Below the pieces are notes generated by a model, which saw only the letters and a list, made by a program, of their open reading frames with translations, was not told the DNA's origin and made no database searches. A program made the position numbers and the translations under genes. A stretch of DNA of 41,243 nucleotides from Alphaproteobacteria bacterium (GTDB lineage: Bacteria > Pseudomonadota > Alphaproteobacteria > GCA-2731375), in NCBI GenBank assembly GCA_030747035.1, contig JASLLM010000010.1, forward strand, positions 1 to 41,243, read 5' to 3'. This document shows positions 1 to 41,243 of this stretch, piece by piece. Numbering within the stretch: position 1 is the stretch's first letter; each line of letters begins with the position of its first letter.

Positions 1-71
1 TCGAATCACAAACACCCATTCAATCAAAGATCAAAAAGCAAAACGTCGATTCAGAAGATCCCGGAAACGCT

Positions 72-890
72 CTAGTCAGCGGATTGCATATGCGCCGCGA
101 TATCGGCGAATGAAGCGGCCTCATCAATGAAAGTGTAACTGCCGTCCTGAATTTCTCTGGCCGCCGCCATGAAGGCGCCCAAGGCGCCGCGGGCCAGGGC
201 CCCGCCCACACTGATACGGCGAACGCCAGCTTCGGCCAACTGCTCTGTGGTCATGTCGCTGCCCGACAGGCCCATGACCACGTTGACCGGCTTGCCCACG
301 GATTGACAGACCGTGCGAATGGCATCCAGGTTGGGCAGGCCGGGCGCGTAGAGCACATCCGCGCCCGCTGACTCAAAAGCCCGCAGGCGTTTTATGGTGT
401 CATCCAGATCCGGGTTGCCGCGGATGAAATTCTCCGCCCGCGCCGTCAGGGCGAAGGGGAAATCCTGCTCCCGCGCCGCCGCCACGGCGGCTTCCACCCG
501 GTCCACCGCCAGATTGAAGTCATAGATGGCACTGCCTGAATAGTCTTCGATGGAGGCGCCGACCAGTCCCGTAGCGGCCGCCAGACGAAAGGTTTCGGCG
601 ACCTCTTCCAACGTCTCGCCATAGCCATCCTCCAGATCGGCGGAAACGGGCAGGGGCGTCGCGGCGACGATTTCGGCCGCATGGGCCAGCATCTCGTCCC
701 GGCCGACCACCCCGTCCATATAGCCCCGGCTGAAGGCATAGCCGGCCGAGGTTGTCGCCAGGGCCTTGAAACCCATGCCGGTCAGAATTCTGGTGGTGCC
801 AATATCCCATGGGTTGGGGATGACAAAGATTTCCGGCCCGGCATGAAGCGCCGAGAAAACCTTCGCCTTATCGTGCTGCGATTGACTCAT
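72..890 (-). CDS. isocitrate lyase/PEP mutase (oxaloacetate decarboxylase-like) family protein
   Basis: ORF; start trimmed to MSQSQHDKAKVF..; PNPWDIGTTRIL, SADLEDGYG, IEDYSG motifs; TCAT stop/start overlap with upstream gene at 887-890; lacks a K[KR]CGH motif. Confidence 0.88.
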   Translation of the reverse strand: MSQSQHDKAKVFSALHAGPEIFVIPNPWDIGTTRILTGMGFKALATTSAGYAFSRGYMDGVVGRDEMLAHAAEIVAATPLPVSADLEDGYGETLEEVAETFRLAAATGLVGASIEDYSGSAIYDFNLAVDRVEAAVAAAREQDFPFALTARAENFIRGNPDLDDTIKRLRAFESAGADVLYAPGLPNLDAIRTVCQSVGKPVNVVMGLSGSDMTTEQLAEAGVRRISVGGALARGALGAFMAAAREIQDGSYTFIDEAASFADIAAHMQSAD

Positions 891-2305
891 GACCGATCCC
901 CCATATTCGTTGCCCCGATCTGAGCGGCGGCGGCCTGCCCCGCCAGACGGCCAAGATTGACCGCCGTCAACAGGCCGTTGCCGGAAAGATAGCCCCAAAC
1001 CTGGCTGCCCGATACCCCGCAGGCGGCGCCGCCACCAGCGTAAAGGTTTGGCAGCGCACTGCCGTCGGGGCGCAGAACCCGGGCCCGTGCATCGATTGCC
1101 AGGCCCCCTTGGGTGTGGAACAAGGCGCCGGTGACCTTGATGGCATGATAGGGCGCCATCAAGGCCGGCTGGGATGTGAAATCGCGCCCGAACGGATCGC
1201 TTCCCTGGCCCGCGGCAAGCTTTTCCGTCTCCGCCAGGGTTCGGGCCAGGACGTCGGCCGGGACATTGATGGCCTCGGCCAGGGCAGCGGCATCGCTGCC
1301 TTGACGGACGGCACCCGCCGCCTCGGCTTCGTTGAATTCCTCGAACTCATGGCCCAGGGCCAGCAGGCGGTCGTCGAAAACCAGCCAGGCGGTCCCTTCC
1401 GGCTGGGCCAGGACGTCGACGGTCTGCTCCGAATAGCCCCGGTGCTCGTTGGAAAAGCGCTGGCCGCGATTGTTGATCTGAATGCCGCCGTTCATCATCA
1501 GGGCCCAGGTGATCAGGATGCCATGGGGCGCGGCGACCGAGCCATGCCCCTGGTAGGCACCCATGTGACGGATGTCGGCGCCCAATGCCGTGCCCCAGAC
1601 GACCGCATCGCCCTGATTGCCGGGATGGCCGAAATACTCCGCCTCTGTCATCTCCGGAATATGTTCGGCGACCATGGCGGGATTGCCGCCAAAACCGTTG
1701 CAGGCCAGAATCAACGCCTGGCAGCCGATCATCTCCCTGCTGCCGTCGGGCCGCTGTATCGTCAGGCCGGCCACCCGGCCGTCGCTGTCGGCCAGCAAAT
1801 CCGTTACCGTGGCGTTGGTCATGATATCGATACCGGCGGCTTCCGAGGCGCGCAACAGGCCGGCCATCAGGTCGGCACCCTGCCGGGAGGGCGGGGCATG
1901 CATGCGCAGGGCGGAAAAGCCGGGATAGAGAAAACCGCCGACCAGGGTCAATTCGATGCCATGTTCGGCGACCAGCCATTCGACGGTCGGGCCGGACGCC
2001 GCCGCGACCGCCCTTACGATGGCCGGATCGGCCTGGCCCTTGGCCTTGGCCTGGACGTCGTGGATCAACATCTCCACCGTGTCCTCGACACCCTGTTCCC
2101 GCTGCATGGCGGTGCCGCAGGCCGGGATCATGCCGGACGAAAGCCCGGTGGAGCCCGACGGCAGGGCATCCCGCTCCAGTACCAGGGGGCTAAGGCCGGC
2201 GTCTGCGAGGGTCAGGGCGGCGACCAGGCCGCAGGCGCCGCCGCCGACGATGGCGACGGGAACCTCGGTCTCGAACTCAATGCCATCGGCGGGCAGAACA
2301 CTCAT
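887..2305 (-). CDS. FAD-dependent oxidoreductase (fumarate reductase/ketosteroid dehydrogenase-like flavoprotein)
   Basis: N-terminal VAIVGGGACGLVAALTLADAG dinucleotide-binding motif; C-terminal NLYAGGGAACGVSG..GYLSGNGLLTAVNLGRLAG; start could be 2305 or 2362. Confidence 0.88.
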   Translation of the reverse strand: MSVLPADGIEFETEVPVAIVGGGACGLVAALTLADAGLSPLVLERDALPSGSTGLSSGMIPACGTAMQREQGVEDTVEMLIHDVQAKAKGQADPAIVRAVAAASGPTVEWLVAEHGIELTLVGGFLYPGFSALRMHAPPSRQGADLMAGLLRASEAAGIDIMTNATVTDLLADSDGRVAGLTIQRPDGSREMIGCQALILACNGFGGNPAMVAEHIPEMTEAEYFGHPGNQGDAVVWGTALGADIRHMGAYQGHGSVAAPHGILITWALMMNGGIQINNRGQRFSNEHRGYSEQTVDVLAQPEGTAWLVFDDRLLALGHEFEEFNEAEAAGAVRQGSDAAALAEAINVPADVLARTLAETEKLAAGQGSDPFGRDFTSQPALMAPYHAIKVTGALFHTQGGLAIDARARVLRPDGSALPNLYAGGGAACGVSGSQVWGYLSGNGLLTAVNLGRLAGQAAAAQIGATNMGDRS

Positions 2306-2324
2306 GGCGGGCTCCCTTCCGCTT

Positions 2325-3212
2325 TCAACCGTCTTCAAAGTTTCCTGCATCGAAGCGTTCACCGGCGGCCAGCATCTCGGGCGTGCCGATCAAGGCATTC
2401 ATCTCGTCGAAGTCGATCATCTGGCTTCTGAATTGCGAGGTGTCGCCATGGGCTTGCAGCGAGGCGAAATAGCGCCCCATCAAATGGCCCACGGCGCGGG
2501 CCAGGCCGCCGGGGAAGATAACCATGGAATAGCCGATCTCTTGCAATTCAGTTGCCGGCCGGATGGGTGTCTTGCCACCTTCCACCATGTTCGCCAGCAG
2601 CGGCGCCTTGCCACCAAGACGGCTGGTGACGGTACGCATTTCCTCCAAATCCCGGGGTGCCTCCACGAACAGGATATCGGCGCCCGCCTCGTGGTAGCGC
2701 TCGGCCCGCGCCAGGGCGGCATCCAATCCCTCGACGGCGATGGCGTCGGTCCGCGCCATGATCAGGGTGTCCTGGCTGCGGCGGGCATCCACCGCCGCCT
2801 TGATCTTGCCGACCATCTCGGCCGCCGAAACCAGGGTCTTGCCGGATAGGTGCCCGCAGCGCTTGGGCAGGCTCTGGTCCTCCAACTGAATGACATTGGC
2901 GCCGTTGCGCTCGAACAGCTTAACCGTTCGGATCACGTTTAGGGCATTGCCATAGCCGGTATCGGCATCGACGATCAGGGGGATTTGCACCCGTTCACCA
3001 ATGGCCGAGAGGACATTGGCCACTTCATCCATCCCCACCAGGCCCAGGTCGGGCCGGCCATAGCGTGTATAGGCGATGGAGGCGCCGGACAGATAGGCGG
3101 CGGGAAAGCCCGCCCGCTCCACCATCAGGGCGCCGAAGGCATCATAGATACCCGGTGCGATCAGGATTTCAGGACCCCGAAGTTGGGCGAGCAGATTGGT
3201 GCCGTCGGTCAT
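2325..3212 (-). CDS. isocitrate lyase/PEP mutase superfamily protein (methylisocitrate lyase/CPEP phosphonomutase-like)
   Basis: APGIYDAFGALMVERAGFPAAYLSGASIAYTRYG; VDADTGYGN; IQLEDQSLPKRCGHLSGK (K-R-C-G-H active-site loop). Confidence 0.9.
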   Translation of the reverse strand: MTDGTNLLAQLRGPEILIAPGIYDAFGALMVERAGFPAAYLSGASIAYTRYGRPDLGLVGMDEVANVLSAIGERVQIPLIVDADTGYGNALNVIRTVKLFERNGANVIQLEDQSLPKRCGHLSGKTLVSAAEMVGKIKAAVDARRSQDTLIMARTDAIAVEGLDAALARAERYHEAGADILFVEAPRDLEEMRTVTSRLGGKAPLLANMVEGGKTPIRPATELQEIGYSMVIFPGGLARAVGHLMGRYFASLQAHGDTSQFRSQMIDFDEMNALIGTPEMLAAGERFDAGNFEDG

Positions 3213-3260
3213 AGCTGATTTTCTCCATTGGGTTGGCCGCGACTATGAAGCAAAGCCGTC

Positions 3261-4244
3261 CTAGCCGGAAAGTGGAAAATGGCACGCTATGGTGTGGCCG
3301 GGAGAGACTTCGCCGGCTTTGGGTTCCTGTTCAGCGCACAGCGGCTGGGCGTGGGGGCAACGGGTGCGAAAGCGGCAGCCGCTGGGCGGATCGGTGGGCG
3401 AAGGCAACTCGCCCGCCACCATGTCGATCCGGCCCAAGGGGCGTTTAGGGTCGGGAGCGGGGACGGCGGCCAACAGGGCGGCGGTATAGGGATGGCCTGG
3501 ATGGCGGTACAACTCTTCCGCCGGCGCCAGTTCGCACAATTTGCCCAGGTACATCACCGCGACCCGGTCGGAGATGTGTTTGACCACCGCCAGGTCATGG
3601 GAAATGAACAGCATGGTCAGGGCGTGGCGCGCCTTCATCTCCTCCAGCAAGTTCAGGATCTGCGCCTGAACGGAAACGTCCAGGGCCGAAACCGGCTCGT
3701 CGCAGATCAGGAGTTTTGGCTCCAGGATAATGGCGCGGGCAAGAGAAATCCGTTGGCATTGCCCACCAGAGAATTCATGGGGCAACCGTTCCATGGTCTG
3801 CTCGGCGTTCAGTCCCACATCGGACAGCACTTCCGCGATCCGCCGGTTCTTTTCCTCCGTCCCCAGCTCACCTTGAACAGCCAAGGGCCCGCCGACGATG
3901 TCGCGGACCCGTCTGCGTGGGTTGAGCGAGGCGATCGGGTCCTGGAAAATCATCTGGAACTTGGCCCGCAGGGGCCGCAAATCCTTGCGTGGAAGCGCCG
4001 CCAGGTTCATGCCCTCGAGATGGACCGAGCCCCGCGTGGGCCGGGGCAATTGCATGACGGCGCGGGCGGCGGAGGTCTTGCCGCAACCGGACTCGCCTAC
4101 CAGCCCCAGGGTTTCGCCACGGCGGATATCGAACGAGATGCCGGAAACCGCGTGCACTGTGCGGCCGTCGCCACCGTCATGTTCGACGACCAGATCCCGG
4201 ACGGCGAGAATGATATCGTGGTCATCTTGCCTCTGCCGGTTCAT
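3261..4244 (-). CDS. oligopeptide/dipeptide-type ABC transporter ATP-binding protein (DppF/OppF-like)
   Basis: Walker [14 protein letters not shown], signature FSGGQCQRISLARA, Walker B LLICDEPVSALD, C-terminal oligo_HPY cysteine motif GCRFRTRCPHAQPLC; ATGA overlap with upstream gene. Confidence 0.93.
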   Translation of the reverse strand: MNRQRQDDHDIILAVRDLVVEHDGGDGRTVHAVSGISFDIRRGETLGLVGESGCGKTSAARAVMQLPRPTRGSVHLEGMNLAALPRKDLRPLRAKFQMIFQDPIASLNPRRRVRDIVGGPLAVQGELGTEEKNRRIAEVLSDVGLNAEQTMERLPHEFSGGQCQRISLARAIILEPKLLICDEPVSALDVSVQAQILNLLEEMKARHALTMLFISHDLAVVKHISDRVAVMYLGKLCELAPAEELYRHPGHPYTAALLAAVPAPDPKRPLGRIDMVAGELPSPTDPPSGCRFRTRCPHAQPLCAEQEPKAGEVSPGHTIACHFPLSG

Positions 4245-5233
4245 GGCGTGGTCCCTACGCTTTGTGGAAACCAGCAGGCCTGGGCATGGGTACCGTCGGA
4301 GGCCAATTGCAACGGCGGTGAATGGCGCCGGCAGCGTTGCTCCACATGGCCGCAACGGGGGGCAAACAGGCAGCCCTTCGGCGGGTGGATCAGGTCGGGA
4401 GGGCGGCCAGCGATGGCATCGATCCTGCGGTGCGGCGGGTCATCGACCCTGGGGATGGAATTCAACAGGGCGGCGGTATAGGGCATGCGGGTATTGCGGA
4501 ACAATTCTGGAGTCTCCGCCCACTCCACTATGCGGCCCGCATACATCACCGCGACTTCGTCGCTGCGCCCGGCAACCACGCCCATGTCGTGGGTAATCAG
4601 GATCATCGACATGTCGCGCTCTATCTGCTGGCGCCGCAGCAGATCCAGGATATCCGCCTGCACCGTGACATCCAGCGCCGTGGTCGGCTCGTCCGCGATC
4701 AGCAGGCGGGGTTGGCAACTCAAGGCGATGGCGATGGCCACCCGTTGGCGCATGCCGCCGGACAATTGGTGGGGATATTGATCGACCCTTACTTCGGGCT
4801 GCGGTATGCCGACATCGCGCAGTAGTTCCACCGCCCGGCCGCGGGCGGCGTGGCGGGACAGACCGTGATGACGGATCAAGGTCTCGCCGATCTGTTTGCC
4901 GACGGTCAGCACCGGGTTCAGCGAGGTCATGGGATCTTGAAAGATCATGGCGATCTCGGAGCCGCGCAGGGCGCGGAGGGATTTTTCGTCCAGGGCGCCC
5001 AGGTCTCGTCCGTCAAAAATGATCCTGGATCCCTCGCCGACGCGCGTATTGGATGGCAGTAAACCCATGATGGAACGGGCAAGCACGGTCTTGCCGCAGC
5101 CCGATTCCCCTACCACGCCCAGGGTCCGGCCCTGGTGCAACTCGAAGTCGACCCCATCGACGGCCCGCAGCAGACCGCGCCCGGTCTCGAAATAGGTCCG
5201 TTGGTCGATGACCTGTAACAGCGGCATGGCCAT
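4241..5233 (-). CDS. oligopeptide/dipeptide-type ABC transporter ATP-binding protein (DppD/OppD-like)
   Basis: Walker [14 protein letters not shown], signature [15 protein letters not shown], Walker [14 protein letters not shown]-terminal [15 protein letters not shown]. Confidence 0.93.
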
Positions 5234-5235
5234 GG

Positions 5236-6141
5236 CTAGATCGCCCTGTCGCGCAGGTCGGCCAGGCGGCGGCGCACGGTGTCGCCCACCAGATTGAACG
5301 AGAGTACGGTCACGAACATCACCGCCGTCGGGATCAGGCTGATATGGGGCGTTTCCTCCAGATGCTCGCGCCCTTCTGCGATCATGCCGCCCCAGCTTGG
5401 CGTCGGCGAGGCCACGGAGAGGCCGAGGAAGCTGAGCGCCCCCTCGATCACCACGGCGATGGGGATGGCGATCAGAATGTAGGCGACCAGGGGCCAGACG
5501 ATGTTGGGAAATATCTCCAGGGCCAAAATGCGCAGATCCGAGGCGCCCATGGCCCTGGCGGCCAGGACGAATTCCCGGTTGGCGAAATTCATCGTGGTGG
5601 CGCGGGTGATGCGGGCGGCGGCGGGAATAAACAGCAGGCCGAGGCCAATGCAGACTGTCGGCAGGCTGCCGCCGAAAATGACCGAGAACAACAGCAGGAT
5701 GACCAAACCCGGCACGGCGAGCCAGGTGTCGATTGCGGTGCCGACGATCTCGTCCGTCCAGCCCCGGTAATAACCGGCCATGATGCCGATCATCAGGCCC
5801 AGCACCAAGCCGATCAAGGGCGCGGCGACGCCGACGGTGAGAGAGACGCGTGCGCCGTAAACGATGCGCGCCAGGATGTCCCGGCCCAGCACATCCGTGC
5901 CCAGTACATGATCCTCGTTGGGCGGCGCCTGCAGGGCCAGGAAATCTATGTCGGCCGGATCCTGCAGACCCAGACTCGGTGCCAGAACCGCCAGCAATAC
6001 AACGAAGACAATCCAGACCAGTGGTATCCAGAATATTGGACCTAGGCGGTTTCGCCGCCGGTGCGCCGCGATGGCCTCGGCCTGGCCATCCGCTTCGGCC
6101 TCGGGCGTTTCATCGTAGGTGCCGTCAACCATGTTGCGCAC
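5236..6141 (-). CDS. ABC transporter permease (DppC/OppC-like)
   Basis: HVLGTDVLGRDILARIVYGARVSLTVG and EAA-like loop FVLAARAMGASDLRIL; multiple TM segments; start may be 6132. Confidence 0.92.
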   Translation of the reverse strand: MRNMVDGTYDETPEAEADGQAEAIAAHRRRNRLGPIFWIPLVWIVFVVLLAVLAPSLGLQDPADIDFLALQAPPNEDHVLGTDVLGRDILARIVYGARVSLTVGVAAPLIGLVLGLMIGIMAGYYRGWTDEIVGTAIDTWLAVPGLVILLLFSVIFGGSLPTVCIGLGLLFIPAAARITRATTMNFANREFVLAARAMGASDLRILALEIFPNIVWPLVAYILIAIPIAVVIEGALSFLGLSVASPTPSWGGMIAEGREHLEETPHISLIPTAVMFVTVLSFNLVGDTVRRRLADLRDRAI

Positions 6142-7078
6142 TCACGCGGATACGGGGGTCAAGCAGGGCATAGGCCATGTCGACCAGGAAATTGGCCAGC
6201 ACATAGGCGATGGCGATAAAGGTGACGCAGCCCTGAATGACGATGAAGTCACGGGCGTAGATGGCGTTGATCAACAGCCGGCCAACGCCGGGGATGCCGA
6301 AAATGGATTCGATGATGATCGAGCCGCCGATCAGGTTGCCGACCTGCAACCCCATCAATGTGATCAGCGTAAAGGACGATGGCCGCAGCGCATGCACCAC
6401 CAAAATATGCCAATCCGCCATGCCCTTGGCCCGGGCCAGGGCGATGTAGTCCTCCTGCAGGACACCGATCATCTCGGCCCGCAGGGTGCGCATCAGGATA
6501 GTCCATTCCGCCAGCGCGATGCTGAGGGCCGGCAGGATCATGCCGCGCAGATTGGCCCAAAGGCCCTCGGAGATGGGTTCATATCCGGTCGCCGGCAAGA
6601 CGCTCAGATACATGGAAAACAACAGGATCAACAGGATCGCGACCATGAAGGCTGGCATGGAGACGGCGGCGAAGCCGGCCGCCGCAATGCCCCGGTCCAG
6701 CCGGCTGCCGGCCCGATAGGCACTGACGACGCCAAGGGGCACCGCCAACAGCAAGGCCAGCAATTGGGCAAACAGCATCAACTCCAGGGAAACCGGAAAG
6801 CGCGAGGTGATGGCCTCCAATACCGGCTCGCCGGTACGGAAGGAAGCGCCCCAATCGCCCACGAAAACACCACTCAACCAGGATATGTAGCGGACCAGCA
6901 CGGGCCGGTTCAGGCCCAGATCCTCGCGAATGGCCTGCACGTCCTCTTCCGAGGCGTCCTGCCCGGCGATGTCATAGGCGATATCGCCCGGCAGGACATT
7001 GACCAGAAGAAAGGTCAGCAAGGTAACGGCGAACATGACGATACACAGCCGTCGCAGCCGCCTCAAAATGTAACGCAT
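6125..7078 (-). CDS. ABC transporter permease (DppB/OppB-like)
   Basis: MRYILRRLRRLCIVMFAVTLLTFLLVNVLPGD N-terminus, DYIALARAKGMADWHILVVHALRPS EAA loop. Confidence 0.92.
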   Translation of the reverse strand: MRYILRRLRRLCIVMFAVTLLTFLLVNVLPGDIAYDIAGQDASEEDVQAIREDLGLNRPVLVRYISWLSGVFVGDWGASFRTGEPVLEAITSRFPVSLELMLFAQLLALLLAVPLGVVSAYRAGSRLDRGIAAAGFAAVSMPAFMVAILLILLFSMYLSVLPATGYEPISEGLWANLRGMILPALSIALAEWTILMRTLRAEMIGVLQEDYIALARAKGMADWHILVVHALRPSSFTLITLMGLQVGNLIGGSIIIESIFGIPGVGRLLINAIYARDFIVIQGCVTFIAIAYVLANFLVDMAYALLDPRIRVSAQHG

Positions 7079-7113
7079 GACCGAAAACGCCCTCTACATA
7101 GGCGCCCGCGGAC

Positions 7114-8640
7114 TTATTTATCCAGCCATACGGTGGTCGCGTCGAACACGCCGCGGCGCAGATAGGGCACGTCCTTGACGTATTTCTGCGCGAAGGCGTG
7201 ATAGCGCCGCCCGCCCCGGTACTGGATATGGCCGGACTCGTTCATGATCTCGGCCATGCGGCACAGGCGGTTTTGCCGGACCTTCATTTCCGTCGCTGTC
7301 CGCATGCCCAAGGCCAGCTTGTCCAAATCGGGCGAGGAATAACCGGTCAGGTTGTAGCTGGATTTGGAAAAATGCAGGGCGAAGATCTGCGGGCCGATGT
7401 CGGCGCCGTCGGCGATGCGCCAGCCGCTGATCTCGTAATCCTTGGTGAATACTTTCTTCACCAGGGTGTTCTGATCAACCGGTTTGAGCACCAGTTCCAC
7501 GCCGACCTTCTTGTAGAGCTGCTGCAAGACTTCACCCAGCTCCCGCCCGCGCGGCGTGGTGGTATGGATCATGGAGATCTTGACCGGCTTGCCGTATTCC
7601 GCCAGCAAGGCCTTGGCCTTGGCCGGATCGTAGTCACGGTAGTTGGTACCGCCGCAATCAAACTGTCCGGTATAGGGATGCTTGACGAAAGGCACCGTGT
7701 CTTTCCAGGTCACTTTGATGATGGCGTTCTGGCTCCAGGCATGGCTTAGCGCGGCGCGCACACGCTGGTCGGACAAGGGGCCCTTGCGGGTATTGAAGAA
7801 GGTGATCAGGGCGCCCGCGCCCTCCGCCTTGTGCACCGCCAGATCCTTGTCCTTCTCGGCCCGTCGGATGGTATTGCCCCTATCGGTCCAGATCACATCG
7901 ACCTCGCCGGATTTCAACGAGGCATAACGGGTTTGGGTATCGGGCAGGATGCGGAACACGACCTTGTCCAGGTGGATCGTATCCTTGTTCCAGTAATTCG
8001 GATTGCGGCTTACGGTGATCCGGTCGCCGCCGGCCCATTTCTCGAAAACGAATGGTCCCGTGCCCACCGGATGACGATTCTGGGTGCCGGCCGCGACCGC
8101 CCTGTGGGAGGGGATCGGACCGCTCATCGATGTGGTTGCCATAAAGGCCATGAATGGCAGCCAGGCGTGTTTCAGATCGAAACGGACAGTGTTGGCGTCG
8201 ACCACCGTGGCGCCCTTGATGGCGGAAATGAAACTGCGGCTGCGGGCCTTGTTTTTGGGGTCCAGGATGCGGTTGTAATGATGCGCCACGTCCGTTGCCG
8301 TGAAATCGTTGCCGTCATGATGTTTGACGCCCTGACGCAGCTTAAATGTGATCTGCTTCTGATCGTCCGAAGATACCCATTCCGTGGCCAATTTGGGCAA
8401 CGGTTTCCAATCCCGCGACATCCCGAGCAAAGGTTCGGTCATGGTGCGCATGACGGTTTCGCCTGATACGCCCAGCACGCCACCCTTGACGGCATCGAAA
8501 CCGCGTACGTCGGTTTCCAGGGCCACGGTCAGGGTGCCGCCTTTCTTCGGGCCCGCCTGCACCGGACCGGCTAGCGCTGCCGCCAGGGCGACCGCGGCGC
8601 TGATGGACAGATAGGTGGATGCTTGTGTCTTCTTCAGCAT
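7114..8640 (-). CDS. ABC transporter substrate-binding protein (SBP family 5, DppA-like)
   Basis: N-terminal signal sequence, KKGGTLTVALETDVRGFDAVKG, FKLRQGVKHHDGNDFTATDVAHHYNRILDP. Confidence 0.93.
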   Translation of the reverse strand: MLKKTQASTYLSISAAVALAAALAGPVQAGPKKGGTLTVALETDVRGFDAVKGGVLGVSGETVMRTMTEPLLGMSRDWKPLPKLATEWVSSDDQKQITFKLRQGVKHHDGNDFTATDVAHHYNRILDPKNKARSRSFISAIKGATVVDANTVRFDLKHAWLPFMAFMATTSMSGPIPSHRAVAAGTQNRHPVGTGPFVFEKWAGGDRITVSRNPNYWNKDTIHLDKVVFRILPDTQTRYASLKSGEVDVIWTDRGNTIRRAEKDKDLAVHKAEGAGALITFFNTRKGPLSDQRVRAALSHAWSQNAIIKVTWKDTVPFVKHPYTGQFDCGGTNYRDYDPAKAKALLAEYGKPVKISMIHTTTPRGRELGEVLQQLYKKVGVELVLKPVDQNTLVKKVFTKDYEISGWRIADGADIGPQIFALHFSKSSYNLTGYSSPDLDKLALGMRTATEMKVRQNRLCRMAEIMNESGHIQYRGGRRYHAFAQKYVKDVPYLRRGVFDATTVWLDK

Positions 8641-8787
8641 GATAAACTCCCTGTCTCGGTTAAATTTTTCTTCCAGCGGAACCTCCCAAGGCGCCGGCCA
8701 GCGTTGTTATGACGAGTATGATATCGCCAAGCGCGTTGGGTGCAACTATGTTATGGCAACTGTGCCGCAGTGAGGAGTTTTCCAGCG

Positions 8788-9999
8788 ATGAATCGTCCCT
8801 TTTCCGGTATCCGAATTTTGGATCTGACCCGTGTCCTGGCCGGGCCATATTGCACCTATCAGCTCGGCCTGTTGGGGGCGGAAGTGATCCGGGTGGAACA
8901 ACCCGGCCGCGCCGACTTCGTGCGTTTTGGCGGCCCCGACCCCGATCTGTCAGCGGCGGGCCTGGGGCCGGGATTTCTGGCGCAAAATGCCAACAAGCGG
9001 TCCATCGCCGTCGATCTGAAGACGCCGGAGGGCAAGGAGATTGTCCGCCGCCTGGCGGCCGAGGCGGATGTCTTGACGGAGAACTTCCGCCCCGGCGTCA
9101 TGGAGCGTCTGGAACTCGGTGCCGAACAGTTGATGCAGGCCAATCCGGCGCTTATCTACTGTGCCATTTCGGGCTATGGCCAGGACGGTCCCATGTCCGA
9201 ACGTCCCGCCTACGATCACGTGGTGCAGGCCGTATCGGGCATGATGACGACCAATAGCGATGCCGGCGGCAGGCCGTGGCGGGTCGGCTTTCCGGTGATC
9301 GACTATGTGGCGGGCCAGTCGGCGGCATTTGCCATTTCCACCGCCCTGTTTCAGCGGGAGCGCACCGGTGCCGGGCAGATTGTCGATGTCGCCATGCTGG
9401 ACGCCGCCGTGGCCATCATGGCACCGGCCATGGCGCCGCTGCTGCAAGGCATGACGCCGCCGGCGCGCAAGGGCGACCGGGCTGCCAGCGGCAGTCCTTA
9501 TTCGGGCATGTTTGAAACCACCGATGGTTTGCTGGCCCTGGCCGCCAATGCGCCGCATCAGGCCGCCGCCGTGGCGCGGGAGATCGGCCGGCCAGAGCTG
9601 CTGGAGGATCCGCGGCTCAAGGAGTGGGGCAGCAACGCCGACTATGTGGATCTGGTTCAAGAAGCCTTGGCGGCGGCCTTCAGCACGGCCCCGGCGTTGG
9701 AGTGGGAATCGCGCCTCAGTAATTTGGGCGTGCCGGCGGGCAAGGTACGCAGTCTTGGCGACATCGCCGATAGCGACCAATTGGCGGCGCGCGGCATGGT
9801 GCGGACCGTGGCGGATGACATCACCGGCCGGGAATATCGGGTGCCGGGCGTTGGTTTCAAGCTGGCCGGTGACAGTATGGCGGCGACGGCGCCGCCGCCG
9901 CGCCTGGGCCAGGACACCGAGGCGTTGCTTGCCGATCTGGGCTATGATGAGGCTCATATCGCCCGCCTGCTGGCCGACGGGGTCGTCGCCAACGAATAG
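8788..9999 (+). CDS. CaiB/BaiF family CoA-transferase
   Basis: FSGIRILDLTRVLAGPYCTYQLGLLGAEVIRVEQPGRAD; KRSIAVDLKTPEGKEIVRRLAAEADVLTENFRPGVMERL; ATG trimmed to 8788. Confidence 0.95.
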   Translation: MNRPFSGIRILDLTRVLAGPYCTYQLGLLGAEVIRVEQPGRADFVRFGGPDPDLSAAGLGPGFLAQNANKRSIAVDLKTPEGKEIVRRLAAEADVLTENFRPGVMERLELGAEQLMQANPALIYCAISGYGQDGPMSERPAYDHVVQAVSGMMTTNSDAGGRPWRVGFPVIDYVAGQSAAFAISTALFQRERTGAGQIVDVAMLDAAVAIMAPAMAPLLQGMTPPARKGDRAASGSPYSGMFETTDGLLALAANAPHQAAAVAREIGRPELLEDPRLKEWGSNADYVDLVQEALAAAFSTAPALEWESRLSNLGVPAGKVRSLGDIADSDQLAARGMVRTVADDITGREYRVPGVGFKLAGDSMAATAPPPRLGQDTEALLADLGYDEAHIARLLADGVVANE

Positions 10000-10082
10000 A
10001 AACAGCCAAGACGATACCGTGATCCGCAAATGAGCATCTGATATGATCCTGCGGAATAATGCCAACCCGGAGAGCCTGCGCC

Positions 10083-11954
10083 ATGTCTAGTCCCCTGCGA
10101 AGCCCCATTCGAAATAACGCCGATGCCAGGGCTTTGGAGCAGACGCCGCTGGAGGATTTGCTGACCGCGACCAATGCGTTTGATGCGATCCGCCAGCGGG
10201 CGGAACAGGATCCGGACAATATTGCCTTGAAATTCCTGGTGCCCGGTGATGTGGAGGCGCCGCCACGGGATATCAGCTTCGGTCAGTTCATGGCCGGCTG
10301 CTATCAGACGGCAAACATGTTCCACGATAACGGCCTGCGGCCCGGTGAGGTTGTGTCGTTCCTGTTGCCCCTGTGCGAGGAGGCCTATTGCACCATCGTT
10401 GGCGGCGAGGCGGCGGGCATCGTCAACGCGGTCAACCCGATGTTGGAAGACTGGCAGATCGTGAAGATCCTGAAGGCGGCCAATACCAAGATCCTGGTTG
10501 CCGCCGGGCCGGAGTTAAGCGCCGAAATCTGGGACAAGGTCGCGGCCCTGAGGGCAGAACTGCCGGAACTGGCGGTTACCTTCCGGGTCGGCGGCGGCCC
10601 GGCGGTGGAGGGCGTCAAGCCGTTCACGGAAAGCCGCGCGGGCTATCCAGATGACCATCTGGTCAGTGGCAGGCAAATTCAGCCTGGCGAGACTGCCTCC
10701 TATTTCCACACCGGCGGCACCACGGGTACGCCAAAGTTGGCCCAGCACACCCACTTTATGCAGGCGACACAGATTTGGAGCACCGGCCAGGCCATCGATT
10801 ACGGGCCCGAGGACAGCCTGACCACGGGCCTGCCCCTGTTCCATATTGGCGGCTCCATCGTTTGCGGCATCGTACCGCTGGCCCATGGCACCACCTTGGT
10901 GGTGGTCAGTCCCGCCGGCTTTCGCGATCCCACTACGGTGCGCGATATGTGGCAGATCGTGCATCACCATCGGATCACCATTCTGGGCACGGTGCCGACG
11001 GTATTTGGCGCGCTGCTGAACAGCCCCATCGGCAATGCCGATATCTCGTCGATCCGACATGGCTCTACCGGCGGCGCGCCGTTGCCGACGGAAGTCGGCC
11101 GGGCCCTGATCAAGACCATGGGCAAGCCGCTGCTGGAAGGCTATGGCATGACCGAGACCACGTCTTTCGTCACCATGTTGCCCCGGAACGGCGAGCCTGC
11201 CGTCGGCAGCGCCGGAATCGTCGTGCCCCACTGCAAGGTCCGGACCGTGGAACTGGACGAGGACGGCGAGGTGGTTCGTGATTGCGATGTGGACGAAATC
11301 GGCGTGGTGATCATGGGCGGGCCGGGTGTGACGCCCGGCTATGTGCAGGAGCAGTACAACGAAGGCGCGCTGCTGGCTGACGGTTGGCTGAATTCCGGCG
11401 ATCTAGGCCGTTTCGATAGCAAGGGCCTGCTCTGGCTCACGGGCCGGGCCAAGGATTTGATTATTCGCGGCGGACACAACATTGACCCGGCCGTGATCGA
11501 GGAAACCTTGCACCAACACCCGGCCGTGGAGTTGGCGGCGGCCATCGGTAAGCCGGATTCCTATGCCGGCGAACTGCCGATCGCCTATGTCCAGCTTAAA
11601 CCCGGCGCCGAGGCCAGCGCGGATGAGTTGCAGGCGTTCGCGCGGGAGCATATTCCGGAACGGGCCGCCAATCCGGCCAACCTGTTTCTGCTCGATGAAA
11701 TGCCGCAGACCGCCGTCGGCAAGATATTCAAGCCGGCCTTGCGCTGGGATGCCATCGAAAGGGTCTTCTCGGAACTGCTGGCGCCCGTGGCCGAGGCGGC
11801 GGGCGTTGAGATAGATGTGACAGCGGGCGCGAGCGATATTCATGGCACCCTGGTTGATATAGCCGTTACGGGTGCAAATAATAATGACGGTATTACTGGA
11901 GATATTGATGAAATACTGTCGCCATTTACTGTGAAATATGAAATTTCATTTTAG
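10083..11954 (+). CDS. AMP-binding acyl-CoA synthetase
   Basis: YFHTGGTTGTPKLAQHTH (P-loop), LLEGYGMTETT, LADGWLNSGDLGRFDSKGLLWLTGRAKDLIIRGGHNIDPAVIEE; start 10083 or 10059. Confidence 0.93.
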   Translation: MSSPLRSPIRNNADARALEQTPLEDLLTATNAFDAIRQRAEQDPDNIALKFLVPGDVEAPPRDISFGQFMAGCYQTANMFHDNGLRPGEVVSFLLPLCEEAYCTIVGGEAAGIVNAVNPMLEDWQIVKILKAANTKILVAAGPELSAEIWDKVAALRAELPELAVTFRVGGGPAVEGVKPFTESRAGYPDDHLVSGRQIQPGETASYFHTGGTTGTPKLAQHTHFMQATQIWSTGQAIDYGPEDSLTTGLPLFHIGGSIVCGIVPLAHGTTLVVVSPAGFRDPTTVRDMWQIVHHHRITILGTVPTVFGALLNSPIGNADISSIRHGSTGGAPLPTEVGRALIKTMGKPLLEGYGMTETTSFVTMLPRNGEPAVGSAGIVVPHCKVRTVELDEDGEVVRDCDVDEIGVVIMGGPGVTPGYVQEQYNEGALLADGWLNSGDLGRFDSKGLLWLTGRAKDLIIRGGHNIDPAVIEETLHQHPAVELAAAIGKPDSYAGELPIAYVQLKPGAEASADELQAFAREHIPERAANPANLFLLDEMPQTAVGKIFKPALRWDAIERVFSELLAPVAEAAGVEIDVTAGASDIHGTLVDIAVTGANNNDGITGDIDEILSPFTVKYEISF

Positions 11955-11975
11955 TATTATTGTTATAATACTAAA
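11950..11975. terminator. AT-rich inverted repeat, 10-bp stem TTTAGTATTA/TAATACTAAA with 6-nt loop, overlapping the stop of the acyl-CoA synthetase gene
   Basis: Perfect inverted repeat read directly; terminator role is inference and there is no canonical U-tract. Confidence 0.35.
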
Positions 11976-11982
11976 TTCATAA

Positions 11983-11998
11983 GGGGTCATACGACCCC
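11983..11998. terminator. GGGGTC-ATAC-GACCCC hairpin 3' of the acyl-CoA synthetase gene
   Basis: Perfect 6-bp GC-rich stem with 4-nt loop; no T-run follows, so weak as an intrinsic terminator. Confidence 0.35.
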
Positions 11999-12065
11999 AA
12001 TTAATAATTTGTCGAGAAATATTTCATAGTTTTGGTGTGAGGAGAAACAAAACTGGGGCAAACCA

Positions 12066-12647
12066 GTGAGGATTGCACGCAAAGACATTTCCCGGTCGCG
12101 AGCCGCGGAGATACAAAAGCATTTGGGCATGCTGGCGACCATGGCCGGCGAGGCCTGGCCGGTTTGCGGACCGAGGTGTCCCAGCGCCATCGCGCGGGAC
12201 TGTCACCGCGGTTGCCCCGATATTTGCCTGGCGCTGTCGGATGCGCCCAAGGAATACCCGCTTGAGGCGATCATCGCGCCCCTGGTTTACGAGCTGCAGC
12301 GGCTTGACGGTATTCGCCCTTGCTGGTCGTGCGAAGGCCACGAGAGATTTGGCGATCTGTGGAAGGTGCCGCAGGTCTGGTTTTATGCGGACCGGCAAAT
12401 TCATCTTCGCGTGCTGGCCGATGCGGTGACCGCATTGAACCTGCAAGGCGCATTGCGGGTCGATTGGGAAGTCGCGGTGACGTATTCGGATCCGGACAAC
12501 CCTGAAACCACATATACGCTGCGGCCGAAGCAGAATCAGGCCGTGCTGGTGTTGTCGGAATTACAGGCGGACGTGGCCAGCCTGGCGGAAGCGGTGGTTG
12601 AGTTGTGTCGGGAGCAGGCACTGAACCTGGGGAAAATTGGCGCCTAA
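12066..12647 (+). CDS. uncharacterised Cys-rich protein
   Basis: 193-aa ORF with intergenic space on both sides; clustered cysteines VCGPRCPSAIARDCHRGCPDIC and CWSCEGH. Confidence 0.75.
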   Translation: MRIARKDISRSRAAEIQKHLGMLATMAGEAWPVCGPRCPSAIARDCHRGCPDICLALSDAPKEYPLEAIIAPLVYELQRLDGIRPCWSCEGHERFGDLWKVPQVWFYADRQIHLRVLADAVTALNLQGALRVDWEVAVTYSDPDNPETTYTLRPKQNQAVLVLSELQADVASLAEAVVELCREQALNLGKIGA

Positions 12648-12751
12648 ACCGCAGCCCATTTTCAATCTTCGATTTCTATTGGACGAAGCGGAATATTGCC
12701 CCAGGATGGGCCCAAGTTCCTGATATGCGCTGTCGCAATTGAGAAATCACC

Positions 12752-13597
12752 ATGCAAAACCTTGATGTCGATGTCCCGGCCCTGATGGCGGAGGCCTATG
12801 GTCTGATGCTGGCCTATGGCCTGGATATTCTGGGTGCGATCGTCATCCTGATTGTCGGTTGGTGGATCGCCGGCGCGGTCGAACGCACCGTCTCGCGGGC
12901 CCTGGGTGGGGTGCCGCGCATGGATCATACATTGCGGCCATTCCTGAGTTCCCTGGCGCGCTATGGCATCCTGGCGATTACCCTGGTCGCGGTGCTTTCG
13001 CAGTTCGGGGTGGAGACGACCTCTATCATCGCTGTCCTGGGCGCGGCGGGCCTGGCCATCGGTCTGGCCCTGCAGGGAACGCTGCAGAACATCGCCGCCG
13101 GGGTGATGCTGCTGTTTCTGCGCCCCTTCAAGGCCGGTGATTACATAGATGCCGGCGGCATAGCGGGTACGGTCAATAGTGTTGGTCTGTTTACGTCCGA
13201 GATGACCACCTACGACGGCGTCTATCTATGTGTGCCGAACGGGCAGCTGTGGAATACCGCGATCACCAATTTCTCCCGCAACCCCACCCGGCGCATGGAT
13301 ATCGTGATCGGCATTGGCTACGACGACGATATCGACAAGGGTCTGGCCGTTCTGCTGGCCTTGATGACGGCTGATCCGCGTACCCTGGATGACCCGCCGC
13401 CGCAAACCATGGTCAAGGCCCTGGGGGCGTCATCGGTTGATATCAATATGCGTTGCTGGAGCGAGGCCGGCGATTTCTGGGACTTGCAGTTTGATTTGCA
13501 CAAGGCCGCCAAGGAGGCGTTGGATGCGGCCGGCATTTCCATTCCTTACCCGCAACAGGATGTCCATATGCATCAGGTTGGTATTAGTCCTGATTGA
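12752..13597 (+). CDS. MscS-family small-conductance mechanosensitive channel
   Basis: AAGLAIGLALQGTLQNIAAGVMLLFLRPFKAGDYI pore helix/beta domain; PNGQLWNTAITNFSRNPTRRMD. Confidence 0.95.
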   Translation: MQNLDVDVPALMAEAYGLMLAYGLDILGAIVILIVGWWIAGAVERTVSRALGGVPRMDHTLRPFLSSLARYGILAITLVAVLSQFGVETTSIIAVLGAAGLAIGLALQGTLQNIAAGVMLLFLRPFKAGDYIDAGGIAGTVNSVGLFTSEMTTYDGVYLCVPNGQLWNTAITNFSRNPTRRMDIVIGIGYDDDIDKGLAVLLALMTADPRTLDDPPPQTMVKALGASSVDINMRCWSEAGDFWDLQFDLHKAAKEALDAAGISIPYPQQDVHMHQVGISPD

Positions 13598-14393
13598 GGC
13601 GCTGCTCGAAATCCTGTTGAATTAGGCGCAGTTCCTCAATTGCGGCGCGGATGTCGGAACTGTCGATGATGTTGACTTCCACATGGTTGCCGCTCAGATA
13701 CAGGCGCTGCCGTTGGGCGATGTGGTCGCTGGAGCGGAAATCATCAACCTGATAGACCTGTACCGGACGCACGAAACCTTTCGGCATGATCTCGTCAATT
13801 TTGCGGCACTCGATAAGCTCGCTCACAAGACTGTGGGTGGTTTCATCCATCAGGATGCTGTCGGGCTCCGCCATGTTCTGCAGCCGCGCGGCCAGGTTCA
13901 CCGGGCTGCCTAGAACCGTGTAATCAAGACGCTGTTCCGAACCGAAATTGCCCACGGTGCAATAGCCGGTGGTCACGCCCATGCGCACATGCAGGCCGCG
14001 CGAAACACCTTGGCGCTGCCAGTATTTCTGCAGCTCCCCCACGCGCATTTGCATGCGGATCGCCATTTCCAGGCATTTCAGGGCGTCCTCGGTTTCGCCC
14101 GCGCTTTCGGGGTCGCCAAAGAAGACCAGAATGGCGTCGCCGATGAACTTGTCGATGGTGCCGCCGCAGTCAAGGGCGATGGAAGCCATTTCGGAAAGGT
14201 AGGAATTGATCACCAGGGCCAGACGCTCGGGCTCCAGGGTATCGCTCAAATCCGTAAACTGGACGATGTCGGAGAAGAATACGGTCAGGTTCTTCCGGGC
14301 ATGGGTGGTGACTTGTCCGGGCGACTCGGAAAAAATGCTTTCGTAAATCTGCGGTGAAAGATACTTGGCCAGCTTGGTTGCCAGTTCCTCCAA
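13584..14393 (-). pseudogene. class III adenylate/guanylate cyclase catalytic domain, 3' part of a gene split by an in-frame TAG
   Basis: TVFFSDIVQFTDLS, GTIDKFIGDAILVFFGDP, RLDYTVLGSPVNLAARLQ; ORF opens at TTG directly after TAG, same frame as 14394..14876. Confidence 0.8.
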
Positions 14394-14876
14394 CTACCGG
14401 CTCTTTTCCTCGATAATTTCCCTATCGCGCAGCTTTTCCTCCAAAAGCCCTTCCCGCTCCTGTTTCAGTTTCCATTCCTCCGTGCGGTCCACGAACTGCC
14501 CCTGCACACCGTTTAGGTAGGGGAAGGCGTCATCATGGGTGCAGGTGGACAACAGGGAAAAGATGCGCTCCTCACCCTCGATCGTGATGTGGACCTCGGG
14601 GATCAGCACCGAACCCTTATGGTCGATATTCTCAACAAATTCCTCAATTTGTACCCCGGGGACTCCCAACTGTTCCAGGACGTGGGGAAAATAGATGTTG
14701 GTGACATTGCCTAGAATGGGAAAAAAACTTCGGAAGTTGTCGTTGACCTTTTGCACTTCCAGTTTGTCGTTGGCGAAATAGGCCGCAGTGATGGCATTTC
14801 TGAAATTGAAGAAGCTCAAATCAACGATATTGGGCTGATTAAAGAAATCCTCGATCTTCATGACAGCTCCCCCCAA
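14394..14876 (-). pseudogene. PAS-like sensor plus coiled-coil, 5' part of the split cyclase gene
   Basis: Ends ..REIIEEKSR-TAG, followed in the same frame by LEELATKLAKYLSPQIYESIF; first ATG could be 14876 or 14861. Confidence 0.7.
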
Positions 14877-14885
14877 CGGTGCCGA

Positions 14886-15146
14886 TCAGAGGTGATGGTC
14901 ACGCTGCCATTGCGCCCGTTTGCCCATGATCGCGCCCCATGTGGTCACGCAATAGGGCACGCAATAGGTCAACGCCACTTTCAGCAGCGGCGGCGCGTCG
15001 CCCGCCAGGATGACATCGCCGTGGTTTATGGCGGTCAGGATGGTGCCCACCACCAGCGCGGTGAGGAACGCCTTTTTCGGTGTCTTGTCACCAAACGCCA
15101 TCTGCGACAACGGCGGGGCGGAGCCCTGTTCAACACTCTGAGACAT
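14886..15146 (-). CDS. nrtS: small two-TM protein, probable nitrate/nitrite transporter NrtS family
   Basis: 86 aa; KKAFLTALVVGTILTAINHGDVILAGDAPPLLKVALTYCVPYCVTTWGAIMGKR resembles the NrtS pattern (ALxVGTILxxINHGD..LTYxVPYxVxTxGA). Confidence 0.65.
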   Translation of the reverse strand: MSQSVEQGSAPPLSQMAFGDKTPKKAFLTALVVGTILTAINHGDVILAGDAPPLLKVALTYCVPYCVTTWGAIMGKRAQWQRDHHL

Positions 15147-15234
15147 TCATAAACCCATTTTTCCGCGGCCGGCGATCAAGGAGTGGCATCATGGTCCAGT
15201 TTTCCTTTCCAATCCACCAAGCGTATATCACGAT

Positions 15235-16650
15235 TTAGCGGGCAGCCGGCACCAGCTTCCAAACCTTGCCGGTATTGCCCACCGGGATGCCAAGGGCGGT
15301 GGTCAACAAATACAGCTCGCCATCGCTGCCCTCGCTCAAACTATGCAGGCGTACATCCAGTTGCCGTAATCTGGCTATGGTCCACAATGCACCCCATTCG
15401 GGTGATGGCGTCGCGGCGAACAATTGCCCCGATGGTTTTTGCACAATGGAACTGAAATCGCCAAAGACGAAACGGCCGTACAGGGCGGGAATGGCGGAAC
15501 CCCGATAGAGAAAGCCGCCGATGTTGGCGGTGCCCATTGGCTCCACTTTCACCTTTGACCAGGGACGCTTCACCGACCAGTTGGCGTATTCAATGATCGG
15601 ATCGTTTATGCGCTCTCCCAAAGGGCCGTGGCGGGGACAATCTTTTGGTGGATCGAAGGCCCGCTCTCGCAGATAGCAGTGCCGACCCTCGCGGATGGCC
15701 CAGCCGTAGTTGCCCTGGCGGTTGACCAGATAGACCGTCTCCCAAAAGGATTCCGCGACGCCGCTGACGAACATATCGCCATTGCCGATGCGGTCGAACG
15801 AAATACGGAAGGGATTGCGGAAGCCCCAGGCATAAATCTCATCGCGCCCCTCGGCCTTGCCCCGGAACAGGTTGGTTGCCGGAATGCCATAGCCCGGGTG
15901 ACCCTGGTTTACATCAATGCGCAGAATCTTGCCGTTCAGGCGGGCCGTGTCCTGGGCATAGCGGTCGTATTTGTGAAACTTTTTCGGGATTTTGAAGGGA
16001 TCCTCCGAGATTTTCTTGCTGTGGCGATACTTGTCGTCCTTGTCGATCTTCGGCGGAATGTAGATGTCGGGCACGCCGTGGGCACCGCCGCCATCGCCGA
16101 CGCCGATATAGAGATAACCGTCGGGACCGAAGGCCAGGCCGCCGCCGTTATGTTTGCGGTTGACCCAGTCCAATTGCAGCAGCACCCGTTCCGAACCTGG
16201 ATCGGCGCGGTTGGGATTGTTGCCGTCAATGCGGAATTCAGAGGTGCGCCAGGTATAGGCTGTCTTGCCCGTGAACGGTGAATCCGGCCGGCGCTTGGCG
16301 CTGTAGTTGACATAGAACAGGCCGTTTTTGGCAAAGTCCGGATGAAAGGCCAGGGCAAGCAGTCCCCGTTCATCGAATGCCTTCAACAACGGTACGATTT
16401 TCTGGCGCAGATCCAGGAATGGCTCTGCAAGCAACTTGCCGTCCGCACCCAGAACATAGGCCACGCCCATCTGCTCGCCGATGATGCGGCGGCCGCTGCC
16501 GTCCGGCGGCGCAACCAGGAAGATTGGCGCGTTCAACCCTTCCGCCACCAGTTCCAGGGCCACCGCCGGTGTTGACGTTTCCGCGCCGGCGGCCGAAGTC
16601 CGCACGCCAAAACAAAGCGTTAGTAACAGTAGAATGACCGCTCTCGACAT
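15235..16650 (-). CDS. PQQ-dependent sugar dehydrogenase (glucose/sorbosone dehydrogenase-like, secreted)
   Basis: Signal peptide MSRAVILLLLTLCFGVRTSAAGA; GLLALAFHPDFAKNGLFYVNY, HNGGGLAFGPDGYLYIGVGDGG, AWGFRNPFRISFD, IREGRHC. Confidence 0.9.
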   Translation of the reverse strand: MSRAVILLLLTLCFGVRTSAAGAETSTPAVALELVAEGLNAPIFLVAPPDGSGRRIIGEQMGVAYVLGADGKLLAEPFLDLRQKIVPLLKAFDERGLLALAFHPDFAKNGLFYVNYSAKRRPDSPFTGKTAYTWRTSEFRIDGNNPNRADPGSERVLLQLDWVNRKHNGGGLAFGPDGYLYIGVGDGGGAHGVPDIYIPPKIDKDDKYRHSKKISEDPFKIPKKFHKYDRYAQDTARLNGKILRIDVNQGHPGYGIPATNLFRGKAEGRDEIYAWGFRNPFRISFDRIGNGDMFVSGVAESFWETVYLVNRQGNYGWAIREGRHCYLRERAFDPPKDCPRHGPLGERINDPIIEYANWSVKRPWSKVKVEPMGTANIGGFLYRGSAIPALYGRFVFGDFSSIVQKPSGQLFAATPSPEWGALWTIARLRQLDVRLHSLSEGSDGELYLLTTALGIPVGNTGKVWKLVPAAR

Positions 16651-16782
16651 AGTGCTTTCCCCCAGAAGCTGTCCGCGCGGTAGTTTCCGGGCTCCGAGGC
16701 ATAAGATCAAGGTCTTCGCACCTATGGTATCAGGGCAACTGGCACGATAAGCTTCAGAGGCGGTATTCGATGGGAATGAAGT

Positions 16783-18486
16783 ATGAGCGCTGATGACGCA
16801 AGCGACGGGGGTCAACTCTCACCCGAAACCTTGAGCGCCCAGGCCCTGGGCCGGGTTGATCCCGTCAGCAAGGCGCTGATCCCATCCCTGCATCCATCGA
16901 CCACGTTCGAGCGTGACGCCGATGGCGGCTATAGCTCCGGGCGGGGCTATGCCCGGCCGCACAATCCCACCTATGACGAAGCGGAGGATCTGTTGGCCGC
17001 CTTGGAAGGCGGGCACGACTGTTTGCTGTTCGCCTCGGGCATGGCGGCGGCGAACGCGGTGTTTCAGGCGCTGTTGCCCGGCGATCACGTGGTCGCGCCC
17101 AAGGTGATGTATTGGGCCCTGCGCAAATGGCTGGTGGATTTCGCCGTCTCCTGGGGCCTGGAGGTGGAGTTCGTCGATTGCCATGACACGGCCGCCCTGG
17201 CTGCCGCCATGCGGCCGGGCAAAACGCGATTGGTCTGGCTGGAAACGCCGGCCAATCCCATGTGGACCATCACCGATATCAGGGCGGCGGCGGAGATCGC
17301 CCATGCCGCCGGCGCCCGCGTCGCGGTGGACAGCACGGTTGCCTCGCCGGTGTTGACCCGGCCCCTTGCGCTCGGCGCCGATCTGGTGGTGCATTCGGCC
17401 TCCAAATATCTGAACGGCCATGGCGATGTTCTGGCCGGCGCCGTTGTCGGCGCCAGGGACGATGGCCTGTGGCAGCGTATCCGTGCCTGGCGGCGCGACG
17501 GCGGTGCCATGCTGGGCACCTTGGAGGCCTGGTTGCTGCAGCGGGGCATGCGGACACTGTTCGTACGCGTCGCCCGTTGCTCCGAGAGTGCTTTGACCAT
17601 CGCGGAACATTTTTCGGGCCATCGGCGTATCTCCCACGTGCTCTATCCCGGCCTGCCGGGGCATCCCGGCCATGATATCGCCGCGCGCCAGATGCAGGGC
17701 GGCTTCGGCGGCATGCTGTCATTGCGGATCAGGGGCGGGGAGGACGCGGCCATGGCCGTCGCGGCATCGGTCAAGGTATTCAAGCGCGCGACCTCCCTTG
17801 GCGGTGTGGAAAGTTTGATCGAACACCGCGCCAGTATCGAAGGGCCGGCGACGCCGGTGCCGTGGGATCTGTTGCGCCTGTCCATCGGTCTGGAAAGCCC
17901 GGCCGATTTGATCGCCGATCTGGAGCAGGCGCTGGCCGCCGTGCCCGGCGAAATTCCGGCCGACGAAATTGACGAGACTGCCGAGGATACTTCTCTATCG
18001 CCCATCGAGGCCATTTTGGAAAATCATGTGGCGGCCATGGTCCGTGAACGGGGCGGCGATCTGAAAGTCCGGTCCTTTGCGGATCATGCGCTGGTGCTGG
18101 AGATGGTCGGCTCGCCAGGTGCGGCGCTCCCGCTCGAGAGCATGATCGCCAATACCGTGCGCCACTACATGCCAGAGGTGCGGGAGGTGCGCGTCCTGGC
18201 TGGGTCGGATGACCCGGTTTCCAGCGACGTTCAGAGCCTGCTGGATGAGGTGATCAATCCCGCCATTGCCGCCCATGGCGGTAATGTCGTCATGGACAGG
18301 CTTGAAGGCGGCACCCTGTTCCTGCTTTTCGAAGGCGGTTGCCAGGGCTGTGCCATGGCCGAATTGACCCTGCGCCAGGGTATCGAGCCGATCCTGGCGA
18401 AACAGATAACGGAGATTGTCGCGGTGGTCGACGAAACCGACCACGCCGCCGGCACGGCCCCTTATTTCAAGACCAAGAAAACCTGA
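16783..18486 (+). CDS. fusion: Cys/Met-metabolism PLP-dependent enzyme + degenerate NifU-like domain + NifU C-terminal domain
   Basis: PLP-fold motifs SLHPSTTFERD, FASGMAAANAVFQALLPGDHVV, VWLETPANPM, VHSASKYLNGHGDVLAGAVVG (PLP lysine); C-terminal NPAIAAHGGNVVMDRLEGGTLFLLFEGGCQGCAMAELTLRQGIEPIL. Confidence 0.92.
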   Translation: MSADDASDGGQLSPETLSAQALGRVDPVSKALIPSLHPSTTFERDADGGYSSGRGYARPHNPTYDEAEDLLAALEGGHDCLLFASGMAAANAVFQALLPGDHVVAPKVMYWALRKWLVDFAVSWGLEVEFVDCHDTAALAAAMRPGKTRLVWLETPANPMWTITDIRAAAEIAHAAGARVAVDSTVASPVLTRPLALGADLVVHSASKYLNGHGDVLAGAVVGARDDGLWQRIRAWRRDGGAMLGTLEAWLLQRGMRTLFVRVARCSESALTIAEHFSGHRRISHVLYPGLPGHPGHDIAARQMQGGFGGMLSLRIRGGEDAAMAVAASVKVFKRATSLGGVESLIEHRASIEGPATPVPWDLLRLSIGLESPADLIADLEQALAAVPGEIPADEIDETAEDTSLSPIEAILENHVAAMVRERGGDLKVRSFADHALVLEMVGSPGAALPLESMIANTVRHYMPEVREVRVLAGSDDPVSSDVQSLLDEVINPAIAAHGGNVVMDRLEGGTLFLLFEGGCQGCAMAELTLRQGIEPILAKQITEIVAVVDETDHAAGTAPYFKTKKT

Positions 18487-18502
18487 GCCTGCGCCAAGGC
18501 GA

Positions 18503-19156
18503 CTACAATTGGTCTAGATAGTCGCGCCAGATACTGAAATTCAGGCTGTCCCGGGCCGGTGCTTCCGGGCCCCAGACCTCCCGTGCCGTGAAACGGACGC
18601 CATAGACCGCCTGTGGGCCGCGCGCCTTGGCCTCTTCCCCATCGCCTTCAACTTCGGGAAAGGTGAAATCGCCCAGGCGGCTGACCACGACACCTCTCCT
18701 GCCGCGCAGAAACAGGGGCAGATGGGCATGGCCGACGGGTTCCACATCACGCACCCGAACTTGATCACCGATGGCGAAATCATCGCCGGGAGTTTCGGCC
18801 GCCCGCATCTCGGCCAGCTTGGCGTCTAGCTCATCCCGGCTCAGCAGGCCTTTTTCCACCAGCAGGTTTTCGCAGGCCGTCTGCCACAGGACGGCGTAAT
18901 TCTTGTTGATGCTCTTGCCGTCGCCGCTCAGCACCGCCTCGGCCGCCTCCGCCTCGGCGTCGGAAAGGTCGTAATGTCCGGGTGGCGAAATCTGCACGCT
19001 GAATTTGTCGACCCATTCCGGCCAGTCGTAATGTCCCTTTTCGTGCAGCTTCATGACCATGGCGATGCTGCGCGCCGCGGCCAGATGGGCATACTTTTCG
19101 CCGTCATCCTCCCGGATCAACTGTGCCAGATCCACCTCGTCCTGTGCATCACTCAT
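18503..19156 (-). CDS. full-length nitrile hydratase beta-subunit-like paralogue (probably non-catalytic)
   Basis: VRVRDVEPVGHAHLPLFLRGRRGVVV..YGVRFTAREVWGPEAPARDSLNFSIWRDYLDQL; N-half ARSIAMVMKLHEKGHYDWPEWVD. Confidence 0.85.
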   Translation of the reverse strand: MSDAQDEVDLAQLIREDDGEKYAHLAAARSIAMVMKLHEKGHYDWPEWVDKFSVQISPPGHYDLSDAEAEAAEAVLSGDGKSINKNYAVLWQTACENLLVEKGLLSRDELDAKLAEMRAAETPGDDFAIGDQVRVRDVEPVGHAHLPLFLRGRRGVVVSRLGDFTFPEVEGDGEEAKARGPQAVYGVRFTAREVWGPEAPARDSLNFSIWRDYLDQL

Positions 19157-19173
19157 TTCGCATCTCCACGGTC

Positions 19174-19890
19174 TTAAGCCGGTTGCAACTGGTAATCCCA
19201 AAGATTGAAGTGAACGTTGTGGCTGCCTTCCCCCCAGATATCGGAAGCCGCGAACTGTACGCAATAGACGTGCTGCAGGATGTCGGTGTCGGCGTGGTCA
19301 TGATTGTGAGCGTGATCGTGTCCGTGACTTACCATTTCAGGGAACATGTACAGACCCTTGTCGCTCTCCACCTCGCCCGTTATGCCGCGCAGGTAAAGCG
19401 GCAGATGGGTATGGCCTTCCCGTTTGATCTCGCGCACCGTCACCCGCTGGCCGGCTTGGAAGCGTGGGCCCCCGCGCTCCGCCTTGGCGAAGGCGGCGAC
19501 GCGTGCATCCAACTCGGCCTTGGGCACCAGATGCATGGCGTCCAACAACTGCTCGGCCGCCGCCTGCCAATAATGGTAATACCTCGCACCGTCACTTTCG
19601 CATTCGGCCAAAAAGCGGCTGTAGTTCGCGCCCGCATGGCTCTCGTCCGCCGCTTCGTCCGCGGGCTTGTCATCGCCGCCGAAATGTCCGGGCGCCTGGA
19701 TGTGATAACCCAGATAGTCGTCCCATTCAGCCCAGCTGTAATGGCCGTCCTGGTACAGGGACATCACCATGGCAAAGGTATGACCCTGCCAGGGTTCGTC
19801 GAAGACCGGATCGCCGCGATCGCGCGGCAGGGCGGCACCGGCCTGTTGTTCGGGCACGGCCAGGTCCGGTACCGTCAGCATCTTACGCAT
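19174..19890 (-). CDS. full-length nitrile hydratase beta-subunit-like paralogue with His-rich insert
   Basis: VFDEPWQGHTFAMVMSLYQDGHYSWAEWDDYLGYHIQA; GQRVTVREIKREGHTHLPLYLRGITGEV; SHGHDHAHNHDHADTD; FAASDIWGEGSHNVHFNLWDYQL. Confidence 0.85.
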   Translation of the reverse strand: MRKMLTVPDLAVPEQQAGAALPRDRGDPVFDEPWQGHTFAMVMSLYQDGHYSWAEWDDYLGYHIQAPGHFGGDDKPADEAADESHAGANYSRFLAECESDGARYYHYWQAAAEQLLDAMHLVPKAELDARVAAFAKAERGGPRFQAGQRVTVREIKREGHTHLPLYLRGITGEVESDKGLYMFPEMVSHGHDHAHNHDHADTDILQHVYCVQFAASDIWGEGSHNVHFNLWDYQLQPA

Positions 19891-20236
19891 GGTCGAGATA
19901 ATCTTCCCAAAGGTCGATATTCAGGCAGTCCGTGGCCGGTGCGTCGCCACCCCAAAGCTCCCGGGCCTCGAAACGGATGGAGTAATTGTGCTGCGGCTGA
20001 TCGCCGTCTCCCGCGACGCGGGCGTCAGGCAAATGGAAGACGCCGTTGTCACGCCGCACCACGCCTTCCTTACCGCGGACATAGCGGGGCAGACGGGTAT
20101 GGCCGGTCGGATTGATGTTGCGCGCCAGGACTCGGTCGCCGGGTTTGAATTTAGGCTCGATGTCCATTTTCAGGCGTACCGCGCCGGCTTTCTGGTACAG
20201 CCGGTTTACAACCTCGAGATCGACTTTACGGGTCAT
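19883..20236 (-). CDS. nitrile hydratase beta C-terminal-half-like subunit (stand-alone)
   Basis: FKPGDRVLARNINPTGHTRLPRYVRGKEGVV..YSIRFEARELWGGDAPATDCLNIDLWEDYLDHA; ATGA overlap at 20233-20236. Confidence 0.87.
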   Translation of the reverse strand: MTRKVDLEVVNRLYQKAGAVRLKMDIEPKFKPGDRVLARNINPTGHTRLPRYVRGKEGVVRRDNGVFHLPDARVAGDGDQPQHNYSIRFEARELWGGDAPATDCLNIDLWEDYLDHA

Positions 20237-20544
20237 GATGTCTCTCCGCGCAGATCGGCCAGCCGAGCGTCGAACTCGGCCTGGCTGACCACGCCCTTTT
20301 CCAACAGCAAGGTGATGCTGCCTTCCAGCCAGCGTTCGTAATAGCTCGAGGTCAGATAATATGACGGCTCGATCCGTTCCATGGCGTGGCGGAATTCATC
20401 TAAATTGAAATGCATGCCGGCCAGCAGGGCGCGGGCCAGGGCCAGGGTGCGCCCTTCCCATTCCTCGTGAAAAACCACATCGTCCGATTCCGTTTTGATC
20501 GGGCCCAGACCATGCATGCCGCCCATGTCATGTACACCGTTCAT
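20233..20544 (-). CDS. nitrile hydratase beta N-terminal-half-like subunit, copy B
   Basis: MNGVHDMGGMHGLGPI..FHEEWEGRTLALARALLAGMHFNLDEFRHAMERIEPSYYLTSSYYERWLEGSITLLLEKG. Confidence 0.88.
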   Translation of the reverse strand: MNGVHDMGGMHGLGPIKTESDDVVFHEEWEGRTLALARALLAGMHFNLDEFRHAMERIEPSYYLTSSYYERWLEGSITLLLEKGVVSQAEFDARLADLRGETS

Positions 20545-20864
20545 GCGGGTTCTCCGTTCTGTTCCGTGCTCAGATCGGCCAGCCGGGCGTCCAGTTCCGC
20601 CTGGCTGAACACGCCCTTTTCCAACAGCAAGGTCATGGTACCTTCCAGCCAATGTTCGTAATAGCTTGAGCCCAGATAGTGGGCCGGCGCCATGCGTTCG
20701 ATGGCATAGCGGAATTCATCTACGCTGAACTGAAAGCCCGCCATCATCGCATTGACCAGCCCCATGGTCCGCCGCTCCCACTCCTCATGGAATTGCGGCG
20801 CATCCACGGTTTCCATGATCGTGCCGAAACCATGCATGCCGCCCATGTCATGTATGCCGTTCAT
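20251..20864. repeat. tandem direct duplication of the beta N-half genes (20251-20544 vs 20571-20864, offset 320 bp)
   Basis: Near-colinear DNA, e.g. CAGATCGGCCAGCCG.GCGTC..ACGCCCTTTTCCAACAGCAAGGT in both copies; about 64% amino-acid identity by hand alignment. Confidence 0.85.
20541..20864 (-). CDS. nitrile hydratase beta N-terminal-half-like subunit, copy A
   Basis: MNGIHDMGGMHGFGTI..FHEEWERRTMGLVNAMMAGFQFSVDEFRYAIERMAPAHYLGSSYYEHWLEGTMTLLLEKG; ATGA overlap with copy B. Confidence 0.88.
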   Translation of the reverse strand: MNGIHDMGGMHGFGTIMETVDAPQFHEEWERRTMGLVNAMMAGFQFSVDEFRYAIERMAPAHYLGSSYYEHWLEGTMTLLLEKGVFSQAELDARLADLSTEQNGEPA

Positions 20865-20876
20865 GGCGAGGCCTCC

Positions 20877-21479
20877 CTAATCCGGTGGCGCCACCTTGGT
20901 GACGCCGATCATCGAGTCTCGCGTCACCAGTTTGGCCAGGGCCTCGGCATCCAGGCCGTCCGTCCCCGTGGGCCGTTCGGGCAGCACCATGTAGCGCAGC
21001 TCGGCATTGGAGTCCCAGACCCGTACTTCTGTATCGGCGCCGATTTCGGTGCCGAATTCCGCCAATACACCGCGCGGATCGGAGGCCGCCCGAGAGCGGA
21101 ATGGGGCCGATTTATACCATACGGGGGGCAGCCCCAGGGTTGCCCAAGGGAAGCAGGAACAGAGCGTACAGACAACGATGTTATGTACCTGAGGGGTATT
21201 TTCGACTACCACCATGTCTTCGCCCTGCACCGCGTCGAACCCCATGTCCGCGATCGCACCGGTGCCGTCCTGCAGCAGCCAGGCCTTGTATTCCGGATCC
21301 GTCCAGGCCCGCGCCACCACCTGCGCCCCGTTCCAGGGACCAAGGCGGTTTTCGAACATATCGATCAGGGCATCGATGGCGCTGCTTTCGACCAGGCCTT
21401 TTTCCAGCAGCAAGGATTCCATGGCCTTGACCCGCAAGGCCACCTCCGAGTCCGGTCCAGGAATGCCGTCTGAGCTCAT
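20877..21479 (-). CDS. nitrile hydratase alpha / thiocyanate hydrolase gamma-like subunit, cobalt-type
   Basis: [67 protein letters not shown] metal motif at 21153-21170; start 21479 or 21494. Confidence 0.93.
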
Positions 21480-21610
21480 GCCGTTTCCCAACATTGATTT
21501 TTTGTTTTGTGGAGCGAAAACCATGCCATAGGCGCAATATGTTGGCAATGTCCGGTGCTCTTCGCCCCGGCGTGGTATAGTATGACTGTCATAAATGCAG
21601 GGGGACAGCC

Positions 21611-22867
21611 ATGACTTTGTCGAGCATGGAAGAACTGAACGAGCCATTGCAGTGGCCGGAACCGGGGGTAACGCGGATTCCCTATCGGGTCTATTCGGAT
21701 CCGGTGATCTACGCGCTGGAGCAGCAGCGGATCTTTCGCGGTCCGGTCTGGAATTTCCTCTGCCTGGAAATCGATATACCAAATTCCGGTGACTACAAGA
21801 CCTCCACGGTCGGTGAAATCCCTATCATCGTCACCCGGGACGACGACGGCGAAATCCACGCCATGGTCAACCGTTGCCCCCACAAGGGCGCCCTGGTCTG
21901 CCTGAAGGAGCGCGGCAACGCCAAGATGCTGACCTGCATCTATCATTCCTGGTCCTTCGACATGGCCGGCAAGCTAAAGGGCATCGCCTTCCGCAACGGT
22001 CTGGGCGGCAAGGGCGGGTTGCCCAAGGAATTCGATCCGGAGAAACATGGTCTGGAGCTGTTGCGCATCGAGGTTTTTTGCGGCCTGGTCTTCGGCACCT
22101 TTTCCGAGGCGACGCCGTCTGTGGAAAGTTACCTTGGCCAGCCCATGTCTAAGTTCATCCGCCGCAACTTGGGCAGGCCGCTAAAGCCCCTGGGCATGCA
22201 CAGTCAGATCATCCACAATAATTGGAAACTGTATGCCGAGAATGTGCGGGATTCCTATCACGCCACATTGCTGCATACGTTTTACACCACCTTCAAGATC
22301 AACCGCCTGGACATGGATGGCGGCATCGTCCTGGCCGAGGACAAATGGCATCACATCAGTTATGCCAAGCGCGAGACCTTCGAGGAGGCGGAGGAATACC
22401 AGCGGGACAAGATCCACGCGGCGCAATACGATTCCCACCTTGAAGGGCCGCATCTCTTGAATGCCTGGAACGAATTCGATGACGGCATCACCCATTCCAT
22501 CCAGGCGATTTTTCCCAACCTGGCGATCCAGTTCACCCTGAATTCCCTGGCCGTGCGTTTCTTCGTCCCCCGAGGCGTCGATAAGACGGAATTGTTCTGG
22601 TTCTATGTCGGCTACGAAGACGATACGGAAGAAAAAACGGCCATGCGGGTGATGCAGGGCAATCTGACCGGCGCCGCCGGCCTGGTCTCGTTGGAGGACG
22701 GCTGCATCAACGAATTCGTCCAGCGCGGCACCCACGGCAGCGAAGGGTCAATGGGCCTGGCCGAGATGGGCGGTGGGTCGGTGGAATCCTCTGACAGCAG
22801 CCGCGCCACCGAGGCCGCGATCCGCGGCTTCTGGACCGGCTATCGCCGGATCATGGAGTTCGATTGA
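21611..22867 (+). CDS. Rieske [2Fe-2S] aromatic ring-hydroxylating dioxygenase, alpha subunit
   Basis: [38 protein letters not shown] (CxH..CxxH Rieske); iron-site [12 protein letters not shown]. Confidence 0.95.
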
Positions 22868-22868
22868 T

Positions 22869-23324
22869 ATGGAGGCGATCGAGGAGTTGATCACCGCTTA
22901 TGCCCACGATATCGACGACGGCGTGTTGGACGGCTGGCCCGAATACTTTACCGAGGACGGCAGCTACACCGTGCTGACCCGCGAGAACCTGGCCCAGGAC
23001 CTGCCCATGGGCATCATGTATTGCCAGGGCCGGGGCATGATGGCGGATCGTATCAAGGCCATGCAGACGGCCAATATTTTTGAGGCCCATACCTATTGCC
23101 ATCTGCTGGGCCGCAGCCGGATTGAGCCGGATGGCGATGGCCGATATCGCGCCCGCACCAATTTCAACGTCATCCGCACCATGCAGGACGGCGCCTCGGA
23201 AATGTTCGCGGTGGGCAAGTATCTCGACGTGATCGAGGTCCGAGACGGCAAACCGCTGTTCAGGGAACGCAGGGTGGTGTTGGAATCCCGCCGTGTCGAT
23301 ATTCTTTTGGTCTATCCGTTGTAG
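22869..23324 (+). CDS. aromatic ring-hydroxylating dioxygenase, beta subunit
   Basis: Follows alpha by 1 nt; DDGVLDGWPEYFTEDGSYTVLTREN.., NFNVIRTMQDGASEMFAVGKYLDVIE (NTF2-like beta subunit). Confidence 0.92.
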   Translation: MEAIEELITAYAHDIDDGVLDGWPEYFTEDGSYTVLTRENLAQDLPMGIMYCQGRGMMADRIKAMQTANIFEAHTYCHLLGRSRIEPDGDGRYRARTNFNVIRTMQDGASEMFAVGKYLDVIEVRDGKPLFRERRVVLESRRVDILLVYPL

Positions 23325-23335
23325 AGGAGCCGGAC

Positions 23336-24127
23336 GTGTCTCTGGACAGCTATTACAAGGATCACTGGGTCGAAATTGAGCCCGAGCGGCTGGAGCGTTA
23401 CGAGGCGCAATTCATCCTTGGCAATCGCGGCGACAGGTTGCTGGCGCCGGCCGATATCGCGGCCGAGCAGGTGGTGGCCGACTACGGCTGTGGCCCGGGC
23501 TATCTATCGGTGGAGCTGGCTAACCGCGTGGGTCCGATGGGTCATGTGCATGCTTTTGACATCAACGCCGATTTTGTCGAACGCACCAGAAAACGGGTGG
23601 CTGACGAGGGCCTGGCGGAGCGGGTCACGGTAACCCATCTGGAAAGCGATATGCTGCCCCTGGATGATGACTGTCTGGACCGCCTGGTGATCAAGAATGT
23701 CCTGGTCTATGTGGATGATCCCCTCGCCAGCCTACGTGAATTCCGCCGGGCGGTCAGGCCGGGCGGCAAGGTGCATGCCATCGACAGCGATTTCTACATG
23801 GCGGCGTTTGATCCCATTGACATCGACGATTGGCGCCATGTTCTGGATGCGGGCATCCATGCCTTCCGCACCCCGGCCATCGGTCGCAAGATGTACGGCA
23901 TCGCCCTGGGTGCCGGGTTCAGCGAGGTTGCGGTGGAGGTCGTCGCCGTGCCGGACTTCACCGGCCGCATGCTCAGCTTTATCATTAACACCGCCGGCTA
24001 TGCCCGCGAAGGCGGCCGGCATGACGAGGCGGTGGTTAGCCGCGTTGTGGAGGTGGCCAGCAGGGCAGTCGAGGAGGGCACATTCTTCGCCCTGAACCCG
24101 CAGTTCCTCGTGACGGCGACGGTGTAG
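23336..24127 (+). CDS. class I SAM-dependent methyltransferase
   Basis: GTG start; VVADYGCGPGYLSVELANRVGPMGHVHAFDIN, LREFRRAVRPGGKVHAIDSD. Confidence 0.9.
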   Translation: MSLDSYYKDHWVEIEPERLERYEAQFILGNRGDRLLAPADIAAEQVVADYGCGPGYLSVELANRVGPMGHVHAFDINADFVERTRKRVADEGLAERVTVTHLESDMLPLDDDCLDRLVIKNVLVYVDDPLASLREFRRAVRPGGKVHAIDSDFYMAAFDPIDIDDWRHVLDAGIHAFRTPAIGRKMYGIALGAGFSEVAVEVVAVPDFTGRMLSFIINTAGYAREGGRHDEAVVSRVVEVASRAVEEGTFFALNPQFLVTATV

Positions 24128-24130
24128 ATC

Positions 24131-24871
24131 ATGGCGGTGACGGTCACATTTGTCGGCGCGGGCGATGCCTTCGGCAGCGGCGGACGCTTCAACACCTGCA
24201 TCATGGTGGATGGCGCCGGCGTGCGTTTCACCATTGATTTCGGCGCCACCTCGTTAACCGCCCTGAACAAACTGGGCATCGCGCACAATTCCATCGATGC
24301 CGTGCTCTTGACCCATATGCACGGCGACCATTTTGGCGGTCTGCCGTTCATGCTCTTGGATGCCATGCTGGGCGCCAAGCGGGACCGGCCCCTAACCATC
24401 GCCGGGCCGAAAAATCTCGAGGCGCGTATCGGCGCGGCCCTTGATGCGCTGTTCCCCGGCTCCTCCGCCAGGGCGGCGAAATTCCCCATCAACTATGTCG
24501 AATTGGCGGTGGGCCAGGCCAACGATGTCCTTGGCCTGACGGTGACGCCGGTAGCGGCGAAGCATACCCCCCAGACCGACCCAACGGCCCTGCGGGTAGC
24601 GGTGGACGACAAGATCGTGAGCTATTCGGGCGATGGCGAATGGACGCCGGAATTGACCCAGGCCAGCCGGGATGCGGATCTGTTCATTGCCGAGTGCTAT
24701 TTTCATGACAGGGCGGTCAAGGGCCATATGAGTTATCCCGATATTCAGGCCAACAGGGCGGCTTTCGCTGCCAAGCGCATGATCCTTACCCATCTGGGCC
24801 CCGACATGCTGGCCAACCGGGAAGACGTGGAGGATGATTGCGCCGAGGACGGCCTGGTCATCACATTATGA
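24131..24871 (+). CDS. MBL-fold metallo-hydrolase (RNase Z-like subfamily)
   Basis: FVGAGDAFGSGGRFNTCIMVD, LLTHMHGDHFGGLP (HxHxDH), YSGDGEWTPEL, ILTHLGPDM. Confidence 0.92.
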   Translation: MAVTVTFVGAGDAFGSGGRFNTCIMVDGAGVRFTIDFGATSLTALNKLGIAHNSIDAVLLTHMHGDHFGGLPFMLLDAMLGAKRDRPLTIAGPKNLEARIGAALDALFPGSSARAAKFPINYVELAVGQANDVLGLTVTPVAAKHTPQTDPTALRVAVDDKIVSYSGDGEWTPELTQASRDADLFIAECYFHDRAVKGHMSYPDIQANRAAFAAKRMILTHLGPDMLANREDVEDDCAEDGLVITL

Positions 24872-24889
24872 GAGGAGCAGCGTGAGACA

Positions 24890-25270
24890 ATGCAGGATTT
24901 CGAACAAGCGGCCCTGGATGTCCTGGGCACCTACCTGGAAAAACTGAACGCCCAGGACAGCGCCGGCATGCGCGACTGTTTCCATTTTCCCCACTACCGC
25001 ATCGCCGGAGGAAAGATGCAGGTGTTCGAGACGGCGGAAGATTACAGCATCGACAATTTTCACGCCCGCACTGACACGGGCGGTTGGGCCTACACCAAGT
25101 GGGACCATCGCAAGGTGGTGCATGGTGACGAGACCAAGGTGCACGTGGATGTGCAGTTCACCCGCTACCGCGCCGACGACAGCGTCCTGGGTCAGTATAA
25201 ATCCCTGTGGATCGTCACCAACCGCGACGGCAAATGGGGCGTCATGGCGCGCTCCAGTTACGCAGCGTAA
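24890..25270 (+). CDS. NTF2/SnoaL-like protein
   Basis: FEQAALDVLGTYLEKLNAQDSAGMRDCFHFPHYRIAGG..YKSLWIVTNRDGKWGVMARSS. Confidence 0.8.
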   Translation: MQDFEQAALDVLGTYLEKLNAQDSAGMRDCFHFPHYRIAGGKMQVFETAEDYSIDNFHARTDTGGWAYTKWDHRKVVHGDETKVHVDVQFTRYRADDSVLGQYKSLWIVTNRDGKWGVMARSSYAA

Positions 25271-25445
25271 AATATCCGCGCACAGCCCGCTGACTGCCAT
25301 ATCGTTGCGGAAAAGGTTTGATTTTCTATTGCGAGTAACATTAACCTTTTTCTTACAGGCAAGGATTGGATTTTCGAATCCCCGTATCGCGTGGCGTTAG
25401 GTTCAGATTTATTCGTCGGGATCTTGCCGGAGAGGGAGGCTGGTG

Positions 25446-27685
25446 ATGACCATTCCTGCTGTAGCGAGTTCGGATTTGGCCGCGGCGGCGGAAGAAGGGC
25501 AATCGGATTCCAGCACGGCCCAACTGGTTGCCGCGGAGCAGCCATTCATCAAGCTACGCCGTGCCGAAGATGCCGCGGTTGATTGGGAATTCGAACATAA
25601 TTTTGAGATATCGGCGCGGCCGGAATATGGCATGGGACTGTCGGGCGGCGGTATCCGTTCGGCGACCTTTTCCCTTGGCGTATTGCAGGCCCTGGCCCAT
25701 CACGGCAAGCTCGACCGCATTGACTACTTATCTACGGTTTCTGGCGGCGGCTATATCGGCTCCGCGCTGACTTGGTATTTGGCGCAAGAGGAAGCCGAAT
25801 ATGGCCTGGGGTCCGAGACCTTCCCGTTTGGCGCCGGGGATCCGAATGACGCGCCGCCGGCGAAACAGGCTGATCCGTTGAAATATCTTCGACAGCGGGG
25901 CAATTATCTCTCGCCCGGTGACGGCATCACCGTGGTCTCCGGCATCGTGGTGCTGCTCAGGGGCATGGTGGTCAATCTTTGCGTATGGGTGCCGCTGATC
26001 GTGTTGTTCATGGTGGTCATGCTGCAGTTACCCCAGTGGCTGAAAGGGGATAATTTTGCTCCGAAGGACGATCGCTACCTTTCATTCGACTATTTGATGC
26101 TGGGGGGCGCCATTCTTTTGGCCGCATTCGTGATTGCCAGCAAGCTGTATTCCCTGTCCACATTGCTCACCGGCGAACTAAAGGGCATACTTGGTGACCA
26201 GAAAAATCGGTACAAGCTGCGCCGGCTTTTCGAAGACTGGCTGCGCTGGCCGCTGATGGTCATGGTGGCGATGTTGTTCGTCGGTCTGTTTCCCGACATC
26301 GATCGTTTGATTGAAGATACAATCGCTGGGACCGCAAGCGGTCCCGCCGCTGCCATTGTCGGCGCGCTTGGCGGGTTGTGGAGTTATTTTAAGACCTCAA
26401 AAGGCGACGGCGGCGGCATCCCCTTGAGTATCATGACGCCGATCGCCGCGTTCCTGTTTATCGTCGGTATTCTTGCTTCGGCTTATATGCTGGCGCATTG
26501 GCTGGTGCTCAAACAAGACACCATCGTCATTTGGAAGTTGCGCGGTCCGGAATTGGTTTACATAGCCGCCGCCGGGTCGATGTTTTTGGGCTGGCTGGTC
26601 AACATCAACTATATGTCCTTGCATCGATACTACCGCGACCGTTTGATGGAAGCTTTCATGCCGGATCTGTCATTCGTGAAACAGCGGCTGGCGTCGGAGG
26701 GAGACAGCCTGACCCGGCCGCCGGCATCGAAATCCAATAGTGCCAAGGTCCATGAACTTTATGATTTCGCCGAACCAAACGGGCCGTTTCATATTGTCAA
26801 CACCAACCTGGTCCTCATCGGTTCCGATGATCGTGTGCGCGAGATCCGCGGCGGCGACAATTTCATCTTTTCGCCGCTGTATTCAGGCAGTAACGCCACC
26901 GGTTGGAAAAAGACCGAGGCATATCTTGGCGGTGACATGACTCTGTCCACGGCCATGGCGATTTCCGGTGCCGCCGCCGATCCCCATACCGGGGTTGGCG
27001 GTGTTGGACCGACCAGGAACCGTTTTGTATCGCTGATCATGGCGTTGCTTGATATCCGTCTCGGTTATTGGCTTAGAAGCCCCGCTGATACGGGAACCGG
27101 GCGCATTTGCCCGAACCATTTTCATCCCGGCCTGGCAGAACTACTGGGCCTTCGCTATACCGAAAATGACAAATTTCTGCATCTTAGCGACGGCGGCCAT
27201 TTCGAAAATCTGGGCCTTTACGAATTGATCCGGCGGCGCCTGGGCGTGATCGTGATCTGCGACGGCGGCGCCGTGCCCAGTACGCTTTTTCCGATCTGCA
27301 GATTGCCATGCACCGGGCCGAAGCGGATTTCGGCGCACGGATTGAATTCGACCGCTATGGCTTCCCCATCGAAAATCTCATACCTCAAAGGCAGGTGCTT
27401 TTTCCCCAGGGGCGCAAGGTTGCCAAACACGGCTTCGCGGTGGGGGAGATCACCTATTCGGACGAAACAAAGGGTATCCTGATCTTGCTCAAGACCACGA
27501 TGATCAAAGGCTTGCGCCTGGAAACAGCGGGATACCAGGGCGCCAATCCGATGTTTCCCGATCAAAGCACCGGCGATCAGTTTTTCGATGAAGAGCAATT
27601 TGAAGCCTACCGCGAGCTCGGTTGGCGGGTTGCCGATCAAATGTTGCAGAAGTTGACAGAGAAATCGGCGACCGGCGCGGCTTGA
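25446..27685 (+). pseudogene. membrane patatin-like phospholipase, frameshifted near 27273
   Basis: GLSGGGIRSATFSLGVLQALAHHGKLDRIDYLSTVSGGGYIGSAL; about five TM segments; HLSDGGHFENLGLYELIRRRLGVIVICDGGA then frame change into AQYAFSDLQIAMHRAEADFGARIEFDRYGF (ORF 27308..27685). Confidence 0.85.
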
Positions 27686-27786
27686 AATTCGGGGAGAGGG
27701 ATAAATTGAGCTAACCCGGCCCTTGCTTCCTACAGCGGGTTTGACGATGGGCGGCGTCTCATTCCGCGACGATTGCAGCTATGGCA

Positions 27787-29493
27787 TCAATCCACACCGT
27801 AATCCCGTTTCGCCGCAGCTTTGCTGACGTAGCCGTTCTTCAAATCATCCGCCAGGGCGGCCGGGTCACGCTCGGACGGCGGGCCGTAGCCGCCGGAGCC
27901 GGGAACCTCGAAGATGATGCGGCCTTCCGCCGCCACCGTGAAGGCGCCCTTGCTCAAGGGATGCCGTTGGCTGCCGTCAGGATCCTCCAGCGTGATGCGC
28001 ATGGGCGTTCCTGGTAGGCCGCCTGCCAATCCGAACGGTGCTGATTTGCTGCGTTCGCAACAGACCGCGCCGCGGGTGGTATTGCCCAGGACGCGCCAGA
28101 CCCGCCGCGCACCGCAGCCGCCCCGGTACTGCCCCGCGCCGCCGCTGTCGGGCAGCACGGAATATTCCTCTACCCGCACGGGGAAGCTCATCTCCAGCAC
28201 CTCGATGGGCGTGTTCATCATGTTGGAAATGCCGGCGGCGACGCAATTGATGCCGTCCTTGGTGGGCCGGGCGCCAAAACCGCCCTTGATGGATTCATAG
28301 CTCACATAGGGTTCGCCGCTGCGGTAATCGATCCCGCCCAGGGTCAGCACCGATGAGGTGCCTTGGGAGCAGGCCATGACCCGCTCGGGCAAGAAGGCAT
28401 GCAAGGCGCCAAACAGCATGTCGGAAACCCGGTGCGACATCTCGTGGTTGGCATAGACCACCGGGGCGGGGAAGGCGGCGTTGACCACCGATGCCTCGGG
28501 CGCGGTTACCGTGATGGGCCGCCAGCAGCCCGAATTGGGCGGGATCATGCCGTTCGGATCAACAACCATTTTGACCGCCGTGAAGATGCCCGATGCGGTC
28601 ACCGACAGGGGTGCGTTCATGGGTCCGGATACTTGTGGGTCGGAGCCGGCGAAATCCACCGCCAGGCGGTCGCCGGTTTTCACCGCATGCATGCGGATGG
28701 TGAAGGTCTCGTCATCCTCCTGGCCCGGCTCCAACACACCGTCGCCGTCGCAGAAATCCTCAAACCGGCCCTCGCCGTCAGGCAGCTCGGATAGGAACTT
28801 GCGCATCATGGTTTCGGAATAGTCCATCACCTCGGCCATGATCCGGCGCAGGATATCGACGCCATATTTCTCCGCCAGCTCCGACAGCCGGGCGCTGCCC
28901 CTGCGATTTGCTGCGATCTGGGCGTTCATGTCGCCCCGGCGCTCGTCCGGCGTCCGCACGTTGGTGAAAATGATTGCATCCACGTCCCGGTTCAAAACCC
29001 CGGCGGCGTACAGACGCACCGGCGGCAGGCGCAGGCCTTCGCCGAAAACCTCCGTCACCGCGCCATAACTGCCCGGCGTGGCGCTGCCCACGTCGGGCCA
29101 ATGGGCCCGCACGCAGGCAAAGCCCAGCAGATCGCCCTTGTGAAAGGACGGCGAGACCACATTCACATCCGGCAGGTGCGAACCGCCAAAGTAAGGGTCG
29201 TTGTGGATGAAGACATCGCCATCCTCGAACGTGCCGAAGGCCTGGATCACCGCCTTCACCGCATCGGGCATGGAGCCCAGATGGATCGGCAGATCCGGCC
29301 CTTGCGCGATCATCTCGCCATCCGCATCGAACAGGCCGCAGGAATAATCCCCCGCCACCTTCAACAACGGTGAATAGGCGGTCTTGGCCAGGACGATCTT
29401 CATCTCCTCCGCCGCCGCATAAAGGGCGTTCTTGACCACCTCGAAGGTGGCGGCGTCGGTTCTCATGGGCGCGGCGGTTTCACTATGCGTCAT
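27787..29493 (-). CDS. hyuB: hydantoinase B/oxoprolinase family protein
   Basis: FEVVKNALYAAAEEMKIVLAKTAYSPLLKVAGDYSCGLFDADGEMIAQGPDLPIHLGSMPDAV. Confidence 0.93.
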   Translation of the reverse strand: MTHSETAAPMRTDAATFEVVKNALYAAAEEMKIVLAKTAYSPLLKVAGDYSCGLFDADGEMIAQGPDLPIHLGSMPDAVKAVIQAFGTFEDGDVFIHNDPYFGGSHLPDVNVVSPSFHKGDLLGFACVRAHWPDVGSATPGSYGAVTEVFGEGLRLPPVRLYAAGVLNRDVDAIIFTNVRTPDERRGDMNAQIAANRRGSARLSELAEKYGVDILRRIMAEVMDYSETMMRKFLSELPDGEGRFEDFCDGDGVLEPGQEDDETFTIRMHAVKTGDRLAVDFAGSDPQVSGPMNAPLSVTASGIFTAVKMVVDPNGMIPPNSGCWRPITVTAPEASVVNAAFPAPVVYANHEMSHRVSDMLFGALHAFLPERVMACSQGTSSVLTLGGIDYRSGEPYVSYESIKGGFGARPTKDGINCVAAGISNMMNTPIEVLEMSFPVRVEEYSVLPDSGGAGQYRGGCGARRVWRVLGNTTRGAVCCERSKSAPFGLAGGLPGTPMRITLEDPDGSQRHPLSKGAFTVAAEGRIIFEVPGSGGYGPPSERDPAALADDLKNGYVSKAAAKRDYGVD

Positions 29494-31573
29494 TGTCGTT
29501 CTCCATAAGAATGTGGCCCGTATCCATCACCCGAGCCCGCCAGCCGGGCGGTATGACGATCGTGCTGTCCACGGCCTCAAGCACCGCCGGGCCAAAAATG
29601 TCCGTGGATATGGCCAGCTTGGCGCAATCGTGGATGGCGCTATCCTGGCGCCCGCCCTGACGGAACCAGACCGGGCGCTGGCCCTTGAGGGAGGCCTGAT
29701 CCCCGGCTTCGTTGCCGCCATGGCTCAGTTCGATATTCTCAAAGCGTCCGATCGCGGATAGCCTCAGATTGACCATTTGGATGGATTCGTCCGGATTGTC
29801 ATGGCCGTAGGTCAGGCGATGTTTCTCGTGAAACAATTGCGCCAGCTCCTCCAGGGTTTCACCGGTCACGGCGCCTGGTCGGCAGGGCACGGTCAACTCG
29901 TAAGCCTGCCGGCCGTAACGCAGATCGACCGCCCATTCCATGGCCCGGTCCTGTTCCGGTATCCGGGCCGCTTCCAGCATCTGTCCGGCCGATGCCTCCA
30001 TCTCGGCGAAGGCCGCCGAGACGGCGTCCGGGTCGGCCTCGCCCAGGGGAATAAAATGCGTCTTCACATAGTCCCGCTTCAGATCGGTGGCGACCAGACC
30101 CAGGGCGGAGAAGCCGCCTGGTATGGGCGGAATGATGACTTCGCGGATACCCAATTCGGTGGCAAGTTCGGCCGCGTGCATGGGGCCCGCGCCGCCAAAG
30201 GCGACCAGGCTGAATTCCCTGGCATCGTGTCCCCGTTCCACCGAGACAATGCGCAGGGCCTCGGCCATGGAGGCGTTGACCACGTTCAGAACGCCGGCGG
30301 CGGCGGCATCGGTGTCAATGCCAAGGGGGTTGGCCAGATGTTCATCAATGGCCGCCCTGGCCTTGTCGCCCTGGATGGGCAGTCGGCCTGCAAGCAGGGC
30401 ATTGGAATCCAGATAGCCCAGGGCCAGATTGCAGTCGGTCACCGTTGGCTGGGTGCCGCCCGTGCCGTAACAAACCGGGCCGGGCTCGGCGCCCGCGCTT
30501 TGCGGTCCGACTTTGAGCGCCCCGCCGGGATCGATCCAGGCGATGGAACCGCCGCCGGCACTGACCTCCGCCAGGTCAATGACGGGCACCCTGATCGGGT
30601 GGCCGGTGCCGTTCATCCAGCGGTTGACGTTGCCGTCGCCGCCCACTTCATACTCGGAGGTTGTTTCCACAATGCCGTCCTTGATCAGGCTGGCCTTTGC
30701 GGTGGTGCCGCCCATGTCGAAGGACAACAGGTTCGGTTTGTCCAACTGGCGGCCGATCATGGCGGCGGCGATAACGCCGGCGGCGGGGCCGGATTCAATC
30801 GCCATGGCCGGCATTTTCAGGCCCTCCGCCACGTCGAACACCCCGCCGGAGGAGCCCATGACGTAAAGATCCGGCAGACCCATCTCTCCCGTCGCGCCGG
30901 CCAGACGTTGCAGATAGCTTTCCAGGATGGGCCCCACATAGGCGCAGACGGCGGTGGTGGAGGCGCGTTCGAATTCGCGGATTTCCGGCAGTACTTCCGA
31001 GGAGAGAAAGACCGGAACATCCGGCAGCGCGGCGCGCAGCAGCTCGCCAATGCGGCGCTCATGCACATCATTCAGGAAGGAGAACATCAGCGAAACGGCG
31101 ATGGCCTCGATCTTGTTTTCTCTGGCGAAGGCGATGACCGCCTCGACGTCCCCTTCATCAAGGGGCGTCACCACCCCGCCCGCGGCATCCAGGCGCTCAT
31201 TCACCTCCAGCCGGCAATAGCGCGGTATCAACAGGCCCGGCGCATCCTGAAACATATCATACAGGCTGGAGCGTGAAGACCGGCGCAACTCCAGCACATC
31301 GCGGAAACCCTTGGTGGAGACCAACATGGCGTGGGCGCCCTTGCCCTCCAATATGGCATTGGTCACGACTGTCGTTGCATGGCTGAGCAGCGAGACATTT
31401 CCAGCCGCGATGCCATGTTCTTCCAGCGCGATGGCCAGGCCCTGTACCACGCCCTGGCCGAAATCGCGCGGCGTGGTCGCTACCTTGGCGATGCCGATCT
31501 TTCCGGTCTCTTCATCCACCAGGGCGACATCCGTGAAGGTGCCGCCGATATCCACCCCAACCCGCCAACTCAT
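29483..31573 (-). CDS. hyuA: hydantoinase A/oxoprolinase family protein
   Basis: MSWRVGVDIGGTFTDVALVDEETGKIGIAKVATTP; SFDMGGTTAKASLI; FGGAGPMHAAELATELG. Confidence 0.94.
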   Translation of the reverse strand: MSWRVGVDIGGTFTDVALVDEETGKIGIAKVATTPRDFGQGVVQGLAIALEEHGIAAGNVSLLSHATTVVTNAILEGKGAHAMLVSTKGFRDVLELRRSSRSSLYDMFQDAPGLLIPRYCRLEVNERLDAAGGVVTPLDEGDVEAVIAFARENKIEAIAVSLMFSFLNDVHERRIGELLRAALPDVPVFLSSEVLPEIREFERASTTAVCAYVGPILESYLQRLAGATGEMGLPDLYVMGSSGGVFDVAEGLKMPAMAIESGPAAGVIAAAMIGRQLDKPNLLSFDMGGTTAKASLIKDGIVETTSEYEVGGDGNVNRWMNGTGHPIRVPVIDLAEVSAGGGSIAWIDPGGALKVGPQSAGAEPGPVCYGTGGTQPTVTDCNLALGYLDSNALLAGRLPIQGDKARAAIDEHLANPLGIDTDAAAAGVLNVVNASMAEALRIVSVERGHDAREFSLVAFGGAGPMHAAELATELGIREVIIPPIPGGFSALGLVATDLKRDYVKTHFIPLGEADPDAVSAAFAEMEASAGQMLEAARIPEQDRAMEWAVDLRYGRQAYELTVPCRPGAVTGETLEELAQLFHEKHRLTYGHDNPDESIQMVNLRLSAIGRFENIELSHGGNEAGDQASLKGQRPVWFRQGGRQDSAIHDCAKLAISTDIFGPAVLEAVDSTIVIPPGWRARVMDTGHILMENDNDA

Positions 31574-31658
31574 ACGAAGTGCCTCCGTCCATTCGAGTAA
31601 TCGGAAGACACTAGCGTATTGTCTCGGCGCCGGCCAATTGAAGCTTTCGTTTGCGCGC

Positions 31659-31699
31659 ATTTTCGAGCTGAAGATTATGTCTATTCAGCCTCGAAAAAT
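31659..31699. promoter_or_regulatory. bulged inverted repeat in divergent intergenic region (ATTTTCGAGCTGAA / TTCAGCCTCGAAAAAT)
   Basis: Read directly; two single-base bulges; lies between divergent hyuA-like and homocysteine methyltransferase genes. Confidence 0.35.
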
Positions 31700-31755
31700 T
31701 CTGCCAAGGTCCGCCGTCGGATATCGTTCCGCAGGGGATTAAAAGCGCGGGGTTT

Positions 31756-32814
31756 ATGTCCATGGATACTTCCAGGAAATCACCAGGTTTGTTGCAACGG
31801 CTGGCCGAGGGACCGGTCATTTGTGCCGAAGGGTATTTGTTCGAGCTGGAGCGCCGGGGCTATTTACAGGCCGGCGCCTTCGTGCCGGAGGCGGTGCTGG
31901 AGCATCCCGAAATGGTGCGTCAGCTACACCGGGAGTTCGTTCATGCCGGCTCTGACGTGGTCGAGGCCTTCACCTATTATGGCCATCGGGAAAAACTGCG
32001 CCTGATCGGCAAGGAGCATTTGCTGGAAGAGTTGAACCGCAATGCCCTGGCCATCGCCGGCGAGGTCGCGGCGGAAAGCGGTACCTTGCTGGCCGGTAAC
32101 CTCTCCAACACAAACCTTTTTGAACCCGGCGATAACGAGAGCATCAACGCCGTGCGCGCCATGTTCGAGGAGCAGGCCGCATGGGCGGTGGATGCGGGCG
32201 CGGATCTCATTATTGGCGAGACCTTCTCCTATACGGCGGAGGCGCTGATCGCCCTGGATGTCATGCGCCAGACCGGCCTGCCCACGGTGGTGACCATGGC
32301 CTTTCACCGGGCCGATGCAACGCGGGAAGGGGACACGGCCGGGGAGTCCGCCAGGCGGATCGCGGACGCGGGCGCCGACGTGGTCGGTCTGAACTGCTGC
32401 CGCGGCCCCTGGACGATGTTGCCATTGCTGGAAGATGTGGCGGCAAGCGTGGATTGTCATATCGCCGCCCTGCCGGTGCCCTATCGAACCCATGCCGGCG
32501 AGCCCACGTTTCAGTCCCTGCGCGACCCGCACTGCGATTGCCTGCTGGGCGAGATGCCGTTTCCCATTGCCCTGGATCCCTTCACCTGCAATCGTTTCGA
32601 GATCGCGGAATTCACCAGGAAGGCGCATGCCCTGGGGGTTAACTATCTGGGTGTCTGTTGCGGCGGTGCCCCGCATCACGTACGCGCCATCGCCGAGGCC
32701 TTGGGCCGCACACCCCCGGCCTCGCGCTATTCGCCGGATATGTCCAAGCACGCCTTCTTCGGCACGGATGCCATGCTGCAAGCGCACAACACCGGCGCCA
32801 GCGACCAGATATAG
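31756..32814 (+). CDS. homocysteine S-methyltransferase family protein (BHMT-like)
   Basis: EGYLFELERRGYLQAGAFVPEAVLEHPEMVRQLHREFVHAGSDVVEAFTYYGHREKL; zinc-ligand cysteines GLNCCRGP and GVCCGGAPHHVRAIAEALG. Confidence 0.92.
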   Translation: MSMDTSRKSPGLLQRLAEGPVICAEGYLFELERRGYLQAGAFVPEAVLEHPEMVRQLHREFVHAGSDVVEAFTYYGHREKLRLIGKEHLLEELNRNALAIAGEVAAESGTLLAGNLSNTNLFEPGDNESINAVRAMFEEQAAWAVDAGADLIIGETFSYTAEALIALDVMRQTGLPTVVTMAFHRADATREGDTAGESARRIADAGADVVGLNCCRGPWTMLPLLEDVAASVDCHIAALPVPYRTHAGEPTFQSLRDPHCDCLLGEMPFPIALDPFTCNRFEIAEFTRKAHALGVNYLGVCCGGAPHHVRAIAEALGRTPPASRYSPDMSKHAFFGTDAMLQAHNTGASDQI

Positions 32815-32830
32815 CGATACTATTTCGCCG

Positions 32831-32942
32831 CCCTATTTCGGTGACAGTTTACTAAATAGGACTTCGCGGACCCGCATTCAATACAAATTCAGCATAAATC
32901 ACAGATACTTACCCTATTTAGTAAACTGTCACCGAAATAGGG
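32831..32942. mobile_element. 112-bp MITE/REP-like element with perfect 30-bp terminal inverted repeats
   Basis: CCCTATTTCGGTGACAGTTTACTAAATAGG (32831-32860) is the exact reverse complement of CCTATTTAGTAAACTGTCACCGAAATAGGG (32913-32942); 52-bp AT-richer spacer; each arm also begins CCTATTT and ends AAATAGG. Confidence 0.7.
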
Positions 32943-32945
32943 GCG

Positions 32946-35360
32946 TCAGCCGCGCAGGCGTTTGCCCAGGGGGTCAAACAGGGGTTCGGTGATCAGGGTT
33001 GCGGGGCGGCGTTCGCCGAGGATTTCGATTTCGAAGGCCGCGCCGGTGGCGATCATGGCCACGGGGACGAAGCCCAGAGCCACGCTCTTGCCCACATAGT
33101 GGGCATAGCCGCCGGAGGTCACCATGCCGACCACCGTGCCGTCCTTCCAGATCGGTTCGTCGGCCCAAACGTCAGCGTCATCCGCCTCCACCACCAAAGT
33201 GACCAGGCGCCGGGCGGGCGGGTTGTCCCTTTCGGCCAGAGCCGCCGCGCGGCCGATGAAGTCGCCCTTGTTGAAATTCACGAAGCGGTCCAGGCCGGTT
33301 TCCCCAGGCGTGTAGTCGGGCTTGTACTCCCGCAGCCAGGATCCGAAGCCTTTCTCCAGACGCAGGGACATCATCGCCCGCATGCCGAAGGGCCGCAGGC
33401 CGAACTCATCGCCGGCCGCTGTAAGGGCCTGATAGAGGGCGGCCTGATCTTCGCGCGGCACGTAGATTTCATAGCCCAGATCGCCGGTGTAGGAGATCCG
33501 GCAAACAATGGCCGCCAGTTCGCCCACCGCCATCTCGCGCACGCCAAGAAATGGGAAGCTATCGGAAGACAGATCCTGATTACTCAGGCGGGAAAGCAGA
33601 TCCCGCGCCCGTGGACCGGCAATCTGGAAACCTATGCGCTCATCGGAAATATTGCGTATTTGCACGCCTGGGCTGGGCAATTGGCCCTCGAACCAACGCA
33701 TATGATAAGCCTGGGCAGCGTAGGAGCCGATGATCTGAAACCTTTCCGGGTTGATACGGGAAACTGTTAGATCGCCGATCAATTTGCCCAGAGGGTTCAG
33801 CATGGGGCTCAGGGTAATGCGGCCCACGGCTGGCATGCGGTTGGCCAGAACCCGGTTCAACCAGGCTTCGGCGCCGGGGCCGGTGACCTGGAACTTGGAA
33901 AAATTGTGGATTTCGTTCAGACCCACCGCGGTGCGCACCGCATGGCACTCGGCGGCCACCGCATCGTGGGCGTTGGAGCGGCGAAAGCTGGGGATCTCGT
34001 AGGGCGTTTCTCCCTCGGGGGCGAAATAGTTCACCACTTCCATGCCATGGGCGGCGCCGAATACGGCGTTCTGTTGCTTCCAGATATCGTAGGCCGGCGT
34101 GGTATGCAGGGGCCGGGCGGCGGGCAGTTCCTCGTTGGGATAGGTAATGGCGAAGCGCCTTTGATAATTCTCCATCACCTTCACGCGGGTATAGTCCGGC
34201 GTCGTGTAGTCGCCGAAGCGGGCCACATCCATGGCGAAGACATCCGATGACGGCTCCCCCTCGATCATCCATTCGGCCACGGTCCGGCCGACGCCGCCGC
34301 CCTGGCTGAAGCCCGCCATCACCGCGCAGGCGGACCAATAGCCGGGCAGCCCCGGCACCGGACCCACCAATGGGTTGCCGTCGGGGGCAAATGTGAAGGG
34401 TCCGTTGATCACCCGCTTGATGCCGGCCTTGGCCAGGCAGGGGTAGCGGTGGTAGGCCTCCGTCAAGGGCGCTTCGATCCGGTCCAGTTTGTCGGGCAGC
34501 AGTTCGGCGCCGAAGTCCCATGATGTGCCGTTCACCGCCCAGGGCTCACAGGCCTGCTCGTAAATGCCGATGACCAGGCCCCGGCCTTCCTGGCGAAAAT
34601 AGCTCTCGCCGGCGGGATCCATGACATGGGGCAGTTCCGTCTCCCGTTCGTAAACCTCGGCGATATCGTCACTGACCAGATATTGATGCTCCATAGGGTG
34701 CAGGGGCAAATAGACCCCCGCCATGGCGCCGACCTCGCGGGCCCAAAGGCCGGCGGCGTTGACCACATATTGGCAATTGATCGTGCCCTGTTCCGTTACC
34801 ACGTCCCAGCTGTCGTCCGGTTTGCGAAGCAATTCCCGGACATGGGTGCGCAGATGGATCTCGGCCCCGCCCATGCGGGCCGCCTTGGCATAGGCCTGGG
34901 TGGTGCCGGAGGGGTCCAGATGGCCGTCCAGGGGATCATAAAGGCCGCCCAGAATATCGTCCGTGTTGAGGACGGGGCAGAGCTGCTTGATCTCTTCGGG
35001 ACCGATGATTTCCGTGTCCAGGTCCATGTTGCGGTGTTTGGCGCGTTCGGCCTTGAGAAAATCCATACGGTTGGGATCGGTGGCGATGGTCACGCCGCCC
35101 ACATGATGCAAGCCGCAGGATTGCCCGGTAATTTCCTCCAACTCCCGGTACAGGCGGATGGTGTAGCCCTGCAGGGCGGCAATGTTGGGATCGGCGTTCA
35201 GGGTATGAAATCCCCCCGCCGCATGCCAGGTGGAGCCTGAGGTCAGCTCCGCCCGTTCGATCAGAACCACGTCGTCCCAACCGAACTTGGTCAGATGGTA
35301 CAGCACGCTGCAACCGACGACGCCGCCGCCGATGACGACAACACGGGCATGGGATTTCAT
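32946..35360 (-). CDS. FAD-dependent oxidoreductase with GcvT domain (dimethylglycine/sarcosine dehydrogenase family)
   Basis: VVVIGGGVVGCSVLYHLTKFGWDDVVLIERAELTSGSTWHAAGGFHTLN; C-terminal GcvT-like NRMPAVGRITLSPMLNPLGKLIGDLTVSR..LGYEIYVPRE. Confidence 0.93.
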   Translation of the reverse strand: MKSHARVVVIGGGVVGCSVLYHLTKFGWDDVVLIERAELTSGSTWHAAGGFHTLNADPNIAALQGYTIRLYRELEEITGQSCGLHHVGGVTIATDPNRMDFLKAERAKHRNMDLDTEIIGPEEIKQLCPVLNTDDILGGLYDPLDGHLDPSGTTQAYAKAARMGGAEIHLRTHVRELLRKPDDSWDVVTEQGTINCQYVVNAAGLWAREVGAMAGVYLPLHPMEHQYLVSDDIAEVYERETELPHVMDPAGESYFRQEGRGLVIGIYEQACEPWAVNGTSWDFGAELLPDKLDRIEAPLTEAYHRYPCLAKAGIKRVINGPFTFAPDGNPLVGPVPGLPGYWSACAVMAGFSQGGGVGRTVAEWMIEGEPSSDVFAMDVARFGDYTTPDYTRVKVMENYQRRFAITYPNEELPAARPLHTTPAYDIWKQQNAVFGAAHGMEVVNYFAPEGETPYEIPSFRRSNAHDAVAAECHAVRTAVGLNEIHNFSKFQVTGPGAEAWLNRVLANRMPAVGRITLSPMLNPLGKLIGDLTVSRINPERFQIIGSYAAQAYHMRWFEGQLPSPGVQIRNISDERIGFQIAGPRARDLLSRLSNQDLSSDSFPFLGVREMAVGELAAIVCRISYTGDLGYEIYVPREDQAALYQALTAAGDEFGLRPFGMRAMMSLRLEKGFGSWLREYKPDYTPGETGLDRFVNFNKGDFIGRAAALAERDNPPARRLVTLVVEADDADVWADEPIWKDGTVVGMVTSGGYAHYVGKSVALGFVPVAMIATGAAFEIEILGERRPATLITEPLFDPLGKRLRG

Positions 35361-35433
35361 GGCTTGTCTCCCCCGATCCGAACAACGCGGTTCGCGCGTT
35401 TCCATTATCTCCCAATTGCGCTAGAAGAAAACC

Positions 35434-36135
35434 ATGTTGGTGAATGGGGCAGACTTGGTGGCGCATCATTCCGGCGCCGTATTCTGGCCGGAACAATCCC
35501 TGCTGATGGTCGCTGATCTGCATCTGGAGAAGGGCTCGTCCCGGGCCGACCGAGGCCGCTTCCTGCCGCCCTATGATACGGCGGTAACTCTGCGCCGGCT
35601 ATCGGCGGTCATCACGGAATTCGCGCCCGCGACGGTGGCCTGTCTGGGCGACAGCTTTCACGATGGAGGGGCCGAGGGGCGGCTGTCCGACGGCGATACC
35701 GCCGCGATCCAGGCGATGACAGGCGCGCGGGAGTGGTTCTGGATCCTTGGCAATCATGATCCCCGCCCGCCGGCGCACCTGGGCGGCGTGGGCCTTGAGC
35801 AAGCAGAGCGCGGGCCGTTGATTTTGCGCCATGTCGCCAATGGTGGCGCGGCGGGAGAGGTCGCCGGTCATCTGCATCCAAAGGCCAGTGTTCGCCTGCG
35901 CGGCCGCCGGCTGACCCGGCGCTGCTTCATCTCGGACGATCTGCGCCTGATCCTGCCGGCCTTTGGCGCCTATACCGGCGGTTTGGATGTCGGCGATCCG
36001 GCCTTTAGTGCGATCTTTCCCGGGCCATTCCGGGTTTATCTGCTGGGGCGGGATCGGGTACATGCCTTTCCATCGAACCGGCTGGATGCACGCCCGGGCG
36101 ATGAAGGCTTCGTGCATCAATTGGAGCGGTTCTAG
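35434..36135 (+). CDS. pdeM: ligase-associated DNA damage response endonuclease PdeM
   Basis: LLMVADLHLEKGSSRADRGRFLPPYDTAVTLRRL, CLGDSFHDGG, WILGNHDP, GEVAGHLHPKASV (calcineurin-like metallophosphoesterase, PdeM arrangement). Confidence 0.9.
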   Translation: MLVNGADLVAHHSGAVFWPEQSLLMVADLHLEKGSSRADRGRFLPPYDTAVTLRRLSAVITEFAPATVACLGDSFHDGGAEGRLSDGDTAAIQAMTGAREWFWILGNHDPRPPAHLGGVGLEQAERGPLILRHVANGGAAGEVAGHLHPKASVRLRGRRLTRRCFISDDLRLILPAFGAYTGGLDVGDPAFSAIFPGPFRVYLLGRDRVHAFPSNRLDARPGDEGFVHQLERF

Positions 36136-36163
36136 AGTCGCTCAAGCTATCCGGGCGATGGTT

Positions 36164-36768
36164 TCAGTCACCGAACAGGCGCGACAGCAGTCCGCGCCGC
36201 TCCCGTGGCCGCCGCGCGGCGGCCTCCTCCTGGCGCATTTCCAACTGTTGCGACAGGCGCATGACCTTGCGCTCCAGGGGCGCCATGGCCAAACTGGCCG
36301 TTCCGCCTTGGCTTCGGCCTCGCGCACCCGCTCCTGCATCGGCCCTGCATCGTCCTGGCCGCCCTTCTGCAGGGCCTCCAATTTGGTTTCCAGTTCCTCT
36401 TCCAGCTTCCGGACATTTTCCCTAACCGGCGTCACGGCTTTCTCAATGGGTTCCTCGACCTCGGCTCGGCCCCGCTGTGCGGCCTCCTCTGCGGCCTTCT
36501 CCGCGGCCTTCTCCGCCCGTGCGTTCTGCTTGTGGATGAGTTCGGACAGGGATTCGATTGCGTCGGTCAATTCGTTCAATGGCGCGGACGGCAATTCAGA
36601 TTTTACCGGCGCCAGTTCCTGGCCCTGAATGGATTCCTTGGCGCTTTCCATGATGACGCGGCTCAGCCATTCACCGATGGTCAGGCCGGCGCGCCGCGCC
36701 GCCACCTTTGCCGCCACCCGGCATTCGGGCTCGACGCCACTAACGCTCCATCGAGACTTTTGCGCCAT
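36164..36768 (-). pseudogene. coiled-coil protein, apparent -1 frameshift near 36290-36300
   Basis: ORF 36142..36768 changes to low-complexity W/C/R-rich sequence after AEAKAERP; adjacent frame gives SLAMAPLERKVMRLSQQLEMRQEEAAARPRERRGLLSRLFGD-stop at 36164. Confidence 0.6.
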
Positions 36769-36834
36769 TGCAACTTTGCCTGCTTATCGACAACACCCCA
36801 CTACTACCTGGGAAACCTAACCGCAAAACCGGTG

Positions 36835-36871
36835 CCGTGCAACGCACGGACATCCAAGGGTTTTGGCCTTG
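36835..36871. terminator. two small hairpins 3' of the E1 beta gene (CCGTGC-AAC-GCACGG and CAAGG-GTTTTGG-CCTTG)
   Basis: Perfect short stems read directly; terminator role uncertain. Confidence 0.25.
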
Positions 36872-36932
36872 AATTGAATGACTTAGCCATTGTCGGTCCA
36901 GTTTAACCGGCGCCAGGGGGTGTAATGTCATG

Positions 36933-37910
36933 TTATCGTTGCATTTGCTCCAGGGCTGTCGCGAGTATTTTTGCCGGCGTGATGCGCAAAAGGTCCTCCA
37001 GGGGTTTGGCGTAGGAGATCGGCGCGCGCGGGGCGCCAAGGCGGCGAATCGGTGCGACCAGGACATGCGCCATGTGTTCCGCCACCGTGGCCGCGATTTC
37101 GGCCCCGAAGCCGCCAACCTGTACCGCCTCGTGCACTACCATCAGGCGTTTGGTCTTCTCGACCGAGGCAAAGACCATGTCCTGATCCCAGGGCCAGAGG
37201 GTACGCAGGTCGACAATTTCCATATCGATGCCTTTTTCGGCCGCCAGTTCGGCGGCCTGCTCCGCCACGCCAACCATCTTGGACCAGGTCACAAGGGTCA
37301 CATCGGCGCCTTCCCGGGCCAGACGGGCCGGGCCCAGGGGCACCAGGAAATCATCGTCATCGGGCACCTCGCCTTCCAGGGCCCAGTTATCCTTGTGTTC
37401 GATATAGATCACCGGATCGTCGCAACGGATGGCGGATTTCAGCAGGCCCTTGTTGTCCGCCGGGGTGTATGGCGCGGCCACCACCAGGCCCGGAATATGG
37501 GTGTACCAGGCCTCCAGGGATTGTGAATGCTGGGCGGCGGAACTGCGCCACATGCCGCTGGGCTGGCGGATCACCATGGGCACGCGGGCCTGGCCGCCGA
37601 ACATGAAGCGGGCCTTGGCCGCCTGGTTGACCATTTCATCCACAGCGCACAGGGCAAAATCGGCGAAGCGCATCTCCACCACCGGGCGGGTGCCGACCAG
37701 GGCGGCGCCGACCGAGGCGCCCATGATGGTGGCTTCCGAAATGGGCGTATCGGCGATCCGTTCCGGCCCGAACTCGTCAATCAGGCCCCGGTATTGCCCG
37801 AACACACCACCCCGGCCCAGATCCTCGCCCAGGGCCCAGACCGATGGGTCCCGGCGCATTTCCTCCGCCACCGCCTGGCAGCCGGCTTCCTGATAGCTGA
37901 TAACACTCAT
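36933..37910 (-). CDS. 2-oxoacid (pyruvate/acetoin) dehydrogenase E1 component, beta subunit
   Basis: ALGEDLGRGGVFGQYRGLIDEFGPERIADTPISEATIMGASVGAAL; VVHEAVQVGGFGAEIAATV. Confidence 0.94.
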   Translation of the reverse strand: MSVISYQEAGCQAVAEEMRRDPSVWALGEDLGRGGVFGQYRGLIDEFGPERIADTPISEATIMGASVGAALVGTRPVVEMRFADFALCAVDEMVNQAAKARFMFGGQARVPMVIRQPSGMWRSSAAQHSQSLEAWYTHIPGLVVAAPYTPADNKGLLKSAIRCDDPVIYIEHKDNWALEGEVPDDDDFLVPLGPARLAREGADVTLVTWSKMVGVAEQAAELAAEKGIDMEIVDLRTLWPWDQDMVFASVEKTKRLMVVHEAVQVGGFGAEIAATVAEHMAHVLVAPIRRLGAPRAPISYAKPLEDLLRITPAKILATALEQMQR

Positions 37911-38920
37911 GACGAACTCTCCCAAACCGGCGCGCCGATATCCTGAATATCCGCGAAGGCGTGCTGCAGCGCCGGTGTCTCGGCGGCCTCGGCCGTCTCG
38001 GCGACCCGGGCCATTTCACCCGCCGCCGCGCTGTCGATCGCGGCCAGGTCGCTGTCCGCTAGCCCGAGGCGGCGCAGCTCTCCCGCCGCGCGAACCAGGG
38101 GGTCCACATCCCATTGCGCCGCCGCGTGGTCCTGATCCCGGTACAATGCCGGGTCGACCGAGGTATGGCCCTTCAAACGATAGGTCCGGGCACTGAGAAA
38201 CATCGGTCCGCCACCGCCCCGAATTCGCGGGATCAGATCGCCGACCAGGCCGTCGACGGCGGCGACATCGTTGCCATCGACCTCATATGCTTCCAAGCCA
38301 AGGCTTTCGGCGCGGGCATTGGCGCCGCCACCGCCCGTAACCGCATCGGAATGAGTGGTGGAGGCGAAGCCGTTCTGTTCGCAGACAAACAGCACCGGCA
38401 GTTTGAATACCGTGGCCCAGTTCAGCCCCTCCATGAATGGGCCCCGGTTGATGGCGCCGTCGCCGAAGAAACAGACGACGACCTTGTCCTCGCCCATCAG
38501 TTTGGCGCCATGGGCCGCGCCCACCGCGATGGGAATGCCGGCCGCGACAACGCCGTTGGCGCCCAGCATACCGACCTCGAAATCCGCGATATGCATGGAG
38601 CCGCCCTTGCCCCCGCAAGTACCCCCCTCCTTGCCAAACAGCTCCAGCATCATCGCGCCCGGGTCCGTGCCCTTGGCGATGCAATGGCCATGGCCCCGAT
38701 GGGTCGTGGTGATCTGATCCGTACGGCGCAGGTTGGCGCAGACGCCGGCGGCGACTGCCTCCTGGCCGATGGACAGATGCACCGCACCGCCCACAAGGCC
38801 ATCGAGAGAGGCTTTTTCCGCCGCCTCCTCAAAGGCGCGGATGCGGCGCATGGTACGATAGAGGTCGACCAGACGGTCCCGGTCGATATTATGGCTGGGA
38901 TGGGCGGCGTCGTTGGGCAC
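37907..38920 (-). CDS. TPP-dependent 2-oxoacid (pyruvate/acetoin) dehydrogenase E1 component, alpha subunit
   Basis: HLSIGQEAVAAGVCANLRRTDQITTTHRGHGHCIAKG, GGKGGSMHIAD, CFFGDGAINRGPFMEGLNWA (TPP motif); ATGA overlap with E1 beta. Confidence 0.95.
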   Translation of the reverse strand: MPNDAAHPSHNIDRDRLVDLYRTMRRIRAFEEAAEKASLDGLVGGAVHLSIGQEAVAAGVCANLRRTDQITTTHRGHGHCIAKGTDPGAMMLELFGKEGGTCGGKGGSMHIADFEVGMLGANGVVAAGIPIAVGAAHGAKLMGEDKVVVCFFGDGAINRGPFMEGLNWATVFKLPVLFVCEQNGFASTTHSDAVTGGGGANARAESLGLEAYEVDGNDVAAVDGLVGDLIPRIRGGGGPMFLSARTYRLKGHTSVDPALYRDQDHAAAQWDVDPLVRAAGELRRLGLADSDLAAIDSAAAGEMARVAETAEAAETPALQHAFADIQDIGAPVWESSS

Positions 38921-38989
38921 GGTAATCCTCCGATAAGCAAACTACGGCGCACTTGTATCGGTTTTTTGGCTTCTATAGAAGGGCGGCCT

Positions 38990-39799
38990 ATGGATATTCA
39001 AATCGTCACCGCGCCGACGGTCACCAAGTTGGGGCCAGAGCATATGGGCCAGGTCCTGATCGCCGGCAGCCATGGCGGCGTTTATGCCGGTTATCTTGCC
39101 GCCAAGGCCGGGGCGCGGGCAATTATCCTGAATGATGCGGGCGGCGGTTTGGACGGCGCGGGCTTTGCCTCGCTGCCCTATCTGGATGATCTGGGCCGTC
39201 CCGGCGCCACCGTGGCACACGACAGCGCGCGCATTGGCGATGGCGCCGACATGGCCAGCCGCGGCGTGATCTCTCATGTGAACGAAACGGCGGCCGCGCT
39301 GGGCTGTGCCGCTGGGCAGACCGCCATGGCCTGCGCCGAGGCCATGTGCGCCGCACCCGCGCCGTCGGGCGATGCACCGGCCTATGAAGAGGCGCGGTTC
39401 CTGTTCTCCGGGGAAGGGGAGACACCGGAGATCTGGGGGATCGATTCCGCCTCGCTGTTACGCACGGAAGATGTCGGTCAGATTGTTCTGACCGCCTCTC
39501 ATGGCGCCCTGCTGGGTGGGGAGGCTGCCTCGGCCATCAAATATGATGTTCTGGCCTGTGCCTTCAATGACGCCGGCGTGGGTATCGAGAATATCGGTGT
39601 CAGCCGGCTGCCGGCCCTGGATCAGCGCGAGATCGCCGCCGTGACGGTGGATTGCCAGACCGCGCGCATCGGTGATGCCCGTTCCATGTGGCAGACAGGT
39701 ATCATATCGCATCTGAACAAAACCGCCGCCGCCCTGGGCGTTGGCGCGGGCGACAGCCTGCAAACATTCGCAAGAAAGGCCCAATCGGGAGAGAGTTAG
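38990..39799 (+). CDS. uncharacterised protein built from two diverged ~100-aa repeats
   Basis: MDIQIVTAPTVTKLGPEHMGQVLIAGSHGG..; repeats share ASHG..NDAG.G..LP.LD..TV..ARIGD..G.ISH.N.TAAALG..AG. Confidence 0.85.
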   Translation: MDIQIVTAPTVTKLGPEHMGQVLIAGSHGGVYAGYLAAKAGARAIILNDAGGGLDGAGFASLPYLDDLGRPGATVAHDSARIGDGADMASRGVISHVNETAAALGCAAGQTAMACAEAMCAAPAPSGDAPAYEEARFLFSGEGETPEIWGIDSASLLRTEDVGQIVLTASHGALLGGEAASAIKYDVLACAFNDAGVGIENIGVSRLPALDQREIAAVTVDCQTARIGDARSMWQTGIISHLNKTAAALGVGAGDSLQTFARKAQSGES

Positions 39800-39802
39800 A
39801 GC

Positions 39803-41243
39803 ATGTCCGAAGAGAAATTGAGTAACCAGCCGCCCCGCACCATGAGCGGTGGCCGCGCCCTGGCCGAGATGTTGAAGCTGCATGATGCCGCGCCCATGTT
39901 CGGCATGGGCGGTTTCCAGCTATTGCCGTTTTACGATGCGGTGCGCGATGTCGGTTTGACCCATACCCTGATCAACGATGAACGCTGCGGCGCCTTTGCC
40001 GCCGATGCCTTTGCCAGGGTTTCGGGCCGGCCGGGCGTTTGTGATGCCACCCTGGGGCCGGGGGCGACGAACCTGACCACCGGCCTGGTAGAAAGCCTGA
40101 ACGCGGGCGTGCCCATGGTTGCCATCACCGGCGACAGCAACCGGGACCATTCCTGGAAGAACATGACGCAGGAATCGAGACAGCTTGAAATCCTGGCTCC
40201 CGCGGTCAAGGAAGTGATCCGTATCGAGGCCATCCAGCGGGTGCCCGAACTGGTGCGCCGGGCTTATGGCGTGGCGACCTCCGGCCGGGCCGGGCCCGTG
40301 CTGTTGGACGTGCCCGAGGATATCGCCCATGGCGAATACGATTTCGACGAAAATGATCTCTATGCCGATACTTCCGCCATCAACTCGCCGGCCTACCGCA
40401 GCCGTCCCGCCCGTGACGATCTGGCCCGCGCCGCCGCCTTGCTGGCCGGGGCCAAGCGGCCGGTCATCCTGGCCGGTGGTGGCGTGCATCTGTCCGGGGC
40501 CCAAGGTGCCCTGACGGCGTTTGCCGAAAGCCTGAATATCCCCGTTGCCCATACCCTGAGCGGCAAGGGTGCCATTCCCTGTACCCATGCCCTGGCGCTG
40601 GGCCTGTTTGGCCGGTATAGCCGGATCGCCAACGATGTCATTGAAAGCTCCGACTGTATTTTGGTGGTTGGCTGCAAGATGGGCGAGATCGCGACCAAGC
40701 GCTACACCCTGCCGCCCCGGCATATCCCGCTGATCCATCTGGAGATCATGGCGGAGGAAATCGGCCGCTGTGTGCCGGCGGATGTGCCCCTGTGGGGCGA
40801 TGCCTTGGCGGGGATCGAGGATCTTGCGGCGGAGCTGTCCGACAGTGCCGCCAGCCAGCATGCGGCGCGCGGCGAATATGCGGCAGAGGTGGCGCAACGC
40901 ATGACCGCCTGGCGCATGGAGGTACAGGAACGCCTGACCTCCAGCGAGCAGCCGGTCAACATGGCGCGCATGTGCCACGAGCTCAACAACACCCTGCCCG
41001 AGGACGGTATCCTGGTCGCCGATGGCGGTTTCGCGGCCCATTGGACGGGGTTGTTGTGCGAAACCAAGATGGCGGGGCGGACCTATATCGCCAACCGTGG
41101 GTTCGCCTCCATCGGCTATGGCCTGCCGGGCAGCATGGGCGCGCAGCTGGCTGCCGGTGATCGGCCCGTGGTGGGTGTAACCGGCGATGGTGGTTTCAAC
41201 ATGATGATCGGCGAGTTGGAGACCGCGGGACGCCTGCAGCTTG
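39803..41243 (+). CDS. acetolactate-synthase-like thiamine pyrophosphate-binding enzyme (truncated by window end)
   Basis: Manual translation MSEEKLSNQPPRTMSGGRALAEMLKLHDAAPMFGMGGFQLLPFYDAV..INDERCGAFAADAFARVSGRPGVCDATLGPGATNLTTGL..GDGGFNMMIGELETAGRLQL; no stop before window end. Confidence 0.93.
   Translation, partial: MSEEKLSNQPPRTMSGGRALAEMLKLHDAAPMFGMGGFQLLPFYDAVRDVGLTHTLINDERCGAFAADAFARVSGRPGVCDATLGPGATNLTTGLVESLNAGVPMVAITGDSNRDHSWKNMTQESRQLEILAPAVKEVIRIEAIQRVPELVRRAYGVATSGRAGPVLLDVPEDIAHGEYDFDENDLYADTSAINSPAYRSRPARDDLARAAALLAGAKRPVILAGGGVHLSGAQGALTAFAESLNIPVAHTLSGKGAIPCTHALALGLFGRYSRIANDVIESSDCILVVGCKMGEIATKRYTLPPRHIPLIHLEIMAEEIGRCVPADVPLWGDALAGIEDLAAELSDSAASQHAARGEYAAEVAQRMTAWRMEVQERLTSSEQPVNMARMCHELNNTLPEDGILVADGGFAAHWTGLLCETKMAGRTYIANRGFASIGYGLPGSMGAQLAAGDRPVVGVTGDGGFNMMIGELETAGRLQL

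Follow-up and report, generated by a model that had tools for sequence, protein, structure and literature searches.

Full-length beta-like proteins beside a split-beta nitrile hydratase resemble activators with a beta-type C-domain and are probable maturation chaperones

The window analyzed here, 41,243 nucleotides in length, is a single contig from a draft genome that totals 4.3 Mb in 351 contigs. Six tightly spaced genes on its minus strand code for a nitrile hydratase (NHase) alpha subunit, two N-halves of a split beta subunit (betaN-1 and betaN-2), a beta C-half (betaC), and two proteins of full beta length, FL1 and FL2 (Table 1). From alpha through FL1, adjacent genes overlap or lie about a dozen bases apart; FL1 and FL2 are both real open reading frames, and FL2 starts with the ATG at 19156. 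Against the thiocyanate hydrolase (SCNase) gamma model TIGR03887, the alpha-like subunit scores 172.5, below the cut-off of 291.5. Purifying selection is stronger on betaN-2 (dN/dS 0.04 to 0.07) than on betaN-1 (0.11 to 0.25), which would make betaN-2 the likelier catalytic partner.

The betaN tandem duplicate (20233-20864) was seen in three members of the genus only (G000, G001 and G005). Convergent with the operon, positions 16783-18486 encode a cystathionine gamma-synthase-type PLP enzyme fused to a NifU domain, and this fusion also adjoins the NHase operon in G001 and G005. Divergent from the operon, positions 21611-24871 encode the alpha subunit of a Rieske ring-hydroxylating oxygenase and a SnoaL/small-subunit protein, together with a methyltransferase and a metallo-beta-lactamase-fold protein.

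Table 1. Position of the NHase genes, claw-contact residues and His-rich loop in the window, and of genes in related loci
Feature	Position	Strand	Basis or remark
NHase alpha subunit, cobalt claw VCTLCSC	20877..21479	-	TIGR01323, 301 bits (cut-off 250)
betaN-1, beta N-half, site-1 Arg kept (SVDEFR)	20541..20864	-	PF21006, 126 bits
betaN-2, beta N-half, site-1 Arg kept (NLDEFR)	20233..20544	-	PF21006, 128 bits
betaC, beta C-half, site-2 Arg kept (GHTRLP)	19883..20236	-	PF02211, 112 bits
FL1, activator-type N-domain and beta-type C-domain, 238 aa	19174..19890	-	TIGR03889, 53.5 bits (cut-off 46)
FL2, second activator-type N-domain and beta-type C-domain, 217 aa	18503..19156	-	TIGR03889, 45.1 (cut-off 46); PF02211, 80 bits
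FL1 Asp57, at the beta Arg52/56 site (site 1)	19720..19722	-	Alignment of relatives; profile-to-PDB alignment
FL1 His162, at the beta Arg141/149/157 site (site 2)	19405..19407	-	Alignment of relatives; profile-to-PDB alignment
FL2 Val49, at site 1	19010..19012	-	Alignment of relatives
FL2 His145, at site 2	18722..18724	-	Alignment of relatives and solved betas
FL1 His-rich loop HGHDHAHNHDH, inside the C-domain, candidate metal-binding segment	19294..19326	-	
Adenosine deaminase gene	L047 9237-10244		
Adenosine deaminase gene	L048 9173-10186		
Adenosine deaminase gene	L051 6913-7926		
Adenosine deaminase gene	L053 5951-6964		
Stand-alone activator with His-rich tail	L009 6282-6659		
Stand-alone activator with His-rich tail	L011 6336-6806		
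Stand-alone activator with His-rich tail	L090 1106-1492		
Stand-alone activator with His-rich tail	L097 741-1277		

The original prediction was that FL1 and FL2 lack both of the arginines through which beta contacts the oxidized cysteines of the alpha claw, and that the split halves of beta retain them; alignments across relatives confirm this for all four residues and for the split-beta controls (Table 1). For site 1 of FL1, the profile-to-PDB alignment that pairs Asp57 with beta residue 52 of the P. putida NHase (3qyg_B) is weak, at about 6 bits; read directly, FL1 runs without a gap against betaN-2 of the window from PVF..W up to the site. At site 2, both histidines fall on the Arg of GHTRMP in P. 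putida and on Arg157 of P. thermophila, the latter counted from the printed 7w8m alignment.

The replacement is general. Among the aligned relatives, site 1 is Arg in 63 of 63 beta N-domains and in none of the 40 members of the activator class, a class that includes one truncated FL2 (from G325); a motif count over a larger set gave 104 of 104 betas versus 0 of 83 stand-alone activators. The 19 FL proteins carry Asp (14, that is, every FL1) or Val (5, all FL2) at this site, and never Arg. Site 2 is Arg in all 60 beta C-domains and His in all 18 alignable FL proteins, the nineteenth reading PDHLP. The replacement is not due to chance. We also considered a compensating Arg at a shifted position, and found none conserved near either site in eight diverged FL1s. 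The two absences differ in what they tell: that at site 1 is expected for the chaperone class, while that at site 2 is new information.

The N-halves point to the class in question. That of FL1 scores above the cut-off of TIGR03889 (nitrile hydratase accessory protein, or Co-type NHase activator), and 12 of 12 FL1 orthologues match the TIGR03889 and TIGR03888 models. FL2 is borderline for TIGR03889, reaching 48 in a six-frame search, with relatives at 38.8 to 46.0. Against the beta model TIGR03888 (cut-off 152.2), FL1 (76.5) and FL2 (90.9) both fall far short, their similarity to beta being weak, as in Co-type activators. In place of xxDEFR, the FL proteins carry W-x-x-W, the activator signature. 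A tree of 122 N-domains separated the FL proteins and the activators from all betas (SH-aLRT 99%), and the same split was recovered at 97% once the motif columns were removed. The view of FL1 and FL2 as full-length betas that lost their arginines is thus not sustained: their N-halves belong with the activator lineage, which never has the site-1 Arg, and it is from this lineage, not by loss from a full-length beta, that they lack it. By sequence, FL1 and FL2 are activators of the P14K/NhlE type (TIGR03889) bearing a beta-type C-domain, itself changed from Arg to His.

FL1 and FL2 cluster together by their C-domains (99% in the C-domain tree), and the simplest reading is therefore a single two-domain ancestor that would predate the FL1/FL2 duplication. 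As to the source of this domain, topology tests rejected neither a grouping with the local split betaC (p-AU 0.86) nor a placement beside the beta C-domains that diverge most, apart from all others (p-AU 0.75); an earlier rejection of the local origin (p 0.0001) was discarded, as it had omitted two unsplit betas that nest within the local clade. In the same tree, the unsplit beta of an alphaproteobacterial metagenome-assembled genome, CAJXFT (L043 5322-5978), nests among split-beta sequences, which suggests either re-fusion or repeated splitting. FL1 and FL2 are under purifying selection (dN/dS about 0.11 to 0.17), and this rules out gene decay or pseudogenes. Single-chain AlphaFold2 models built from seven-row alignments were poor (pLDDT 57 for FL1 and 60 for FL2); Foldseek gave an NHase beta as the top match of the FL1 model (E 3e-8, TM about 0.33), of which only the C-domain is credible, with no residue geometry readable.

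Gene order was compared across genomes. The series alpha-betaN-betaC-FL1 is present in 11 of 11 genomes of the genus; G209 and G325, from two other genera of the class, have alpha-betaN-betaC-FL1-FL2, and CAJXFT has alpha-unsplit beta-FL1-FL2. In all of these, FL1 directly follows the beta genes, in the slot of an activator, and no separate activator was matched within the operon. The smallest operons consist of alpha, betaN, betaC and FL1 only. Two further NHase loci lie in the window's own genome: C317, where an ordinary beta is accompanied by a stand-alone activator, and C320, where only alpha and beta matched. A second locus of G209 (L108 1196-3608) is a run of consecutive genes for an unsplit beta, alpha, betaN, betaC and a stand-alone activator. 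The two-domain activator architecture is rare: in a class sample, 84 of 387 genomes had an activator match, and full-length FL1-type matches were confined to three genera, one further assembly also having them; in a phylum sample, 51 of 399 genomes had an activator match, and the FL1 profile matched at E 1e-20 in the window's own genome only. Wherever present, full-length FL1-type proteins score 1e-115 or better. In four of eight inspected genus members without FL2, the gene immediately upstream of NHase alpha, in the same orientation, encodes an adenosine deaminase (Table 1; TIGR01430 above cut-off in both genes tested), and a nitrile-bearing nucleoside or base is one possibility for the substrate.

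The FL proteins combine features of several known systems. With the Co-type activators, or self-subunit-swapping chaperones (NhlE, NhhG and P14K), they share the N-domain family, the slot after the structural genes and the lack of a site-1 Arg. They differ from them in the complete C-domain with its Arg-to-His change and, for FL1, in the internal His-rich loop and in Asp instead of Ala or Val at site 1. Described swapping chaperones are smaller than 17 kDa and without known metal-binding motifs (PMC3511329); FL1 and FL2, with their PF02211 C-domain, exceed the length of such single-domain proteins, and most FL1s have the loop. With NHase beta (TIGR03888, PF21006 plus PF02211) they share the two-domain layout and the C-domain fold family, but not the claw arginines or the type of N-domain. 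No Co-type activator among solved structures turned up in our sequence searches.

Split beta halves beside alpha are also found in the three-subunit NHases AnhDEA of Streptomyces canus and ToyJKL of S. rimosus, and in thiocyanate hydrolase. In S. canus, the betaN protein AnhD also acts as a chaperone (PMC7329996) and there is no activator gene, whereas here the operon encodes one or two additional chaperone-like proteins of full length. The NHase loci of Aminobacter MSH1 pUSP2 and Agrobacterium tumefaciens pAtAF1_95 have the order alpha, betaN, betaC, activator and a His-rich activator tail; unlike in the window, the activator there is single-domain and is followed by CbtB/CbtA genes. Stretches with at least 6 His in 25 residues occur in 8 of 14 FL1s (within the C-domain) and are absent from every FL2 and from all 90 beta or betaC proteins. 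Among stand-alone activators, His-rich tails are found in 4 of 12 encoded beside split betas versus 0 of 57 beside unsplit ones (Fisher p 6e-4, a value that ignores relatedness, two of the four belonging to one genus).

We consider it likely that FL1 serves as a maturation chaperone, as FL2 probably does too, acting in cobalt loading and subunit swapping for the adjacent cobalt NHase of alpha and split beta. An FL protein would take the position of beta on apo-alpha during cobalt insertion and the oxidation of two claw cysteines, the His-rich loop of FL1 perhaps helping to supply the metal. R52 and R157 of beta are proposed to form salt bridges to the two oxidized alpha cysteines and thereby to drive subunit swapping (PMC7193024), and alpha(P14K)2 is expected to be without them, P14K being shorter and having no Arg (PMC4709657). 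With no Arg at either claw position, the FL proteins would likewise form no such gripping bridges, so that mature alpha would pass to betaN and betaC, which carry both arginines. The support observed here lies in sequence, residues, domain classes, operon position and selection, from which we infer binding to alpha, cobalt delivery and release. Against this reading count the size of FL1 and its loop, given the described chaperones; the loop threshold reached in just 8 of 14 FL1s and no FL2; the scores of FL2, which barely reach or narrowly miss the activator cut-off; and the stand-alone activator of C317, which might act in trans. As a more specific and rather speculative version, FL1 may be a full-size decoy beta, covering alpha as beta does, delivering cobalt through its own loop, and expelling matured alpha because an acidic Asp (in 14 of 14) replaces the gripping Arg. 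Were this so, hand-over would be set by the two positions and not by the length of the activator.

A division of labor between the two proteins is conceivable, though we hold it to be the less probable arrangement: cobalt activation would fall to FL1, and FL2 would have a role of its own, such as pairing with FL1 in a heterodimer or acting as chaperone for the second betaN. FL2 is found only beside FL1 and has no His-rich loop, and among the eleven genus members it is restricted to three, the same three in which betaN is duplicated; however, G209, G325 and CAJXFT carry FL2 with no betaN duplicate.

It is very unlikely that FL1, FL2 or both are alternative catalytic betas that pair with alpha, using Asp or Val plus His for the arginines and having altered chemistry or substrate range. 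Both beta domains are present, FL1 on direct reading keeps the Tyr-Tyr segment, and the beta arginines are not strictly required in all NHases: the alpha subunit ToyJ of a three-subunit NHase is reported, in the account that PMC7329996 gives of Nelp 2014, to be active without any beta, so that loss of Arg is by itself weak evidence, and no proof, of non-catalysis. The N-domain is, however, of the activator lineage, and every operon seen has, next to the FL genes, a regular beta set that carries both arginines; the Tyr-Tyr segment is common to activators and so does not discriminate, and we dropped it as a catalytic marker. The catalytic role is best given to alpha together with the split beta, as originally predicted. 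The separate non-catalytic ring also proposed at that time, in which the FL proteins would be structural or regulatory subunits of the mature enzyme, is the least probable reading: they are co-encoded, conserved and present in two copies in some operons, but we found nothing in its support and no precedent in the literature examined, the activator-type N-domain and gene position point to maturation, and the smallest operons hold FL1 with no other activator matched. The proposal that the full-length copies are assembly or metallochaperone proteins fits both their N-domain and their slot in the operon.

Until now, the hand-over of alpha has been explained by two arginines of beta that have no counterpart in activators through the shorter length of the latter. 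The FL proteins are a chaperone-like family in which the missing domain is restored while another residue still stands in for the arginine, a pattern that suggests selection against the arginines; an extra domain without Arg is what would be expected of a chaperone that has to release oxidized alpha. They offer a natural system in which arginine-driven swapping could be tested by point mutation, and a two-domain activator might prove easier to study.
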